Shown here: one piece after another, positions 1 through 64,000 of the stretch
How positions within the stretch are numbered: the stretch's first letter is position 1
How the letters are laid out: every line of letters starts with the position of its first letter
From: Anaerolineae bacterium
GTDB taxonomy: Bacteria; Chloroflexota; Anaerolineae; Aggregatilineales; Phototrophicaceae
DNA length: 64,000 bases
NCBI GenBank assembly: GCA_022841825.1
Contig: JALHQT010000002.1
Location: forward strand, 1 to 64,000
Direction of reading: 5' to 3'
Translations under genes and position numbers: made by a program
Notes under the pieces: model-generated
What the model was told of the DNA's origin: nothing
The model's database searches: none
The model's input: the letters and a program-made list of their open reading frames with translations, nothing else

Positions 1-100
1 GCCAAATGCGCTGCCTTCAACTTTGGTCTTTGGCTCAATCATTTGCTGGAGCGCCCTTCTCATGCTTTTGCTACTCTCATCCTTTAGTATCGGACAAGCC

Positions 101-345
101 TATTTAGGGTGAGGGCTAAAGCGAAACTCTAGACATGCTGTCCCCTTTACTAAACTGTCTGCCCCTGAACCGCACGCGGAGAGGGGAGCCAGAACTCGCA
201 ACGAGTCTTCTGGCTCCCCTCGCCCCCGATGCGTTCTCGAAAGTGTCATCGTGAACTGTTTATGCAGCATCGCGTGGCGACCGAGCGCAGAGCGGCGAGG
301 AAGGGGGCGGGGGGTGAGGGCTGGATGTCCCCCGCGCCTTATCGA
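101..345. repeat. Intergenic CTCACCCC/GGGAGAGGGG-type repeat cluster
   Basis: No gene was recognised in the first 408 bases. The stretch holds several pieces of a repeat seen elsewhere in the window: TTAGGGTGAGGGC near 108, GGAGAGGGGAGCCAGAA at about 179-195, and the block from about 272 to 321 (GCGTGGCGACCGAGCGCAGA and onward). That last block recurs almost exactly at 49337-49386. Other members lie near 15.7, 17.4, 30.3, 49 and 56.3 kb. It looks like a non-autonomous palindromic intergenic element. Confidence 0.6.
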
Positions 346-408
346 CATCTTAGGCGCGATCCGCCATAATTGCACCATCATCCCACGACGAGGAATGGAC
401 GCCGCACG

Positions 409-3400
409 ATGCCCCACTTCTTCATTTCGTATGCCCATGACGACGCAAAACACTTCGCCCAGGTCTTGCATGACGACCTCGAAAGCAGCGGCTTCGACAT
501 CTGGCTCGACCGGCACGACATCCAGCCGCCCGCCAACTGGGACGAGGCGATTGAAAAGGCGCTGCGCGGTTGCGCGGCTGTGATCGCCCTGATCACGCCC
601 AAGAGCCTGGCATCGCAGGTCTGCCGCAACGAGTGGCAGGTTGCCAGCAACGCCAGCAAGCCGATCCTGCCGATCCTCATCACGCCAGAAAATGGCGGCG
701 CGCCGTCTGCCTTCGCCGATCTGCCGCTCCTGTTCGCGCGGGCGCAGGCGGTCAATTTCGTGCGCGATGGCGAGGCGGCGGGGTTTGCCCAGGTGCGCAA
801 AGGGCTGCGCAACATCCAGACGCTGCAAGCGGAGATCGCGGAGACGGCGCGCAAGCTGCACGAGTACCAGCAGGGGACGACGGATGCCCCGCGCCCCGAC
901 GCGCTCGCCAGCGCCATCGGCGACCTGCAAAGCGACCTGGCGATCAAGCGGCGCGCGCTGCTGGAGCCGGGCACGGTGGCGGCGGAGCAGGCGCAGTCGC
1001 TGCAAACGCTGATGGCGCTGCAGCGCCAGGCGCAAAAGCAGGCGTCCGAACGGGCGACGCGCGGCGAGCGGCGCGTGGTCGGCATGATGCCGCAGGCGCT
1101 GCCGGACAGCTTCAAAGACCGCGAGCGCGAAAGGGCGGAGATCACCAATTACCTGATTGCGGACGGCGGCGAGCGGCGCATCATCAGCGTGATCGGGCGC
1201 GGCGGCATGGGCAAGACCGCCCTCGCCTGCACGGTCTTGCAGGCGCTGGAAGGTGACCACGCCCGCATTCACGGCATCGCCTATCTGAGCGGGGCGGAAC
1301 GCGCGCGCACGCTGACGCTGCAAGCGATCTACGACGCGCTGGGCGCGATGCTGGGCGGCGAGGACACCCAGGCGATCCGCGACATCTGGACGAACGTCAA
1401 CCTGACGCCGGAGGCGCGCGCCGAACGCCTGCTGGAGCGCGTCGGGACGCGGCGCTGCGTGCTGCTGCTGGACAACCTGGAGGATATGCTGGACGTGGAG
1501 GGGCGAATCCACGACGACGACCTGCGTCCGTTCATCGACCTGCTGCTGCGCCGCCCGCACGGCGTCCGCCTGCTCATCACGACGCGCGAGCCGCTCAAGC
1601 CCGCCGACGACGCGGTGCGCTATCAGTTCGCCGTCCCGCTGGACGAGGGGCTGCCGGAGCCGTACGCCGTCGAGCTGCTGCGCGACCTCGACCGCGACGG
1701 CGAGCTGGGGCTGCGCGAGGGGAGCGCGGCGACGCTGGCGGAGATCGCGCGGCGGACGCACGGCATCCCGCGCGCGCTGGAGGCGGTCGTCGGGCTGCTC
1801 GTCAGCGACCCCTTCCTGACGCCGGAGGCGCTGCTGAAGGACGCGCGCCTGTGGGGCGACCGTGTCACGCGCAATCTGGTCGAACGGGCGCAGTCGCGGC
1901 TGAACGCCGACGCGCGGCGGGTGATGCAGGCGCTGGCGCTGTATGGCAAGCCGGTGCCGGAGGCGGCGGTGCGCCACCTGCTGGAGCCGCTGGCGGGCGC
2001 GGGCGGCATCGACGTGGCGAAGACGCTGCGCCTTTTGGCGCGCGGGCGCTACCTGACGATCAACCGCGCCAGCGGGACGATCACGATGCACCCGCTCGAC
2101 CGCGAGCACAACTACGCCCAGCTTGATGAAAACAAGGACGAATGCCGCGCCTGGGAAGCGCGCGCCGCCGATTACTACGCCGCGCTCAAGGGCACGCCCG
2201 CCGACTGGGGGGAGTACGCTGACCTGGAACCTGCGCTGGAAGAATTCGATCACCGCGTCAAGGCAGGGGACTATGCGGCGGCGTTCGGCATCATCGATAC
2301 GATTGGCTTCGACTACCTGCGTCGTTGGGGGCACAGCGCCCGCGAGCTGGAACTGCGCCACCAATTGGTCAGCAGGCTGGGCGATGAGCGGTCAGAAGCG
2401 ATCAACCAGTTTCAGATGGGGCAGCTATACATCGATCTCGCCGATTACCGCGCGGCGCTGGCGGAGTATGAGGCGGCGCTGCCTGTCGCTGACAAGGATG
2501 TATTCGATCCGGGCGGGGGCGGGCGCGTCCTCGGCGCTATCGGCGATACTTACTGGTATCTTCAGGACTATCCGCGCGCGCTCGACTATCTCGAACGGGC
2601 GCTGGCGCGCGCGCGCGAAGTGAAGGATGAGACCAATGAGGCGTCGGCGCTGCACACCATCGGCAACGTCTACGTACATCAGGGGCGCATGACGGAGGCG
2701 CTCTACCATTACCAGCAGTCGCTGGCGATCAAGGAGCGCATCAACGCCGAATGGAACGTGCCGCCGACGCTCTCAGCCATCGCTCGTCTCTATATCGACC
2801 TTGGCGACCTCGCCGCGGCGCGTGAGTATGCAGAACGCTCAATGTACCTGAGCTTGAAGCTGAAGGATCGCCCTGGTGTTGGCTCTGAGCATAACCGCCT
2901 TGGCACGATTGACGAATACGAGGGGCGTTATGCGGATGCACTGGCGCATTACACACAGGCGCTCAGGATCGCCGAAGACGTGGGCGACCGACGCTGGAAG
3001 GTGTATGCACTCTGCAATCTCGCCGCGCTGCATCCGCAGATCGGCAGTTCAGCCGAAGCGGAGCAGCGACTTGCGGAGGCGCGCGCGCTGGCGGAGGAGA
3101 TCGCCAGCCCTGGAGAACTGAGCTATGCCTACCGCAGGACTGCCCGCCACCACCTGATCACGGGCGCATTCGCCGACGCGCGCGATTGGCTGCTGCGCGC
3201 CGCCCCGCATGAGCGCCCGGACAGCCTATTTCGTCAGCAGCGCGATCTCGCCATCGCGCACCTGCGCCTGGGCGATAGCGACGCAGGGCGCGACGCCTTC
3301 AATGCCTGCCTGGACGACTGCGCCAAGCTGCTGGCGGATACGGCGAACCTCTGGCATCCGAAATATGCGCGCGGGTTGGCGCTGTGTGGGCTGTGGCTGC

Positions 3401-3570
3401 TCACGGGCGATGACACCTATCTCGACATTGCCCGCGACGCCTACGCCGCCGGGCGCGCCAACTGCGCCGCGCCGGGCATCCTGAATGAGCAGCGGCTGCT
3501 GCTCGGCATCCTGGCGGGCGGCGCGGCAGAGGCGGAACGGGAGCGGGTGATGGCGACGTTTGGGGGGTAG
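409..3570 (+). CDS. TIR-STAND (NB-ARC)-TPR protein
   Basis: Modular signalling protein of 1053 residues. It has an N-terminal TIR domain (FISYAHDD at 4-12). The conserved TIR NADase glutamate is probably E75 in CRNEW. A helical linker follows, then a STAND NTPase with Walker A GRGGMGKT at 263-270 and Walker B CVLLLDNLED, and LLITTRE as the sensor segment. The C-terminal third is TPR repeats, roughly 650-1000. In known TIR-STAND proteins the TPRs sense a ligand, the NTPase oligomerises and the TIR consumes NAD+, often causing abortive anti-phage defence. That function is inferred here. The ATG at 409 was chosen because the TIR fold begins immediately after it; a TTG 39 bases upstream is less likely. 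It is a single-gene unit, and the next gene is convergent. Confidence 0.9.
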   Translation: MPHFFISYAHDDAKHFAQVLHDDLESSGFDIWLDRHDIQPPANWDEAIEKALRGCAAVIALITPKSLASQVCRNEWQVASNASKPILPILITPENGGAPSAFADLPLLFARAQAVNFVRDGEAAGFAQVRKGLRNIQTLQAEIAETARKLHEYQQGTTDAPRPDALASAIGDLQSDLAIKRRALLEPGTVAAEQAQSLQTLMALQRQAQKQASERATRGERRVVGMMPQALPDSFKDRERERAEITNYLIADGGERRIISVIGRGGMGKTALACTVLQALEGDHARIHGIAYLSGAERARTLTLQAIYDALGAMLGGEDTQAIRDIWTNVNLTPEARAERLLERVGTRRCVLLLDNLEDMLDVEGRIHDDDLRPFIDLLLRRPHGVRLLITTREPLKPADDAVRYQFAVPLDEGLPEPYAVELLRDLDRDGELGLREGSAATLAEIARRTHGIPRALEAVVGLLVSDPFLTPEALLKDARLWGDRVTRNLVERAQSRLNADARRVMQALALYGKPVPEAAVRHLLEPLAGAGGIDVAKTLRLLARGRYLTINRASGTITMHPLDREHNYAQLDENKDECRAWEARAADYYAALKGTPADWGEYADLEPALEEFDHRVKAGDYAAAFGIIDTIGFDYLRRWGHSARELELRHQLVSRLGDERSEAINQFQMGQLYIDLADYRAALAEYEAALPVADKDVFDPGGGGRVLGAIGDTYWYLQDYPRALDYLERALARAREVKDETNEASALHTIGNVYVHQGRMTEALYHYQQSLAIKERINAEWNVPPTLSAIARLYIDLGDLAAAREYAERSMYLSLKLKDRPGVGSEHNRLGTIDEYEGRYADALAHYTQALRIAEDVGDRRWKVYALCNLAALHPQIGSSAEAEQRLAEARALAEEIASPGELSYAYRRTARHHLITGAFADARDWLLRAAPHERPDSLFRQQRDLAIAHLRLGDSDAGRDAFNACLDDCAKLLADTANLWHPKYARGLALCGLWLLTGDDTYLDIARDAYAAGRANCAAPGILNEQRLLLGILAGGAAEAERERVMATFGG

Positions 3571-3657
3571 GTGAGGAGAGGTGATGAGGCAAAAGGTGAT
3601 GAGGGTAGGGGCGATGGTGCGTCGTCCGGAGTGCGCATCAAAATCACAGTCGCGTAG

Positions 3658-3815
3658 TCGCTTCGCTGGAAGCTCAAAGCTTCCAGCTTGAAGGGTGGAA
3701 AAGCCTCTCAAAGAGGCTCTTAAGACCTTCCTCATGTCGAAAGCACGGGTTAGTGAGCCGCTTCAGCGGCTTTCGACTGGGCTTCTAGCCTGAAGCTTTG
3801 AGCTTCAGGCGACGA
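3658..3815. repeat. Multi-hairpin intergenic repeat (AAGCTTTGAGCTT type)
   Basis: A run of short palindromes: GGAAGCTCAAAGCTTCC, AGCCTCTCAAAGAGGCT, AGCCGCTTCAGCGGCT and TGAAGCTTTGAGCTTCA. They lie between the convergent TIR-STAND and histidine kinase genes. The same palindrome modules reappear at about 9049-9202, beyond the TIR-NACHT-HEAT gene. No coding potential is seen. It may act as a bidirectional terminator, or may simply be a mobile palindromic element. Confidence 0.6.
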
Positions 3816-3854
3816 AACAAGTTTGGAGCATTCGCCCGCGCCCATCCCCCGCCA

Positions 3855-6173
3855 TCACATCTTCCCGCGATTGACGACCGTCGTATCCACGAAGTCCTTT
3901 TCGTAGCCATTGCCGGTCTTGGCGAAGCTCATCACCCGCCGCCCGTCTTTCGAGGATTCGAGCGGCAGTTCGATGTAGAAGGTCGAGCCGGGGCAGGCTT
4001 CCATATCATGACCCGGGCTTTCCACCCAGATGCGCCCGCCATGCCCCTCGACGATGCCGCGCGCAATCGTCAGCCCCAGCCCCGGTCCTGCGCCCATGAA
4101 CTTGTAGGTCCCGCTCGAATGCAGGCTGGGGTCGGTCGTGCGGTAGAACTTGTTGAAGATCAGCTCCAGGTTGTCTTTGTCGATGCCGACTCCGGTATCG
4201 GCAATCGCCAGCACGATGCGCTCCGGCGCACCACTCTCGGCGGCTTTCACGTCCGCCGTGACATCGATGCGCCCGCCATCCGGCGTGAACTTGATGGCAT
4301 TGACCAGCACATTGCGGAATGCCTGGACCAACCGCGTCATGTCCGCCTCGATCATCGGCAGCCCGCGCAGCCCGCGCACCACCAACGACAGCTTGCGCTG
4401 CCGCGCCACATCCGCCAGCGGCTCGACCGCCATGCGCAGGATGCTTTCCAGCGATGCTTCGGCGAAGCGCAGATCCATCGACTTGAGATCGAGCTGGCTC
4501 ACGTCGAGCATGGCGGCGATCAGTTCTTCGATGCGGTCGCCCGCCTTACCCATGTTCTCCAGATGCTCGCTCAGGCGATCCTGATCCAGGATGCCCTGGC
4601 TGTTGAGTGCGCTGGCGAGGTCGATGTAGCCCTTGATCTGTGCCAGGGGCGTTCGCAGCTCGTGGCTGGCGATGGTGATGAAATCGGTCTTGACGGCGTC
4701 CAGCTTCTCCATCTGATCTTTGGCGGCGGCGAGACCCCGGTTGAGCACCTGGGCGTTGTCGTTCAACTGCCGCAGATCGGCGACCAGGCGCGCGTTGCGC
4801 AACGCGACTCCGGTCTGATCCGCCATCGTCGCCAGCAGATCGAGATCTGCCTGCGTATAAAGCGAGTCATCGCGCTTGCTGCCGCAGACCAGCACGCCGA
4901 TCAGCGCGTCATCGACCACAATCGGCGCATAGGCGCTCATCGCCGTTTCGCGGAAGAATTGGCGTTCCGCCTCGCTGGCGGCGCTGAAGTCCGGCTTGAA
5001 CTCGATGTCGTACTGCGTCAGCGGCGCGCGCAGTTGCTGCCAGTGCTTGAAGATCGGGCTGCTGTTCGCCATGCGAAGCCGCCCCTCTTTGCCGCTGGCG
5101 CTGCCCGTCAGAAAGCGCAGGACGACCTGCCCGGTCTCCGAGTCGGGGGCGTTGACCAGGATCAAGCCCGCGCGCCGCGCATCCATCACCTCCGTCAGCG
5201 TATCGACCACCGTCTGCGCGAGCTGGCGCAGGTCGAGCGAGCGCGTGATCTGCTGGCTGTATCGGCGGGCAGCAGCGGTGGGGTCGGCGGCGGCGGGCGA
5301 ATAATGCTGGAAGAGCAGATTCAGCGCGCCGCGCAGGGGGACGTAGAGCGCCGCGATCACCAGCGCGACCGCGCCGACAAAGCCGACGAACAACGGTTGG
5401 TAGCGGAAACCGACCAGCATCAGCACCAGTAGGATGGCGAGCGCGATAACCCCCGCGGTCAGCACAATCGTCGCCAGCACGCGGAGCACCAGCCGCAGCC
5501 GCTCGGCGAGGTCGAACGCCTGCCGTTCGATATGCATATAGGCGGCACCGGCGACGCCCAACAACAGCGCCAGGATACCCGCCTGCATGAGGAGCGCCAC
5601 GCCGCTGAGGAGGAGCGCTGCTGCGGATAAGACGGCGATGCATTGGAACAGCCAGAGCAGTGCGCGATTGCCGACTTCCGGCAGGAGCGCGCGGTCATGG
5701 GCGATCAGCGTGATGCCCGGCAGCAGCGCGCTGATGACGACCAGCCCCGCCAGCACGACCACGCCCGACGCCTCCGGCGCGCGCAGCAGCGTGACCAGCC
5801 AGTCGCGCTCGCCGACGGTGAAGCCGGGGGAGAGCAGCGCCATCAGGGCGATCAGCCCGATCCAGACCGCGCCGCCCGCCCACCACCAGCGCGCCTGCTG
5901 CCCGTTGAGGTCGCGCAGCAGCAGCGCGCCGAATGCCACGAGCATGAACGCCAGCGCCAGCACCATGATAAAGCCGCGACCGAGGCGGTCGTTGAGGGCG
6001 AATTGTTCGGGGAGCAGCAGGCTGGCGGCGACGAGGACTGTCGCCAGCAGCGTGACGAGCAGCGTCTGCTTGCCCGCGATGGGGGGGCGCTTGAAGACGA
6101 CAACCCCGCAGAGCAGCGCGCAAATCAGCGCGACTGCCAGCGGAAGCAGGTTCTCTATCGAAAAGTTGCCCAT
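3855..6173 (-). CDS. Membrane histidine kinase with GAF sensor
   Basis: Sensor histidine kinase of 772 residues. The first ~290 residues are strongly hydrophobic, with about seven or eight membrane segments in two groups. A GAF-like domain follows (about 304-460). Then comes HisKA with SHELRTPL (phospho-acceptor about H504), and HATPase_c with NAIKF (N box), ADTGVGI (G1) and GPGLGLTIA (G2). It would autophosphorylate and signal to a response regulator, but none is adjacent; a REC protein lies far away at 55.4 kb. A TTG lies one codon upstream of the chosen ATG. The gene sits between the two TIR-STAND genes, and whether it is linked to them is unknown. Confidence 0.92.
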   Translation of the reverse strand: MGNFSIENLLPLAVALICALLCGVVVFKRPPIAGKQTLLVTLLATVLVAASLLLPEQFALNDRLGRGFIMVLALAFMLVAFGALLLRDLNGQQARWWWAGGAVWIGLIALMALLSPGFTVGERDWLVTLLRAPEASGVVVLAGLVVISALLPGITLIAHDRALLPEVGNRALLWLFQCIAVLSAAALLLSGVALLMQAGILALLLGVAGAAYMHIERQAFDLAERLRLVLRVLATIVLTAGVIALAILLVLMLVGFRYQPLFVGFVGAVALVIAALYVPLRGALNLLFQHYSPAAADPTAAARRYSQQITRSLDLRQLAQTVVDTLTEVMDARRAGLILVNAPDSETGQVVLRFLTGSASGKEGRLRMANSSPIFKHWQQLRAPLTQYDIEFKPDFSAASEAERQFFRETAMSAYAPIVVDDALIGVLVCGSKRDDSLYTQADLDLLATMADQTGVALRNARLVADLRQLNDNAQVLNRGLAAAKDQMEKLDAVKTDFITIASHELRTPLAQIKGYIDLASALNSQGILDQDRLSEHLENMGKAGDRIEELIAAMLDVSQLDLKSMDLRFAEASLESILRMAVEPLADVARQRKLSLVVRGLRGLPMIEADMTRLVQAFRNVLVNAIKFTPDGGRIDVTADVKAAESGAPERIVLAIADTGVGIDKDNLELIFNKFYRTTDPSLHSSGTYKFMGAGPGLGLTIARGIVEGHGGRIWVESPGHDMEACPGSTFYIELPLESSKDGRRVMSFAKTGNGYEKDFVDTTVVNRGKM

Positions 6174-6372
6174 CAATGCCCCGAAATTACCGTGCTCAAG
6201 CCCCTGCGTACCATCTTACATGCGCACCTCTCAATGTCACAAAAAGGAAACTTTGCGTTTGAGAGGGTATTCCCATGTGAGGCACTCTACCCGGCGTGGA
6301 TTTATGGCGCAAGGGAAAGTAGGGATGGCGGAGGGGGGATGAGAAGCGCCCAAGGTTCGCCTTGCGCCGCCG

Positions 6373-6502
6373 AGGCATGAAATGCCCCGGCTACGAGGAC
6401 GACGCCCCCTGCGGGGGCTGGCAACACGCTATCCGGATAAGGAGGACTCAGCCTGCGCAGCAGGCGTTGTCATTCTAGCCCGCCCATTTCATGGGTGGGC
6501 GG
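6373..6502. repeat. Multi-module palindromic block, inverted partner of the block at 10774-10902
   Basis: Four palindromic modules in order: GGCATGAAATGCC with CCCCGGCTAC, CCCCCTGCGGGGGCTG, CTCAGCCTGCGCAGCAGGC, and CCCGCCCATTTCATGGGTGG. The reverse complement of 10774-10902 has the same four modules in the same order, with variable linkers. The stretch from 6174 to 6722 has no recognised gene; its start is probably the kinase promoter region and the rest is repeats of this kind. Confidence 0.7.
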
Positions 6503-6520
6503 ACGCTATGCGACATGCTG

Positions 6521-6561
6521 CGCTACTCCTCGCGCGGCTTAATCTTCCCCGCGCGATAGTC
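6521..6561 (-). pseudogene. Duplicated 3' tail of the TIR-NACHT-HEAT gene
   Basis: On the minus strand this encodes DYRAGKIKPREE and a stop. The adjacent full-length gene ends with the same twelve residues at 6723-6761. The two 41-base copies (6521-6561 and 6721-6761) differ at only two positions by eye and are offset by exactly 200 bases. Palindromic repeats fill the space between them. This is a gene-end remnant or a flanking duplication left by the repeat, not a functional gene. Confidence 0.75.
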
Positions 6562-6722
6562 GCCTTGCGCCGCGAGCGGTTGGAAACCGCCCGCTAGTGG
6601 AAACGACGCCTGCTCCGCAGGCTGGCAATGCGCACTCCGAATAAACGTGACTCAGCCTGCGCAGCAGGCGTCGTCGCGATAGCCTGATGTTTCCAACATC
6701 AGGCGGAGGCTGCCCCCGCGCG

Positions 6723-8942
6723 CTACTCCTCGCGCGGCTTAATCTTCCCCGCACGATAATCCGCAAGTGCGGCTTGGGCGGCGGGGTGATTTGGGAAACG
6801 GCTCAGTGCGTTAGCGGTGCTGTGGCGGACAGACTTATCCGGATCTTGCAATGCCTCTGCCAGTCGTGGTACAGCCGGCGCACCCAACTGCTCCAGCGCT
6901 TCTGCGGCGCGGAGGCGGACATTCCAATCTTGATCGTGCAGGGCAGTGATCAGCGGCTCGACGGCGCACACGTTGCCTAATGCGCCCAGCGCCCAGGCGG
7001 CGAGGCGGCGCAGATACCTGTCTGGGTCGTGTAGGGCGACGATCAGCGGTTCGACGGCGGGATCGCCCAACTGCGCCAGCGCTCTTGCGGCGCTGCTGCG
7101 GACATACTCGTTCGGGTCGCGCAAGGCGGCGATTAGTGGTTCGACGGCGCGCGCGTCGCCTAACTTCCCCAGCGAGTCGACGGCGCCGCCACGGACAGAG
7201 ATTTGTGGGTCGCCTAACGCGGCAATCAGCGGTTTGACGGCGCGCGCATCGCCCAACTGCCCCAGCGCCAAGGCGGCGCTGCTACGGACATTTTCGTTCG
7301 TGTCGCGTAGGCTGCGAACGGCTGCCAGATATGCCAGGGCATCGTGCAGGCGCAGGTGCAAGAAACGGTAACTTGCGATGCGTAACTTACTCCAACGACT
7401 GACTGGGTCATTCCCGGCAAACTTGAGCATATCAAGACGCTCCGCAAGCCCAATCACATGCTTCGCATCCAAACCGTCGACAACTTCTGCCACAATATGC
7501 GTGTAGCCGCCCCCCCATACTCGCATCGACCACATGGCCGCCATTCCCAACCGCCGCTTCAACTCCTGCGCTGTGTAGGGAAGCGGCACGTCGGGCTGGC
7601 GTGCCTGCTCATGCATCCAGCGCTTGTCGATGAAGGCGTTCCAGATGCGGTCGTTCAGGTCGCCCGCGCTCTTCCCCCTTAGTGCACGCACATCTTCCGG
7701 CGCATCCTCGTAGGCGACGCGCACCAGCGCCAGCAGCAGCGGCGTGCGCAGCGCCTCTTTCAGCTCGGCGTCGGCACTCACCACCGCCCACAACCCCGCC
7801 ACATCCGCCAGATACGCCGCCATCTGCCCGTCGTCCAGCCGTTCCAGCCGCACGGCGCAGCTCAACGCCGCCTGCGCGCCAATCTGGCGGTATTCCTCGA
7901 CGCGGCTGCTCAGGATGACTTTGGAGGTCGTCGGCAGCACTTTCAGGAAGCGCTCGCGTGGGTCGTACTCGCCTTTGCTGGGATCATTCGGATCGACCGG
8001 ACGCGAGCCTCCGAGTTCGTCCAGTCCGTCGAGCAGCAGTAGCGCCTGACCGCCCTCGATCAAGCCGCGCAGCGCCGCCGCATCGAGCTTATGCATCCCC
8101 GCCAGCCAGTCGTGCAGCGGCGTCGCATCGTGCGCGTTCCAGCCGGAGATGCGCGCGAAAAGGGGCAGCGGCTGCGCCGGGTCGCTCAGGCGGGCGGCGG
8201 CGGCATCGCGGGCGAACGCCAGCAGCGTCGTCGTCTTGCCCGCGCCCGGCTCGCCCAGCAGCAGCACGCGGCCCTGGCAGTGGGCGTGGTCGTAAGCGGC
8301 GCGCAGCGACGGGAACGGTTCTGAGGGTGGGGCGGGTGCGGGAGCCTCGCGCAGCGTGTAGGGGACATACTTGGGGTTGAGCTGGCGCGTTTTGCCTCCC
8401 ACGTCGCCCGATGTCGCCACCGTCCGCAGCGTCAGCATGTCGTTCGAAAAGACCGAGGCGCGGATCGACTCGACCAGGTCGGCATACATCGCTTCGAGAT
8501 ATGCTTTGTAGGCATCGGGCGGCGGGGTGGGCGCGTCCCCGCTGCGGCTGCTGGCGACCGCCGCGCCATCCAGCCAATGGCACAGCGTCTCGAACGCCGC
8601 GTCCCAGCCTTTGAAGAAGTCGATCCAGGTGTTTGTGAAGATGTGGATGGGTGGCGGCACATTCGCGAAGCGCGCGACCAGGATCGGCTTTTTCAGGTAG
8701 TTCGCATATGCGATCTCGCGGCGCACGAAGCTGTCGTCGCGCAGCACATCCGGCGTCACGCACACGACCACATGCGCCGCCGCCTGAATCGCCTTCTCGA
8801 TCTCGGCGGTGAAGTCCTGCGCCGGGTCGATGCCGCGCACATCCCGCCACACGGCATAGCGCGGCTTCAGGGCAGCGTCGAGCGACGCTGCCCCCAGGTC
8901 GGCGTCCTTGCGTGCGTAGCTGATGAAAACCGTCGCGCTCAT
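6723..8942 (-). CDS. TIR-NACHT-HEAT repeat protein
   Basis: STAND protein of 739 residues. The N-terminal TIR-like domain begins FISYARKDADLG; its probable catalytic glutamate is E76 in SFVRREIAYA. A NACHT NTPase follows, with Walker A GEPGAGKT near 230-237, Walker B LLLLDGLDE near 300-312 and a sensor segment KVILSSRVEEY. The C-terminal part (about 545-730) carries five to six PBS-lyase-type HEAT repeats of about 31 residues, visible in the DNA as a ~93-base period with motifs such as AVEPLIAAL. By analogy with bacterial NLR-like proteins it may sense phage or stress and deplete NAD+. It uses HEAT repeats where the neighbouring TIR-STAND uses TPRs, so the two are not simple duplicates. Confidence 0.9.
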   Translation of the reverse strand: MSATVFISYARKDADLGAASLDAALKPRYAVWRDVRGIDPAQDFTAEIEKAIQAAAHVVVCVTPDVLRDDSFVRREIAYANYLKKPILVARFANVPPPIHIFTNTWIDFFKGWDAAFETLCHWLDGAAVASSRSGDAPTPPPDAYKAYLEAMYADLVESIRASVFSNDMLTLRTVATSGDVGGKTRQLNPKYVPYTLREAPAPAPPSEPFPSLRAAYDHAHCQGRVLLLGEPGAGKTTTLLAFARDAAAARLSDPAQPLPLFARISGWNAHDATPLHDWLAGMHKLDAAALRGLIEGGQALLLLDGLDELGGSRPVDPNDPSKGEYDPRERFLKVLPTTSKVILSSRVEEYRQIGAQAALSCAVRLERLDDGQMAAYLADVAGLWAVVSADAELKEALRTPLLLALVRVAYEDAPEDVRALRGKSAGDLNDRIWNAFIDKRWMHEQARQPDVPLPYTAQELKRRLGMAAMWSMRVWGGGYTHIVAEVVDGLDAKHVIGLAERLDMLKFAGNDPVSRWSKLRIASYRFLHLRLHDALAYLAAVRSLRDTNENVRSSAALALGQLGDARAVKPLIAALGDPQISVRGGAVDSLGKLGDARAVEPLIAALRDPNEYVRSSAARALAQLGDPAVEPLIVALHDPDRYLRRLAAWALGALGNVCAVEPLITALHDQDWNVRLRAAEALEQLGAPAVPRLAEALQDPDKSVRHSTANALSRFPNHPAAQAALADYRAGKIKPREE

Positions 8943-9048
8943 GCTGTGTGGTTCGCTAATAGCTCGACCGCGATTATGGCATGGCGCGCGTGGCGGCGCA
9001 ATGAGCGTTGCGCGTGGTCAGCGTCATGGCATCAAACGCATTTCGCCG

Positions 9049-9202
9049 CCTGAAGCTCAAAGCTTCAGGCTGCAAGACCAGCCGAAAGCCGCTGAAGCGG
9101 CTCTCCACTGCGGTCATTCGATATTGGAATCGTAGTACAGGAGCCGCTTCAGCGGCTTTTTCTGCCGTTCTAGCTGGAAGCTTTGAGCTTCTAGCGACCC
9201 GA
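9049..9202. repeat. Second AAGCTTTGAGCTT-type hairpin block
   Basis: Contains CTGAAGCTCAAAGCTTCAG, AGCCGCTGAAGCGGCT, AGCCGCTTCAGCGGCT and GGAAGCTTTGAGCTTC, the same palindrome modules as 3658-3815. It occupies most of the gap between the TIR-NACHT-HEAT promoter side and the end of the oxidoreductase gene. No coding potential is seen. Confidence 0.6.
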
Positions 9203-9266
9203 GAGCCTACCTATGATTTTGAGAGGACAGCCTTGGCGATAAGGTGAGGGCGGATTCGGCTGAGGG

Positions 9267-10238
9267 CTAACCTGCCACCCCGATCACCACCTTCCCCCGC
9301 GCGTGCCCGGTCCCGAGATAACGCAGCGCGTCCGCCGTCTCGCTCAGGGGATAGCAGCGTTCGACCACGGGTTTGACCACCCCCGCCTCGATCAGCTCGC
9401 CCAGGAACGCCAGGTCATCTGCGTTGGGCTGTGCAAACAGGGCACCGAGCGTCTTACCGCCGCGCGACATGAGCGGTCCCCGCAGCGTCGCCTCGAAGAT
9501 CTGCGCGTCACTGCCGCCGACCATCACGTAGCGACCGCTGGGGCGCAGTGCGCGGGCGTAATCGGCAATCGGGCGGTAGCCGTTGATAGCGGCGATCACA
9601 TCGTACTGCGCGCCATTTGCCGCGAAGTCGTCCCGCGTGTAATCGACGACCGCGTCCGCGCCCAGGTCGCGCGCCATCTCGAGCTTGCCCGTGCTGGTGA
9701 CGGCGGTCACATGCGCGCCGAGCGCTTTACCGATCTGGATGGCGAACGCGCCGACGCCGCCCGATGCGCCGTAGATCACCACCTTCTCACCCGCTCGCAG
9801 CTTGCCCTTGTCGCGCAGCCCTTGCAGCGCCGTTACCCCCGCCATCGGCACGGCTGCTGCTTCCTCGAACGACAGGCGCGCGGGCTTATGCGCGAGCAGT
9901 TTGGCGGGCGCGGCGACATATTCCGCGAAGCTGCCAGCACCGCTGCCGGAAAGATCGCCATAAACCGCGTCGCCGACCTTGAGGCGGGTGACGTTGCGAC
10001 CGACCGCCTCGACCACCCCGGCGACATCCACACCCAGGATGGGGTTCTTGGGCTTGAACAGCCCGAAGAAGAGGCGGGCGATGAAGGGTTCGCCGCGCAG
10101 AGCCCGGTCATCGGCGGAATTGACGGCGGCGGCATGGACTTTGACCAGCACCTGGTCGTCCTTCGGCGTCGGCTTTGCCACGTCCGTGAGGCGAAGGTTG
10201 TCGGGTGATCCGTATTGCGTGTAGATGATTGCTTTCAT
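9267..10238 (-). CDS. Zinc-independent MDR-family NAD(P)-dependent alcohol dehydrogenase / quinone oxidoreductase
   Basis: Medium-chain dehydrogenase/reductase of 323 residues. The N-terminal GroES-like domain shows PILGVDVAGVVEAVG and VGDAVYGDLSG. The Rossmann domain follows, with the nucleotide-binding motif YGASGGVGAFAIQIGKALG. The catalytic-zinc cysteine ligands of alcohol dehydrogenases are not evident, as in quinone oxidoreductases. The sequence begins MKAIIYTQYGSPDNL, typical of the family, so the ATG is secure. It probably reduces quinones or enals with NADPH; the substrate cannot be told. It is monocistronic. Confidence 0.88.
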   Translation of the reverse strand: MKAIIYTQYGSPDNLRLTDVAKPTPKDDQVLVKVHAAAVNSADDRALRGEPFIARLFFGLFKPKNPILGVDVAGVVEAVGRNVTRLKVGDAVYGDLSGSGAGSFAEYVAAPAKLLAHKPARLSFEEAAAVPMAGVTALQGLRDKGKLRAGEKVVIYGASGGVGAFAIQIGKALGAHVTAVTSTGKLEMARDLGADAVVDYTRDDFAANGAQYDVIAAINGYRPIADYARALRPSGRYVMVGGSDAQIFEATLRGPLMSRGGKTLGALFAQPNADDLAFLGELIEAGVVKPVVERCYPLSETADALRYLGTGHARGKVVIGVAG

Positions 10239-10267
10239 GTTGTGTTTCCTACTTTGATAGACGAGGC

Positions 10268-10310
10268 AGTGAACCGCGAAGGCGCGGAGGACGCGAAGAT
10301 CACAGGAACA
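10268..10310. repeat. Short interspersed repeat (AACCGCGAAGGCGCGGAGG type)
   Basis: The stretch GAACCGCGAAGGCGCGGAGG followed by ACGCGAAG resembles sequences at about 41026-41100 and, inverted, at about 38028-38092. It lies directly upstream of the oxidoreductase start. It is a small interspersed repeat with no coding content. Confidence 0.5.
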
Positions 10311-10333
10311 TCCTTGGCGTCTTCGAGGTTTTC

Positions 10334-10699
10334 TTATGCAGTCCAGTTCCAGGCGTACCAGAGGGTCACGCCGTTGAAGACCATGCTGACGACGAGCAGG
10401 AACTTGTCATATAACGACGGATAGCTGCTCAAGTCGATCAGGACGAAGACAAAGAGTACGACGGCGACGATGATGCTTGCCCATCGAGCGATCGACTGCG
10501 GCAGCACCAGCGACAGAAACGCCATCAGGATAGGAATGAGCAGGAAGATGGCAGCGAACAACCATTTCTCGCCGGAGGATGGGCTTGCTGCTTCCATGCG
10601 GGCAAAGTCGCCACTGTAGATGCGCAGCACATCGCCAACCAGATAGATGAGAATGACGGTGATCCATGAGCCGGACAGGATAAGTCGTGTATCGAGCAT
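10334..10699 (-). CDS. Small four-helix membrane protein, unknown function
   Basis: 121 residues with about four hydrophobic segments (near 5-22, 45-63, 70-88 and 100-118) and short loops. The start MLDTRLILSGSW places the first helix right after the N terminus. It resembles uncharacterised small integral membrane proteins; no catalytic motif was seen. The downstream gene is the oxidoreductase on the same strand, about 95 bases beyond its stop, so co-transcription is possible but unproven. Confidence 0.7.
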   Translation of the reverse strand: MLDTRLILSGSWITVILIYLVGDVLRIYSGDFARMEAASPSSGEKWLFAAIFLLIPILMAFLSLVLPQSIARWASIIVAVVLFVFVLIDLSSYPSLYDKFLLVVSMVFNGVTLWYAWNWTA

Positions 10700-10773
10700 G
10701 ATTCAGGATTCCTTATGTGTCGTGATGAGATGTCAGAGCGACTGGCAGAGGTTCTAATCCGCTGGTCACGTTT

Positions 10774-10902
10774 CCGCCCGCCCACCCATGAAATGGGCGG
10801 GCTGCAAAGTGGTGCCTGCTGCGCAGGCTGAGTCCCGAAAGCCTGGAGTCAGCCCCCTCAGGGGGCGGTTTCGCTGTAGCCGGGGCATTTCATGCCCTGG
10901 CA
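10774..10902. repeat. Multi-module palindromic block, inverted copy of 6373-6502
   Basis: Modules CCACCCATGAAATGGGCGGG, GCCTGCTGCGCAGGCTGAG, AGCCCCCTCAGGGGGC and GTAGCCGGGGCATTTCATG occur in this order, which is the reverse complement of the block at 6373-6502. It fills the gap between the HAAS-domain gene and the four-helix membrane protein. Confidence 0.7.
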
Positions 10903-10923
10903 GCGCGAGGCGTCCGCCGTGAC

Positions 10924-11916
10924 CTAACGGCTCATCGCCTGGACCTTCTCCCGCTCGTCTTCGCCGCGCCGCTTCCACATCCGGATCAGCTTGCTGCCGT
11001 TGCTGATCAGCATGATGGCGATGGTAATGGCGGTGAAGATGGCGGGTTGGCGGTCGAACAGCAGCGGGTCGCGCAGGTTGGGCAGGATTTCCGAAAGCCA
11101 GGTGAAGAGCGGTGTGTAGAAGATGTAGTACAGCGCGACCGCGCCAACCAGCTCCACCAGGGATTGCGCCAGCCATGTCGGGAATGTCCAGCGATTGCGC
11201 AGCAGCGCCCACAGGTTGAGGAGCACGAGGGTGATGGAGACGATGGTCATGACGATCAACCAGACGCTCGATACCGGGGTCACCGTGCCCGGATCGCTCA
11301 GGTTGAAGCGCAGCGTCAGCCCGCCGACCGTCAGGAAGTAGATCAGCGCCAGGGTTAAGAACGCGCCGATGGCGATGCCAAACGACGATTCCGCCCGGTT
11401 TACTGCGGCGGGGTCATCAACCGGAGGCAGTTCCAGCGGATTGAATGCCGCCGCCTGCTTCTTCGCTTCGACTTCGCCGCCGCTCCGCTCGAAGATGGCG
11501 AAGAACAGCACGACCGACGCCGCGAAGAAGAACGCCGCCTGCGCCGCGATGAAGATCGACTCGATCAGCAGTCCAATCCAGTTCCCCGTTTCGCCCGCGA
11601 TGAGCGAGCCGACGATATTCATCAGCACGATGAAGCCAGGGACAATCGGCATCCCAACGCGCAGCACCATCATCATGACCGGGTAGAGCGTGGGTCCGAC
11701 CAGGTACTGCTGTCTGCCGTACGATGCCGCCATCTGGACGGGATCGCCCAACTGCCGGAGGACGGACGCCACCTCCGCCTGGGAAGGCGACGCACCGTAA
11801 GCATCTTCGATCTGGTCTTCGATTTGCGAGCGGAGTTCCAGTTCGACTTCCCTGCGCTCTTTTTCGGGCAGGTAACGCCCGACCTGGTGGACGTAACGGA
11901 TGATCATTTCAGACAT
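10924..11916 (-). CDS. HAAS-domain membrane protein
   Basis: 330 residues. The N-terminal HAAS domain (about 1-75: YVHQVGRYLPEKERREVELE, then QLGDPVQMAASY) is the usual signature of proteins encoded next to PadR regulators. About six or seven membrane helices follow from roughly residue 80 onward. The start overlaps the end of the padR gene by eight bases, so the two are translationally coupled. HAAS proteins are thought to transmit a signal to the membrane; the exact activity is unknown. Confidence 0.85.
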   Translation of the reverse strand: MSEMIIRYVHQVGRYLPEKERREVELELRSQIEDQIEDAYGASPSQAEVASVLRQLGDPVQMAASYGRQQYLVGPTLYPVMMMVLRVGMPIVPGFIVLMNIVGSLIAGETGNWIGLLIESIFIAAQAAFFFAASVVLFFAIFERSGGEVEAKKQAAAFNPLELPPVDDPAAVNRAESSFGIAIGAFLTLALIYFLTVGGLTLRFNLSDPGTVTPVSSVWLIVMTIVSITLVLLNLWALLRNRWTFPTWLAQSLVELVGAVALYYIFYTPLFTWLSEILPNLRDPLLFDRQPAIFTAITIAIMLISNGSKLIRMWKRRGEDEREKVQAMSR

Positions 11917-12256
11917 GGTTCTCTCCCTTCAGGATGCGCGCCATTACGGCGACCATTTCAACCCATTCCGCCGTCAGTGCCGCCAGGACTTCCTGCCCCT
12001 GTGGGCTGATGCGGTAGTACTTGCGTGGGCGGGACTCCGTCGTGTCCCACTCGCTCGCCAGCAGCCCCTGCTTTTCCAGCCGCCGCAGCAGGGGGTAGAG
12101 CGTGCCTTCTTCGATGTCCAACCCCTGCTCGCTCAATCGCTGAATCAGGCTGTAGCCGTAAGCTGCGCTGCCCATCTGGCTGAGAACGGCGAGGACGACG
12201 ATGCCGCGTCGCAGCTCCAGGCGCAGTGGATCGATGTGTTCATGAAGCTCGGTCAT
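11909..12256 (-). CDS. PadR-family transcriptional regulator
   Basis: 115-residue winged-helix repressor of the short PadR type. The pattern GYSLIQRLSEQGLDIEEGTL, then YPLLRRLEKQGLLASEW and KYYRISPQGQEVL is diagnostic for the PadR DNA-binding domain, with a C-terminal dimerisation helix. It is the first gene of an operon with the HAAS protein. Two perfect inverted repeats immediately upstream are good candidates for its own operators, which suggests autoregulation. Confidence 0.92.
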   Translation of the reverse strand: MTELHEHIDPLRLELRRGIVVLAVLSQMGSAAYGYSLIQRLSEQGLDIEEGTLYPLLRRLEKQGLLASEWDTTESRPRKYYRISPQGQEVLAALTAEWVEMVAVMARILKGENHV

Positions 12257-12273
12257 GGGCTGTGCATCCTATA

Positions 12274-12336
12274 ATACAGTGCACGATACGATACTGTGTG
12301 TCACACAGCATAAATATACTGTACGACGCACAGTAT
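12274..12336 (-). promoter_or_regulatory. Candidate PadR operators
   Basis: Two perfect dyads lie 38-80 bases upstream of the padR start. One is CTGTGTG-T-CACACAG at 12294-12308. The other is ATACTGT-N7-ACAGTAT at 12316-12336. A further ATACAGT half site is at 12274-12280. PadR-family operators are typically dyads of a similar length with TGT...ACA halves, so autorepression is likely. The promoter elements themselves were not assigned. Confidence 0.6.
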
Positions 12337-12444
12337 TGTCAAGCGTGACGATCAATGAATCGTCGGATGCGATATGTGCCCACCTCGCCGGAGAGCACGC
12401 GACAAAACGAAGTGTTCAGACAAACACACGGGCGAGATCACGTC

Positions 12445-12517
12445 AGCGGCGGGTTAGAGCCACCTTCAGGTGGCTTCCCGCCGCAACATCGTAGCCAGGG
12501 GTTTTCAACCCCTGGTG
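12445..12517. repeat. Two-hairpin intergenic repeat, inverted copy of 39187-39258
   Basis: Contains AGCCACCTTCAGGTGGCT inside a GCGGCGGG...CCCGCCGC frame, then CCAGGGGTTTTCAACCCCTGG. The reverse complement of this unit is found almost unchanged at 39187-39258. It is noncoding. Confidence 0.7.
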
Positions 12518-12535
12518 GAGCGAGGAATCCGTCGG

Positions 12536-13906
12536 CTACTTCAATATGTAATACGTGCCTTTTTTCGAGCCGACCTTGAGGAGGATGCCGCGCTCGACCA
12601 TATCGACCAGGTCGAGGCGCAGCGTCTCAGCGGAGACGCCCTGGCAGAGTGTGCGGTATTCGCGGTTGGTGATCGAGCCATTTTCGCGGATGTATTGCAG
12701 CGCGCGCGCCTGGCGGTGATTGGTGTTGCGCACCCAGTCCGGCGCGCTGGGCGTCTCGCGGGCATTGCGCAGGGTAACGGCGAAGCTGTACGGGCGCGCG
12801 TCAAAGTCCGGCGGCTGATGCCCCGCCTCGCTCATTGACTCCATCATGCGGTCGATGCCCAGACCGAGTTCTTCGATATAACCCCACTGGAACAAGCCGT
12901 TGACGAGGCGCGGGTTGCGGCTGAAGTGCTCATCGACGATGTTTTCGATGGTGATGAAGCCAGGCAGACCGCCGGGCGAGATGACTTCCAGGCGGTCGCT
13001 GTACATGCGGATTTCGATGCGCCGCCCTTTGATACGGTAGTCGCGGTGGCAGACGGCATTGACGATTGCCTCGCGGACGGCGAACTGCGGATACTCGTGG
13101 GTTTCCTCGCGCTCCAGTCCTTTGACGACGGCGCTGACCGCCATCTCGCTCCAGACCATGTTCCACCCCGCCTCGATCACGCGCGGCAGCGCGCCAGTGA
13201 TCTCCTCGCGGCGGGTGTAGCCCGCCAGGTTGTTTTCGCCGCGCGGCATCTTGCCGACGAACTTGACGAAGACAATGCCCGCCTGTGGCAGCCAGTGCTG
13301 CGGGTATTCCGCGAACAGCAGCACGCCGCTGACGGTCGCACGCCCGGCGTTGTCAATCGCGCCGATCTCGCGCAGCAGGTCGTCCATCTTGCCGTTGTAG
13401 GGGCGCTTGGTGCGTTCAGCGCGCTTGGCGAGGTACTCCTCGAGGATCTTCTTGCTGAAATCTTCCTTGGTCGCACCCGGCACCGGCTGCGATTCGTAGT
13501 CGCCTGTCGCTTTGGCGCTCGCCAGCTTGAGGATCTCCTGCCCGCCGAGCGGGCGATTCTGCGCTGCATCGCGCAGCAGGACGCGCCCATCGGTCAGCGC
13601 GTGAAGCTCGATGCTGCGTGGTACGCGCAGCGCGTAGACCATGCCCTCTGGCATCTCGACCGCTTCCCACGATCCGGTTGTGACGGCGGGACTGCACTGC
13701 GATTCCGCTTCCTTGAGCAGTTTGGGCAGCCCTTCGCGCTCGACCGCCCCCGCGTAGCTTCCATCCGCCTTCAAGCCGACGACGATCATGCCGCCGTCGC
13801 TGTTGGCGAACGAGATCAGCAGTTCGGCAATCGGGGTCGCGGACGGTTTTTCGAGGAAGGCGAGGCGCGCACCCTGCCCGGATTTAAGAAAATCGGGATT
13901 CAGCAT
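12536..13906 (-). CDS. Schlafen/AlbA_2 domain ATP-binding transcriptional regulator
   Basis: 456 residues. The N-terminal AlbA_2 (Schlafen-like) domain shows FLEKPSATPIAELLISFANS, then DGGMIVVGLKADGSY. A central/C-terminal ATP-binding region follows (AIVNAVCHRDYRIKGRRIEI, then NPRLVNGLFQWGYIEELGLG). The C terminus is a winged-helix-like segment (ITNREYRTLCQGVSAETLRL). Proteins of this build are usually called RecG-like helicase-related or divergent AAA-4 regulators, and some sit in defence or stress loci. The ATG giving MLNPDFLKSGQGARL was preferred over an upstream in-frame start because the domain begins there. Confidence 0.85.
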   Translation of the reverse strand: MLNPDFLKSGQGARLAFLEKPSATPIAELLISFANSDGGMIVVGLKADGSYAGAVEREGLPKLLKEAESQCSPAVTTGSWEAVEMPEGMVYALRVPRSIELHALTDGRVLLRDAAQNRPLGGQEILKLASAKATGDYESQPVPGATKEDFSKKILEEYLAKRAERTKRPYNGKMDDLLREIGAIDNAGRATVSGVLLFAEYPQHWLPQAGIVFVKFVGKMPRGENNLAGYTRREEITGALPRVIEAGWNMVWSEMAVSAVVKGLEREETHEYPQFAVREAIVNAVCHRDYRIKGRRIEIRMYSDRLEVISPGGLPGFITIENIVDEHFSRNPRLVNGLFQWGYIEELGLGIDRMMESMSEAGHQPPDFDARPYSFAVTLRNARETPSAPDWVRNTNHRQARALQYIRENGSITNREYRTLCQGVSAETLRLDLVDMVERGILLKVGSKKGTYYILK

Positions 13907-14065
13907 AGTCCATCCGCACTTTTGATCGAGAAGATATATCCCAAGTATATCGCAAGCCATGCCATGGGCGACAACGATTGCCTTTGGCAGGGCGCGCGCC
14001 GCAACCCTGATGGCGCTGCGACGTATACGCTGTATAGGGATCAGTGGTCTCCTGGGGAGGTCAAT

Positions 14066-14500
14066 ATGTGCATGTTCTTTTTCCTACCTCCAGCACTCTC
14101 CGATGATAACGCCACGCAAGCGAACGGCAGAAGGTTGACCAAATGGGGCGTGGCAATGGTGTTCGCCCTGCTGCTTGCCGCAGGGCTGCTGGTCTTCCTG
14201 CTGCGGTCACCGGTATCGGCGACACTCCCGGTCATTCTGACGATTGTCACAGCGGTGATGGTCGGCGTGATTGCAGTCGTCTTCGTCAGAGCGACCGAGA
14301 CAGGCAAACATAAGCGCGATCTCGCCGCAGGCGACATGTACTCGCTGATCGACCGGATGCTGCCGGAGCTGGACGAGAACGAGCGCCTGTATTTGCAGCG
14401 GCGGCTCGACGAGATGGGGGCGGGCAGGCAGAAAGAATCGCCCGAAGCATTGAGCGAGCTGCTCGACGAGCGCATCCGCGAGCGGCGGGAACGCGCCTAG
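14066..14500 (+). CDS. Small two-helix membrane protein with charged tail
   Basis: 144 residues. GGGGAGG lies six bases before the ATG and fixes the start. Two hydrophobic segments (about 27-46 and 51-70) precede a charged, probably helical cytoplasmic tail ending in LSELLDERIRERRERA. It resembles SHOCT-like or other small bacterial two-TM proteins, but no family could be named. It is divergent from the AlbA_2 regulator, with about 160 bases between the two starts. Confidence 0.7.
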   Translation: MCMFFFLPPALSDDNATQANGRRLTKWGVAMVFALLLAAGLLVFLLRSPVSATLPVILTIVTAVMVGVIAVVFVRATETGKHKRDLAAGDMYSLIDRMLPELDENERLYLQRRLDEMGAGRQKESPEALSELLDERIRERRERA

Positions 14501-14512
14501 AGCGAAACGCCT

Positions 14513-15631
<1,119 letters not shown>

Positions 15632-15726
15632 GAGTCATGACCTTTAGTGATAGAGACGTTGTGCGCGTTCCAAATGCAGAATACGACCATCTGCCAGGGC
15701 TTTTTCACAGTCGTTGAGCGTGTCAG

Positions 15727-15838
15727 CCCTCATCCCCCAGCCCCTTCTCCCGAACGCGGAGTACCGCTGGGAGAAGGGGAGCAAAGTCCCTCTCCCAGGC
15801 GTACTCGCCGTTCGGGAGAGGGATTTAGGGTGAGGGCG
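15727..15838. repeat. CTCATCCCCCAGCCCC / GGGAGAGGGATTTAGGGTGAGGG repeat
   Basis: Imperfect inverted repeat of about 110 bases: CCCTCATCCCCCAGCCCCTT at one end and GGGATTTAGGGTGAGGG at the other, with inner GAACGCGGAGTACCGCTGGG-type arms. It closely matches 30245-30402. It lies upstream of the epimerase gene; the rest of the gap holds nothing recognised. Confidence 0.7.
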
Positions 15839-15955
15839 AGCTGTGATGTGTTGACGTTGCAAAAGCCCTCGACCGTCCGCTTTAGAGACTTTAGCGTTGG
15901 AGGCACCTTTCTGCTATCATGTGCCGCAGAATTCGACACACATCAGGCAGGGCGA

Positions 15956-16942
15956 ATGCACGCACTCATCACTGGCGGCGCAGGATTCATCGGCAGCCAT
16001 CTCGCGGAAGCGTTGATCGCACAGGGGATGCGCGTCACGGTCATCGACAATCTCTCGACTGGGCGCTTGCAGAACATCGCCGCCCTTCAGGATCACCCCA
16101 GCTTTCGCTATGCCATCGAAGACATCCGCAATATCGGCGTGATGGATCGTCTCGTCAGCGAATGCGATATGATCTACCATCTGGCGGCAGCCGTCGGCGT
16201 CCAGCGCATCATCAGCAGCCCCATCGAGACGATTGAGACGAACATCGGCGGCACGGAGATCGTGCTGCAAACCGCGCGTCGTTACCGCAAGAAGGTGCTG
16301 ATCGCCTCGACCAGCGAGGTGTATGGCAAAGGGGTGCGTATCCCCTTCACCGAAGACGATGATGTGCTGCTCGGTCCGACAATTCGCAATCGCTGGAGCT
16401 ACGCCGCCTCGAAGATGGTTGATGAGTTCCTGGCGCTCGCCTATCACAAAGAGGTGGGGCTGCCGGTCGTCATCTTCCGGCTCTTCAACACCGTCGGTCC
16501 GCGGCAGAGTGGGCAGTACGGCATGGTCGTGCCGCGCTTCGCCCGCTGGGCGGTGACGGGCGAGCCGATTCAGGTGTATGGCGATGGCGAGCAGCAGCGC
16601 TGCTTCTGCAATGTCCAGGATGTCGTGCGCGCCATCGTCGCGCTGGGCGGAACGCCTGAGGCGATTGGCGAGGTCTTCAACATCGGCAGCGCCGAAGAGA
16701 TCACGATTGGCGGGCTGGCGGAGCGCGTCAGACAGCGCGCGGGCAGCCCTTCCGAGATCCGCTATCTGACGTACGAAGAGGCATACGAATCGGGTTTCGA
16801 GGACTTCCGCCGCCGCGTGCCCAGCATCGAAAAGATTCGCGCGGCGGTCGGATGGGAACCGACGTTCACGCTTGACCAGACGATTGACCAGATCATCGCA
16901 TATCAACGGGAGCAGATGGATCATGCCAGAAATCACGCGTAA
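15956..16942 (+). CDS. NAD-dependent sugar-nucleotide epimerase/dehydratase (extended SDR)
   Basis: 328 residues. The Rossmann motif GGAGFIGSHLAEAL is at the N terminus, the active-site YAASK in the middle, and VYGDGEQQRCFCNVQDV marks the sugar-nucleotide site. The catalytic serine is within the ASTSEVYGKG segment. It is related to UDP-glucose 4-epimerases and dTDP-glucose 4,6-dehydratases; the substrate is unknown. The ATG directly before HALITGGAGFIG was chosen; longer upstream reading is repeat sequence. It overlaps the next gene by 20 bases. Confidence 0.9.
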   Translation: MHALITGGAGFIGSHLAEALIAQGMRVTVIDNLSTGRLQNIAALQDHPSFRYAIEDIRNIGVMDRLVSECDMIYHLAAAVGVQRIISSPIETIETNIGGTEIVLQTARRYRKKVLIASTSEVYGKGVRIPFTEDDDVLLGPTIRNRWSYAASKMVDEFLALAYHKEVGLPVVIFRLFNTVGPRQSGQYGMVVPRFARWAVTGEPIQVYGDGEQQRCFCNVQDVVRAIVALGGTPEAIGEVFNIGSAEEITIGGLAERVRQRAGSPSEIRYLTYEEAYESGFEDFRRRVPSIEKIRAAVGWEPTFTLDQTIDQIIAYQREQMDHARNHA

Positions 16943-17372
16943 AGAATTGGCGTTGGCTTTGGTTTCGGCGGGCAGCAACCCACGCATGGCGGGGTTAGAC
17001 CTGACCTCGCTGGATATGACGCGCCTGGACCTGACGGGCGCGAACCTGCGCGGCGCACGGATGCAAGGCTCCACCCTGCGCGAGGCAATCCTGCGCCTGG
17101 CAAACATCACCTACGTCGATCTGACGGTCGCCAAGGCGATTGGCTGCGATTTCGACAGCGCCAACCTGACCGGCACGAACCTGACCGGCGTTGACCTGAC
17201 CAGCGCACGCCTGACGAATGCCAACCTGACTGGCGCGACCCTGAACGACGCCAACCTGACGAACGCCAACCTGAAGGGCGCGAACGTCACCAATGTGCGC
17301 TTCAACGAAAAGACGACCTGGCCCGATGGCAAGAAGGGCAGCCAGGGCGACCCGACGAGTTACACGCGATAA
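16923..17372 (+). CDS. Pentapeptide-repeat protein
   Basis: 149 residues made largely of A(D/N)LxG-type pentapeptides from about residue 20 to 125 (LTGANLRGARMQGSTL, then NLTGTNLTGVDLTSARLTNA). They would fold into a right-handed quadrilateral beta-helix. A short helical N terminus (MPEITRKELALALVSAG) and a hydrophilic tail flank the repeats. Functions of such proteins vary, including gyrase protection or scaffolding, and none is evident here. The start lies within the end of the epimerase gene, so the genes are probably coupled. Confidence 0.88.
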   Translation: MPEITRKELALALVSAGSNPRMAGLDLTSLDMTRLDLTGANLRGARMQGSTLREAILRLANITYVDLTVAKAIGCDFDSANLTGTNLTGVDLTSARLTNANLTGATLNDANLTNANLKGANVTNVRFNEKTTWPDGKKGSQGDPTSYTR

Positions 17373-17377
17373 TACCT

Positions 17378-17441
17378 CACCCCCTAGCCCCCTCTCCGTA
17401 GACGGAGAGGGGGAGACGAGCGAAGCGAGTGGGGGTGAGGT
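17378..17441 (+). repeat. CTCACCCC...GGGGTGAGG palindromic element supplying a Shine-Dalgarno
   Basis: CTCACCCCCTAGCCCCCTCT is mirrored by GGGGGAGACGAGCG and GGGGGTGAGG. Its right end, GGTGAGG, lies just before the ATG of the RDD-family gene and is the only visible ribosome-binding site. The element sits between two genes of the same orientation. Confidence 0.65.
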
Positions 17442-17442
17442 C

Positions 17443-18252
17443 ATGAACACGAAAGCAAACGACCCGATGGAAGACGCCTACAGCCACATCCGCACCCTGA
17501 TCGCCGATGGCGAAGAGACGCAGGCGCGCGACCTGCTGCGCGCCGAACTGCGCAGGAACCCGACGGGGGAGGCGTACTTCCTGGCGTCCCAGGTTGCCTA
17601 CAACGAGGAACAGCGCAGGCTGTTCCTGGAGAGCGCGCTGGAAATCGAACCGGCGCACCCCGCTGCATCCGCCGCGCTGACACAGATCGACGCGCCGAAG
17701 GTGGTGCCGCCGCCCACGCCGACCGTCGGGACGCCGTTCGATCCATTTGCCTTCGCCCAGCGCAAAGTGAAGGAGAACTTCACAGCCGCGACACCTTCGG
17801 ACGTGGGGGCGCTGGCGGACCCTTCGTCGCGCGTCGTCGCCTACATCATCGACTGGATCATCCTGCTGATCGCCATCAGCATCATCGATGTGATCGCGTC
17901 GGTTCTCCTCAGTCTGATCAACCTCGACAATACCAGCACGGGCAATACCTTCCTGGTGCTGCTCAACGTCGCCGTTCAGGCGTACTATTACATCTACTTC
18001 CTCGTGGGTAAAAACGGGCAGACGCCTGGCAAGACGCTGACGAACATCCGCATCGTCCGCAAGGATGGGCAGCCGCTGACCGCCAGCGACGCCATCCTGC
18101 GCAACATCATCGGTTACTTCCTGTGTGGGCTGACGCTGCTGATTGGCTTCTTCTGGATCATGGTCGATAAAGACCGCCAGGGGCTGCACGACAAGATCGC
18201 CAGCACGCTGGTGGTGAAGGCGGAACGCAAGCAGGGCGACCGGTTGTTCTAG
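17443..18252 (+). CDS. RDD-family membrane protein
   Basis: 269 residues. The hydrophilic N-terminal half (about 1-130) contains a TPR-like helical pair (AYSHIRTLIADGEETQARDL, EAYFLASQVAYNEEQ) and a Pro/Thr linker (PPPTPTVGTPFDPF). An RDD domain follows: PSSRVVAYIIDWIILLIAIS carries the R and D residues, and NGQTPGKTLTNIRIVRKDG is the classic RDD segment. About three or four membrane helices are visible. RDD proteins are implicated in cation transport, but the function here is unknown. It probably shares an operon with the pentapeptide-repeat gene. Confidence 0.85.
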   Translation: MNTKANDPMEDAYSHIRTLIADGEETQARDLLRAELRRNPTGEAYFLASQVAYNEEQRRLFLESALEIEPAHPAASAALTQIDAPKVVPPPTPTVGTPFDPFAFAQRKVKENFTAATPSDVGALADPSSRVVAYIIDWIILLIAISIIDVIASVLLSLINLDNTSTGNTFLVLLNVAVQAYYYIYFLVGKNGQTPGKTLTNIRIVRKDGQPLTASDAILRNIIGYFLCGLTLLIGFFWIMVDKDRQGLHDKIASTLVVKAERKQGDRLF

Positions 18253-18377
18253 AGGCAGGTTGTCGTATCTTCTCGGCGGGCGAGGCAGTGCGAAGCCCCC
18301 CTGGGGGACGCCTGGTCCCTACGGAAAAACCCAACGTGCCTATAGGGACGAGGCATGCGACCGAATCGCGCCGGATG

Positions 18378-21143
18378 TCACAAGTCCGTCTTCGCTGCCA
18401 GTTCCGCATCTAAATCGGCGATCTGCTGGCGCATCATGGCAGCGTTTTGCGCCGTGCCCAAGTCTTCCCAGGCGAGTGCTGCCTCTTCCAATGTGGTTCG
18501 TGCCTGATCGAAATCTTTCAGGTCGTAGTGACAGGCACCCAGGTTGGACAGGCAGATGGCGACGCTTCGCAGATCGCCGCGAAGTTTTGCCAGGTGCATC
18601 GATTGCTCAAACCATCCGATTGCATGGGCGAAATCACCCGATTGATAATCGACCACCCCCAGCCCGTTGTATGCCTCGATCATGCCCTGTGGGTTGCCGA
18701 TTTCCTCGAAGCTGCGCAGGTTCTCGGCGTGCAGGGTGCGTGCCTGGTCGATCTGCCCCGTCTCACTAAGCAAAATCGCCAGCGCGGTTTTACAGCGGGT
18801 CATGAACCAGTGGTCGCCAATCTGGCGCGCAAATGCCAGCGCGCCATCGGTGTAGTGCCGCGACCGCTCAAAATCACCCGCGCGAAACTCCACACTCGCC
18901 AGGTTGAGCAGGCTGTGCCCAATCCACCAGACATCGCCTTTGCTCTGGCGAAGACTTAAGGCATCCCGGTAGTGTGTGCGGGCGTCTTCCAAACGCATCT
19001 GGGTTGCGGCGATACTGCCGAGGACAGCGTGTGCACCATCCGTTTCATCCCCCATCCCCAAGCGCAGAAGGGTTTCCAGAGCGCGTTCCGCCGTCGCTTT
19101 TGCCTCGTCGTTGCGCCCAAGGCGCTCTAACGCCCCTGCCTGAAAGACCGCACAATGCGCAGCCAGCCGCTCACTGTGCCCCGCGAGATAGGGCAGAGTT
19201 TCGCGGAAGATGCTTTCCGACTGAAGGGGTAAGGCGCGTTCGTCGCAGTAGAGATTAAACGCGCGCATGAGCGTCTCAATATCGTCGAGCGGGGCATGAG
19301 CGGTGAGCAATTGCCCATAGGCGCGATAGATGTTTTCGAAATCCGCGCCAAAGTCGCGCACGGCAGCGTGCTGCTGGCTGCTTTGGATTGCGCTTGCCTG
19401 CTTCGCCGCGAACGCGACGAAATAGCGGGTGTGCGCCTGCTGCGTGGCGGCTTGTATCTGCGAAGCGGCAAGCTGCTCGGCGCAGTACTCGCGCGTCATT
19501 TCGTGCAAGTCCCAGCGTTCCTCTCCCGCGCGCCGCACCATCGACTTATCGACCAACCCGTACAACAGGGGCAGCGTTAAGCCAGCAATGCTCTCGGCGG
19601 CATCCTTGCCAAATCCCCCTCGAAAGACTGAGAGCCTGCGCAGAACATCGCGCTCGTGCTCTGTGAGCAGCACCCAGGAATGATCGAAGACCGCGCGCAG
19701 GCTGCGGTGACGTGCAGCCACATCACGAGTCGACGCTTCCAGAAATCCCAGACTGGTTTGGATCTGCCGAGCGACCTGTTCGGCACTCAGCAGGCGCATC
19801 CACGATGCCGCCAGCTCAATCGCCAGCGGCATCCCACCCGTCATGACTCCGATATGCCCGGCAGCAGCCTGCTCACTCGCGCCGGCTGTGCTGTCTCCGC
19901 GCACACGCTGTGTGATCTGCCAGAAGAGCTGCGCCGAAGGACTGCGTTCGGGGCTGCCGTCTTCGCCGTAGCAGGGCAGCCCTTCAAGCGAAACGAGCCA
20001 CTCCGAACTGATGTTCAGGCGTTCGCGTGATGTTACGAGTATCTTCACGTCGGGTGCTGCTGCGCTCACCTCGCTTACGAACTGGGCGGCAGGTTCGATG
20101 ATCTGTTCAACGTTGTCGAGCACAAGCAGCAGATGCTTATCGCGCAGATAGTGGAGCAGCGCCACGCGCAGGTCTGCACTGCCGGAAAAACCGCCAAAGG
20201 TTTCGCTCACCGCCGCATACAGCGCATTGATCGTCGTTATCGCGGTGAGGAATACAGCATACGCACCGTGAAGCATATGCTTCTCGGTCGCATGTGCCGC
20301 TTCCAGCGCGAGGCGTGTCTTACCGATGCCCCCCATCCCAACGAGGCAGATCACCCGTACCTGTGGATGATGAACAAGCCGAACAACTTCCGCCAGTTCC
20401 GCCTCACGTCCGATCAGGGGCGCGGGTTGTGGCGGAAGGATTGAGTTGTGCTCCGCATCCCGGATGCGTTCATAGAGGCGGGTGGTCGCACGTTCGGGTG
20501 CTACACCGAGCTGTTCGGCAAGGGCGCGCTGGCACCAGGCATACTGCGCCAGCGCAGCGGTGCGCTGCCCGTTCAGCGCCAGCATCCAGATCAGGTCGCG
20601 TTGAGCGCCCTCATGCAGCGGATCGAGCGAGACCAATCGACGCAGTGCGGCGAGCGCGCCAGCGGCGTCCCCCGCCTTTTGCAGCCGTGTCGCCTGCTCC
20701 CGCCATTGATCCAGCGCCTTTGTGCGCAGATGCTCTCTTTCCAGCAGCAGCCATTCCTCGAATGCCTCGGCGTCCCGAACGTTGAAGCCCGCCAGCAGAT
20801 CGCCCACATAGAGCGCTGTGTCGCCCGCCAGGAATGCTTCCACGTCCAGCCAGTAAGGTGCCGAACGACTGAACGCAACCGTCTGCCTGTCGATGATGAA
20901 GTAGGGTTCGAGCAGCTTCCTGAGGTTGGCGAGCACCTGGCGGAGATTGGTTGCGGCATCTTCATCGCTCATCTCACCCCAAAGGAGCGCTGCCAGGCTC
21001 GCGCGAAGATGGGAGGGTTGTGGCGAGAGAACCAGATAACAAAGCAGCGCCTGCGCTTTGGCGCTAACGAACCCCGCAAGAGGCTGTTCGCCCAGCGTCA
21101 GACTCAACCCGCCCAGAAGATGAATTTTGAGCAAATTTTCCAC
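18378..21143 (-). CDS. SARP/AfsR-type transcriptional regulator (BTAD-STAND-TPR)
   Basis: 921 residues. An N-terminal OmpR-like winged helix (FVSAKAQALLCYLVLSPQP, AALLWGEMSDEDAATNLRQV) and a bacterial transcriptional activation domain to about 240 come first. An NB-ARC NTPase follows with Walker A GMGGIGKT at 269-276 and Walker B LLVLDNVEQI. C-terminal TPRs from about 620 to 900 include AYNGLGVVDYQSGDFAHAIG. It is an ATP-dependent activator that probably responds to a ligand or partner through the TPRs. It is divergent from the secreted-protein gene across ~110 bases, which makes that gene a candidate target. Confidence 0.92.
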   Translation of the reverse strand: MENLLKIHLLGGLSLTLGEQPLAGFVSAKAQALLCYLVLSPQPSHLRASLAALLWGEMSDEDAATNLRQVLANLRKLLEPYFIIDRQTVAFSRSAPYWLDVEAFLAGDTALYVGDLLAGFNVRDAEAFEEWLLLEREHLRTKALDQWREQATRLQKAGDAAGALAALRRLVSLDPLHEGAQRDLIWMLALNGQRTAALAQYAWCQRALAEQLGVAPERATTRLYERIRDAEHNSILPPQPAPLIGREAELAEVVRLVHHPQVRVICLVGMGGIGKTRLALEAAHATEKHMLHGAYAVFLTAITTINALYAAVSETFGGFSGSADLRVALLHYLRDKHLLLVLDNVEQIIEPAAQFVSEVSAAAPDVKILVTSRERLNISSEWLVSLEGLPCYGEDGSPERSPSAQLFWQITQRVRGDSTAGASEQAAAGHIGVMTGGMPLAIELAASWMRLLSAEQVARQIQTSLGFLEASTRDVAARHRSLRAVFDHSWVLLTEHERDVLRRLSVFRGGFGKDAAESIAGLTLPLLYGLVDKSMVRRAGEERWDLHEMTREYCAEQLAASQIQAATQQAHTRYFVAFAAKQASAIQSSQQHAAVRDFGADFENIYRAYGQLLTAHAPLDDIETLMRAFNLYCDERALPLQSESIFRETLPYLAGHSERLAAHCAVFQAGALERLGRNDEAKATAERALETLLRLGMGDETDGAHAVLGSIAATQMRLEDARTHYRDALSLRQSKGDVWWIGHSLLNLASVEFRAGDFERSRHYTDGALAFARQIGDHWFMTRCKTALAILLSETGQIDQARTLHAENLRSFEEIGNPQGMIEAYNGLGVVDYQSGDFAHAIGWFEQSMHLAKLRGDLRSVAICLSNLGACHYDLKDFDQARTTLEEAALAWEDLGTAQNAAMMRQQIADLDAELAAKTDL

Positions 21144-21253
21144 TTCACGATCTCTTTACGATGAAATCTTACTCTTCAAACAACACAGACGACCCGCATC
21201 CATCGTTTGACTGAGAGTATATCCCAGGATGCTTATGAGAAGGGTTTGGAGAA

Positions 21254-22135
21254 ATGAACAGGATTTCCGCACTCATCGTTATCGTGCTGACACTCGCGTC
21301 TATGGCAGTCTCTGTTGCCGGTGCCCAGGATGTCGGCGAAGTCACAGTCAACTGCCCTGGCGGCGTCAGCTTCACCAATGGTGTCGAGTTTCGCGTTGTC
21401 CAGATGCGGGCAGGTTTCGATTACCGCGCAACTGCCATCGGTCTCAACGGCTTTGATCCGGTGCTGGCGGTCTTGAGTACCGAGTCGATGGCGGGGCTTT
21501 GCGCCGACGACACGCCGGAAGCGCTGAGCTATGGCGTGAACTTGCCTTCGACTGGCGAGGTCATGGCGACCACGACCAGCGCGCAATTGACCTTCAACCA
21601 GTCCGGCGATCAGGCGATGGCGGATGTCTCGTTGATTGTGGGCGGCTACGGGGATACACAGGGACAGTTCATCCTGCTGCTGGAAGGCATGGCGGTCACC
21701 TCCGCCGACAACGCGGGCGATCCTTTTGCGGTCCGGATTACGCCGTCGATGGTCGAGTCGCGCGTGCCGATTTTTGCCTACGCGATTGCCACTATCGAGG
21801 ACTTCTTCGATCCAACCATCGCTCAGATCAATGCTGACTATGATGTGGTGACCGACAGCGCGGGGGTGCCGGTCGCTTGCGATGATGCAGGCACGAACAC
21901 CTGTTACCTGGATGCACCCAACCTGAGCGATTATGCGCTGCTGCTGAACGGCGAACTTCTGCCAGGCGGCGACCTGGACTCGGCGCTGTTGGTTGATACC
22001 AGTGTGATGCGCCTCACCAATGACCCGGAACTGAACTTCGTCAATCTGCTCGTCAGCAGTTATGCGGAGCAACAGGGACGCTACGTGCTTGCCATCCATG
22101 TCGCTACGCAGGATACCCAGGCAGGCAGCAAGTAG
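21254..22135 (+). CDS. Secreted protein of unknown function
   Basis: 293 residues with a clear Sec signal peptide (hydrophobic segment about 6-22, cleavage likely after VAGA). The mature part is acidic and beta-rich, with four or more cysteines (VNCPGG, LCADDTPE, ACDDAGTNTCYLD). No catalytic motif was recognised. It may be a bacterial pre-peptidase-like or binding domain. It is transcribed away from the SARP regulator. Confidence 0.8.
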   Translation: MNRISALIVIVLTLASMAVSVAGAQDVGEVTVNCPGGVSFTNGVEFRVVQMRAGFDYRATAIGLNGFDPVLAVLSTESMAGLCADDTPEALSYGVNLPSTGEVMATTTSAQLTFNQSGDQAMADVSLIVGGYGDTQGQFILLLEGMAVTSADNAGDPFAVRITPSMVESRVPIFAYAIATIEDFFDPTIAQINADYDVVTDSAGVPVACDDAGTNTCYLDAPNLSDYALLLNGELLPGGDLDSALLVDTSVMRLTNDPELNFVNLLVSSYAEQQGRYVLAIHVATQDTQAGSK

Positions 22136-22243
22136 CATCAGGCGTGCGTCAGGGCAATCGGTCGGGCAACAGGATGTGCAGCCACAAATCTGTTGCCCGA
22201 TACCTCGCGCGCAACTGCACTAAAGAGACGCAAAGGCTTGGTC

Positions 22244-22693
22244 ATGACTGCGACAAAATCTTTCAGCACATCCGATGACCGCGCGATCCGCGATGTGCTG
22301 CTCCAGTTCGAGATGGCATGGAACAACCGGGACGTTCGCACCTTAACTGCTGCCTTCGTCGCAAATGGGATCTACATCAACGTGAAGGACGAGGTCGCTG
22401 AGGGACACAGCGCCATCCTTGGGCAGTTCGCAAGATTGCTGGCGTCCGATGGCGAAGGCAGTTATGCCACCTTTAGTATCGACCGTGTCTGGGCATCGCT
22501 GATGCCAAACGCCGCCCTGATGCGCGGGCGCGTCCAGATTCGGGTGATGGCGGAAGAGGCGGTGCGCAGCCGTCAATTGCGGCTGCTGTTGGCGCTCCAG
22601 CAGGCGAGCGGTGGCTTATGGCAGGTCGCCCTTCTGCACGAGACACTGCCTCCCCTGCCAGGACATGGTGCCAATGATCGAAGTCAGTCGTAG
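22244..22693 (+). CDS. SnoaL-like / DUF4440-type protein (SgcJ/EcaC family)
   Basis: 149 residues with the compact alpha+beta NTF2-like pattern of DUF4440 proteins: DDRAIRDVLLQFEMAWNNRD at the N terminus, then TLTAAFVANGIYIN, with GRVQIRVM and WQVALLHETLPP as later strands. Such proteins are often labelled SgcJ/EcaC-family oxidoreductases, though activity is rarely shown. The ATG at 22244 is preferred; a TTG 51 bases upstream is in frame. Confidence 0.75.
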   Translation: MTATKSFSTSDDRAIRDVLLQFEMAWNNRDVRTLTAAFVANGIYINVKDEVAEGHSAILGQFARLLASDGEGSYATFSIDRVWASLMPNAALMRGRVQIRVMAEEAVRSRQLRLLLALQQASGGLWQVALLHETLPPLPGHGANDRSQS

Positions 22694-22721
22694 TGCCGAC
22701 GGATGCGATGCGTGGCGTTCA

Positions 22722-23753
22722 TCAGAACGAGACCGTACCCCGCTCCTCGTCATTCACGAGCAGCAGGTAGTCGCCCGGCGTCGGCACCGTAATGCTGCCC
22801 GACACCGTGAAAGGCACCGCCATCATCGGGCAGGCGATGGCAATTGGCGCGACGCGGGCGACGCGCGCGCTGATGTAGGGCAAGCCTTCCAGGATTGGGT
22901 CGAAGACGACCTGTATCGGGAAGTCGCAGCCGTCGGTGAAGCCGCGCGCGGTCAGGTTGAGTGTCGGCGGGAAGCTCTCCTGAAGGGTGAACTCCACCTC
23001 ATCGACGGGCATATCCATGATGCCGTAGACCTGTCCCGGCGGGTCGGTGACGAACTCGCGCGGCAGCACGAAGCCATTCACGGCATACGACTCTGCCTGG
23101 GGCGGTGTGTGCGCCGCCTCTAGCGTCACCTCAAACGGCACGAAACCGGCGATGCACATCATGGCGGGGTCAATCGCCAGAGATGCCTCGACGTTATAGA
23201 GGGTCGCTTCCGGCTGCGTCCAATCCTTGACGACGCGCGCGACCAGGTAACCGCAGCCCATCTGCCCCGTCAGGCGCACGCCGCCCGCCGTCTGCTCGAC
23301 CGTCTCGACGCGGACGGTTCCCTTGCTCAGTTGCAGCGTGTAGGGCAGGTCGCTGCTATCCGGCTGCCAATCGACACGCAGCATGAAGTCGTTGACGACC
23401 AGCACGAACTGCGCGGGATCGGCGAAGTGTTCGCTGATCAGCGTCTCTATCGGCACGACAAATTCATAAGGCGTTTCGACTGCCGCGCACGCCACTTCCG
23501 GGCGGATTTCGCGGTAGAGGTCGATGAACAGGCTGTCGTTCGACCATGCCCACGCCCACATCAGGTCATCACATGAATCGGACAGCGTCCCGGTGATGCG
23601 CACGCTAACCGCGTCGAGGGTGTCGATAATCTCGACAGTAGCGACCGGTACACGCTGGCGCGGGAAGGGGGTGTCGTCGCCCGCGTATGCCAGCGCGCCC
23701 GTCATCATCAGCAGCCCCGCCATCAGCAGGGCGATCATTCGTTTCATCATCAT
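22722..23753 (-). CDS. Secreted protein of unknown function, repeated beta domains
   Basis: 343 residues with a signal peptide (MMMKRMIALLMAGLLMMTGA, cleavage near AYA). The mature part appears to be three related beta-rich segments with paired cysteines (SDSCDDLMW, GQMGCGYLVARVVKDW, TDGCDFPIQVVFDPI), each ending in a FVLPRE/FVLVVNDF-like strand. This suggests an internally repeated domain. Three ATGs in a row start the gene; GAGG spacing favours the third, six bases in. No enzymatic motif was seen. Confidence 0.8.
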   Translation of the reverse strand: MMMKRMIALLMAGLLMMTGALAYAGDDTPFPRQRVPVATVEIIDTLDAVSVRITGTLSDSCDDLMWAWAWSNDSLFIDLYREIRPEVACAAVETPYEFVVPIETLISEHFADPAQFVLVVNDFMLRVDWQPDSSDLPYTLQLSKGTVRVETVEQTAGGVRLTGQMGCGYLVARVVKDWTQPEATLYNVEASLAIDPAMMCIAGFVPFEVTLEAAHTPPQAESYAVNGFVLPREFVTDPPGQVYGIMDMPVDEVEFTLQESFPPTLNLTARGFTDGCDFPIQVVFDPILEGLPYISARVARVAPIAIACPMMAVPFTVSGSITVPTPGDYLLLVNDEERGTVSF

Positions 23754-23851
23754 TCCTCACCTCTATTTGCTTCCATTGAAGCACGCAAGGAAGACGATGA
23801 CGAGCGCCGTTTGGTTCCCTATGTGGGCATACTTTAGGAGGATACCCCGCC

Positions 23852-23985
23852 TCACTCCACCCGATCTTCGATCTCCCAGGCGTGGTCGAGCGCGTGCCAG
23901 CACGCCCCCAGAATGCGCTCGAAATGCGCCAGCTCGTCCGCATCGACTGGCGCGCCTATGCGCCGAAGCGGGAGCGCCGTGAAGC
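23852..23985 (-). pseudogene. Probable 3' remnant of a protein-coding gene
   Basis: The minus strand reads RIGAPVDADELAHFERILGA followed by CWHALDHAWEIEDRVE and a stop. This protein-like composition lies in a gap with no start codon in frame. The upstream end runs into the start of the membrane propeller gene. The family could not be named. It may belong with the fragment at 25974-26080. Confidence 0.35.
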
Positions 23986-24070
23986 TGTGAGGATGAACTG
24001 ATCTTGCGCGAGCAAATCTCGTTCCTGCCTTACAATCCAGATAATGTCTCTTAGAGAGGTGGGTTTTGTA

Positions 24071-25987
24071 ATGCCTGAGAAAAAGTTTGCATTCAAAGCT
24101 GGCGGACCCAAACGTCTTACACTTCGTTCCACAATTTTGGGCGGCAAACAGGATGTCTATATTGACGATAGGCTGATCGGGTCGCCGACCCGACGCGAAC
24201 TCGCCCAGGGTTGGCGAAAGAGCGCGGGCAGCAGTGAGCTGTACATCCGCCGCCTCTATGGGGGTTGGGACGTACGCATGAACGGGCAGCCCATCGCGGA
24301 CTCATACTCCCACCCGGTCAAACGTGCGCAGGTCGCCAGCAACGTCAACTTCTTTGTCGTCGTCATGAGCCTCCTCTTTGCGGGTATTGTCGCCTCGATG
24401 ACGCGCCTCAGCACTCCCCTCGACTGGATAGAGGTCATTGTCATCGTGATCATCGCGCTGATTTACGCCATCTTGGGTTGGCTCATCCGCACGCGCCTAT
24501 CGGCGGTGGCGCTGGGCATCAGCATTGCGCTCTTTCTGATAGACAGCGTTGCAGTTCTCTTGGCTGTGCTCGCCATCCTCAATCCGACTGGGGTGATCGG
24601 TGCCTTCATGGTGCGCTTCATCCTCTTCAACCAGCTTATCGCTGGGGTGGGTCCGCTGGTAGAGCACTGGCGCGCCAGGCGCGTTGGCGAGCGTGCAGCC
24701 CCGGATTATGCCCTGGAGCATGTCTTTGGGCGGATGAACAATGCGCAGCGCACGAAATTCCTGGCTGCCAGCGCTGTGCTGCTGTTGTTCACGATAGTCG
24801 GCTCGATCTTTATGCTGCCGGGGGGTGGGCTGGATGACATGGTGACGCCCGCAGTTGTCCTGGCACCGACCCCAGTGATGACTCCCATGCCCACTGCCAC
24901 GATAGTCCCTATGCCCGTTGTTCCGCCCACCTGGACAACGATGCCAATGGACGAGGCAACAGCCGCGGCACTCCTCACGCTCACACGTCCTCCTACCTGG
25001 ACGCCGACACCCACTGTCGTGTATGACCCTGCCGCGATTCCCCTTCAATATCCTGCCCATCGCGTCCTGTATGACGGCGCATCCAATCGCGTCTTTGGGC
25101 TGCATGCCAGGGACAACCCAACGATTGCGCAGTTGTGGTGGATCGATATGACCACACAACAGCCCGGCGTAATGCCGACCGCAGGGGTCGGTGAGGAAAT
25201 GTGCGTGCATCGCAGAACGAACCTGCTCTATGTCATCACACAGCAGACGGGCGTCATCCAGGTTTTTGATCCGCGAACGAATACCATCGTTCAGACGGTG
25301 GATTGGGTGGAGAAAGCCTCTTTCCAGCCAGGCGATCCGCCGCAGCCCTATGACATAACCTGTGCGGATGATCGTCTGTATATGACGGATTCACAGAGCC
25401 TTCCCGGAATATGGACGCTCGATCCGCTCGATCTCACCGCTACACCACGACACTTCACCCTGGAGCCTTTCTCCGTGGACGGTGTCGTGGTTGAAGGAGG
25501 CTTTGGAGGATACACGTTTGGTGGGGATAACCGAAGGCTGTTCTTGTGGACACAAGCATCCAATCAGACTCCCTATGTCATGCGGGCGCAGCTCGATGCC
25601 AGTCGGTTTGTGGCGGAGGATGTGTATTCCCCGCGAGCGGACGAAGACGGCTTCCGCGAATTCCCGATGAATGCGCCCGTCTTCTACGACATAAACTGGC
25701 AGCAGGTGGTGACCCGTCGCGCCATATTCGCCAGCTACGACTTGCAGACGCCCTTATTCATGCTCCCGCTGGATGCAGACCGACCCGATTTGGAGGAGGT
25801 GTTCTCCACAGTCAATTTTCGGCAGGGTTTCGCGGCAAGTCACGCTCGCGTGGTAAACCTGACCGATTTCTCGACACGCACGCTGCCTTCCGGCGTGGAT
25901 CATGTCTTCTTCGGTTCTGATGGTAGGCTCTACATGGTGGACAATGATGCGATGATGCTCACGAGACTTGATCTCAGTAATCCGTGA
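24071..25987 (+). CDS. Membrane-anchored protein with extracellular beta-propeller-like domain
   Basis: 638 residues. A cytoplasmic N-terminal ~100 residues (KAGGPKRLTLRSTILGGKQD) comes first. Then come about five or six membrane helices between ~100 and 270. A Pro/Thr-rich spacer follows (VVLAPTPVMTPMPTATIVPM), typical of Chloroflexota cell-surface proteins. The extracellular domain (about 335-638) has YVTN/propeller-like blades such as YVITQQTGVIQVFDPRTNTI. The ATG giving MPEKKFAFKAGG has AGAGAGGTGGG upstream; an ATG 27 bases earlier is possible. Function is unknown. Confidence 0.75.
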   Translation: MPEKKFAFKAGGPKRLTLRSTILGGKQDVYIDDRLIGSPTRRELAQGWRKSAGSSELYIRRLYGGWDVRMNGQPIADSYSHPVKRAQVASNVNFFVVVMSLLFAGIVASMTRLSTPLDWIEVIVIVIIALIYAILGWLIRTRLSAVALGISIALFLIDSVAVLLAVLAILNPTGVIGAFMVRFILFNQLIAGVGPLVEHWRARRVGERAAPDYALEHVFGRMNNAQRTKFLAASAVLLLFTIVGSIFMLPGGGLDDMVTPAVVLAPTPVMTPMPTATIVPMPVVPPTWTTMPMDEATAAALLTLTRPPTWTPTPTVVYDPAAIPLQYPAHRVLYDGASNRVFGLHARDNPTIAQLWWIDMTTQQPGVMPTAGVGEEMCVHRRTNLLYVITQQTGVIQVFDPRTNTIVQTVDWVEKASFQPGDPPQPYDITCADDRLYMTDSQSLPGIWTLDPLDLTATPRHFTLEPFSVDGVVVEGGFGGYTFGGDNRRLFLWTQASNQTPYVMRAQLDASRFVAEDVYSPRADEDGFREFPMNAPVFYDINWQQVVTRRAIFASYDLQTPLFMLPLDADRPDLEEVFSTVNFRQGFAASHARVVNLTDFSTRTLPSGVDHVFFGSDGRLYMVDNDAMMLTRLDLSNP

Positions 25988-26080
25988 TCATGGGTGCCAG
26001 ATCCAGGCGCGCCTGGATCTCTTCCCACTCAATCGCCGTCTGGCGTCCGCCGTCGAATTCCGCCAGCATCCAGGCGTACG
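25974..26080 (-). pseudogene. Probable gene remnant
   Basis: The minus strand reads YAWMLAEFDGGRQTAIEWEE followed by IQARLDLAPMITDY and a stop, protein-like throughout. It overlaps the last bases of the propeller gene and follows the stop of the alpha/beta hydrolase. No plausible start was found other than an internal ATG giving 31-32 residues. The family was not recognised. Confidence 0.35.
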
Positions 26081-26085
26081 ACTCG

Positions 26086-26874
26086 CTAGCCGCACGTCAT
26101 CGCCAGCCAGGCGGCGGTCTTGGCGATGATATCGTCGCTGATGGCGCGGTCGCCGCTCAGGACGTTGAAGATGTGATCCGCGCCCGGCACGAGATAGGAG
26201 GCGCGCAGTGCGCCGCGCGCCCGCTCGCGGAACCCGTCGAGCGATGCCGCCGAGTGGTCGTCCATGCCTGCCACGACCAGCAGCGCGCCCGTGTACTGCG
26301 CGTAGGCGGATGTGATGTCCGCCTCGTCCAGGCTGGCGAAGAAGGCGTGCCCCAACGTCACGCTGCGCCAGCCAAGATCGACCGTCACCCGTCCGTCGCG
26401 AGCGGCGATCTCCGCGTTGGTTTGCCCCAGTTCCGCCAGCAGCCCGCCGCGCAGATCCTCCGTGCTCGACCAGAGGACAAGCGAACGCGGCGCTTCGGCG
26501 GCGCTCCCCGCCAACAGGCAGGCAATCGTGCCACCCATGCTGAAGCCGATCAGCCCGACGCGCTCCGCATCGACGTGCGGGTCTGCGCGCAGGAACGCAT
26601 ACGCCGCCCGCGCATCCTCGACCTGACCGCCGACCGTCGACTCCGCCATCTCGCCCGCGCTTTCGCCCCAGCCGCGAAAGTCGATGCGCAGCGAAGCGAT
26701 GCCGCGTTCCGCCAGCGCCGCCGCCAGCCGCGCGAACATGCCGCCGACCTCGTCGCGCTGGCTGGCGAAGCCGTGCAGCATCAGCACCGCGGGCGTGGGC
26801 GCGGACGCGGCGGGGTGAACGAACGTGCCGCGCACGCCGTTAGCGAGGGTGACGAATGTCTCTTGTTGGGACAT
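26086..26874 (-). CDS. Alpha/beta hydrolase (dienelactone hydrolase-like)
   Basis: 262 residues with the canonical fold: the oxyanion strand VLMLHGFASQRDEVGG, the nucleophile elbow GLIGFSMGGTIA (catalytic serine in GFSMGG), LLVVAGMDDHSA for the acid, and the histidine in VPGADHIFN. The serine-Asp-His order is right. It is an esterase or acyl hydrolase of unknown substrate. It is divergent from the nucleoside hydrolase operon, so the ~107-base gap should hold both promoters. Confidence 0.9.
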   Translation of the reverse strand: MSQQETFVTLANGVRGTFVHPAASAPTPAVLMLHGFASQRDEVGGMFARLAAALAERGIASLRIDFRGWGESAGEMAESTVGGQVEDARAAYAFLRADPHVDAERVGLIGFSMGGTIACLLAGSAAEAPRSLVLWSSTEDLRGGLLAELGQTNAEIAARDGRVTVDLGWRSVTLGHAFFASLDEADITSAYAQYTGALLVVAGMDDHSAASLDGFRERARGALRASYLVPGADHIFNVLSGDRAISDDIIAKTAAWLAMTCG

Positions 26875-26981
26875 GAGTGTCCTTTCTGCGCGGTGTTGTT
26901 ACACTATCGACTGGCTATTCAACATCACTGCGCCACCACCTTACCGCCCAGGCGGGCGATTCGCAAAGGAAATCACCGACC

Positions 26982-27875
26982 GTGCCCCTCGACATCATTC
27001 TGGATACCGACATTGCGACCGACGTGGACGACTGCCTGGCGCTGGCGCTGATCCTGGCGTCGCGGGAGCTGCGACTGCGCGGCATCACCTGTGCCTACGG
27101 CGATGTCGATCTGCGCGCGCGTTTCGCCAGCAAGCTGCTGGCGCTGCATGGCAGTCCGCACATCCCGGTCATGGTGGGCGCGCGGCTGCCTCTGCTCAAT
27201 AAGCGCCCGGTCTACTGGGAGGGGCACGAGGGCGAAGGACTGCTGACCGAAGATGACGCGGGAATCGCCTATGCGCAGGAGAACGCGGTCGATTTCATCG
27301 TTCGTATGGCGCATGAGCACCCTGGGCAGATCCACCTGATCGGCATCGCGCCGCAGACCAATATCGCGCTGGCGCTCATCCGTGATCCAAAGCTGCCGCT
27401 CAAACACATCACGCTGATGGGCGGGGTGGCGCGCAGCATCGACCGCCTCGACCTGCCCGTCGCCGAGCACAACATCGTCTGCGACCCGGAGGCGGCGCAT
27501 GTCGTCTTCTCGTCCGGCATCCCGACGACCGTCATTCCGCTCGACCTGACGACGCAGGTGCGTATGAATGTCGACGGCGTGGCGCGCATCCGGTCGCGCG
27601 GGACGCCCTATCATGAGGCGGTGGCACGACAGGTCGAGAAATATCCGCGCTTCGCCATGCAGGGCTACACCCACGTCCACGATCCGCTCGCGGTCGCCGC
27701 CGTCATCGACCCGTCGTTCGTGCGCAAGGAGCGCGTCCGCATCGCAGTCGAACTGGCGGGAGCGCATACGACGGGCGCGACGGTGATCAAGCGCGACGCG
27801 GCGGGCAGCATTGATCTGGGCATTGCGGTCGATGTGGCGCGCTTCGAGGCGTGGCTGGTGGAGCGGCTGGCATGA
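26982..27875 (+). CDS. Nucleoside hydrolase (IUNH family)
   Basis: 297 residues. The calcium-binding signature DTDIATDVDD is at residues 8-17, and the C-terminal YTHVHDPLAV supplies the active-site His/Asp. MGGVARSIDRLDLPVAEHN is the substrate-loop region. It hydrolyses ribonucleosides to ribose and base. A GTG with AAAGGA upstream is the chosen start, because the DTD motif begins a few residues later. Its stop overlaps the next gene's start (ATGA), so they form an operon. The base would feed the salvage genes downstream. Confidence 0.92.
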   Translation: MPLDIILDTDIATDVDDCLALALILASRELRLRGITCAYGDVDLRARFASKLLALHGSPHIPVMVGARLPLLNKRPVYWEGHEGEGLLTEDDAGIAYAQENAVDFIVRMAHEHPGQIHLIGIAPQTNIALALIRDPKLPLKHITLMGGVARSIDRLDLPVAEHNIVCDPEAAHVVFSSGIPTTVIPLDLTTQVRMNVDGVARIRSRGTPYHEAVARQVEKYPRFAMQGYTHVHDPLAVAAVIDPSFVRKERVRIAVELAGAHTTGATVIKRDAAGSIDLGIAVDVARFEAWLVERLA

Positions 27876-29209
27876 CCACGCTGCTGAAAAACGCTCACAT
27901 CCTCACCCTCGGCGTGTTTGACCGCATCTACCAACGCGGCTATGTTGTGGTCGAAGGTGACCGCATCGCCGAAGTGGGCGACATGGCGGCGCTGGACGAG
28001 TCGCGGCGCTTTGACGAGGTGATCGAGTGCAGCGGCAAGCTGCTCATGCCCGGTCTCGTCAACGCCCACACGCACACGCCGATGACGCTCTTTCGCGGGC
28101 TGGCGGAAGGCGTCTCGCTTCTGACGATGGACGGCTGGTACAACACCATCCGCCTGCTCGAACTCGTCATGACGCCGGAGATGGTGCCCGCCTCGGTCGA
28201 GGTCGCCTGCGTCGAGATGATCCGCACAGGGACGACGACCTTCGCCGATCAGTACTTCTTCATGGACGAGATCATCCCGGTGGTCGAAAAGAGCGGCTTG
28301 CGGGCGGCGCTCGCCTATGGCGTGGTCGAGCTGGACGACCCGGCGGCGCGCGAACGCGAACTGGCGGCGCTCGACGGCTTCCTGGAGTCGATCAACAGCG
28401 GCGGCAGCGGCAGACTGCGGGGCTGGGTTGGACCTCACGCCTTTTTTGTCGATAATACGCCCGCGACGATGGCGGTCGAGCGGACGCTGGCGCAGAAATA
28501 TAAGACCGGGCTGCACATCCACATTTCGACGACGGGCGAGGAAGATGCCTACTGCGCGCAGCATTACGGCATGACCGCCGTGCGCAAGATGGACGAACTG
28601 GGCATGTTCGACCAGCCGCTGATGGCGGCGCACGCGCTGACGATCCCGCAGGAGGATTGGGCGCTGCTGGCGAGCAGGAATTTCAGCGCGGTGATCGCCG
28701 CCAGCGCCTGTATGCGCGCTGGTGCGGACGCCGCGCCGGTCGTCGGGATGCGCGCGGCGGGCATCAACCTCGCCATCGGCACCGACAACGTCTGCAACAA
28801 CAACGACTACGATCTGTTTCTGGAGATGCGCACCCTCGCCAAGCTCGCCTCGTATCGCGAGCGGACGCCTGGCGCGCTCCCCGCGCGCGATGTCCTGCAC
28901 ATGGCGACGGCGGGCGGCGCGCAGGCGCTCGGCTTGGGCGACCAGATTGGGGAGATTGCGGTCGGGAAGAAGGCGGACATGATCCTGCTGGATATGGGCG
29001 AGATCGGCTGGGGACCGCAGGTGACAAACGCGCCATTCACGGCGCTGGTCTACAGTGTGAACGGGCTGCATGTGACGGACAGCATGGTCGATGGGCGCTG
29101 GCTGATGCGTGAACGCACTCTGCTGACGCTCGATTACCGCGCGGCGCGCGCGCGCCAGGATGCCGACGTGCAGCGGTTGATGGAACGCAGGCGGGCGCAT
29201 TCAACATGA
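27872..29209 (+). CDS. Amidohydrolase/deaminase (MTA/SAH deaminase or guanine deaminase-like)
   Basis: 445 residues of the metal-dependent amidohydrolase superfamily. Metal ligands are in NAHTHTPMTLFRGLAEG, the histidine of GLHIHIST, the MAAHALTIP histidine and the aspartate of IGTDNVCNNNDYDLF. The closest named groups are 5-methylthioadenosine/S-adenosylhomocysteine deaminase and related nucleobase deaminases. Translational coupling to the nucleoside hydrolase suggests that a purine base or nucleoside is the substrate. That last step is inference. Confidence 0.9.
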   Translation: MTTLLKNAHILTLGVFDRIYQRGYVVVEGDRIAEVGDMAALDESRRFDEVIECSGKLLMPGLVNAHTHTPMTLFRGLAEGVSLLTMDGWYNTIRLLELVMTPEMVPASVEVACVEMIRTGTTTFADQYFFMDEIIPVVEKSGLRAALAYGVVELDDPAARERELAALDGFLESINSGGSGRLRGWVGPHAFFVDNTPATMAVERTLAQKYKTGLHIHISTTGEEDAYCAQHYGMTAVRKMDELGMFDQPLMAAHALTIPQEDWALLASRNFSAVIAASACMRAGADAAPVVGMRAAGINLAIGTDNVCNNNDYDLFLEMRTLAKLASYRERTPGALPARDVLHMATAGGAQALGLGDQIGEIAVGKKADMILLDMGEIGWGPQVTNAPFTALVYSVNGLHVTDSMVDGRWLMRERTLLTLDYRAARARQDADVQRLMERRRAHST

Positions 29210-29231
29210 GAGGACAGGGAGCAAGGTGGTC

Positions 29232-30149
29232 ATGAGTTCAGGTTTGAGCGGCATCTATAACATATTGGCGACCCCGTTTGATGCATCCGGGGCGGTGGAT
29301 GAGGCGAGCCTGCGTCGTCTGGTCGAATTTCAGCTCGACAAAGGCTGCTACGGGCTGACGATCCTGGGGGTGCTGGGTGAAGCGGGCAAGCTGACGGTCG
29401 AGGAACGCCAGCGGGTGATGACGGTCGTCCTGGAGACCGTCCAAGGGCGCGTCCCGGTCATCGTCGGCGCAAGCCACGACGACCTCGATACCTGCATCGC
29501 CCTGACGCGCGGCGCAAAAGCGGCGGGCGCGGCAGGCGTCATGATCGCCCCGCCCAGGATGCCGCAGCCGCCGGACGAGGTGCTGATCGGGTTATACAAG
29601 CGGGTTGCGGATGCGGTCGAGACCACGATTGTCGTCCAGGACTTCCCGCCCGTGAACGGCATCATCATGTCTGCGGAGGTGCTGGCGGCGATTGCCGAGC
29701 AGATCCCCGCCTGCCGCACGCTCAAGCTGGAAGACCCGCCGCTGATGGAGAAGATCGCCGCCGTGCGCGAGCGCACCGACAAGTACGCCATCTTTGGCGG
29801 GCTGGGCGGCATGTTCCTGCTGGAGGAGCTGGGCGCGGGCGCGGCGGGCACGATGACCGGCTTCGCCTTCACGGAAATCCTGGTCGCCGTCTATCAGGCG
29901 TTCAGCGCGGGCGACCATGGGCGAGCGGAGCGCATTTTTGATCGCTATCTGCCGCTGATCCGCTATGAGAACCAGCCGATCATCAATCTGTCGATCCGCA
30001 AGCTGCTGCTGCAAAAGCGCGGGGCAATCGCCCACGCCGGGCTGCGGACGCCGTTCGTCCCGGTGCATCAGGTGACGCATGACGAGATCGACTGGGTGCT
30101 GCGCCGGGTGGGCATCACGGACGCGACGCAAAAGATCGTGTTCGATTGA
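29232..30149 (+). CDS. DapA-family (class I) aldolase/lyase
   Basis: 305-residue TIM-barrel of the dihydrodipicolinate synthase family. The Schiff-base lysine is K165 in RTLKLED. The canonical GTTGE loop reads GVLGE (46-50), and the usual YNxP tyrosine site reads VQDFPP, with glutamine at 136. Both threonines and the tyrosine of the DapA relay are therefore missing. It is unlikely to be true dihydrodipicolinate synthase and is more likely an aldolase for another 2-oxo acid. It is the third gene of the nucleoside hydrolase operon, about 22 bases after the deaminase. The start at ATG 29232 follows a GGGAGCAAGG-type site. Confidence 0.85.
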   Translation: MSSGLSGIYNILATPFDASGAVDEASLRRLVEFQLDKGCYGLTILGVLGEAGKLTVEERQRVMTVVLETVQGRVPVIVGASHDDLDTCIALTRGAKAAGAAGVMIAPPRMPQPPDEVLIGLYKRVADAVETTIVVQDFPPVNGIIMSAEVLAAIAEQIPACRTLKLEDPPLMEKIAAVRERTDKYAIFGGLGGMFLLEELGAGAAGTMTGFAFTEILVAVYQAFSAGDHGRAERIFDRYLPLIRYENQPIINLSIRKLLLQKRGAIAHAGLRTPFVPVHQVTHDEIDWVLRRVGITDATQKIVFD

Positions 30150-30244
30150 GTCAGGGCTGCATGTAAAGCTGCCCTCACCCTAAATCCCCGCTCCGCGCGC
30201 GGTTCAAGGGCGGACAGTCTCGTAAAGAGTACAACATGTCTCGA

Positions 30245-30402
30245 TATTCTCATTAGCCCTCAGCCCCAGCCCCTCTCCCAGCGGTACTCCGCGTTCGGGA
30301 GAGGGGAGCCGGATGTAGGGGCGAGGCGATGTCCCCTCCCGTCTGGAAGTCCCTCTCCCAGGCGTACTCGCCGTTCGGGAGAGGGATTTAGGGTGAGGGC
30401 AA
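30245..30402. repeat. Two adjacent CTCAGCCCC/GGTGAGGG palindromic repeats
   Basis: TAGCCCTCAGCCCCAGCCCC and a mirrored GGGAGAGGGGAGCC form one unit. CCCTCTCCCAGGCGTACTCG...GGATTTAGGGTGAGGGC forms a second, whose right half is identical to 15786-15837. GAACCGCACGCGGAGA near 30430 also matches 168-183. The whole gap 30150-30501 is repeat material, with no gene seen. Confidence 0.7.
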
Positions 30403-30501
30403 GTCGCCTCAATGCAACTCTCCGCCCCTGAACCGCACGCGGAGATGGGAAGCGCGCAATAGCGAGCAGGGGTCAGGTTCTTGCCCAGACTCGCCTCGTC
30501 G

Positions 30502-31602
30502 TTATTCAGCGCTCCGTGCCGGCGGCGGCGTGAACATCGGCAGGCTGGCGAAGAAGCGGTCGAACTCAAACTCGGCGGGCGCGTTGCGCGTCAGGATGCG
30601 GTAAAGCGTGCGCAGCATCGGCAGCGCGTCGGCGTCTATCTTGCCCGCCTGCGTCATGGCGTCGATGGCGGGCATGATGGCAATCGTCGCATCCACGCCT
30701 TCGATGGTCTCGCCGGGCATCTCCTCGACCGCCTCGCTGAAGGGCATCCCCATCCCCAGCAGCCGCCCCATGCGCTGGTTGCGCCCGCCCATGCTGGTCA
30801 CGAACAGGTCGCCCGCGCCGGGCAGGCTGTAGATCGTTTCTGGTCGCCCGCCCAACAACTGGACGATGTACGCCATCTCCGTCAAGCCCTGGGCGAAGAC
30901 GCCCGCCGCGAAGTTGAACATGCGCGTATCGACCGGGTCGGGACCCTGCGCGCGCGTTTTCTTTTCCAGCACGCCCGCCGCCAGCCCGACTGCCAGCGCG
31001 ACCGGGTTCTTCAGCGCGACGCACAGCTCGACGCCCAGCATGTCGGTCGACGTCCAGATGTGATAGTAGGGCGTGGCGTAGAGCGATTGCAGGTAGGGCA
31101 GGATGCTTTCATCGCGCGAGACGAAGACCACGCTCGTGTGATGGCGCGCCGCAAGTTCGCCCGCAATCGACGGACCGCCAATCGCGGCGTACTTGAGCTG
31201 GTCGCGCAGCGGGGCGGGCAGCCGCGCATACAGCACATCCGGCAGGATTTTCAGCTCGCCATCGACGCTCTCCAAGCCCTTGGTGACCATCATGATGATC
31301 TGTCCGGGGCGCGCCAGCCTGCCCAGGACTTCCGCCGCCCAATGCACGCCGCGCGAGTTGACGCCGAGCAGGATCACCTCGGCATCCGGCAGCGCCTGCT
31401 CTGCCTCGCTGTAAGCGTAGGGGGTGACGCGGTCGGGAATCTGCCGGCGCAGTTTGGGATGCAGGCGCGCTTCTTTGCAGGAGCGGATGATCTCGTCGTC
31501 CAGGTGTGTGCCGACCAGCCGCACCTCATGCCCGTTGTCCGAAAGTGGGAACGTGAGCGCCGTCCCCATCACGCCAGCGCCAAGAACGGTAATGCGTGCC
31601 AC
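30502..31602 (-). CDS. gpsA: NAD(P)-dependent glycerol-3-phosphate dehydrogenase
   Basis: 366 residues. The Rossmann motif VLGAGVMGTAL is near the start. The catalytic lysine is in CVALKNPVALAVGLAAG, and GAGDLFVTSMGGRNQRMG plus GETIEGVDA fit the C-terminal family motif. It reduces dihydroxyacetone phosphate to sn-glycerol-3-phosphate for phospholipid synthesis. A GTG with GGAAGGAC eight bases upstream was chosen; an ATG 48 bases further upstream lacks such a site. It is divergent from a sugar ABC operon, so it could instead act on a sugar-derived substrate, but the family fit is good. The tail after ~330 is a short Pro-rich extension. Confidence 0.88.
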   Translation of the reverse strand: MARITVLGAGVMGTALTFPLSDNGHEVRLVGTHLDDEIIRSCKEARLHPKLRRQIPDRVTPYAYSEAEQALPDAEVILLGVNSRGVHWAAEVLGRLARPGQIIMMVTKGLESVDGELKILPDVLYARLPAPLRDQLKYAAIGGPSIAGELAARHHTSVVFVSRDESILPYLQSLYATPYYHIWTSTDMLGVELCVALKNPVALAVGLAAGVLEKKTRAQGPDPVDTRMFNFAAGVFAQGLTEMAYIVQLLGGRPETIYSLPGAGDLFVTSMGGRNQRMGRLLGMGMPFSEAVEEMPGETIEGVDATIAIMPAIDAMTQAGKIDADALPMLRTLYRILTRNAPAEFEFDRFFASLPMFTPPPARSAE

Positions 31603-31628
31603 GACTGTTGTCCTTCCCGACTGCCATT

Positions 31629-31765
31629 CACATTTGTGCAAGTTGCTCACATTTTCACCGGAGTCTAAGGTGCACGCGTTACCGTGTCAAGGAATGTGAT
31701 TTCTTGACAAGCGCAATGTGGCGCAATATAGTCATTCACCGAAGTGCGTGCGCTGCACATTTGTG
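31629..31765. promoter_or_regulatory. Paired CACATTTGTG elements between gpsA and the ABC operon
   Basis: The exact 10-mer CACATTTGTG occurs at 31629-31638 and again at 31756-31765, on either side of the ABC operon promoter. It is a near-palindrome (CACA/TGTG ends). The SorC- or CRP-like factor that would bind is not known. A regulatory role is inferred from position and exact repetition. Confidence 0.5.
31704..31732 (+). promoter_or_regulatory. Sigma-70-type promoter of the sugar ABC operon
   Basis: TTGACA (31704-31709) and TATAGT (31727-31732) are separated by exactly 17 bases. This is the best consensus promoter in this part of the window. Transcription would begin near 31739, giving a leader of about 107 bases before the first permease gene. 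Confidence 0.7.
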
Positions 31766-31845
31766 AATTATTTCGCAGCTTGAGCGGAAAAACAGCCGCT
31801 TGGCACTCGGTGAAGACAGTTCGGTTTTTTTGGAGGCGGAATTTT

Positions 31846-32784
31846 ATGGCGCATAGTGACGGGGTTCTCGTGGGCACACCCGCCCCGACCGTCGCAGTCG
31901 CAGGACACAAGCGACGCTTCTTTTCGGGTGAAAACCCCTGGCTTTGGTTGTCTCCTGCTCTCATCTTTCTGCTGCTCTACAGCCTGGGTCCCCTGCTGTA
32001 CAACATCTACCTGAGCTTTCACGAGTTCAATGCGCGGCGGAAAGAGTTCTTATTCGTCGAGTTCGAGAACTGGACGACACTCTTCAGCGACAGCCGCTTT
32101 CAGAACGCCATCAGCATCACCCTCCAGTACGTCGTCATCGCGCTGATTGTGCAGGTCCTCCTCGGCATCCTGATCGCAGTGCTGCTCGATGCGCGTCCGT
32201 TCGGTGTCGGCTTGATGCAGACGCTGATCATCCTGCCGATGGTGACCGCGCCGACCGTCGCGGGCATGTTGTTCCGCCTGCTCAATCATTCCGAATTCGG
32301 CTACGTCAACTTTCTGTTCGAGCGGGCGGGCATCGTCACGCGCGCCGAACCGCTCTTAGGCGGGTCGGGTGAAAATGCCCTGCTCGGTGTGCTGATCGTC
32401 GAAGTCTGGCAGTGGACGCCCTTCGTCGTGCTGATCGTGTTGGCGGGTCTCAAGAGCATCCCGACCGAAGTGGTGGAAGCGTCGCAGGTCGATGGTGCCA
32501 ACTGGTGGCAGCGCTTCTGGCGCATCAAGCTGCCGCTCCTCAGCACGGTGCTCACCATCGCCATTCTCTTCCGCCTGGTCGATCTCTTCCGCGTCTTCGA
32601 CTACGTGGTCATCCTGACGTCTGGCGGTCCCGCGCTGCGCACCGAGTCTCTCAGCTATTACGGCTATGTCAACACCTTCCAGCAGGTCAACTTCGGTTAT
32701 GGCGCGACATTGGGCGTCTTCGTCATGGTGCTGGTCTGGGTGGTGGCGTTCTCGTACATCCGCATCTTCCGTGTGAAGTGGTAG
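31846..32784 (+). CDS. Sugar ABC transporter permease (MalF/UgpA type)
   Basis: 312 residues, six membrane helices. The EAA loop EVVEASQVDGANWWQRFWRI contacts the ATPase. The start (MAHSDGVLVGTPAP) follows TGGAGGCGGA, a strong ribosome site, after a ~107-base leader. It forms the importer with the next permease and the Tat-dependent binding protein, and belongs to the carbohydrate-uptake CUT1 type. No ATPase gene lies in the operon, so a shared MsiK-like subunit elsewhere is probable. Confidence 0.93.
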   Translation: MAHSDGVLVGTPAPTVAVAGHKRRFFSGENPWLWLSPALIFLLLYSLGPLLYNIYLSFHEFNARRKEFLFVEFENWTTLFSDSRFQNAISITLQYVVIALIVQVLLGILIAVLLDARPFGVGLMQTLIILPMVTAPTVAGMLFRLLNHSEFGYVNFLFERAGIVTRAEPLLGGSGENALLGVLIVEVWQWTPFVVLIVLAGLKSIPTEVVEASQVDGANWWQRFWRIKLPLLSTVLTIAILFRLVDLFRVFDYVVILTSGGPALRTESLSYYGYVNTFQQVNFGYGATLGVFVMVLVWVVAFSYIRIFRVKW

Positions 32785-32794
32785 GGAGAGCGCC

Positions 32795-33754
32795 ATGGCA
32801 GCCGTGAACACCTCCAACACCGACCTGCGCATTGCGCAGCGCCAGCACCACCGCCAGCAGTTCATCAGCCGTCTGCTGCTGACGCTCGTGACGGGTGCGA
32901 TTGTCTTCGTCTTCATCTTCCCGATCTGGTTCTGGTTTACCGCCTCGTTCAAGACTTTCACGGGTATCTTCCAACTGCCGCCGCAGCTCCTCGGCTTCGA
33001 GACCACCGACACCTGGTGGAGCGTCGTGATCGGCGGGCGTCCCTATGTCGAGGCGGTGCGCGAGGCGGTCGGCGCGACGGCGGGCACAGGCGGCGCGGGC
33101 ACTGTCGGCTATTACACTGTGCCCTTCCTGCTCAACAGCGTCTTCTACGCCGTCGCCAGCACGCTTGTCACGCTGCTGATCGCCACACCGACAGCCTATG
33201 CGCTTTCGCGCTTCACCATGCGCGGCAAGCAGAATGTCGTCTTCTTCATCCTATCGACGCGCTTCATGCCCGCTTTCGCCGCCGTCCTGCCGATCACCCT
33301 GATCTACCGCGCGCTCGAAATCGATGACACGCGCTTCGGGTTGGTCATGGCGCATGTGCTGATCAATCTGCCGATTGCGACGCTGCTGCTCAAGAGCTTC
33401 TTCGACGACGTGCCGTCCGAACTGGACGACGCGGCAATGGTGGATGGCTGCACGCGCTTCGGGGCGTTCTGGCGCATCATCGTGCGCTACGTCGCGCCGG
33501 GGATGGCGGCGGCGGCGGTGCTGTGCCTGATCTTCTCGTGGAACGAGTTCATCTTCTCGTTGTATCTCATCCGCATCCCCGACCTGCGCCCGGTCTCGGT
33601 CACGTTTGCCACCTTCGACTCGTCCTCCGGCGGGACGGAGTGGGGCTTCCTGGCGGCGGCGGGCACGGCGGCGATGATCCCGGTCTTCATCTTCATCCTG
33701 TTCGTCCAGCGCAACCTGATTCGTGGGCTGACGCTGGGGGCGGTGCGTGGGTAA
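32795..33754 (+). CDS. Sugar ABC transporter permease (MalG/UgpE type)
   Basis: 319 residues with six membrane helices and the EAA loop SELDDAAMVDGCTRFGAFWR. There is a periplasmic-side insertion after helix 1 (about 70-110: glycine/threonine-rich GATAGTGGAGTVGYYTV), longer than in MalG. It begins ten bases after the first permease stop, with AGGGAGAGC as ribosome site, so the two are co-transcribed. Confidence 0.93.
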   Translation: MAAVNTSNTDLRIAQRQHHRQQFISRLLLTLVTGAIVFVFIFPIWFWFTASFKTFTGIFQLPPQLLGFETTDTWWSVVIGGRPYVEAVREAVGATAGTGGAGTVGYYTVPFLLNSVFYAVASTLVTLLIATPTAYALSRFTMRGKQNVVFFILSTRFMPAFAAVLPITLIYRALEIDDTRFGLVMAHVLINLPIATLLLKSFFDDVPSELDDAAMVDGCTRFGAFWRIIVRYVAPGMAAAAVLCLIFSWNEFIFSLYLIRIPDLRPVSVTFATFDSSSGGTEWGFLAAAGTAAMIPVFIFILFVQRNLIRGLTLGAVRG

Positions 33755-33766
33755 GAACGACGCGGT

Positions 33767-33794
33767 GTAGGGGCGCAATATTTTGCGCCCCTAC
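33767..33794. repeat. 28-nt perfect palindrome
   Basis: Arms GTAGGGGCGCAA and TTGCGCCCCTAC with a TATT loop. It sits 12 bases after the second permease stop. The remaining ~210 bases before the binding-protein gene hold no recognised element. It may stabilise the upstream mRNA or act as a partial terminator, but no T-tract follows. Confidence 0.75.
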
Positions 33795-34006
33795 GGACGA
33801 CATGATTATGTAATCGAAATCTTCCGGGGCGTGCCTTTTGCGCACCGCCCGCTATCGAACGACAAAGCGAGTGCTGAAAAAGGAGCTGCTATCGGGACGA
33901 AAGACAGACCAGCCTGAGAAGATGAGCGGGATAAGTTGGTGGTTCCACCTTGCGTGTGCCGCCCCAGCACCAGATCGACGTGACAATTTTTGAGGAGCAT
34001 GGACAA

Positions 34007-35542
34007 ATGAACGTTATCGAACGCCAGAAACGCCTTTATGTTGCCAAAGCAGGCGAACTGCTCCGCAAGGGCAAAATGAGCCGCCGCGACTTCCTGCGTG
34101 CCGCAGGCTTGGCGGGCTTCGCCTTTAGCGCCGCTGGCATGATGCGCATGGACCGCGCCGCCGCCGCCCCTATCGCCCGCGCCCCGAAAGATGCTCGTGA
34201 CCGCCTGATGGCGCAGGACGAGATGAACACCTGGCTGCAGGAAGTTGGCAGCCGCTTCTCCGGCACCACCATCCGCCTGTCGTCCGAATCGACCGCCCCC
34301 AGCCAGATCACGTCGGGCTTGATCGCCGATAACTTCACCGCCCTCACCGGCATCGAAGTGATCTGGGAACAGACTCCGCTGGATCAGGTGCTGTCGAAGA
34401 TCGTCCAGGACACCGCGACTGAATCCGCCTCGAATGATATTTATTACCTCGATCAGTCATGGCTGGGACGCTTCGTCAACGACATCACCGATGTCCGCGC
34501 GACCTACATCAGCAACAGCGGCAGCGACCTGAACATGCCCGGCTACAACTTCGACGACTTCATCCCCGAACTCGTCCCCGCGATTTCCGAATACCAGGGC
34601 ACGCTGGTCGGCGTCCCGTTCGACATCCCGATCTTCATCATGAGCTATCGCCAGGATGTCTTCGAGCAGCTCGGTCTGGAAGTCCCGACCGATATGCCCG
34701 GCTACCTGGCGGCAGCGCAGGCGATCCAGGAAGCCGGTCTCACCAATGAAGACGGCACCCAGATCTACGGCACGGTCGGTCAGTGGCGCACGGGTCACTA
34801 CGCGCTCCAGTGCGACTGGACAGCGTGGCTGTGGTCGCACGGCGGTTCACACACCAACGCCGAAGGTCAGGCAGTCATCAACGACGAAGCCGCTGTCGCC
34901 GGTGCCGAATACATGATGGCGCTCGCCCCGCTGATGCCCGCAGGCGCGACCACGTTCGACTGGTCGGGCCAGGGCGACTTCGTCGGTCAGGGTGGCGCGG
35001 GTATCGTCATCAACTGGGGCGAGTTCTTCCCCGGTTGGGACAACCCCGAAACCTCGAAGGTTGCTGGCTTGATGATGCCCGCACCGCTGCCGATGGAAGC
35101 TGCGCTGCGCACCCGCGAAGAATGCGCGTTCGACGAAACCCCCGGTATCGGTCACCAGGGCGGCTCGTGCCTCGCGCTCTCCAAGTACAGCACCAACCAG
35201 GATGCCGCCTGGGTCTTCCTCCAGTGGGCGACCAGCCCCGAAACGATGGCATTGGCGGCAGAGCAGAGCAACACGCCTGTGCGTCAGTCCACCTTCGACG
35301 ATCCCCGTATCGTCGAGAAGGCAGTCCCGGTCGCCGGCACGACCCGTCACTTCGGCGAAATCCTCACCGCGATCAAGAGCCGCATGGGCACCGAACCGCA
35401 CTTCCCGGCGTGGGCGGATGTCTCCAGCACCGGCGCGGTCATCCCGACCGAGCTGGGTCTGATGGTCACGGGTGAACAGGATATCACCACCACCCTCAAC
35501 AACATCAATGCCGCCATCCAGGAAGGCATTGACGAGGGTTAA
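34007..35542 (+). CDS. Tat-exported sugar ABC substrate-binding protein
   Basis: 511 residues. The N terminus has a long n-region (residues 1-23), then a twin-arginine motif SRRDFLRAAGLAGFAF with R26-R27, and a hydrophobic stretch to about 44. The mature part fits the family-1 extracellular solute-binding fold (TGIEVIWEQTPLDQVLSKIV). Tat export implies folding before export. TGAGGAGC precedes the ATG. The specificity cannot be read, but FGGY kinase, RpiB and SorC neighbours point to a pentose, polyol or similar sugar. Confidence 0.9.
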   Translation: MNVIERQKRLYVAKAGELLRKGKMSRRDFLRAAGLAGFAFSAAGMMRMDRAAAAPIARAPKDARDRLMAQDEMNTWLQEVGSRFSGTTIRLSSESTAPSQITSGLIADNFTALTGIEVIWEQTPLDQVLSKIVQDTATESASNDIYYLDQSWLGRFVNDITDVRATYISNSGSDLNMPGYNFDDFIPELVPAISEYQGTLVGVPFDIPIFIMSYRQDVFEQLGLEVPTDMPGYLAAAQAIQEAGLTNEDGTQIYGTVGQWRTGHYALQCDWTAWLWSHGGSHTNAEGQAVINDEAAVAGAEYMMALAPLMPAGATTFDWSGQGDFVGQGGAGIVINWGEFFPGWDNPETSKVAGLMMPAPLPMEAALRTREECAFDETPGIGHQGGSCLALSKYSTNQDAAWVFLQWATSPETMALAAEQSNTPVRQSTFDDPRIVEKAVPVAGTTRHFGEILTAIKSRMGTEPHFPAWADVSSTGAVIPTELGLMVTGEQDITTTLNNINAAIQEGIDEG

Positions 35543-35568
35543 TGTTACTGCTCGTCTTTGTTCGTCTT

Positions 35569-35638
35569 GTAGGGGCGACCCATGGGTCGCCCCTACGGAT
35601 GCAACATCATGTAGGGGCGCAATATATTGCGCCCCTAC
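35569..35638. repeat. Two tandem 28-nt palindromes
   Basis: 35569-35596 has arms GTAGGGGCGACCCA / TGGGTCGCCCCTAC. 35611-35638 has arms GTAGGGGCGCAATA / TATTGCGCCCCTAC. Outer bases are constant while the middle differs but stays self-complementary. They lie in the 191-base gap before the FGGY kinase gene and are kin to 33767-33794. Confidence 0.75.
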
Positions 35639-35733
35639 AGACGATGCGGCATTCCGGGCAGAAAATGTCCTGCCTTAACAGATTCCCTTCTTTCTGAATC
35701 TCGTTATTTTTCTTTTCAACCCGGACGGACTCT

Positions 35734-37269
35734 ATGTCTAAAGATCTCGTGATTGGCGTGGACAGCAGCACGACCGCCTGCAAAGCGATTGCCTGGGATC
35801 GGGCGGGCAAAGCGGTCGCGGAGGCGCGCGCCAGCTTCGACCTCATTTCCCCGCAGCCCAATTGGTACGAACAGAATGCCGACGACTGGTGGACGGCGCT
35901 GTGCAGCACGCTGCGCGATCTGGTCGCGCAGGTCGGCGGCGAGCGCATCGCCGCGCTGTGCATCACGCATCAGCGCGAGTCGTTCGTCCCTGTGGACGAG
36001 GCGTGCCGACCGCTGCGCAACGCAATCCTGTGGGTGGACGACCGCTGCGTGCCGCAGGTCGCCGAAATCGACCGCCGCTTTGGCTCCGACGCGATCCAGG
36101 AGCTGACGGGCAAGGGACCTTCGACCAAGCAGTCGCTGCCGGAATTCCTCTGGCTGCAAACCCATGAACCGGATGTCCTCAAGCGCGCCTACAAGATCCT
36201 CGACGTTCACGCATTCCTCGTCAAGCGCTTGACCGGGCGCTGGGTGACCAGCACCGCCTGCGCCGACCCGATGGGCGTGCTGGACATGCGCGGCAACACC
36301 TGGGCGACCGACCTGATCGCGCAGATCGGCTTGTCGGTCGAGCAGTTCGCCGAGCTGATGCCGCCGGGCGCGATCATGGGCGAGGTGACGGCGGAAGCGG
36401 CGGCGCTGACTGGGCTGCCTGCGGGCGTGCCGGTCGTGGCGGGCGCGGGAGATGGTCAGTCGGCGGGGTTGGGCGCGAACATCACACAGCCCGGCAAGGC
36501 GTATCTCAACCTGGGGACGGCGATGGTCTCCGGCGCGCACCTGGAGCACTATGCCGCCGACCGCGCCTTTCGCACGCTCTGCTCGCCGCTGGCGGGCGCG
36601 TATGTCGCCGAAGAAGTGTTGGGCGGCGGCACGTTCACGGTCACCTGGTTCGTCGATAACTTCGGTCCCGATATGCGCGGTGTGGGACTGCCCGTCTCGC
36701 GCGAGGAGGTGCTGGAACTGGCGGCGAGCAAGCTGCCGCCGGGGTCGCTGGGCTTGATGCTGGTGCCTTACTGGAACGGCGTCATGCCGCCCTACTGGGA
36801 TGCCGCCGCGACCGGGATCACCGTGGGCTGGACGGGCGCGCACCGCCGCGAGCATTTCTATCGCGCTATCATGGAAGGCATCGCCTACGAACACCGCCTG
36901 ACGATGGACGGCGTGGCGCGCGCGACGGGCACGCCGCTGGACGAATTCATCCTGATGGGCGGCGGCTCCAAGAGCGCCTTGTGGTGCCAGATCGTCGCGG
37001 ACATCCACAACACGATGGTGACCCGCGCCAGCACGACCGAGGCGACCAACCTGGGCGCGGGCATTCTGGCGGCGTTCGCGGCGGGCTGGTATGCCAGCGT
37101 GCGCGAGGCGGCGGAGGCCATGACGCAGCATGGGAAAAGCTTCCTGCCGAACGACAAGACGCATGTCATTTACGACCGTCTGTACCGCGAGGTCTATGTG
37201 GAGTTGTTCCCGGCGCTGCAAAAGTCGCTGGATAAGTTGAATGCGTTGACGTATGGGGGAGCGAGTTAG
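35734..37269 (+). CDS. FGGY-family sugar kinase (xylulokinase-like)
   Basis: 511 residues. The N-terminal ATPase motif is VIGVDSSTTACKAIAWD, with the catalytic-site segment WVDDRCVPQ and CADPMGVLDMRGN. The C-terminal FGGY signature region includes ILMGGGSKSALWCQIVADI. It phosphorylates a pentulose, hexulose or polyol taken up by the upstream importer. The stop codon lies inside the first unit of an 8-bp-periodic array. Its exact substrate (xylulose, ribulose or another) cannot be assigned. Confidence 0.9.
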   Translation: MSKDLVIGVDSSTTACKAIAWDRAGKAVAEARASFDLISPQPNWYEQNADDWWTALCSTLRDLVAQVGGERIAALCITHQRESFVPVDEACRPLRNAILWVDDRCVPQVAEIDRRFGSDAIQELTGKGPSTKQSLPEFLWLQTHEPDVLKRAYKILDVHAFLVKRLTGRWVTSTACADPMGVLDMRGNTWATDLIAQIGLSVEQFAELMPPGAIMGEVTAEAAALTGLPAGVPVVAGAGDGQSAGLGANITQPGKAYLNLGTAMVSGAHLEHYAADRAFRTLCSPLAGAYVAEEVLGGGTFTVTWFVDNFGPDMRGVGLPVSREEVLELAASKLPPGSLGLMLVPYWNGVMPPYWDAAATGITVGWTGAHRREHFYRAIMEGIAYEHRLTMDGVARATGTPLDEFILMGGGSKSALWCQIVADIHNTMVTRASTTEATNLGAGILAAFAAGWYASVREAAEAMTQHGKSFLPNDKTHVIYDRLYREVYVELFPALQKSLDKLNALTYGGAS

Positions 37270-37447
37270 CTCGATAGCTTTATAGCTGGATAGCAAATTA
37301 GCAAGGAAGCGAATTAGCTCGATAGCCTGATAGCTGGATAGCAAATTAGCGAGGAAGCGGAGAAGCAAGGAAGCTGATTGGCTTCAAAAGCTAGCGAGCT
37401 ATCCAGCTAGCGAGCTATCCAGCTAATCTGCTAATTCGCTAATTCGC
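37266..37447. repeat. 8-bp-periodic array with central inversion
   Basis: On the plus strand, AGC recurs every 8 bases for 14 successive units (AGCTCGAT, AGCTTTAT, AGCTGGAT, AGCAAATT, AGCAAGGA, AGCGAATT and so on). After a short junction near 37380, AGC/GC keeps the 8-base spacing while the units now read as the same octamers on the minus strand (AGCTGGAT, AGCGAATT). The array overlaps the kinase stop codon and ends before the ribosome site of the rpiB gene. It can fold into a long imperfect hairpin. No protein or CRISPR structure fits. Confidence 0.8.
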
Positions 37448-37468
37448 TCACGAATAAGGAGTGACACC

Positions 37469-37927
37469 ATGAAAGTTGCGATTGGCTGTGACGAAGCGGG
37501 GCTGCCGCTGTTGGACATCATCCGCGAGCAGTTGAAAGAGAAGCATATCGAGGTGCAGGACTTCGGCGTGCACAACGCCGACCCGGTCGATTACCCGGAC
37601 ATTGGGGAGGCGGTGGCGGAGGCGGTCGCCAGCGGCGCGGCGGAGCGCGGCATCCTGGTCTGCGGCACGGGCATCGGCATGTCGATCACGGCGAACAAGG
37701 TGCCGGGGGTGCGTGCGGCGCTCTGCCACGACACCTATTCCGCCGAGCGCGCCCGCAAGAGCAACGACGCCCAGGTGATTACGATGGGCGCGCGCGTGAT
37801 CGGGTCGGAACTGGCGAAGTCGATCATCGAGACGTGGCTCAACGCGGAATTCGCGGGTGGGCGTTCGGCGCCAAAGGTCGAGAAGATGAACGCGGTGGAC
37901 GAGAAATACCGTCATCAAGGCAGTTAA
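37469..37927 (+). CDS. rpiB: RpiB/LacA/LacB-family sugar-phosphate isomerase
   Basis: 152 residues. The N-terminal IGCDEAGLPLLDII fold, the catalytic-loop LVCGTGIGMSITANKVPGVR, and CHDTYSAERARKSNDAQVI are all as in ribose-5-phosphate isomerase B. It interconverts aldose and ketose phosphates. The active-site Cys is in the CGTGIG loop. The ribosome site AAGGAG lies eight bases before the ATG, after the octamer array. The operon position suggests work with the FGGY kinase on the same sugar. Confidence 0.9.
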   Translation: MKVAIGCDEAGLPLLDIIREQLKEKHIEVQDFGVHNADPVDYPDIGEAVAEAVASGAAERGILVCGTGIGMSITANKVPGVRAALCHDTYSAERARKSNDAQVITMGARVIGSELAKSIIETWLNAEFAGGRSAPKVEKMNAVDEKYRHQGS

Positions 37928-38027
37928 ATCGTGGATACCCAAGACACGGACGGAGGAATTGAAACACGGAGGCACGACGGGACGAAGGTTCACGAAGGAC
38001 TGGATCGTCGATGGGTGCTCCGTGTTC

Positions 38028-38092
38028 CACCGTTTACTCTGTGCCTTCGTGTTGAAAACTTCTGCGCGTCCTTCGCGCCTTCGCGCTTCCAT
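38028..38092. repeat. Interspersed repeat (CGCGTCCTTCGCGCCTTCGCG type)
   Basis: GCGTCCTTCGCGCCTTCGCG and neighbours match the inverted repeat pieces at 10268-10310 and 41026-41100. The gap 37928-38103 contains this repeat and a GGAGGCACGACGGGACGAAG piece of the same family; nothing else was recognised. Confidence 0.5.
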
Positions 38093-38103
38093 GCGAGTGC
38101 ATC

Positions 38104-39066
38104 ATGAACACGCATTTCCGCAGCCGCGATGATTTGCTGACGCGCGTCGCCGCGCTGTACTACGAGCACGACTACAGCCAGCAGCAGATCGCCGATAAGC
38201 TCAATATCTCGCGTTCGAACATCTCGCGGATGTTGAAAGAGGCGAAAGAAAAAGGGCTGGTCGTCATCCGCATCCTGCATCGCATCCCACACTCGACGGT
38301 GCTGGAACAGGCGCTGACCGAACGCTTCGGACTCAAACGTGCGTTGGTGGTCGATCTTCCCGGCAAGCTGTACGAGGAGCAGCTTGCGGGTGCGGGGCAG
38401 CTTGCGGCGTGGCATCTCGAAGAAATCCTCCAACCACAAAGTGTGATCGCCATCTCGTGGGGCAATGGGGTCGCCTCAGCGGTCAGCGCCATCGGTCCGC
38501 TTTCGCATCTGCGCGTCGATGTCGTCCAGATGATCGGCAGCCTGGGCAACATCGCCTCGGTGATCGACGGTCCAGAGCTGGCGCGGCGGCTCTCACTCAA
38601 GCTGGGTGGCAGCTACCACTATCTGCACGCGCCGCTTTTCCTCACCAACAGCGTCACCCGCGATGGACTCATGGAGCAGTCCACGATTGTCGAAACGCTT
38701 CAGCTTGCCCGCGAGGCGCAGGTCGCGCTGGTGGGCGTCGGCACGACCGCGCCGGGCGCGTCGAGCTTCCTGCGCGCGGGGCATCTAACCGAGGCGCAGG
38801 TGGGCGAACTGCGGGCGCAGGGCATCGTCGCGGAGACGGCGGGCTGGCACCTCGACGTGCAGGGCAATGCGGATTACGACATCAACCGCCGCGTGCTGGC
38901 GCTGCCGCTGCCGGATCTCAAGCGCATCCCGGATATCGTGGCGGTGGCTTGCGGCGCGGCGAAGACCGCCTCGATCCTCGGCGTGCTGCGCGGCGGCTAT
39001 GCCAACGTGCTGGCGACCGACGCGGCGACCGCCCAGGGCGTGCTGGAGGCAGCGGAGGGAACGTAG
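38104..39066 (+). CDS. SorC/DeoR-type sugar-binding transcriptional regulator
   Basis: 320 residues. The N-terminal HTH is YYEHDYSQQQIADKLNISRS followed by NISRMLKEAKEKGLV. The C-terminal SorC sugar-binding domain includes VIAISWGNGVASAV, GVGTTAPGAS and DINRRVLALPLPDLKRI, with ACGAAKTASILGVLRGG near the end. It is probably controlled by a phosphorylated sugar produced by the FGGY kinase or RpiB. It lies downstream of those genes in the same direction and is the likely regulator of the importer operon. Confidence 0.9.
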   Translation: MNTHFRSRDDLLTRVAALYYEHDYSQQQIADKLNISRSNISRMLKEAKEKGLVVIRILHRIPHSTVLEQALTERFGLKRALVVDLPGKLYEEQLAGAGQLAAWHLEEILQPQSVIAISWGNGVASAVSAIGPLSHLRVDVVQMIGSLGNIASVIDGPELARRLSLKLGGSYHYLHAPLFLTNSVTRDGLMEQSTIVETLQLAREAQVALVGVGTTAPGASSFLRAGHLTEAQVGELRAQGIVAETAGWHLDVQGNADYDINRRVLALPLPDLKRIPDIVAVACGAAKTASILGVLRGGYANVLATDAATAQGVLEAAEGT

Positions 39067-39186
39067 TCGGCTGTTGACTCCATGGCGAATGAACGCTCGG
39101 CGCGATAGTCCTCGCGGCGAACGACGACGCCAGAGTGCAGGTCAGGTGGGGGTGCATTCGGAAATGGAGGCGGATGCGAATTCCGC

Positions 39187-39367
39187 CACCAGGGGTTGAA
39201 AACCCCTGGCTACAAGTTGCGGCGGGAAGCCACCTGAAGGTGGCTCCGACCCGCCGCTGGAACTCACGACAGGCTGCGCACGATGACTTTCCCGGCGGGT
39301 CAGAGCGGGTTTCAACCCGCTTCCCGCCGGAACATTGTAGCCGGGCGGCTTTCAGCCCCCGGCGAAG
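39187..39367. repeat. Two hairpin repeat units, opposite orientations
   Basis: 39187-39258 (CCAGGGGTTGAAAACCCCTGG, AGCCACCTGAAGGTGGCT in a GCGGCGGG frame) is the inverted copy of 12445-12517. 39290-39367 is a related unit in the opposite order, with AGCGGGTTTCAACCCGCT inside GGCGGG...CCCGCC and CCGGGCGGCTTTCAGCCCCC. No gene was seen in 39067-39486. Confidence 0.7.
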
Positions 39368-39486
39368 CGGTTCACCCCAAACTCCGAATGCACCCGTCAG
39401 GTGGCGGGGGGGTCCCCCTCGCCGATGGGACATGTGTTACACTCTCCTCATCACTGTCGATTGTCTTATCATGATGAGCCGCACTC

Positions 39487-39954
39487 ATGACCATCCTGCC
39501 GCATGTCGATGCCCCGATCCATCTGCTCGCCCATTTTGCTGAGGCGTACCCGGAGAGCGCGTCCGAATTCACGCTTGGCGTGCCGGGTCGCCTGCTGTGG
39601 GTAGCGGGCAACCGCCGCCGTGATCGCCAGTTTCGGCTGGCGTCTGTTGAACTGGGCGCGCGTACGACGCTCACCTACCAGAGCGCCAAGCTGCGCCAGA
39701 CGGTGATGCACCGCCCGCTGCCCGCCTGGGCGCTTTACGCGGGGGCGATGGCGGTCTACCTGGCGGAAAAGGGCGTGGACTGCGGCGGCTTCAACATCGT
39801 CATCGCGGGCGACGAGAGCAGCGGTCCCCGCTATCGTTATGCGCTGGGCGCGGCGTTCGGCGCGGCGTACTATCACACGGCAGGCATCCTCTTCAGCGAG
39901 ACCATCCTGCTGGACGATCTGGAACATGCGCGTCGTGCATTTGGGGGGGAGTAG
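39487..39954 (+). CDS. Degenerate galactokinase/GHMP-kinase N-terminal-like protein
   Basis: 155 residues. The layout echoes the N-terminal half of galactokinase. LGVPGRLLWVAGNRR stands where APGRVNLIGEHTD is expected. LPAWALYAGAMAVYL, then GGFNIVIAGDESSGPRYRYA, stand where the GLSSSAA phosphate-binding loop follows in true kinases. The loop and the catalytic Glu/Asp are not present, and the C-terminal half is missing, so activity is doubtful. The likeness is by eye only. It lies four bases before the next gene. Confidence 0.55.
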   Translation: MTILPHVDAPIHLLAHFAEAYPESASEFTLGVPGRLLWVAGNRRRDRQFRLASVELGARTTLTYQSAKLRQTVMHRPLPAWALYAGAMAVYLAEKGVDCGGFNIVIAGDESSGPRYRYALGAAFGAAYYHTAGILFSETILLDDLEHARRAFGGE

Positions 39955-39957
39955 TCC

Positions 39958-40278
39958 GTGGTCAAGTTCTCCATCCTGTTCCGCAAGCCGGACGATCTGG
40001 AAGCATTTGAGAACATCTATCAGGATTTCCTGGCGCTGATCGAACGAATGCCGAATGTCAGGCGGCGGCAGGCGAACACCGTGCTGGGCAGCCCCTTTGG
40101 TGAATCGCCCTACTACCGCATCCTGGAAGTCTATTTCGACGATTACGCGATTCTGAACACGTCGCTGCTTTCGCCCGCGGGGCAGGAAGCCGGCGGCGAA
40201 CTGCGCAGATTGCATCCGGGGAGTTTCGAGATGTTTTTCGCCGATGTCTATGAAGAAGACGGCGGCAGGACAGCATAG
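39958..40278 (+). CDS. EthD-like small protein
   Basis: 106 residues. MVKFSILFRKPDDLEAFENI followed by RRRQANTVLGSPFG has the ferredoxin-like pattern of EthD/dimeric alpha-beta barrel proteins. It ends in a hydrophilic tail. A GTG start follows the preceding stop by three bases, so it is coupled with the galactokinase-like gene. The function is unknown; EthD proteins assist some degradation enzymes. Confidence 0.75.
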   Translation: MVKFSILFRKPDDLEAFENIYQDFLALIERMPNVRRRQANTVLGSPFGESPYYRILEVYFDDYAILNTSLLSPAGQEAGGELRRLHPGSFEMFFADVYEEDGGRTA

Positions 40279-40308
40279 TCTGGATCAGGCATGACATAGG
40301 GGGATTTC

Positions 40309-40893
40309 GTGAAGGCACTGATCGACCGTATCCGCGCGGAAGGGCGCAATCTGGGCAAGGGCATTCTCAAGATCGACAGCATTCTCAACCACCAGATCGA
40401 TCCCCATCTGATGTTCGCGATGGGCGAGGAGATGGCGCGGCTGTTCGCCGGGGTCAAGATCGATCGTATTCTGACGGTCGAAATCAGCGGGATCGCGCCC
40501 GCGCTGACGACCGGCTATGCGCTGGGTGTCCCGGTCGTCTATGCGCGCAAGATCAAGCCGATTACGATGGCGGGCGCGGTGTTCATGGAGACTGCGCCCA
40601 GCCATACCAAGGGCGGCGAGACCAACCTCCTCGTCTCGACCGAATTTCTCAAGCCCCATCAGAACATCCTGATCATCGATGACTTTCTGGCGACAGGGCA
40701 GACGCTGCTGGCACTGGCGCGCATCGTCGCCAGCGCGGAGTGTAGGCTGACAGGCGTTGGGGTGGTGGTCGAGAAGTCGTTCGAGAATGGGCGGGCGGTG
40801 ATGCACGAAGCTGGTTACGCCCATATTCCCATCCACGCACTGGCGACGATCACCAGCATGGATGACCACCACATCATCGTCGCCGATGCTTGA
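40309..40893 (+). CDS. xpt: Xanthine phosphoribosyltransferase
   Basis: 194 residues. The PRPP-binding motif LIIDDFLATGQTLLAL and the N-terminal RNLGKGILKIDSILNHQIDP are characteristic of Xpt. It converts xanthine and PRPP to XMP in purine salvage. A GTG with GGGGGAT upstream is the start; no better site was seen. XMP is the substrate of GuaA, encoded 1.5 kb downstream on the same strand. Confidence 0.9.
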   Translation: MKALIDRIRAEGRNLGKGILKIDSILNHQIDPHLMFAMGEEMARLFAGVKIDRILTVEISGIAPALTTGYALGVPVVYARKIKPITMAGAVFMETAPSHTKGGETNLLVSTEFLKPHQNILIIDDFLATGQTLLALARIVASAECRLTGVGVVVEKSFENGRAVMHEAGYAHIPIHALATITSMDDHHIIVADA

Positions 40894-41025
40894 GAATATC
40901 CAGATGCAACCGCGAAGTCGCGATGGACGCGACGCTGCGAGCTGGGATTGCTGATCAACTTTAACGTTCCACTCTTGAAGAAAGGTGTCCGCCGAGTCAT
41001 TCTGTCTAAGCATTATCAGGAGAAC

Positions 41026-41100
41026 TAACCGCAAAGACGCAGAGGGCGCGAAGATAAAGAAACTGCTCTTCGCGTCCTTCGTGCCTTCGCGGTTCATAGG
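41026..41100. repeat. Inverted repeat AACCGCAAAGACGCAGAGGG / CCTTCGTGCCTTCGCGGTT
   Basis: The two ends form a near-perfect inverted repeat of about 74 bases, interrupted by GATAAAGAAACTGCTC. The same family is at 10268-10310 and 38028-38092. It lies just before the MFS gene; no gene is seen in 40894-41125. Confidence 0.6.
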
Positions 41101-41125
41101 AATTGCCAATCTTCATCAGGTGATC

Positions 41126-42427
41126 ATGGCTAATGTGTTTGCAGCATTGGGGAGCGCGTTCTCCCCACTTCGGCTGCCCAATTTCCGTCTCTACATCACC
41201 TCGCAGCTCATCTCGAATGTCGGCACCTTCTTGCAGGTGACTGCGCAGTCATGGGTTGTCTGGTCGCTGACAGGCTCCAGCGCTGCCAACGGGACGGTCG
41301 CGCTGCTCAATGGGCTGCCGCTGCTCCTGCTCACCCCTTGGGTCGGCGCATGGGTGGATCGGCTGGATCGGCGCAAGCTGTTGACCGCGACCCAGATCGG
41401 CATGATGATCGTCGCTTTCATCCTGGCGACCCTTGTGCAAAGCAACACTGTGCAGCTCTGGCATGTCCTGGTGCTATCCGGTGTGTTGGGCATCATCTCG
41501 ACCTTCGATCTGACGGCGCACCAGACCTTCCTGGGCGATCTTGCCGGGATGAGCGAGGTGCGCAAAGCCGTCAACATGAATGGCATGGTCTTGCAGGGCA
41601 GTCGTATGTTCGGCTCGGTGGCTGCGGGATGGATCATCGCGCAGATGGGTCCTGCGACCGCCTTCTGGATCAACGGCTTCAGCTTCATCTCCGTCATCAT
41701 CGGTTTGTCACTCATCCGCGTCGCCAACGCCTCGCGTTCCGATCATGAACATAAATCACCGCTCTCGCAGATGGGCGATGCCCTCCGTTTCCTGCGCACG
41801 CAGCCTCGGATGCAGGATATGTACATGTTCACCGCCGTTATCACCTCCTGCTTCTGGTCGATCCCTCTCGCGCTGCTGCCCGCCTATGCCGACCGTGTGT
41901 TGGGCGGCGATGCTGCTGTCTACAGCGGGCTGCAAGGGGCGTCCGGCTTGGGCGCGCTGCTCACGCTCCTCTTCATCGTGCCGATCACGGGGACAATGAA
42001 GCGTGGTGGGGTGGTGATGGTCGGTGCGCTGCTGGTGACAGGTAGTGCTATCCTCTTGTTGGGACTGTCGCGCTCTCTCCCACTTTCGATGCTGGCGGTT
42101 GGCGTCGCAATTTCGGGGTCGCCGATCATCTTCACAATGGCAATGGGCTTGACACAGCTCATGACGCCGATGGAGATGCGCGGGCGGCTAATCAGCCTTG
42201 CGACGATGATCGGGCTGGGTGTGCAGCCGTTCGCCGCCCTGCTCATGGGCGGGGTGGGTCAGGTCATCGGCGTGGAAAACGCCATCCTCATCAATGGAAC
42301 GATGTGCATTTTAGCGGCTATCGGGCTGGTGCTGACGCGGCGTGGTTTATGGTCGTGGCAGGTCGTCTCCCCACCGCAGACCTCATCCCTTCCCGATCCC
42401 GCGCCTATCCCAACTGGAGCAGACTAG
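41126..42427 (+). CDS. MFS transporter (EntS-like exporter)
   Basis: 433 residues, about 12 hydrophobic segments. The family motif is visible at [18 protein letters not shown] between helices 2 and 3. The ATG giving [12 protein letters not shown] follows the interspersed repeat. It is a proton-linked exporter of unknown substrate, possibly drug or siderophore. Its stop is one base from the guaA start, so the two are probably co-transcribed; with xpt upstream it could move purine-related compounds, but this is only inference. Confidence 0.9.
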
Positions 42428-42428
42428 C

Positions 42429-44015
42429 GTGACTGACCCCCGACATGGTGGCATCGCCATCCTCGACTTCGGCTCGCAGTACACCCAGCTCATCGCCCGC
42501 CGCGTGCGCGAGCAGGGCGTGTATGCCGAGGTCTTCCCGCATGACGCCGACGAGGCGACCGTCCTTCGTCACGCGCCGCGCGGCATCATCCTCTCCGGTG
42601 GACCCAACAGCATCTATGAAGACGGCGCGCCACAGATTCCAGAGTGGTGGAGGCGGGGAGTCCATTCACCTGCAGCGGACGCCATAAAGGGCGTCCCTAC
42701 ACTCGGCATATGCTATGGGATGCAGGCGCTGACGCACGCGCTCGGCGGTGTCGTCGCGCCCTCGCAGGAACGCGAATATGGGCAGGCGGAGCTGCATCGT
42801 GTGGCGGCAAATCCGCTGCTGGACGGGCTGGACGAGCGCCTGACGGTCTGGATGTCGCATGGGGATCGCATCGAGCAGCCGCCGCCGGGCTTCGTCGGGC
42901 TGGCGACCAGCGGCAGCTCGCCCTACGCGGCGATGGGCGATGTGGCGCGTGGGTTGTACGGCGTGCAGTTCCATCCCGAAGTCGTGCATACGCCGCGCGG
43001 CGCGGACATCCTGCGCAACTTCCTCTTTCACATCTGCGGTTGTATCGCCGCTTGGTCGCCCGTCGCGTTCATCGAAGATGCGGTTGAGGCGATCCGCGCG
43101 CGGGTGGGCGGCGAGCGCGTCATGCTGGCGTTGAGCGGCGGCGTCGATTCGGCGGTGGCAGGTGCGCTATTACAGCGCGCCATCGGCGACCAGCTCGTCT
43201 CGGTCTTCGTCAACACGGGCTTGCTGCGCAAAGGTGAGCCGGAAGCAGTCGTCCGTGTCTTCCGTGAGGAGCGCGGCATGACTCTGCGCGCCGTCGATTC
43301 GACCGAGTTGTATCTCGATGCGCTGCGCGGCGTGACCGAGCCGGAAGCGAAGCGCAAGCTGATCGGCAAGCTTTTCATCGACGTGTTTAGCGCCGAGGCG
43401 CGGGCACTGGAGGCGCAGGGCGTGCGCTTCCTGGCGCAGGGGACGATCTACCCCGATGTGATCGAGAGCGCGCGCAGCAGCAAGTCGTCGCGCGTCATCA
43501 AGAGCCATCACAACGTCGGTGGGCTGCCGGAAGATCTGCATTTCGCGCTGGTCGAACCCCTGCGCGATCTCTTCAAGGATGAGGTGCGCAAGGTGGGTGA
43601 GGCGCTCGGCTTGCCGGAGAGCATCGTCTGGCGGCAACCGTTCCCCGGTCCTGGGCTGGCGGTGCGCTGCCTGGGAGAGATCACCTGGGAGCGGTTGAGT
43701 ACGCTGCGCGACGCGGACGCCATCTTCCTGGAGGAGCTAGAGCGCGAAGGGCTGCTGCGCAGCGAGACGGCGCAGTGCTTTGCGGTGCTGCTGCCCGTCA
43801 AAAGCGTGGGGGTGATGGGCGACAACCGGACGTATGAAGAGGTGATCGCGCTGCGCGCCGTGCAGACGGACGATTTCATGACGGCAGACTGGGCGCGTCT
43901 GCCGTACGCGCTGCTGGCGCGCGTGAGCAGCCGGATTGTCAACGAGGTGAAAGGCGTCAACCGCGTCGTCTATGACGTGACGAGCAAGCCGCCCGGTACT
44001 ATTGAATGGGAGTGA
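42429..44015 (+). CDS. guaA: GMP synthase (glutamine-hydrolysing)
   Basis: 528 residues. The class I glutamine amidotransferase domain has GICYGMQ with Cys about 95, and the His/Glu of VQFHPEV. The ATP-pyrophosphatase domain has [10 protein letters not shown], and the dimerisation domain ends in [16 protein letters not shown]. It converts XMP to GMP, the step after Xpt. A GTG start follows the MFS stop by one base. Residues about 83-91 (AADAIKGVP region) are encoded by a copy of an intergenic repeat; the distance to the catalytic Cys is about ten residues longer than in E. coli. Confidence 0.95.
42675..42701 (+). repeat. Repeat-derived 27-base insert inside guaA
   Basis: GCGGACGCCATAAAGGGCGT followed by CCCTACA matches the intergenic copy at 53644-53670 at 25 of 27 positions. 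It lies within the guaA reading frame, before the catalytic cysteine, and keeps the frame open. Confidence 0.75.
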
Positions 44016-44024
44016 GAAAAGACT

Positions 44025-44840
44025 ATGAACCCGATCCCCTGGCTTCACGATCTGTTCGGTGTCTCCAAGCCGATCATCGCCATGTGTCACCTGAAGGCGC
44101 TGCCGGGCGACCCCGGCTATGATGCCGCGCGCGGCATGGACACGATCATCGAGGCGGCGCGCCGCGACCTCCACGCCCTGCAAGAGGGCGGCGTGGACGC
44201 GGTCATGTTCTCCAACGAAGCGAGCCTGCCCTACCTGACGAAGGTCGAGCCGATCACGCTCGCCTGCATGGCGCGCATCATCGGCGAGCTGCGCGGCGAG
44301 ATCAAGATCCCTTATGGCGTCAATGTGCTGTGGGACCCATCGGCGTCGATTGACGTGGCGGTGGCGACCGGGGCGCAGTTCGTGCGCGAGATCTTCACGG
44401 GCGTTTATGCCAGCGACTTCGGCTTGTGGAATACCAGCGCGGGCGAGGTCGTGCGTCACCGCCGTGCGGTGCATGGCGATCATGTGCGGCTGTTCTTCAA
44501 CATCGTGCCGGAGGCGGCGGCATACCTCGCCGCCCGCGACGTGGCGGAGATCGCGCGTTCGACGGTCTTCAACGCCCGTCCGGATGCGCTGTGCGTGTCG
44601 GGGCTGACGGCGGGCGTGCCCACGTCCAGCGCCACGCTCAGAGTCGTCAAGGACGCCGTGCCGGAGACGCCGGTTTTCGCCAACACGGGCGTCAACATCG
44701 GGAACGTGGCGGAGCAGCTCGCCGTCGCCGACGGGACGATCACCGCGACGACCTTCAAGCGCGACGGCTACATCTGGAACGAGGTTGATGTGGCGCGGGT
44801 GCGGGCGTTTATGGAAAGAGTCAGGGAAGTGAGAGGCTAG
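44025..44840 (+). CDS. BtpA/SgcQ-family protein
   Basis: 271 residues, TIM-barrel-like. The family pattern MCHLKALPGDPGYDAARGMD, then EGGVDAVMFSNEASLPYL, YGVNVLWDPSASIDVAVATG and FANTGVNIGNVAEQLAVADG is clear. BtpA homologues were first linked to photosystem I stability, and SgcQ lies in a sugar operon of E. coli, so the biochemical role is unsettled. The GGGAGTGAG site lies well placed before the ATG. It follows guaA by nine bases and shares its strand; with the nearby kinase it may act on a sugar phosphate. Confidence 0.85.
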   Translation: MNPIPWLHDLFGVSKPIIAMCHLKALPGDPGYDAARGMDTIIEAARRDLHALQEGGVDAVMFSNEASLPYLTKVEPITLACMARIIGELRGEIKIPYGVNVLWDPSASIDVAVATGAQFVREIFTGVYASDFGLWNTSAGEVVRHRRAVHGDHVRLFFNIVPEAAAYLAARDVAEIARSTVFNARPDALCVSGLTAGVPTSSATLRVVKDAVPETPVFANTGVNIGNVAEQLAVADGTITATTFKRDGYIWNEVDVARVRAFMERVREVRG

Positions 44841-44858
44841 GTGGTCGCGATGTCTCTG

Positions 44859-44948
44859 TCAACGACGATCCAGGAGGTCATTGAGACGTTCCTCCCGCAC
44901 TTCGTCAATCTGCGAGGATATCGATACGTCTTCCAATGCTGACATCAT
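44859..44948 (-). CDS. Possible 29-residue small protein or remnant
   Basis: MMSALEDVSISSQIDEVREE followed by RLNDLLDRR and a stop, charged and helix-prone. It stands alone in the gap between the BtpA and VanZ-like genes. No ribosome site or homologue was identified. It could be a fragment of a larger gene. Confidence 0.3.
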   Translation of the reverse strand: MMSALEDVSISSQIDEVREERLNDLLDRR

Positions 44949-45013
44949 GCAATCACTCCATCCCTGCGATTGATTGCTAATCTAACCTGAGTTTTGGATA
45001 ACGCGGGACACCG

Positions 45014-45400
45014 ATGAATGATAAACATGTGAAAAAAATCATTGTGGTTGTGTCGGTTGCGCTGATTATCGCGAGCACTTTTGTCCTGGATATTGATTGG
45101 ACAAATGAGGTTGCATATAGGCTTTATCACAGCTATTTCGCGGACATTGTACTGCCTTTTATGCTTTATCTGCTCCTCGTTCCTAATGCCGAACGGAATC
45201 GACTAATCGCACACTGGTGGCAGAGGGCGCTGGCTGTATTTGTCTTGTGCACAACCTCTGAATTCTTGCAGTATCTTGGGATATTTGCTTTCGCCCGCGT
45301 TTTTGACCCGCTCGATATTGTGATGTACGGATTAGGTGTGCTGTTGGCTGCATGGGTTGATCGGCAATTATTTACGCGGGTTTTTCCGTTCTGGGATTAG
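45014..45400 (+). CDS. VanZ-like small membrane protein
   Basis: 128 residues, about four membrane helices. The pattern FADIVLPFMLYLLLV, TTSEFLQYLGIFAFA, FDPLDIVMYGLGVLLAAWVD resembles VanZ-like/DUF2809 proteins. The region is visibly more AT-rich than its neighbours, which may mean transfer. It is isolated between the BtpA gene and the convergent kinase gene; no function can be assigned. Confidence 0.7.
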   Translation: MNDKHVKKIIVVVSVALIIASTFVLDIDWTNEVAYRLYHSYFADIVLPFMLYLLLVPNAERNRLIAHWWQRALAVFVLCTTSEFLQYLGIFAFARVFDPLDIVMYGLGVLLAAWVDRQLFTRVFPFWD

Positions 45401-45512
45401 TATTCTTAGCACGTGCACGTGGAACTCAGGTTTTCCTAGCCACATTGCAGTTTTGGATAAGAAAAGACCGAGCGCTACCCTTATTCAATACTCACGTTAT
45501 GCTGCGTGAGGA

Positions 45513-46505
45513 TTACCGCACCACATCCCCGCCCGCGCGCTTCTCTCCCGTCTCCACCAGCGCCGCGACTTCCGCCTGCGTGAAGAGCGGCAGGTCGCCC
45601 ATGATGGTGTACTTGAGCGCGGCGGCGGCGGTTCCCCAGCGCAGCCACTCCCCCGCGTTCGTGTCGCCGCGTGCCAACAGCGCATACAAAAAGCCCGCGC
45701 TGAAGGCGTCCCCCCCGCCGATGCGATCCACCACCTGCGCGCTGAAGGCGGGCTGCTGCCATGTCTGCCCCGCCGGATCAACCGCGAGCGCGCCGTCCGC
45801 GCCGACCGTCAGCGCGCAGACCGCCTGTGGGTAGCGCGCGTGCAGCTCGCCCAGCACCTGCTCAGGCGTTGCATCGCCCAGCGCCCACAAGCGGATCGCG
45901 TCGCGGTAGGGCGTGAAGAGCACGTCCGCCAGTTCGAGCAGCGGCTGGCATCCGACCGCCGCCTGCTCGTAGCTCCACAGCTTGCTGCGATAGTTGATGT
46001 CGAAGCTGACGCGCCAGCCCGCCTCTTTGGCGCGCTGGATAGCGGCGCGCGTCGTCTCGTAGAGCAGCGGCGAGACGGCGAGCGAGATGCCCGTCGTGTG
46101 GAAGAGGCGCGCTGCATAAGGCACGAACAGATCGCGCGGCAGGTCGTCTGGGCGCATGTTGCTGACGGCGCTGCCCGCCCGGTCGTAGATCACCTGGCTG
46201 GCGCGCGGCGCTGCGCCCTGCTCCATGTAGAAGATGCCGACGCGGTCTTCGTTCGTCCAGACGATGTGATCGGTGACGACGCCGTGCCCCGCCAACGTCG
46301 CGCGGATGTGCCGCCCCAGGCTGTTATCGGTCAGGCGCGACAGGTAGCCGACGCGCAGCCCCAGGCGTGCCAGCCCGACCGCCGTGTTGAGTTCGCTCCC
46401 CGCCACATGCATATCCCACGACAGCGCCTGTTCGATGCGGCGAAGGTGGGCGGGGGTCATGCGCAGCAGCGGCTCCCCCAGGGTGATGACGTCAAAGGCT
46501 GGCAT
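45513..46505 (-). CDS. PfkB-family carbohydrate kinase (2-keto-3-deoxygluconate kinase-like)
   Basis: 330 residues of ribokinase fold. Motifs: VAGSELNTAVGLARLGLRVG (signature 1) and DRIGGGDAFSAGFLYALLA (signature 2, with the catalytic Asp in GGGDAF). SFDINYRSKLW fits KDG kinases. It phosphorylates 2-keto-3-deoxygluconate or a related sugar acid. It starts ten bases after the VanW gene and probably shares its transcript; the pairing seems accidental. The ATG is clear. Confidence 0.9.
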   Translation of the reverse strand: MPAFDVITLGEPLLRMTPAHLRRIEQALSWDMHVAGSELNTAVGLARLGLRVGYLSRLTDNSLGRHIRATLAGHGVVTDHIVWTNEDRVGIFYMEQGAAPRASQVIYDRAGSAVSNMRPDDLPRDLFVPYAARLFHTTGISLAVSPLLYETTRAAIQRAKEAGWRVSFDINYRSKLWSYEQAAVGCQPLLELADVLFTPYRDAIRLWALGDATPEQVLGELHARYPQAVCALTVGADGALAVDPAGQTWQQPAFSAQVVDRIGGGDAFSAGFLYALLARGDTNAGEWLRWGTAAAALKYTIMGDLPLFTQAEVAALVETGEKRAGGDVVR

Positions 46506-46515
46506 TCACGTTCTC

Positions 46516-48402
46516 CTATCCCGTCGTCAGGCGTGGATCGCCGGGCGGTACCTGGATGATCGCACCCCAGGGCTGGTACTGCGTGGCGAAGATGTCGCGG
46601 TCGATCTCGTTGCCATTGCCATCCAGGATCAGGCGTGTCACCTCGACATAGGCACCCTCCGCCGGAATATCGACCTGGAGCTGCTGCCCGGCGGTCAGCG
46701 CCTCGTTCGCTTCGTAGCGCGTAGCGGCGGGCGCTACGACATCCCGGATCATCGGTCCATCCTTGACAACCTGCCGCCCGGTATCCGCGCCGTAAAAGCG
46801 GAACTGCACCTGCGAGGTCGCCGGGAAGACCGATGCTTCGATCAGGATCGGCGCGCCCGTGTCGTTCAGAAAGCGGAAGTCGAGCGCCTTCGTCGGATCG
46901 GGATCGACGTAGATCGCCGCGTCGAAGCCGGGACCTTCGCCGCGCTGCTCGTAATAGCTGACGCGGTAGGCGTGCGCCGCCCGCTCCGTGATCGGCAGCC
47001 CTGCGTAGAACGCGGCACGGAATGCCGTCGTGCTCACCTGGCAAACGCCGCCGCCCACGCCGTCAATCGTACGCCCGCCGTAAATGACGCGGCTGCTGAC
47101 GTAGCCCGACTCCGGCGAAATATCGCCCACCCATTCGTTGAACGAAAACTCCGCGCCAGGCGGGACGATGATGCCGTCGAAACGGCTGGTGGCGAGCAGG
47201 ATGTTGTCGATGCGCGCCTGCGATGAGCCGACATAGAAGCTGTCACCGGTCGCGATCAGGCGGGTGATGCCCAGCTCGGCGGCGGTGATGGCGTCGTGGT
47301 AGCGCGCGAGGGTGGTATCGAACGAGATGGGGACGACACGGTTGCCCGCGTCAAAGACCTGGCTCTCCATCCGGCTCAACGTCGCGTCCACATCCAGCTC
47401 GCGCTCGGAAACCGACGACTGTGTGACTGCAAGCTGTCCGGTCTCGTCGTTAAACTGGAAGCGGGCATCACGCGCGGGCTGATACAAGCCGTCGGCGAGC
47501 GACTGCAGCGAGTCGCGGAAGGCGCTGGGGTTGAAGGCGACATCGTAGCTGTACGTACCATTGGCACTCTCGACCAAGCCGACCTGCAGGAGCGTGGCGA
47601 TCTGATCGACCGACGCCGTCCAGGGTCCCAACTGCTGCTCGCTGGCGACTGGGCTGTCGGTGATCAGCGTCAGCGGGGCGGACAGGGCGGCGCGCGCTTT
47701 AGCGGCGGCGGCTTCGGCATCGACGATGCGCGGCGCGGTCTCTTCAATGATCAGCGGCACTTCGCCGCCCGTCGTCAGGTTGAGGACGGAGGCATCGAGC
47801 TGCGCCAGCGTGCGGCTGATGTTGACCATGCGCCCGATGGCGCTCGGCGTGCTGCTCACGCTCGTGCCATTGATCGTCAGCGTTGCGTCGACCGGCGGGC
47901 GGTTGATCGTCTCGGCGATGGCGGCAAGGCGGGCGGTCGCAACCTCCTGGTCATAACGGATGACGGGCGTCACCGCGTGCCCGTTGAGCCAGATCAGAAA
48001 CTGGTCGATGGTGTTGAGCAGGGGGTTGTTGCTGTGCCCGACGGCGAATGCCTCGGTCGCCGTCGCGCCCGCGTCGAAGACGACGCCCAGCTCGCCCGCG
48101 CTCATCTGCCAGAACTCCTCGCCATCGCGGAAGGTGAAGACGGCGCTGTCGTCGTAGGTGAAACGGTTGCTCAACGCCGTTGTCGCGTCTTCGAGCGTCA
48201 TGCCGCTCAAATCGATGTCGAACGACGAGACGCCCGCCAGGACGCGGTCGCGGAAGTAAAGCTGCGCCGCGCCCGCCGCCATCGTCAGGATCGACAGTGT
48301 GAGGATGATGCCGCTCAGGAGCAGGAGCGGCAGGCGGATCAGCCAGGGTTCAACGCGCGGCGCGGCGGGGTAATCGGGGTAAGGGCTGTTGCTCGTGGTC
48401 AT
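46516..48402 (-). CDS. VanW-family protein with peptidoglycan-binding domains
   Basis: 628 residues. One N-terminal membrane helix (about 25-50) anchors it outside the membrane. Two PG-binding domain-4-like regions follow (about 75-190 and 215-330, with Walker-free beta/alpha pattern such as LSGMTLEDATTALSNRFTYD). The VanW domain (about 385-545) holds GAEFSFNEWVGDISPESGYV and VGGGVCQVSTTAFRAAFYAG. A small G5-like tail ends the protein. Such proteins are cell-wall associated, but the enzymatic role of VanW is unknown. Confidence 0.9.
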   Translation of the reverse strand: MTTSNSPYPDYPAAPRVEPWLIRLPLLLLSGIILTLSILTMAAGAAQLYFRDRVLAGVSSFDIDLSGMTLEDATTALSNRFTYDDSAVFTFRDGEEFWQMSAGELGVVFDAGATATEAFAVGHSNNPLLNTIDQFLIWLNGHAVTPVIRYDQEVATARLAAIAETINRPPVDATLTINGTSVSSTPSAIGRMVNISRTLAQLDASVLNLTTGGEVPLIIEETAPRIVDAEAAAAKARAALSAPLTLITDSPVASEQQLGPWTASVDQIATLLQVGLVESANGTYSYDVAFNPSAFRDSLQSLADGLYQPARDARFQFNDETGQLAVTQSSVSERELDVDATLSRMESQVFDAGNRVVPISFDTTLARYHDAITAAELGITRLIATGDSFYVGSSQARIDNILLATSRFDGIIVPPGAEFSFNEWVGDISPESGYVSSRVIYGGRTIDGVGGGVCQVSTTAFRAAFYAGLPITERAAHAYRVSYYEQRGEGPGFDAAIYVDPDPTKALDFRFLNDTGAPILIEASVFPATSQVQFRFYGADTGRQVVKDGPMIRDVVAPAATRYEANEALTAGQQLQVDIPAEGAYVEVTRLILDGNGNEIDRDIFATQYQPWGAIIQVPPGDPRLTTG

Positions 48403-48518
48403 CGCACACCAGACGCCTATGCAGACACAATGCGTCTATTGTACAGGCGATGGCGAGCGCGCAATATACCATGTAGCAGGATTATCCTGTGAGCCAAAGA
48501 AAGAGAGGATGTCCTAGT

Positions 48519-48824
48519 TCAGCAGACGCCTTCAGGGATGGGTTCACCTGTATAGGCGAGGATGATTTGTTCGCGCGGGATGCCCACTTGCACCAGCGCA
48601 TCCACGACAGGTTTGTCATTTTGATCGCGCTCGACGATGACACAATGACCCACGACACGAACAACCAGGCTGACGTTCGAGATGTGTTTGCCCTGGACGC
48701 GACCGACACCGACGACCGTGAACACCGAACCATCGTCGCTTTTCGTGAGATAGCTTTCGCCGTTCAAGCCCTTTCGGGCGTACCCGGCGACGACCGACTG
48801 CACCTGCTGATTCAAAGTATCCAT
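48519..48824 (-). CDS. xisI: XisI-type protein, orphan
   Basis: 101 residues. The pattern VVAGYARKGLNGESYLTKSD, RVQGKHISNVSLVVRVVG, VDALVQVGIPREQIILAYTG matches XisI of cyanobacteria and Chloroflexota, named for control of fdxN-element excision. Normally xisH precedes xisI; no XisH-like reading was seen upstream. The ATG giving MDTLNQQVQSVVAGY was preferred to an upstream in-frame start. The paired XisH/XisI proteins are likely a nuclease-inhibitor-type pair; an orphan is odd. Confidence 0.85.
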   Translation of the reverse strand: MDTLNQQVQSVVAGYARKGLNGESYLTKSDDGSVFTVVGVGRVQGKHISNVSLVVRVVGHCVIVERDQNDKPVVDALVQVGIPREQIILAYTGEPIPEGVC

Positions 48825-48949
48825 AGTTCGACAACACAAATTGACATTGCATTTAGGGTAACTCATTGCGATGACAGAATAAACTCTATCGCCCTCACAG
48901 GGCAACCGCTTCAAAACCGAATCTCTAGAAAGTAGCTGCATCACCCCTC

Positions 48950-49390
48950 CCTAAATCCCTCCCCACTCCGCAAGCTGCGTGGAGAGGGACTTCCAGAGGT
49001 ATCGAATTCCATCATCGGTTTCTTTTTGGCGCAGTCTGTGGGTTTTTCACGACTCAGCGCCTGACGAATCCTATGATTCCCCCTCTCTACGCAGCTTGCG
49101 GAGTGGGGAGGGGGTTAGGGGGAGGGGTAGGTTGGCGGTGTAATCAGTTTGAAGCGATTACCCTGATCGCCCTCACCCCCAGCCCTCTCCCACACGCCGC
49201 GCCGCAGTAGTCGCATTGAGTTGGACTCCAGCGCGGCGGGGGCGAGGGGAGCCAGAAAGAGCACGCGAGTCGACTCTGAAAGCCCCTCTCCCCCATCGCG
49301 GATTGAGTCTAGGATGTCTCGACTCTCGCGCCGCGATGCGTGGCGACCGAGCGCAGAGCGGCGAGGAAGGGGGCTGGGGGTGAGGGCAAG
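48950..49390. repeat. Repeat-rich gap with three palindromic elements
   Basis: 48950-48985 (CCCTCCCTAAATCCCTCCCC...TGCGTGGAGAGGGA), 49080-49125 (CCCTCTCTACGCAGCTTGCG...GGGAGGGGGTTAGGGGGAGG) and 49170-49386 (CTCACCCCCAGCCCTCTCCC...GGGGGTGAGGGC). The last contains a near-exact copy of the block at 272-321. No gene is seen between 48825 and 49399 except possible promoters of the XisI gene. Confidence 0.65.
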
Positions 49391-49399
49391 TATTCCCCC

Positions 49400-51901
49400 T
49401 TACATCGGCGGGAACAGGTACAGCGTGCCGTCCAGCAGCGCGTCGAGATTGGGCGCTGCCGAGCCATCGCCGCTCGTCTCGACGGTGAAGACCAGCGCCG
49501 CGCCGGACCCCGGGTGGAGCACGCTGTAGGCGACGCCCGTCAGCCGCCCCGTCTCGGTCGGCAGGCTGTACTCGATGCGGTAGGCGGGCAGCCCGCCCAG
49601 GGTCGCTTCGACGATCTCGCCGTACTCGCCCGCCAGCATAGTCGTGAATGTTTCCAGCGCGACCAGGGCATCCGTTTCGTAGATGGCGGTGGCGGTCATG
49701 AGGTTTTCGCCTGCCAGGTCGCTGACCACCTGTGTCGGAGTGCCATCCTCATTGGTATAGGAATACGGTTCGCCCCAGGCGAACGGATACTGGAAGTAGA
49801 CGCCTTCGTTCGTATCGGTGTACCCGCGCAGGCTGCCATCGACGGCACCATTGTCGATGACCAGCGCTGCCAACTGTGCCGCCTGATTGCCCGCCAGATC
49901 GGTCATCGCCAGTCGCACGTTGTAGGCACCGCTGACGGCGGGCTGATAGCTGAGGGTGAACGGCTCCAGCCCGAAGGTGAGCGGCGTGTCGGTCAGCGGC
50001 TGCACTTCGACAGCACCGTCCGGCGTAATCCTGTAGAGATCGACGATGAACTGGTCGCCCGGCTGCGGTCTCGCCTCAAAGGGCGCTTGATCGGCAATCG
50101 CCAGCATCCCCCGATAGGCGAACGTGCCCGACTCGAAGATGAGGTAGGCGGGCTGGCTGCCGCGCGCGCTCACATACGTCCCCGCGATTGTCAGGTCGCT
50201 GCCCGCAGCGCTGCTCGACTGCGGCAGCGCCAGCGCGCTGTTGGTGCCGTCGCTGAGGTAAGGGAACGTCACCGACCACTGGAAGGTGCTGGGCGTGAGT
50301 TCGTTGGGATACTCGATCACGGTCTCGCCCGTCGGCAGCGTCGTGTTGTACGAGATGGGGGAGGCATCCACGATCACCTGGGAGCCGTCGTCCTGCTGAT
50401 ACAGGATCGTATAGTTGAGGTCGATGACGCCTTTGCCGCCCGCATCGAAAAAGACGACGGGGGTATCGAGCGTGCTGCCCATCTCGCCGAGCGTGAAGAC
50501 CTGGCTGATCTCCAATAAGAGTGCGCTGCCATCCAGTTCCGTCATAATCGTGCTGTAGAACTGGTTCAGATATCCCTGCCAGAATGCCATGCCTGCGGGA
50601 GCCTGCGCCGGGTAATCCGCGCCATAGACTTCGTAGATGGGCGGTGTCGCGGGCAGGTAAATGCCTAAGCCGTTCGCGCCGGGCAGCTTGTCATCCGCCC
50701 GCGCATAGACAACCGCGCTGTCGTATGCCGCCAGCACTTCCTGAGCCGCGTTGTAGGCATCGTCGGTGATGGTCGTCTGCAGGCTGAACCAGTTCATGAA
50801 GTCGCGCAGGTCGATATACGAGTAGTATTCTGCCCGGTCGCTCAGGCTTGCGCCGAAGACCTGGCTGTTGTTGCGTGCCGAACCCAGCGCCGACAGCAGT
50901 TCGACGGTATCCGCACCGACGACCTGTCCAAAGTTCTCCAGCGCCGCCGTGAGTCCCGGCAGTCCGGCGGTCTCGACCAGGGCGAGATCGACCTTGGTGC
51001 GCGCGCCTTCGCCCGCGTAGTAATCCATGTAGCTATCGACAAACGCCGCGCCGACCTGGAAGGCATCCCAATCCGGATTCGCCTTGATCGCGCCGATGCT
51101 GGTGGTGTATTCCCAGCCGTTGCTGGGGATGACCTCCTGCGCAAAGATCACATAGTCCGCATCATCCTGGAGCGTGACCGCCACGTCCGCAACGCCCATC
51201 AGGCAGGCGTCGAAGCCCACGATGTCGAAACGCTCGATCCCCAACTCCGCACGGGCATCCGCCAGCGCTGCGTCGATTTCGGGCAGCGTGAGCATCGAGT
51301 GATCATTGCCCTCGTCGGGTCCCAGACCACGCCAGCCGCTGCCATGACTCCCGATGACGATGAGATAATGCTGGGCGGGGAAGTTCTGCGCGCCCCAGAC
51401 GACGAAGTCCGTCAGCGCCGCCGGGTCGCCCATATCCACTTCGCCCAATTCCATGATGGGCGTCTGCTCGAAGGTGGCAGCGAGATTATTGGTTGCATAG
51501 ATCTGCTCGACGATGGCGTCGTCCGTCTGCTCCAACGCCGCCTGAATCTCCGCTGCATCCGCGCCCTGTGCGACGAGGAAATCCAGCACAGCCGCGCGCT
51601 TACCCATGATGTCGGGCACTGGCAGCGCGGGCACCTGCTCGATCAGGAAACGGCGCGTATCCGTCCAATCGCCAAAGCGTGCGTCATAGCCCACGGCGCG
51701 GTCGAGCTGCGCGATGATATTGACGCCCTCGCCGCTGCCCGCCGTCTGCATCTCGTAGTAGTCGTTGAACGCCGCGCCTTCGAGGTCGTTATCGACGGCG
51801 GTGTAATGCAGGATCGTCCAGTTGGCGATGTCCTGCGCCTGGCTTGCTCCCAACGAAATCGAAAAGACCACGACCAGCCATACCCATGCGAATCGTCTCA
51901 T
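49400..51901 (-). CDS. Secreted clostripain-family (C11) cysteine peptidase
   Basis: 833 residues. A signal peptide (MRRFAWVWLVVVFSISLGAS, cleavage after SQA) comes first. The C11 peptidase domain follows: YTAVDNDLEGAAFNDYYEMQ, the catalytic histidine in LIVIGSHGSGWRGLG, and the catalytic cysteine in DIVGFDACLMGVADVAV. About 400 residues of beta-rich C-terminal region follow, with no known family. It is probably an extracellular arginine/lysine-specific protease. No operon partner is seen; it is divergent from the ABC-type permease. Confidence 0.9.
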   Translation of the reverse strand: MRRFAWVWLVVVFSISLGASQAQDIANWTILHYTAVDNDLEGAAFNDYYEMQTAGSGEGVNIIAQLDRAVGYDARFGDWTDTRRFLIEQVPALPVPDIMGKRAAVLDFLVAQGADAAEIQAALEQTDDAIVEQIYATNNLAATFEQTPIMELGEVDMGDPAALTDFVVWGAQNFPAQHYLIVIGSHGSGWRGLGPDEGNDHSMLTLPEIDAALADARAELGIERFDIVGFDACLMGVADVAVTLQDDADYVIFAQEVIPSNGWEYTTSIGAIKANPDWDAFQVGAAFVDSYMDYYAGEGARTKVDLALVETAGLPGLTAALENFGQVVGADTVELLSALGSARNNSQVFGASLSDRAEYYSYIDLRDFMNWFSLQTTITDDAYNAAQEVLAAYDSAVVYARADDKLPGANGLGIYLPATPPIYEVYGADYPAQAPAGMAFWQGYLNQFYSTIMTELDGSALLLEISQVFTLGEMGSTLDTPVVFFDAGGKGVIDLNYTILYQQDDGSQVIVDASPISYNTTLPTGETVIEYPNELTPSTFQWSVTFPYLSDGTNSALALPQSSSAAGSDLTIAGTYVSARGSQPAYLIFESGTFAYRGMLAIADQAPFEARPQPGDQFIVDLYRITPDGAVEVQPLTDTPLTFGLEPFTLSYQPAVSGAYNVRLAMTDLAGNQAAQLAALVIDNGAVDGSLRGYTDTNEGVYFQYPFAWGEPYSYTNEDGTPTQVVSDLAGENLMTATAIYETDALVALETFTTMLAGEYGEIVEATLGGLPAYRIEYSLPTETGRLTGVAYSVLHPGSGAALVFTVETSGDGSAAPNLDALLDGTLYLFPPM

Positions 51902-51996
51902 TGCTGCCCCACAATCGTTGTGAATAAGGGAAATCTCTATCGTCCTGCCATGCAGGATAGCATGGAAGCGCGGCGGTGAGCGTAAATGTCGATGGC

Positions 51997-52026
51997 GGCA
52001 AGGTTCTTGCCTGCAAGAACCTTGCC
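51997..52026. repeat. Perfect 13-bp-stem hairpin
   Basis: Stem GGCAAGGTTCTTG / CAAGAACCTTGCC with a CCTG loop lies between the divergent clostripain and permease genes. No T-tract follows. It is followed at 52030-52070 by another CACCCCAACCCCTCTCCCTC-type repeat piece. The remaining gap 51902-52164 shows nothing else. Confidence 0.7.
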
Positions 52027-52164
52027 CCGCAAACCGTCACCCCAACCCCTCTCCCTCAGGGCGAGGGGCTTAAGAAGACTCTTCTGAAAAGCGCAAACGT
52101 GATCGATTGTCTCTGCACCGTGCTAAAATAGCGGTGTCGCTTGTCGTCATGTCTGGCACGACCC

Positions 52165-52998
52165 ATGAATGAACCGCGCGCCCTGCGCCTCCCGATTGCC
52201 GCTTCCCTCTTCCAGCCTGCGCTCCCCGACCGCAGGCTGCCCCGTTGGGCGCGGCGCGGGCACCCGGTCGTGCAGCGTCAGCTCGGCTTCTTCTGGAAGA
52301 TCATGACGCCGGATTTCCGGCTGACGTGGCAGGTGTATGTGTTCCAGGTGGTGTTGATCGCCATCTCCGTCCTCATCCCCGCCATCTTCACCCTGCTGCT
52401 GCCTGTGATCGTCGTCCCCGTGATGCTGCTGCCTTTCGCCTTCTATGCCTACGGCGAGGCGCTCTACCGCATTGGTGCCGCCGCCGCTGCCAGCGTTGCG
52501 GAAGATCAGCGCGCCCGGCGGCTCGACCTGCTGCGGACGACGCCGCTGCCGCTGCGCGAAATCCTGCTGGCAAAAGGCGCTGCCGCCGTCTGGCGACAGG
52601 TGGAATCGCTCGACCTGCTGCTGGTCGTCACCGCCTTTCTCTCGCTGCCGATGGTGTTGATCCTCAACACGCAGGTCATGCAGCTCGATGAAGTCGGCGG
52701 CGCGCGCCTGCTGATGATCGTCGGGCTGACGGCGAGCCTGCTGCGAATCGTCGTGGAGCCGCCGATGATCGCCGCGCTTGGCGTGCTGATGGGGTCGGTC
52801 TCGCGCGATCGCATCCCGGCGATGCTGGCGACTGGCGCGCTTGGCTTCGCCTACTTCGTCATGATCAACCTGCTGCGCCTCGCGCCGCTGTCGCTGGAAG
52901 CGCGGCTGGTCGTCGAAGTCGCGCTGCCGCTGGTGCTGCCGCCGCTCATCACGCTCTTCTGCCTGTGGCTGGCAGAGCGGGCGCTGGGGCGGGAATAG
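52165..52998 (+). CDS. ABC-2-type permease subunit, six-helix
   Basis: 277 residues with about six membrane segments. The cytoplasmic loop RRLDLLRTTPLPLREILLAK is the coupling motif common to ABC-2-type transporters. The hydrophilic N terminus (about 1-45) precedes helix 1. No ATPase gene is beside it, so the partner must be elsewhere. The ATG giving MNEPRALRLPIAASL is preferred to an in-frame start 24 bases upstream. Confidence 0.75.
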   Translation: MNEPRALRLPIAASLFQPALPDRRLPRWARRGHPVVQRQLGFFWKIMTPDFRLTWQVYVFQVVLIAISVLIPAIFTLLLPVIVVPVMLLPFAFYAYGEALYRIGAAAAASVAEDQRARRLDLLRTTPLPLREILLAKGAAAVWRQVESLDLLLVVTAFLSLPMVLILNTQVMQLDEVGGARLLMIVGLTASLLRIVVEPPMIAALGVLMGSVSRDRIPAMLATGALGFAYFVMINLLRLAPLSLEARLVVEVALPLVLPPLITLFCLWLAERALGRE

Positions 52999-53045
52999 AT
53001 GAACCGATGTATGATTCGGCTGTTCAGTGTTGAGGATTGTCACGT

Positions 53046-53591
53046 ATGACCGACATGATGCGCGAGCGGGTAAGCGCCGCCGAATTTCTCCTTCGCCCGG
53101 AAACCACCCAGCCGCAGCAGCTCATCGACGGAGAGATCATCGACATGGCTTCCCCAATCCCCAGCCATCAGAAGATCGTGTACATGACTGCTCACGTGCT
53201 GGAGCCTTTGGTTGCAGAACGCGGCGGGCAGTTCTTCGTCGCGCCTCTCGATGTCGAGTTTGATGCCTATAATGTTCCGCAGCCGGATGTCATGGTGGTG
53301 CTGCCGGGTGGGAAATGCACGATTGGCGATACCCGCCTGATTGGCGCGCCAGACCTGATCGTCGAGGTGCTTTCGCCAGGGACAACCCAGGTAGACCGCC
53401 GCGATAAGTTCCGCTTGTACGAACGTCATGGCGTGCGCGAATACTGGATGATCGAGCCGAGCGAGCGTTACTTGGAGGCGTGGGCGCTGCAAGACGCGCG
53501 CTTCGTGCTGGTCGATGTCGTCGGCAAAGACGAGGCGTATCATTCGCCGCTGCTGGGCGAAATCGCGCTGAATGCGCTGTTTGGTCGTTAA
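53046..53591 (+). CDS. Uma2-family endonuclease (PD-(D/E)XK)
   Basis: 181 residues. The fold is visible as ELID/QLIDGEIIDMASPIPSHQ, NVPQPDVMVVLPGG, PDLIVEVLSPGTT and RRDKFRLYERHGVREYWMIE, which give the D-E-x-K catalytic core. Uma2 nucleases are abundant in Chloroflexota and cyanobacteria and are poorly characterised. GAGG ten bases before the ATG supports this start. It is the left end of a Uma2-2TM-2TM-Uma2 cassette. Confidence 0.9.
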   Translation: MTDMMRERVSAAEFLLRPETTQPQQLIDGEIIDMASPIPSHQKIVYMTAHVLEPLVAERGGQFFVAPLDVEFDAYNVPQPDVMVVLPGGKCTIGDTRLIGAPDLIVEVLSPGTTQVDRRDKFRLYERHGVREYWMIEPSERYLEAWALQDARFVLVDVVGKDEAYHSPLLGEIALNALFGR

Positions 53592-53643
53592 TGCCGGAAA
53601 CCCTATTGTCTTGTTTCGCGTATAGCATCGTTAATGGCGAATT

Positions 53644-53707
53644 GCGGACGCCATCAATGGCGTCCCTACAGATTCCGGTTGTAGGGACGCGCAATTGCGC
53701 GTCCGTA
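53644..53707. repeat. Two palindromic units of the GGACGCC / GTAGGGACGC family
   Basis: 53644-53670 has GCGGACGCCATCAATGGCGT and CCCTACA, which is the same as the insert in guaA. 53681-53707 has GTAGGGACGCGCAATTGCGC and GTCCGTA. Both belong with the 28-nt palindromes of the sugar operon. They lie between the first Uma2 gene and the first 2TM gene. Confidence 0.75.
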
Positions 53708-53729
53708 TATAGCAACAGGGAGTATGGTG

Positions 53730-54197
53730 ATGGCAAACGAGATTGACTACCGCGCGGTGCGGCGCGAGGTCGAAAAGCAGCTCAAGTTTCGCAAGATGGC
53801 GGGGCGCTTCACCTTTGCCGCCGTAAATACCATCCTGTTTGTCATCTTCTCGGTCATTGCCCTGTCGGCGACTTCATCCGCCGGCATGTCCGAGAGCGTG
53901 CAGAGCGCGGTCATGCTGCTATGGTCGGGCTATCTCGTCGCGACCGTCTTTCATCTCATCGCGCCGATCTTTGACCTTAAGAGCGTTGAAGACAACATGC
54001 GCAAAGAGATCGTCGGGCGAGTCATCGGTGCCGAAATGCTCAAGCTTGATGCCGATGAGGCGGTCGAAACCAGCCAGAAGCGTAAGAATACCTACGGGCT
54101 GAGCGACGACGGCGAACTGGAAATCATCGAGACGCCCGACGCGGATGCCGCCGTCGATCCGGTCGACGCCGAGATCAAGCGCGCGCTGCGGCGGTGA
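53730..54197 (+). CDS. 2TM protein A with conserved C-terminal tail
   Basis: 155 residues. Two membrane helices (about 28-48 and 61-84) sit behind a charged N terminus (NEIDYRAVRREVEKQLKFRK), and a ~65-residue acidic tail includes SQKRKNTYGLSDDGELE and ends in VDAEIKRALRR. It resembles the 2TM-domain family. AGGGAG upstream favours this ATG, the last of three clustered starts. Its tail is almost identical to that of the next gene. Confidence 0.75.
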   Translation: MANEIDYRAVRREVEKQLKFRKMAGRFTFAAVNTILFVIFSVIALSATSSAGMSESVQSAVMLLWSGYLVATVFHLIAPIFDLKSVEDNMRKEIVGRVIGAEMLKLDADEAVETSQKRKNTYGLSDDGELEIIETPDADAAVDPVDAEIKRALRR

Positions 54198-54294
54198 CAG
54201 TTAGAAATCTCTTTCTTATAACCACACCATAAGGATGTGGGCTAAACTGAATACAGCAGCGTACCCCTAACGCGATAGCCAACAAGAGCATGAG

Positions 54295-54759
54295 ATGGCG
54301 CACAATCTGGATTACCACGCGATACGCCGAGATGTTGACGCGGAAGTGAGAAAACTTCAGAGGGCGAATCGCAACGTTTTCGTCACAATCGACCTTCTAC
54401 TGTTTATTGTGGTTTCCTTCCTCATCTTCGCGATCCTTTCTTCAAACCGACAGCCAATCCCAAGCGCAGCGAACCAGATAATCTGTCTATTGTGGCTCTC
54501 GTGGTTTGGGATGCTTGTTTTCGCCATTGTGGCTGTCTTGAGCGACACCAAGAAAGCGGAAGACAAACTGCGCGAACAGGTCGCCTCCAGGATTGTTGCG
54601 AAATTCATCCTCAAATTGGAGGATGGAAGCGAAACCAGCCAGAAGCGTAAGAATACCTACGGGCTGAGCGATGACGGCGAGCTGGAAGTCGTCGAGACGC
54701 CCGACGCGGATGCCGCCGATCCGGTCGACGCAGAGATCAAGCGCGCGCTGCGGCGGTGA
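54295..54759 (+). CDS. 2TM protein B, paralogue with the same tail
   Basis: 154 residues. The plan is as in the preceding gene (NLDYHAIRRDVDAEV, then helices near 30-48 and 60-82). The N-terminal two-thirds is diverged and visibly more AT-rich. From 54628 onward the DNA matches the tail of the previous gene, with only a few differences across about 130 bases and a three-base deletion. This points to recombination or gene conversion of the tail. Confidence 0.75.
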   Translation: MAHNLDYHAIRRDVDAEVRKLQRANRNVFVTIDLLLFIVVSFLIFAILSSNRQPIPSAANQIICLLWLSWFGMLVFAIVAVLSDTKKAEDKLREQVASRIVAKFILKLEDGSETSQKRKNTYGLSDDGELEVVETPDADAADPVDAEIKRALRR

Positions 54760-54799
54760 AGCGCGTATAATCTTCCAGACGAGAGAGGGAGTGCGCATC

Positions 54800-55351
54800 A
54801 TGCTGGCAGAACCCAAGACGATCATCACGCCGGAGGCGTTTGCGGAATTCCTGGAGCGCGAGGAAAACGTGGATCGCCGCTTCGAGCTGCTGGATGGGGA
54901 GATCATCGAAGTGACGTCGAACTGGACATCATCAGAAGTTGCAGCATTGATACTGGGGGCGCTCAGTGAGTATGCCCGTCGCAACAAGCTCGGTTGGGTC
55001 ACAGGCGCGGATGGTGGTTACATAGTCAGCGGTCAGCGCATCGTCCCGGATGCCGCCTTCATCTCCGCCGCGCGCCAACCAGAGCGTTCGCACGACACCT
55101 ATAATCCGCTCGCGCCCGACCTCGCTGTCGAAGTGGTCTCTCCAAGCGACAAGCAGAAGGTCATCCGTCGTAAGCTGGCAGCATATGCCGACGCGGGTGC
55201 GCTCGTCTGGCTCGTCTATCCGCTGGCAGCGCGCATTGAAGTCTATCCGCCGGACGACATGATGACGATCAAGGGTATGGGCGACAGCCTGGATGGCGGC
55301 ACGGTCCTGGCCGGCTTCACGCTCGAACTGGCGGAGATCTTCCGCGCGTAG
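54800..55351 (+). CDS. Uma2-family endonuclease, second copy
   Basis: 183 residues, with FELLDGEIIEVTSNWTSSEV, RIVPDAAFISAAR and PDLAVEVVSPSDKQKVIRRK as the PD-(D/E)XK core. It starts 40 bases after the 2TM protein B stop, with GAGGGAG upstream, probably in the same transcript. It is diverged from the first Uma2, so the pair is not a recent duplication. Function and target are unknown. Confidence 0.9.
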   Translation: MLAEPKTIITPEAFAEFLEREENVDRRFELLDGEIIEVTSNWTSSEVAALILGALSEYARRNKLGWVTGADGGYIVSGQRIVPDAAFISAARQPERSHDTYNPLAPDLAVEVVSPSDKQKVIRRKLAAYADAGALVWLVYPLAARIEVYPPDDMMTIKGMGDSLDGGTVLAGFTLELAEIFRA

Positions 55352-55404
55352 CCACACAATCTAACGTTCCTGCAACATTGAGTCTTCCTCGCACCGACCA
55401 CCTG

Positions 55405-55429
55405 TATAATGGCGCTACACGAACGTTCG
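55405..55429 (+). promoter_or_regulatory. TATAAT box and CGAACGTTCG palindrome upstream of the response regulator
   Basis: A perfect TATAAT at 55405-55410 is 43 bases before the start codon. A weak TTGAGT lies 21 bases upstream of it, an imperfect spacing. The 10-bp palindrome CGAACGTTCG follows at 55420-55429, near the expected transcription start. GAACGTTCGCA also occurs upstream of dcd at 57185. Confidence 0.4.
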
Positions 55430-55447
55430 CATACGACGAGGGCAGCG

Positions 55448-56326
55448 ATGGATCAGCCGCGACTTTTGATCGTCGAGGATGACAGCGATCTGGCGGAGAT
55501 GCTGGAGGGCTACTTCAGCACCGTTGAGTACGAAGTAGCGACGGCGGGCACGGGTGCCGAAGCATTGACGCTGGCGCAGCAGGGCACCTATCATCTGATC
55601 ATGCTCGACATCCGCCTGCCAGACATCAGCGGGTACGACATCTGCCGACAACTGCGCACGCAGCGCCGCACGCAGGAAACCCCGATCCTCTTCCTGACCG
55701 AGAAGCGTGACCGCGTCGATAAGCTCCAGGGCTTGGAGCTGGGCGTGGTCGATTACATCACCAAGCCATTCGACATTCATGAGCTGCGCCTGCGCGTGCG
55801 CAATGCGCTCCAGCGCGCTCAGACGCAGGTTCACAACCACCGCGTCACCGATCTGCCGCATGGCGCGCTGGTCGATGAGCGCATCAACGTCGTCACCTAT
55901 GGCGCTCAGGCGTGGGGCATTGCCGCCTTCGCGCTGACGGGGCTGGATCGCTTTCGTGAGCAGTATGGGTTTGTAGCAGCGGATGATGTGCTGCGCGCGG
56001 TCGCGCTGATGATGCGCAACGCCCTGCGCGAGTTCAGGCGCGATGATGATTTTGTCGGGCATCTGACTGCGGAGTCGTTCGTGATCGTCACGACGCCCGA
56101 ATTAGCGGCAGAGATGCACGACCGGGTGCTGATGAAGATGCTGGTTTCGCGTGAATTCTTCTACCCCCTGCGCGACCGCGAAGACGATGCGGGTGAACTC
56201 AAGCTGGCGGAAGACGAGATGATCAACCTGAGCGCGGTCGTCCTCAGCGCGTCCGATGGCGCGATAGAGGGCGCGGATGCGGTGCGCAAAGCCGTCGCCG
56301 CGCAGTTGGGGACGGCGGAACGCTAG
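55448..56326 (+). CDS. Response regulator with degenerate GGDEF-like output
   Basis: 292 residues. The REC domain has the acidic pair in LLIVEDDSDLAE, the phospho-acceptor in LIMLDIRLPD and the lysine in YITKPFDIHE. The C-terminal part (about 160-290) shows GIAAFALTGLDRFREQYGFV and DDVLRAVALMMRNALR as in GGDEF domains, but the active motif is replaced by LTAESF, so cyclase activity is unlikely. It may act as a c-di-GMP-independent relay. No kinase is adjacent. The start follows an extended upstream frame with a TATAAT box. Confidence 0.85.
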   Translation: MDQPRLLIVEDDSDLAEMLEGYFSTVEYEVATAGTGAEALTLAQQGTYHLIMLDIRLPDISGYDICRQLRTQRRTQETPILFLTEKRDRVDKLQGLELGVVDYITKPFDIHELRLRVRNALQRAQTQVHNHRVTDLPHGALVDERINVVTYGAQAWGIAAFALTGLDRFREQYGFVAADDVLRAVALMMRNALREFRRDDDFVGHLTAESFVIVTTPELAAEMHDRVLMKMLVSREFFYPLRDREDDAGELKLAEDEMINLSAVVLSASDGAIEGADAVRKAVAAQLGTAER

Positions 56327-56330
56327 CATT

Positions 56331-56390
56331 CGCCCTCACCCCCTGCCCCTCTCCCAAACGGTGAGTACACCTGGGAGAGGGGAGACAAAC
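56331..56390. repeat. CTCACCCCCTGCCCCTCTCCC / CTGGGAGAGGGGAG repeat
   Basis: A small inverted repeat of the same CTCACCCC family, directly after the response regulator stop and before the small membrane protein (convergent). It may serve as a bidirectional terminator. Confidence 0.6.
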
Positions 56391-56406
56391 ATCGCTTTTT
56401 GCTCCT

Positions 56407-56523
56407 TCATGCGAACAACCGCGCCCCGACCCCATCGATATAGACGATCAGGTGAAATATCAGCGTGAGCAGCACGAGGAGGATGAGTGCCCAGGCGGGC
56501 GGTGTTGATCGAATCGCGCGCAT
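56407..56523 (-). CDS. 38-residue single-helix membrane protein
   Basis: MRAIRSTPPAWALILLVLLT followed by a hydrophobic LIFHLIVYIDGVGARLFA and a stop: one membrane helix with a basic N terminus. A strong GAGGAGG ribosome site lies seven to nine bases upstream. It starts about 50 bases after the dcd stop on the same strand and may be co-transcribed. Real translation is likely; the function is unknown. Confidence 0.65.
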   Translation of the reverse strand: MRAIRSTPPAWALILLVLLTLIFHLIVYIDGVGARLFA

Positions 56524-56571
56524 GATTACGTCCTCCTCGCGGCTCTTTCGCTTCTATTGTACTGCCGATTA

Positions 56572-57126
56572 CTACAGCCTCGGCGGCGTGACGCCCGTCT
56601 GCCCCTGGTACTTGCCCTTGCGGTCGGCGTAGGTGATCTCGCACGGCTCGTCACCCTCGAAGAACAACACCTGGCACAAGCCCTCGTTGGCGTAGACCTT
56701 GGCTGGAAGCGGCGTCGTGTTGCTGATTTCGAGCGTGACGTACCCCTCCCATCCTGGCTCGAAGGGCGTTACGTTGACCACAATCCCCGTTCTGGCATAC
56801 GTCGATTTCCCCAAACAGATCGTCAGGACGTTGCGTGGGATGCGGAAGTATTCGATGCTGCGCGCCAGCGCGAACGAATTGGGCGGCACTACGCAGACGT
56901 CCGTCTTGAAGTCCACGAACGAATTGGGCGCGAAGCCCTTCGGATCGACCACCGCGCCATAGACATCGGTGAAGACCTTAAATTCGTCCGCCACGCGCAG
57001 GTCATAGCCATACGACGACAACCCGTAGCTGATGACGCCTTCGCGCACCTGCTTCTCGACAAATGGCTCGATCATCCCGTGTTCGAGCGCCATCCTGCGT
57101 ATCCAGTGGTCGGGTTTGAGTCCCAT
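56572..57126 (-). CDS. dcd: dCTP deaminase
   Basis: 184 residues. The core [30 protein letters not shown] and [20 protein letters not shown] are typical of Dcd. It deaminates dCTP to dUTP for thymidylate synthesis. The ATG giving [19 protein letters not shown] was chosen because GGAG lies seven bases upstream and family members start here; an upstream in-frame ATG 45 bases away is less likely. The small membrane protein is downstream. A GAACGTTCGCA element lies about 60 bases upstream. Confidence 0.92.
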
Positions 57127-57277
57127 CAGCAGCTCCGGTCGAAAGTAGACATCCATCCGTAACAGCACCACCAGTGTAGCGAAAGAACGTTCGCACGGAC
57201 ACAGGTCGCTGTCTCGATCCTTGTTATGGCAGCGCTTTTGTGGGACAGTTGTGCCGCTCTTTTCCTGCTCGTCCTGA

Positions 57278-59311
57278 ATGAGGCTTTGCGTGTCCGACCG
57301 TACCAGCTATCTCTTCGCCGTCCTCATCCTGCTCCTCGGAGCGTTCTTCCGCATCCATGATCTCGCCCGCCTGCCGACCGGGATGAGCGCGGAAGAAGTG
57401 GACAGCGTGCGCGTGGTCGAAACAGTGCGCGCGGGCACCATTGAGACCTTCTACACGCTGCGCGGGGAAGGGCATGAGCCGCTCTACGCCATCATGGTCG
57501 CGGCGCTGACGGCGGTCACCGGGACGGGCAGCCTGGGTTACCGGATTCTCTCGTTCTTCGCTGGGATGCTGACGCTGGCACTGGTCTACGTGCTGGGCAA
57601 ACGCCTGTTGGGCGCGCGCGCGGGACTGGTGGCACTGTCGCTGATGGCGGTCGGCTTTCTGCCCGCACACCTCAGCCGCGCCATCCTGCCGGAAGCGCTG
57701 CTGCCGCTGCTGAGCGTGGCGACGCTGATGGCGCTCGCACAGTCGCTTTCAGTCTATTATCACGCGCCAGGACGCCGCCCCCCCAACACCATCGCATTCG
57801 CTGCGCTGGGTCTGCTGATGGGCTTCGGCTTTTACGTGCATCCGCTGCACTTCCCGCTCGTGCTGGCGGTCATGATCTTCATCGCCTACTTTGTGCTGAC
57901 GCGCCAGACCGTCACGGGTGGCGCTCTCAGCTTCACGAGCTTTGGCATCCTGATCATGGTCATCATCGTTATGCCCTATCTGATCGCCAGCCTGCGCCAG
58001 CCGGAACTGGCGGGGGCTTCGCGCGTGATCGAAGGCGCGGCGGGTGCGCCGCTGTCCGCGCTGTTCAACGGCATCTTTGGCTTCTTCTTCCAGGGTGATA
58101 CCCATCCGGAGCACAACCTGCCGGGTCGTCCGCTGCTCGACCTCGTCAGCGGCTTCGTCATGCTGATCGGCGTGCTGGTCGCAGCGCGCCGCTGGCGTCA
58201 GCCGCGTTACGCCCTGCTGCTCATCTCGTTTGTCGTCCTGCTGCCTTTCGTGCTGATCGCGCCGGAAAGCCCGGAGTTCACGCGCTATGCTCCGCTGCTG
58301 CCGCTGATCGCCTTGATGTTCGCGGCGGGTGTCGAGGGGCTTTCGGCGCTGCTGCTGCCGCAGCGCTATCATCGGCTTATCACCAGCGCTGTGCTGGTGG
58401 GGCTGCTGGTCTTTAACACGCAGTGGCTGTGGCGCGACCTGTTCATCACCTGGAGCGCGGAACCCGCTGTGCAGGCGGCGTATCGCTCGCGCATCGGGCA
58501 GATCGCGCACTACCTGGATCGCACGGCAGGCACGCTGCCGACTGTCGTCTGTACGCCGGAATTGTATCCGCCGAACGAAGCCGCCGATCTGATCGACGCG
58601 CAGATCCTGGCGCTGATGATGAACCGCGCCGACCCCGAGCTGCGCTATGCCGACTGCGGCAGCGGACTCATCCTGGCGCGCGGCGGCGCGGATATGCAGG
58701 TTGTCTTTTTGCAGGAGGATGGATTGGATGCCGTCGCCGCTTATGTGGGAGAGTGGCTCGCGCTCGGCACGCTGCAGAACGCTCCTGGCATCCCCGAACG
58801 TGCGGTGGTGCGCCTGGATGTGCAGGCGCAACTCGCCGATACCATCGGGCGCTTCACGACGACCGCGCTCGCCAGCTTTCCGCCGGAAACGGGGATGACC
58901 GACCAGATCGCCGAGACGCCGGTGCGCATGGGCGGCAACATCGCTTTCCTGGGTCACGATCAGGTCGAGAATCCGGTGTTCGCGCCCGGCGCGGTCGTGC
59001 CGATCTACACCTACTGGCGCGTGGATGGCATCGTGCCGTCGGACATCCGGCTGTTCACACATCTGCTGTCCGATCCCAACGTGATCGCGGTGCAGGCGGA
59101 TACGCTGAGTGTGCGGGCGGATTTGCTGGAGCCGCGTGATGTGATCGTGCAGGCAACCTTCGTCCAGCTCCCGCCCACCATCCCGTCCGGCAGTTATATC
59201 ATCTCGACCGGGGTGTACGAGTCGAGCCTGGGGACGCGCCTGGGGGTCTTCGACGGCGACCAACTGCGCGGGGATCGTCTGTTCATTGGCTCGATACAAG
59301 TGGTGCGATAA
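57278..59311 (+). CDS. GT39-like (ArnT/PMT fold) membrane protein
   Basis: 677 residues. About 10-12 hydrophobic helices occupy 1-400, with the first extracytoplasmic loop acidic motif [21 protein letters not shown] soluble C-terminal region (about 400-677) ends in beta-rich segments such as [20 protein letters not shown]. The layout is that of lipid-linked mannosyl-/aminoarabinosyl-transferases, but the substrate is not evident. An in-frame GTG 12 bases downstream with TGAGG upstream is an alternative start. It precedes rnz by two bases. Confidence 0.8.
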
Positions 59312-59313
59312 TC

Positions 59314-60318
59314 ATGTTCGAGATCGTTTTTCTTGGCACATCGGCGTCCGCGCCGTCCGTTCATCGCGGCTTGACCGCCCAGGCGATCCTGGCGGGCGAG
59401 TACCGCTTCCTGATCGACTGCGGCGAAGGCACGCAGCGGCAGATTTTGCGCAGCGGCATCGGCTTCAAGCGGCTCAACCGCATTCTGCTCACCCATCCAC
59501 ATCTCGATCACATCCTCGGCTTGGGCGGGCTGATGTCCACCTTCGCCCGCTGGGAGAGCATCGAGGAGGTCGAAATCTGGGGCGGCAGGGCGACGCTCGA
59601 CCGCGTGAGCGCGCTGCTCTACGGCGTCGTGCTCGACTTCGAGCGGCTGCCCATCGCCATCCACATGTACGATCTCAAGCCCGGCACGATCATCGAGACC
59701 AAGGACTTCAGCGTCAGCACCTTTCCGGTCACCCATCGCGGACCCGGCTGCTTCGGGTTCACCTTTCAGGAGAAGGCGCGCCGCCCCTTCCTGGTCGATA
59801 AAGCCGATGCGCTCGGCGTCCCGGTCGGTCCCGAACGCGGCAGGCTGGTCTCCGGGCAAGACGTGACTCTGAAGGATGGGACGGTCGTCACGCCGGAGAT
59901 GGTGCTGGGGGCGGAGACCCCCGGCGTCAAGTTCGTCTATGTCGGCGACACGGGGCGCACCGACAACATTCGCCAGTACGTGCAGGATGCGCACACGCTG
60001 GTGATCGAATCGACCTTTCTCGACACGGAAGCCGAGCAGGCACGCGCCTTCGGGCACATCACCGCGCGTGAGGCAGCGACCCTGGCGGCGGAATGCAACG
60101 TGCAGTCGCTCATCCTCAACCACGTCTCGCGGCGCTACCGTGAGCGCGATATTGTCGAAGAGGCGCGGCGCACCTTCCCGGAGGCTTATGTCGCCCGCGA
60201 TTACGATCACTTTGTCATGCGGCGGGGCAAGCCGGTCGAGAAACTGAGCGCGGAAGCGAAGCAGGCATCCGAGGCATATGCAGTGGCGGAAGAGCGGGCG
60301 GGGGAGGACGAAAAGTAG
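59314..60318 (+). CDS. rnz: Ribonuclease Z
   Basis: 334 residues. The metallo-beta-lactamase motif is LLTHPHLDHILGLGG (HxHxDH), and further metal histidines are in VTHRGPGCFGF, the FGHITAREAA motif, and the SLILNHVSRRYRERDIVEEA segment. It cleaves the 3' trailer of pre-tRNAs. FVYVGDTGRTDN supplies an Asp ligand. The start follows the GT39-like stop by two bases. The C-terminal ~25 residues (LSAEAKQASEAYAVAEERAG) are a charged extension. Confidence 0.92.
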   Translation: MFEIVFLGTSASAPSVHRGLTAQAILAGEYRFLIDCGEGTQRQILRSGIGFKRLNRILLTHPHLDHILGLGGLMSTFARWESIEEVEIWGGRATLDRVSALLYGVVLDFERLPIAIHMYDLKPGTIIETKDFSVSTFPVTHRGPGCFGFTFQEKARRPFLVDKADALGVPVGPERGRLVSGQDVTLKDGTVVTPEMVLGAETPGVKFVYVGDTGRTDNIRQYVQDAHTLVIESTFLDTEAEQARAFGHITAREAATLAAECNVQSLILNHVSRRYRERDIVEEARRTFPEAYVARDYDHFVMRRGKPVEKLSAEAKQASEAYAVAEERAGEDEK

Positions 60319-60321
60319 GGG

Positions 60322-60525
60322 GATGCGCTCAAGGCAGCGAGGAGCGCGGTCGATGGCAAGATCGCCATCGACATTTCGAATCCGCTCGACTTCAGCACGC
60401 CGCCGCTGCTGTCCGTCAGGGACAGCGACTTCCTCGGCGAAATGATTTAGCGCGCCATCCCGACCTGGCTGCGCCTGTGGGGCAAGCTCGGCACCGGGAT
60501 GTTCTCGTTCAAGGCCGTGCGCTAA
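60322..60525 (+). pseudogene. Decayed F420/NADP oxidoreductase-like gene
   Basis: One open frame of 67 codons is interrupted by a TAG at 60448-60450. The first part reads GKIAIDISNPLDFSTPPLLS, then DSDFLGEMI; the family continues with QRAFP, so the TAG replaces a CAG glutamine. The last part, TWLRLWGKLGTGMFSFKAVR, is the usual C terminus of NADPH-dependent F420-reductase-type proteins. The start and the middle, about 100 residues or more, are gone. It runs head-on into the SH3-like gene, with a four-base overlap. Confidence 0.75.
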
Positions 60526-61337
60526 AACGCACAGCCTGCCCCCAGCCGGAAGAACTGCCCGCTCACCCAGCCCTGCCCATCGCGGTAGACGATGCGCACC
60601 CAGCCATTCGTCACGCCCGTCACACGGAAGCGCAGGTCATAGGGCAGCGTATCGATCACGCTGCTGGTCATCGTGTTCGGCTCAGTGCGCAGGCGAACGA
60701 TCTTGGTGGTGCGCCCGGTGCAGCCGCTCTCCGTCAGATCGATGATCGTGCCGGCTGGAATAGACGACAGCGCGCCCGCGCTGCCGACCGACGGCGTGCC
60801 CTGAGCGGCAGGCGCGCCGGGGACGGGCGTCGAGGCGGCGGTACTGCCCACAGGCGTTGGCAGTGTCCCGGTCAGCGCGATGGTGCCGGGACCGCTGATG
60901 CTGGCGCAGGTGTAGCCATCGCTGGCGCTGCCGCTTAAGGTGGCAGGCTGGCGCGGGGATTGGCGCGCGTCAAGATAGACGAAGCTGCCGCTGCCCTGCA
61001 AACAGACCTCAACGCTGGCGCTAAAGTTCGTCACCCACTGCCCACCCGGCAGCAAGCCAAAGACATCGACCGCCTGGATCACCCCCTGGTTCAGGACCGC
61101 CGCGCTGCCGATCTCGCCGCTGGTGCGGATGAAGGTGCCGTTCTGGGCGATGATGCGGCAGTAGACGCTGCCGCCGCTCACCGTACCGCCGGGGATGTTG
61201 GCGCGGACGATGGGGTTGGTGATGCCCGTCACATCCGGGCAGAGCGGGACAGCGCCCGCCTGCGCGCCGACCTGGATCGCCGCCGACAGTGTGAAGAGGG
61301 CAGCCAGCACAAGGACGATAAGAAGTCTCGTTTTCAT
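60522..61337 (-). CDS. Secreted SH3b-domain protein
   Basis: 271 residues. A signal peptide (MKTRLLIVLVLAALFTLSAA, cleavage near VGAQA) comes first. A Cys-containing beta domain follows (about 30-140), then a Pro/Thr/Ala/Gly linker (LPTPVGSTAASTPVPGAPAA). The C-terminal SH3b-like domain reads VRLRTEPNTMTSSVIDTLPY and ends WVSGQFFRLGAGCAF. Such proteins bind cell-wall or extracellular ligands. It is probably secreted to the surface; the partner is unknown. Confidence 0.85.
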   Translation of the reverse strand: MKTRLLIVLVLAALFTLSAAIQVGAQAGAVPLCPDVTGITNPIVRANIPGGTVSGGSVYCRIIAQNGTFIRTSGEIGSAAVLNQGVIQAVDVFGLLPGGQWVTNFSASVEVCLQGSGSFVYLDARQSPRQPATLSGSASDGYTCASISGPGTIALTGTLPTPVGSTAASTPVPGAPAAQGTPSVGSAGALSSIPAGTIIDLTESGCTGRTTKIVRLRTEPNTMTSSVIDTLPYDLRFRVTGVTNGWVRIVYRDGQGWVSGQFFRLGAGCAF

Positions 61338-61429
61338 AATGTGCCTCTCGATTTTGTAATGCGGTCTATTTTAGCGCGCCTCAACACAGCGTGCATCGTC
61401 TGTCTTGATCCATCCTTTGGACATTGATC

Positions 61430-61458
61430 TTGACAAAGCAGTCGTGTCGCTCTATATT
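61430..61458 (+). promoter_or_regulatory. Sigma-70-type promoter of the tetR-cupin operon
   Basis: TTGACA (61430-61435) and TATATT (61453-61458) are separated by 17 bases. The AT-rich stretch TTAGATATATAATTTTTCTA follows, overlapping the expected start and offering a place for autorepression. No clear ribosome site other than CGGGAAG, just upstream of the ATG, is seen. Confidence 0.65.
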
Positions 61459-61494
61459 TAGATATATAATTTTTCTAATTAATTCGGGAAGATC

Positions 61495-62094
61495 ATGAGC
61501 CCCAGAAAATACGACAGATCCAGGCGTGATGCCAATTCAGAAGCGATTCGCCGGCGGATTCTAGAATCCACGCTGGTTCTGCACAGCCAGAAAGGAATCT
61601 TCGGCACGTCGTGGAAGGATATCGCCCAACATGCCGATGTCTCCCTTGCGACGGTCTACAACTACTTCCCATCTCTTGATGAGCTTGTGCCCGCCTGCGG
61701 CGAATTGATGTATGCCATTGCCCAACCACCATCTTTAGCGGATGCCGATGCAATTTTCGCAGGTGCCGACACCCTCGAAGCGCGGGTCGCCCGGTTATTG
61801 AAGACACTATTGGATTTTTACGAGCGTGGTGAACCGTATCTGGATGTCGATCATCAGGAGCGTAAACTCGAGTCGGTACAAGAGTGGGAGGCGTATCTCA
61901 AAGATCTCATTGACGGGCTGTCTCGAACGGCGCTCCAGCCCATCACGCCAGTGAGTGCGACATTGGATGCCGTCAGCGCATTACTCGATGTGCCTGTCTT
62001 CTTAGCGTTTCGGCGGCGTGGGATGTCGAGGGTTGAGATCGAGCGGATGATGAATGATCTGCTTATGTGTTGGGTTCGCAGGTCGTCGCCCTAG
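61495..62094 (+). CDS. TetR-family transcriptional regulator
   Basis: 199 residues. The N-terminal HTH is EAIRRRILESTLVLHSQKGI, then TSWKDIAQHADVSLATVYNY, as in TetR. The C-terminal helical ligand domain carries SLADADAIFAGADTLEARVA. It is probably the repressor of itself and the downstream cupin gene, which begins 35 bases after its stop. CGGGAAG precedes the ATG. Confidence 0.9.
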   Translation: MSPRKYDRSRRDANSEAIRRRILESTLVLHSQKGIFGTSWKDIAQHADVSLATVYNYFPSLDELVPACGELMYAIAQPPSLADADAIFAGADTLEARVARLLKTLLDFYERGEPYLDVDHQERKLESVQEWEAYLKDLIDGLSRTALQPITPVSATLDAVSALLDVPVFLAFRRRGMSRVEIERMMNDLLMCWVRRSSP

Positions 62095-62129
62095 CGGCGC
62101 ACCTATTCATATTGTCCTGGGAGGAAAAA

Positions 62130-62618
62130 ATGTACACAACTCTTGCAAACCGAGCCTATGCATTGAACGGAAACGAAGGGGAAGCACGTTGGTGGATGGG
62201 TTCGCTCGCGTTGATCAAAGCTTCAGGCAAAGATACCGGCAAGCAGTTCGGGCTGGTGGAGGTGGTGGAACACGAAGGCGCAGAAGCTCCGTTACATGTC
62301 CATCACAACGAAGATGAAGGCTTCTGGATCTTGGAAGGTTCGTTGACGTTTGAAGTGGGAGACAGAACCATCCAGGCAGAAGCAGGGACATTCCTTCTTG
62401 GACCCAGGGATGTGCCGCACCGTTACATCGTTAACAAGGGACCCGCGCGGCTGTTGTTCATCCTTGCTCCGGCAGGGTTCGAGGAGTTCATCCGTGAGAC
62501 AAGCGAGCCTGCACCTATCCCCAGCCTGCCGCCGCGCCCTGATGCACCGCCCACAGATGAAGAAATGGAGCAGTTGATACCGATTGTGCAGAAATATGGG
62601 ATGGAGATACTTGGATAG
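62130..62618 (+). CDS. Cupin-domain protein
   Basis: 162 residues with a single double-stranded beta-helix: EAPLHVHHNEDEGFWILEGS (metal-binding His, His, Glu) and AGTFLLGPRDVPHRYIVNKG (fourth His). The C-terminal ~40 residues are Pro-rich, then helical. It may bind or oxidise a small ligand, perhaps the TetR inducer. The ribosome site GGGAGGA is well placed. It is co-transcribed with the tetR gene. Confidence 0.88.
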   Translation: MYTTLANRAYALNGNEGEARWWMGSLALIKASGKDTGKQFGLVEVVEHEGAEAPLHVHHNEDEGFWILEGSLTFEVGDRTIQAEAGTFLLGPRDVPHRYIVNKGPARLLFILAPAGFEEFIRETSEPAPIPSLPPRPDAPPTDEEMEQLIPIVQKYGMEILG

Positions 62619-62888
62619 CGATTTGCGGCGACGATCTGGGCTTGATGCACGAAATCGGATCAAGCCCATTAAACAACCTCCCCCCGGTAATCCAACGCCT
62701 TTAGATGAAGTGTTCTCCCCCTACCGGTCGCAACGTATGTTCAGCAAACTCGCATCAGGCTCCGTAAGCATTGTCTTCAACGACGGTTGTAATAAGGCGT
62801 TGCTGCGTCTCATTTTCCCTTACTCAACATCTCACCAACCCCTCACGATCATTACGCGACATTTCGATTATTCTTAGCACTGTTGATC

Positions 62889-62912
62889 GTTAGCAGTACA
62901 AACAGTTAGCAG
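62889..62912 (+). promoter_or_regulatory. Direct repeat GTTAGCAG before the marR gene
   Basis: GTTAGCAG occurs at 62889-62896 and 62905-62912, 16 bases apart, with a related TTAGCACTG at about 62874. They lie within the last 45 bases before the marR start and could be an operator. The rest of the gap 62619-62888 shows no recognised gene. Confidence 0.4.
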
Positions 62913-62916
62913 CCCG

Positions 62917-63378
62917 ATGCAATCGAAAGCCAATCGCTCGCCCGACTCCATCAGCCTGCCGCATCTCATCCTCGATGCGCTGCCGATGACGATGCGCGTG
63001 GTCGCCGCGCAAATGCGCGATACCCCGCACAGTCTCCAGTACCAGCATCTGCCCGTGCTGGCGGCGCTCACCCGGCAGCCGCTCACACAGAGCGCGCTGG
63101 CGGAGATGATGTCGGTCAGCGGGGCGACGATGAGCAACACGCTCACGGCGCTGGAGGAGCGCGGCTGGATCGTGCGCGAACGTTCGCACGAAGACCGCCG
63201 GGTTGTCCACATTTCGCTGACGGCGGACGGCGCGACTGCGTTCCGCGACACGATGGCGGAGATGGAAGCCTACATTGATGGACTGCTGGTGCACCTGGAC
63301 GAGCAGGCGCGGGCGGAACTGCGGGCGGGGCTGCTGCATCTGCGCGACGTGTTCTATCGGGCGTTGGGCGATGAATAG
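62917..63378 (+). CDS. MarR-family transcriptional regulator
   Basis: 153 residues. The winged helix is visible as YQHLPVLAALTRQPLTQSAL, the recognition helix MMSVSGATMSNTLTALEERG, and the wing RSHEDRRVVHISLTADGATA. Helical ends (SPDSISLPHLILDALPM and the C-terminal ~40 residues) dimerise. It precedes an ABC ATPase gene by about 120 bases and probably controls it, as in many drug-efflux loci. Confidence 0.9.
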   Translation: MQSKANRSPDSISLPHLILDALPMTMRVVAAQMRDTPHSLQYQHLPVLAALTRQPLTQSALAEMMSVSGATMSNTLTALEERGWIVRERSHEDRRVVHISLTADGATAFRDTMAEMEAYIDGLLVHLDEQARAELRAGLLHLRDVFYRALGDE

Positions 63379-63382
63379 ACCT

Positions 63383-63449
63383 GTGCGAAGTGCGTAGTGC
63401 GAAAAGACAAATCCGTGCTTGTTCGCACCACGCACCTCGCACTTCGCAC
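63383..63449. repeat. Long imperfect hairpin between marR and the ABC gene
   Basis: GTGCGAAGTGCGTAGTGCGA and TTCGCACCACGCACCTCGCA plus CTTCGCAC pair over most of their length. It lies 5 bases after the marR stop and about 50 before the ABC gene. It may be a terminator-like or regulatory hairpin, but no T-tract follows. Confidence 0.6.
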
Positions 63450-63497
63450 TCACTTTGAAACACTATCGGAATTGAAAGCATTGGAGGCGTAGCGGTT

Positions 63498-64000
63498 ATG
63501 TCGAATCGTGAAATCATCGCGGAAAATCTGGTCAAACGGTACGGGGATTTCGCCGCTGTGGACGATGTCTCGTTCAAGGTCGGGTCGGGCGAGATCTTTG
63601 GCTTCCTGGGTCCCAACGGGGCGGGCAAGAGCACGACCGTGTCGATGCTGACGACGCGCGTTGTACCCACCCAGGGTAAAGCGCTGGTCGGCGGTTTCGA
63701 TGTCGAACGGCAGTCTACGGATGTCCGTCGTCTGGCAGGCGTGGCGCTTCAGGAGATCGGGCTGGACCCGCTCATGAAGTCGATGGAACTCCTGACCATT
63801 CAGTGCCAGCTTTTCGGCTTAGCGCGCAAGGCGGCGGTCATGCGGGCGCAGTATCTGTTGGAAGTCGTCAAGCTGGACGACCCGACAACCGTCCAGCGCC
63901 CGGTTGGCAAGTACAGCGGTGGGATGCGCCGCCGCCTCGACCTGGCGATGGCACTGGCGCACGAACCCGCCATCCTGTTCCTGGACGAGCCGACGACCGG
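63498..64000 (+). CDS. ABC transporter ATP-binding protein, drug-exporter type (partial)
   Basis: The first ~167 residues of a DrrA-like ATPase that runs off the window. Visible: GFLGPNGAGKSTTVSMLTTR (Walker A), the signature KYSGGMRRRLDLAMALAHEP, and LFLDEPTTG (Walker B). Members of this family work with a membrane permease, usually encoded next, to export antibiotics or lipids. The start follows a GGAGGCG site. The upstream MarR gene is the likely regulator. Confidence 0.92.
   Translation, partial: MSNREIIAENLVKRYGDFAAVDDVSFKVGSGEIFGFLGPNGAGKSTTVSMLTTRVVPTQGKALVGGFDVERQSTDVRRLAGVALQEIGLDPLMKSMELLTIQCQLFGLARKAAVMRAQYLLEVVKLDDPTTVQRPVGKYSGGMRRRLDLAMALAHEPAILFLDEPTT

Follow-up and report, generated by a model that had tools for sequence, protein, structure and literature searches.

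Arrays of degenerate heptamers are on record for several groups of bacteria, with no agreed function. The STRR heptamers of cyanobacteria are short tandem words dispersed between genes, while REP/REPIN elements, which go with RAYT transposases, are intergenic, occur in many copies and consist of two inverted arms around a variable loop. For two Xanthomonas genomes, Rehm et al. 2015 describe degenerate heptamers, (GGGANTN)n, which form 70 and 75 convergent pairs, always with one array per strand, and these pairs lie on average 28 nt from the upstream ORF (PMC4692102). According to the same text, the heptamers are mostly intergenic, between same-direction genes, and under-represented in divergent gaps; most of the repeats are transcribed as judged by published RNA-seq, and their role 'still remains to be elucidated', with no function found there (PMC4692102). 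For the Nostoc heptamers GGGGA(C/T)T, that text reports only a few pairs (PMC4692102). The TAACTGA heptamers of Beggiatoaceae, cyanobacteria and Bacteroidetes are presented as invariant direct repeats that mostly stand just upstream of start codons, with one indirect repeat among the 169 sets of the genome studied, and a translational or post-transcriptional role is suggested for them (MacGregor 2015, PMC4679880).

The locus described here lies in a stretch of DNA of 64,000 nucleotides (64 kb; the window), between two plus-strand genes. The upstream gene (35734..37269, from the ORF list) encodes an FGGY-family carbohydrate kinase (PF00370 and PF02782), and the downstream gene (37469..37927) encodes an RpiB/LacAB-type sugar-phosphate isomerase (PF02502, 195.8 bits). 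The stop-side arm of the array, recognised by its sequence pattern and by comparison with shuffles, consists of 15 in-phase octamers, AGCNNNNN, on the plus strand (37260..37379); all of its AGC triplets share a single phase, and it contains 2.1 copies of a six-octamer (48-bp) block (plus strand, 37260..37359; Tandem Repeats Finder, 92% match). A strandless junction of 10 bp, the apex region (37380..37389), separates it from the inverted arm, which runs along the minus strand from 37448 back to 37390 and comprises seven full octamers and the AGC anchor of an eighth. The rpiB start is 20 bases past the array end, and AAGGAG (37456..37461, plus strand), just outside the array, is the likely ribosome-binding site of this RpiB-type gene.

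A first-pass annotation of this DNA had described an octamer array with a central strand inversion, a last group of the same octamer type on the minus strand and a phase unbroken except at the junction, and all of this holds: there is no slip within either arm. The array that it placed at 37266-37447 exists, with a start six bases earlier, at 37260; its run of about 14 plus-strand octamers is there and numbers 15; and the array does adjoin the kinase stop codon, from which it was said to run, but the stop TAG (37267-37269) sits within it. The pattern (AGCN5)x5 has 16 matches in the window, all of them in the kinase-rpiB array, and none in 100 dinucleotide-preserving shuffles; the array is thus real and far beyond chance. 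For the sense RNA of 37255-37470, the predicted fold has -91.3 kcal/mol (z -6.8), and none of 200 shuffles was equally stable. A search of 36800-37900 against Rfam 15 gave four matches, none reaching its gathering score (best MIR844, 31.5 of 70 bits). No promoter-like site was found at 37000-37700, and the single terminator-type match in that range is on the minus strand, against 0.5 in shuffles. As for intrinsic termination, no five-T run occurs on the sense strand within 14 nt past any of the 22 arrays analysed in the source genome.

The first-pass annotation had also set this array apart from CRISPR, iterons and coding repeats, and each of these distinctions stands. Its 8-bp units are contiguous and have no spacers, unlike CRISPR repeats of about 20-50 bp with unique spacers; its neighbours are a sugar kinase and an isomerase, and its family is dispersed across the genome; and a coding repeat is excluded by the position of the array, outside the called genes on either side, and by a unit length that three does not divide. 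Coding through a 550-aa minus-strand ORF that enters the array was considered separately and rejected, this ORF overlying the kinase gene and being without support.

We read the array as an intercistronic RNA stem-loop, a reading to which we give about even chances and in which its role is likely but unproven. The kinase-rpiB array is one member of a genome-wide intercistronic family built from two inverted arms of tandem 8-bp words, and it occupies the spacer from the stop codon of one operon gene to the leader of the next. It would very probably be co-transcribed with the operon and, as the computed fold suggests, form a long imperfect stem-loop in the mRNA, which may separate the two cistrons, for example as a 3' exonuclease barrier or a processing signal; the array words may also supply stop codons. 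These words come from one genome-wide set and would be swapped or formed anew more quickly than the sites themselves are gained and lost, which would account for the other words, even of another length, at the same site in sister species. The main rival, a serious possibility though short of an even one, is that these are tolerated simple repeats, namely degenerate 7- or 8-bp arrays that grow by slippage, spread by short-homology copying and are functionless. Such repeats would survive where they do least harm, in promoterless spacers beside stop codons that a TAG, TAA or TGA of the array can replace.

The search for tandem octamers that the first-pass annotation had proposed yielded at least 25 clear clusters in the source genome (5.9 Mb, 21 contigs), using the pattern and BLAST with two elements; a weak match at C3:221451 (E 0.3) stands outside this count. 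The five-unit AGC pattern has at least 75 forward and at least 45 reverse matches there, while its reversed control has 0 forward and 0 reverse among the matches listed. We analysed 22 of the 25 clusters; of the remaining three, C5:167636 and C5:168100 are arms some 440 bp from each other (L258), and C8:137281 is a single short arm (L259). In L258 (1639-2132, G000:C5:167636-168131), the two octamer arms are complementary, as if a loop had been invaded. In 21 of the 22 analysed clusters, an AGC arm comes first and is followed by an inverted arm, each of at least three words, so that long imperfect hairpins are possible; in the exception, L068, the second arm has only two in-phase words. Octamer phase and inversion recur in this way at 20 other loci of the same genome, so that the lack of conserved phase or inversion, which the first-pass annotation had named as the case against its reading, does not hold. 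The near-universal inverted pair is likewise at odds with tolerated repeats.

Each word has a fixed AGC and five variable bases, and one small word set (RRATT, YNGAT, RRRGA and T-rich words), common to the whole genome, serves both arms. A fixed AGC beside free words is unexpected under neutral decay and speaks against tolerated repeats; block duplications within arms (the 48-bp block at kinase-rpiB, and also L055) agree with them. The stop-side arm has 4 to 30 words and the second arm 4 to 15 in the 18 elements with a working outer-edge word reader. The same 18 elements were used for the pairing tests, since this reader fails on L062, L065, L066 and L068; for L062, L066 and L068, we placed the outer edges manually.

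We then compared the elements with the genes around them, called with our own codon-usage script trained on the source genome. Twenty of the 22 elements lie between codirectional genes; the 126 background pairs of these stretches comprise 84 codirectional, 22 convergent and 20 divergent ones (Fisher p 0.023). L058 occupies a divergent gap, where one start codon follows at 15 nt and the second gene is 440 nt away, and L068 is the sole element in a convergent gap. This last count weighs against tolerated repeats: convergent gaps are promoterless too, yet they hold one of the 22 elements, although they make up 22 of the 126 pairs and 4,948 of 22,288 intergenic bases. For 18 of the 20 codirectional elements, no more than 12 nt separate the upstream stop codon from the array edge, and in 15 the stop is at or inside that edge. 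Once the array is subtracted, the spacer measures 24 nt (median) and does not exceed 60 nt in 19 of the 20, versus 36 of 84 background codirectional gaps that are equally small (p 1.2e-5), where the background is gaps of -20 to 60 nt and the array spacer is the gap minus the array, which are not the same quantity. Given such small residual spacers and stop codons at the array edge, the arrays appear to occupy operon-like spacers and are very probably transcribed together with the flanking genes. The neighbours include ribosomal proteins L11, L1 and L20, lysine-pathway enzymes, a response regulator and a sugar kinase; no functional theme shared by the identified neighbour genes was seen.

The two arms of an element are neither copies of one another nor specifically matched. 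In best register, the fraction of variable positions that match is 0.536 for own arms and 0.569 for swapped arms (18 elements), and 272 of 300 between-element swaps reached the own pairing score. In G006, a relative with heptamer arrays, own arms have -6.00 kcal/mol per word versus -6.16 for swapped arms, and 81% of 2000 permutations were at least as stable as the own arm pairs. Arms of different elements are therefore interchangeable, and their pairing derives from the shared word set. Because own arms pair no better than swapped ones, selection for a particular stem is not visible, and the idea that the arms arose by a recent inverted duplication is rejected; the mismatch of arms within one element fits tolerated repeats. 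One possible reason for the lack of arm-specific compensation is the loss of perfect long palindromes. The sense RNA is more stable than the antisense in only 13 of the 22 source-genome elements and 12 of 19 in G006, which shows no strand preference, and G-U pairs are in only mild excess over A-C mismatches (54 to 38); both results count against the stem-loop. A symmetrical word order (outer RRATT, inner YNGAT), which appeared as a trend in mean positions, was discarded, as shuffled order equals the own score in 78 of 300 cases.

Four sites, each picked because the source genome has an element there, were compared across relatives, those at rplT and homocitrate synthase being read by eye. G002 and G013, two species of the genus, keep kinase and rpiB side by side (74-80% nucleotide identity), separated by 26 nt that hold no array. 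Upstream of homocitrate synthase, the element is present in the source genome only: by eye, no octamer array was found in the 11 relatives with a full-length match, in seven of which the same upstream gene reaches the start codon, the other four having another neighbour. After rplT, word arrays occur in four of 13 genomes, as octamers in the source genome, two-armed AGCNNTT-type heptamers in G006 and looser, one-armed heptamers in G002 and G013. After rplK, five of the 15 genus genomes have a two-armed array between the stop codon and the conserved leader, built of the octamer AGCN5 in the source genome, the heptamer AAAGTNN in G004 and G006 and the heptamer TGRGYNN in G010 and G012 (four word types, counted as three dialects); their best periods are 8, 7, 7, 7 and 7, with fold z between -2.7 and -5.9. 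The other ten genomes have no array in this gap: nine have spacers of 15-65 nt, and G011, whose 106-nt spacer gives a weak period-7 signal (0.50), was counted as arrayless. In the rplK-rplA gap (L260-L274), a leader GTGGGAGGGC ... CCACAGGAGA before rplA is common to the genus and is perhaps a ribosomal-protein regulatory site.

The rplK arrays fill exactly the unconserved spacer, from the stop codon to the conserved leader, as tolerated repeats might, while the refilling of the same sites with other words weighs against such repeats. At these places, site and architecture outlast sequence, with sister species carrying other words at the same place. With five of the 15 species filled and ten without a clear array, the rplK-rplA gap constitutes a natural experiment on whether operon expression is altered by such elements.

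The other word types were then followed beyond the source genome. AAAGTNN has at least 82 and at least 94 matches on the two strands in G006 and at least 68 on each in G004, and is absent from 11 of the 15 genus genomes among the matches listed. In G008, it has at least 26 and at least 18, where the reversed control is also high (at least 18 and at least 12) and provides no chance estimate. TGRGYNN has at least 64 and at least 88 matches in G012; its reversed control is frequent too because the pattern reads alike backwards, and, being equally frequent in several genomes, it gives no chance estimate there. For G006, we examined 27 heptamer clusters in 20 stretches, from the places listed first (C90 and later left out). 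The 21 that are two-armed all have the AAAGT arm first; 16 of them are codirectional, two convergent, two divergent and one uncertain, and the codirectional clusters stand at a median of 12 nt past the stop and 28 nt before the next start. The G006 heptamers thus replicate the two-armed architecture with other words. In the source genome itself, AAAGTNN has 0 and 10 matches among those listed, all 10 exact matches being on the reverse strand, and AAAGTNN heptamer arrays, some of them two-armed with an imperfect first arm, are seen at L277, L281, L289 and L293.

A three-plus-three hairpin pattern, searched in 101 relatives, occurs in at least five genomes (source genome, at least 23 matches; G035, at least 17; G029, at least 5; G022, at least 2; G013, at least 1), and its control has 0 throughout among the matches listed. 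G035 uses a TCAGC dialect, and five of its seven elements with two called neighbours are codirectional; in G029, the stop-codon rule is looser, since all four elements are at least 55 nt from called genes. In the phylum, the six-unit AGC pattern matches at least 19 of 400 genomes (source included), with several matches being plain repeats, and its reversed control matches other genomes, up to at least 430 times in one, so octamer arrays with other anchors are common. The plain octamer repeats in many genomes of the phylum agree with tolerated repeats. Three genomes of phylum family f32 (G392, G455, G475) have hundreds of octamer-array matches, also in the reversed control, and are very rich in short tandem arrays built on other anchors. 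A scan of named genomes returned at least 119 stretches, and the 119 listed include only four AGC-first and four GCT-first pairs by our own criterion, including those of a Chitinophagaceae bin (L178) and a Thermoflexia bin (L146). This scarcity of pairs is again in line with tolerated repeats, as is the fact that some of these stretches are plain self-complementary repeats.

Further repeats were seen in the window. Two-armed AGTGCGN heptamers and their inverse lie between codirectional genes at 63378-63498 (best period 7, fold z -3.2). Weaker stretches of inverted words (ACACGGAG-like, CGCGAAGG-like) may be present in codirectional gaps directly after rpiB (37927-38104, fold z -1.6) and at 10238-10334 (fold z -2.1). 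There are also tandem repeats of 93 bp at 7035-7307 and of 15 bp at 17158-17285, the latter resembling pentapeptide-repeat coding.

Taken together, the strongest argument for an RNA-level function is the placement of the arrays and the reuse of their sites. The strongest counter-argument is that elements show no within-element pairing advantage and that most species have no element at a given site (10 of 15 after rplK); the looser placement in G035 and G029 also counts against a stem-loop. The rules that the family offers are a start at the stop codons of operon genes, inverted pairs, a genome-wide stock of words and, in sister species, the possible use of different words at one site. More speculatively, and with considerable doubt, the arrays may be a sequence-free but site-conserved RNA element, in which inverted arrays are kept at certain intercistronic sites while their words (7- or 8-mers with different anchors) are replaced wholesale per genome, so that any arm would pair with, or be read like, any other arm of that genome, through a species-specific reader or in trans between mRNAs.

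MetJ acts on 8-bp boxes and omega-type repressors on 7-bp heptads, and each octamer could similarly serve as half of a site at which a DNA- or RNA-binding protein recognises AGC at 8-nt intervals. The fixed anchor, free words, strict period, presence of both orientations and interchangeable arms would suit such a protein, but the sites come after stop codons within operons rather than at promoters, no promoter-like site was detected around the kinase-rpiB array (37000-37700), and both words and word length vary between sister species, which makes protein binding improbable. Less probable still is a miniature transposon of the REPIN or MITE kind, mobilised by a Y1 tyrosine transposase: the arrays are dispersed, inverted and inserted into a conserved operon, and one of the five Y1_Tnp matches in the source genome is 1.3 kb from an octamer array, but this array is the only one in the five Y1_Tnp stretches and has a gene in between, four of the five matches have other palindromes nearby, the one Y1_Tnp protein classified is an IS200/IS605 transposase (REP-transposase score 23.1, cut-off 80 bits), Y1_Tnp matches occur in all 15 genus genomes whether or not these carry arrays, and inspection by eye showed neither common ends nor a fixed length nor a target duplication. 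A separate palindromic repeat with a AAGCTCAAAGCTT core was noted in gaps, near Y1_Tnp genes and in the loop of an octamer element (window 8942-9267 and 3570-3855, the L071 loop, L362 and L364); such palindromes are possibly ends or relics of IS200/IS605-type elements.

Returning to the intercistronic stem-loop, we compared its layout with the known repeat systems. Nothing on octamer arrays of this type was found in the open-licence literature, although a CytR study reportedly speaks of 'octameric repeats'. The cyanobacterial STRR are likewise dispersed intergenic tandem words, but they are heptamers. REP/REPIN elements share the inverted arms, intergenic location and many copies, whereas the arms here are tandem 8-bp words of varying number; as for a RAYT link, none of the five Y1_Tnp matches in the source genome is directly flanked by octamer arrays. 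Like the TAACTGA repeats, the present arrays consist of short tandem words in intergenic gaps, some of them beside ribosomal protein genes, with some sites empty in relatives, but they differ in being inverted pairs.

The first-pass annotation knew no feature type with such a layout; the Xanthomonas convergent pairs supply a heptameric precedent (PMC4692102). Like GGGANTN as described there, the arrays are short, degenerate tandem words with a fixed core, present in many copies, mostly intergenic between codirectional genes, inverted in pairs (21/22) and near the upstream ORF (its stop codon no more than 12 nt away in 18/20 codirectional cases). Unlike those heptamers in that account, they have an inverted partner in 21/22, often a stop codon inside and other words at the same site in sister species. 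They are also built of 8-bp words with an AGC core and no G-tract of the kind able to form a G-quadruplex, and we therefore regard them as a variant of the Xanthomonas-type repeats and not as the GGGANTN family itself. Overall, the arrays are best read as an octameric, intercistronic variant of the degenerate short tandem repeats known as heptamers, to which they add the octamer unit, the near-universal inverted partner, stop codons that coincide with the array edge or lie within it, interchangeable arms and the replacement of words at the same site between sister species.
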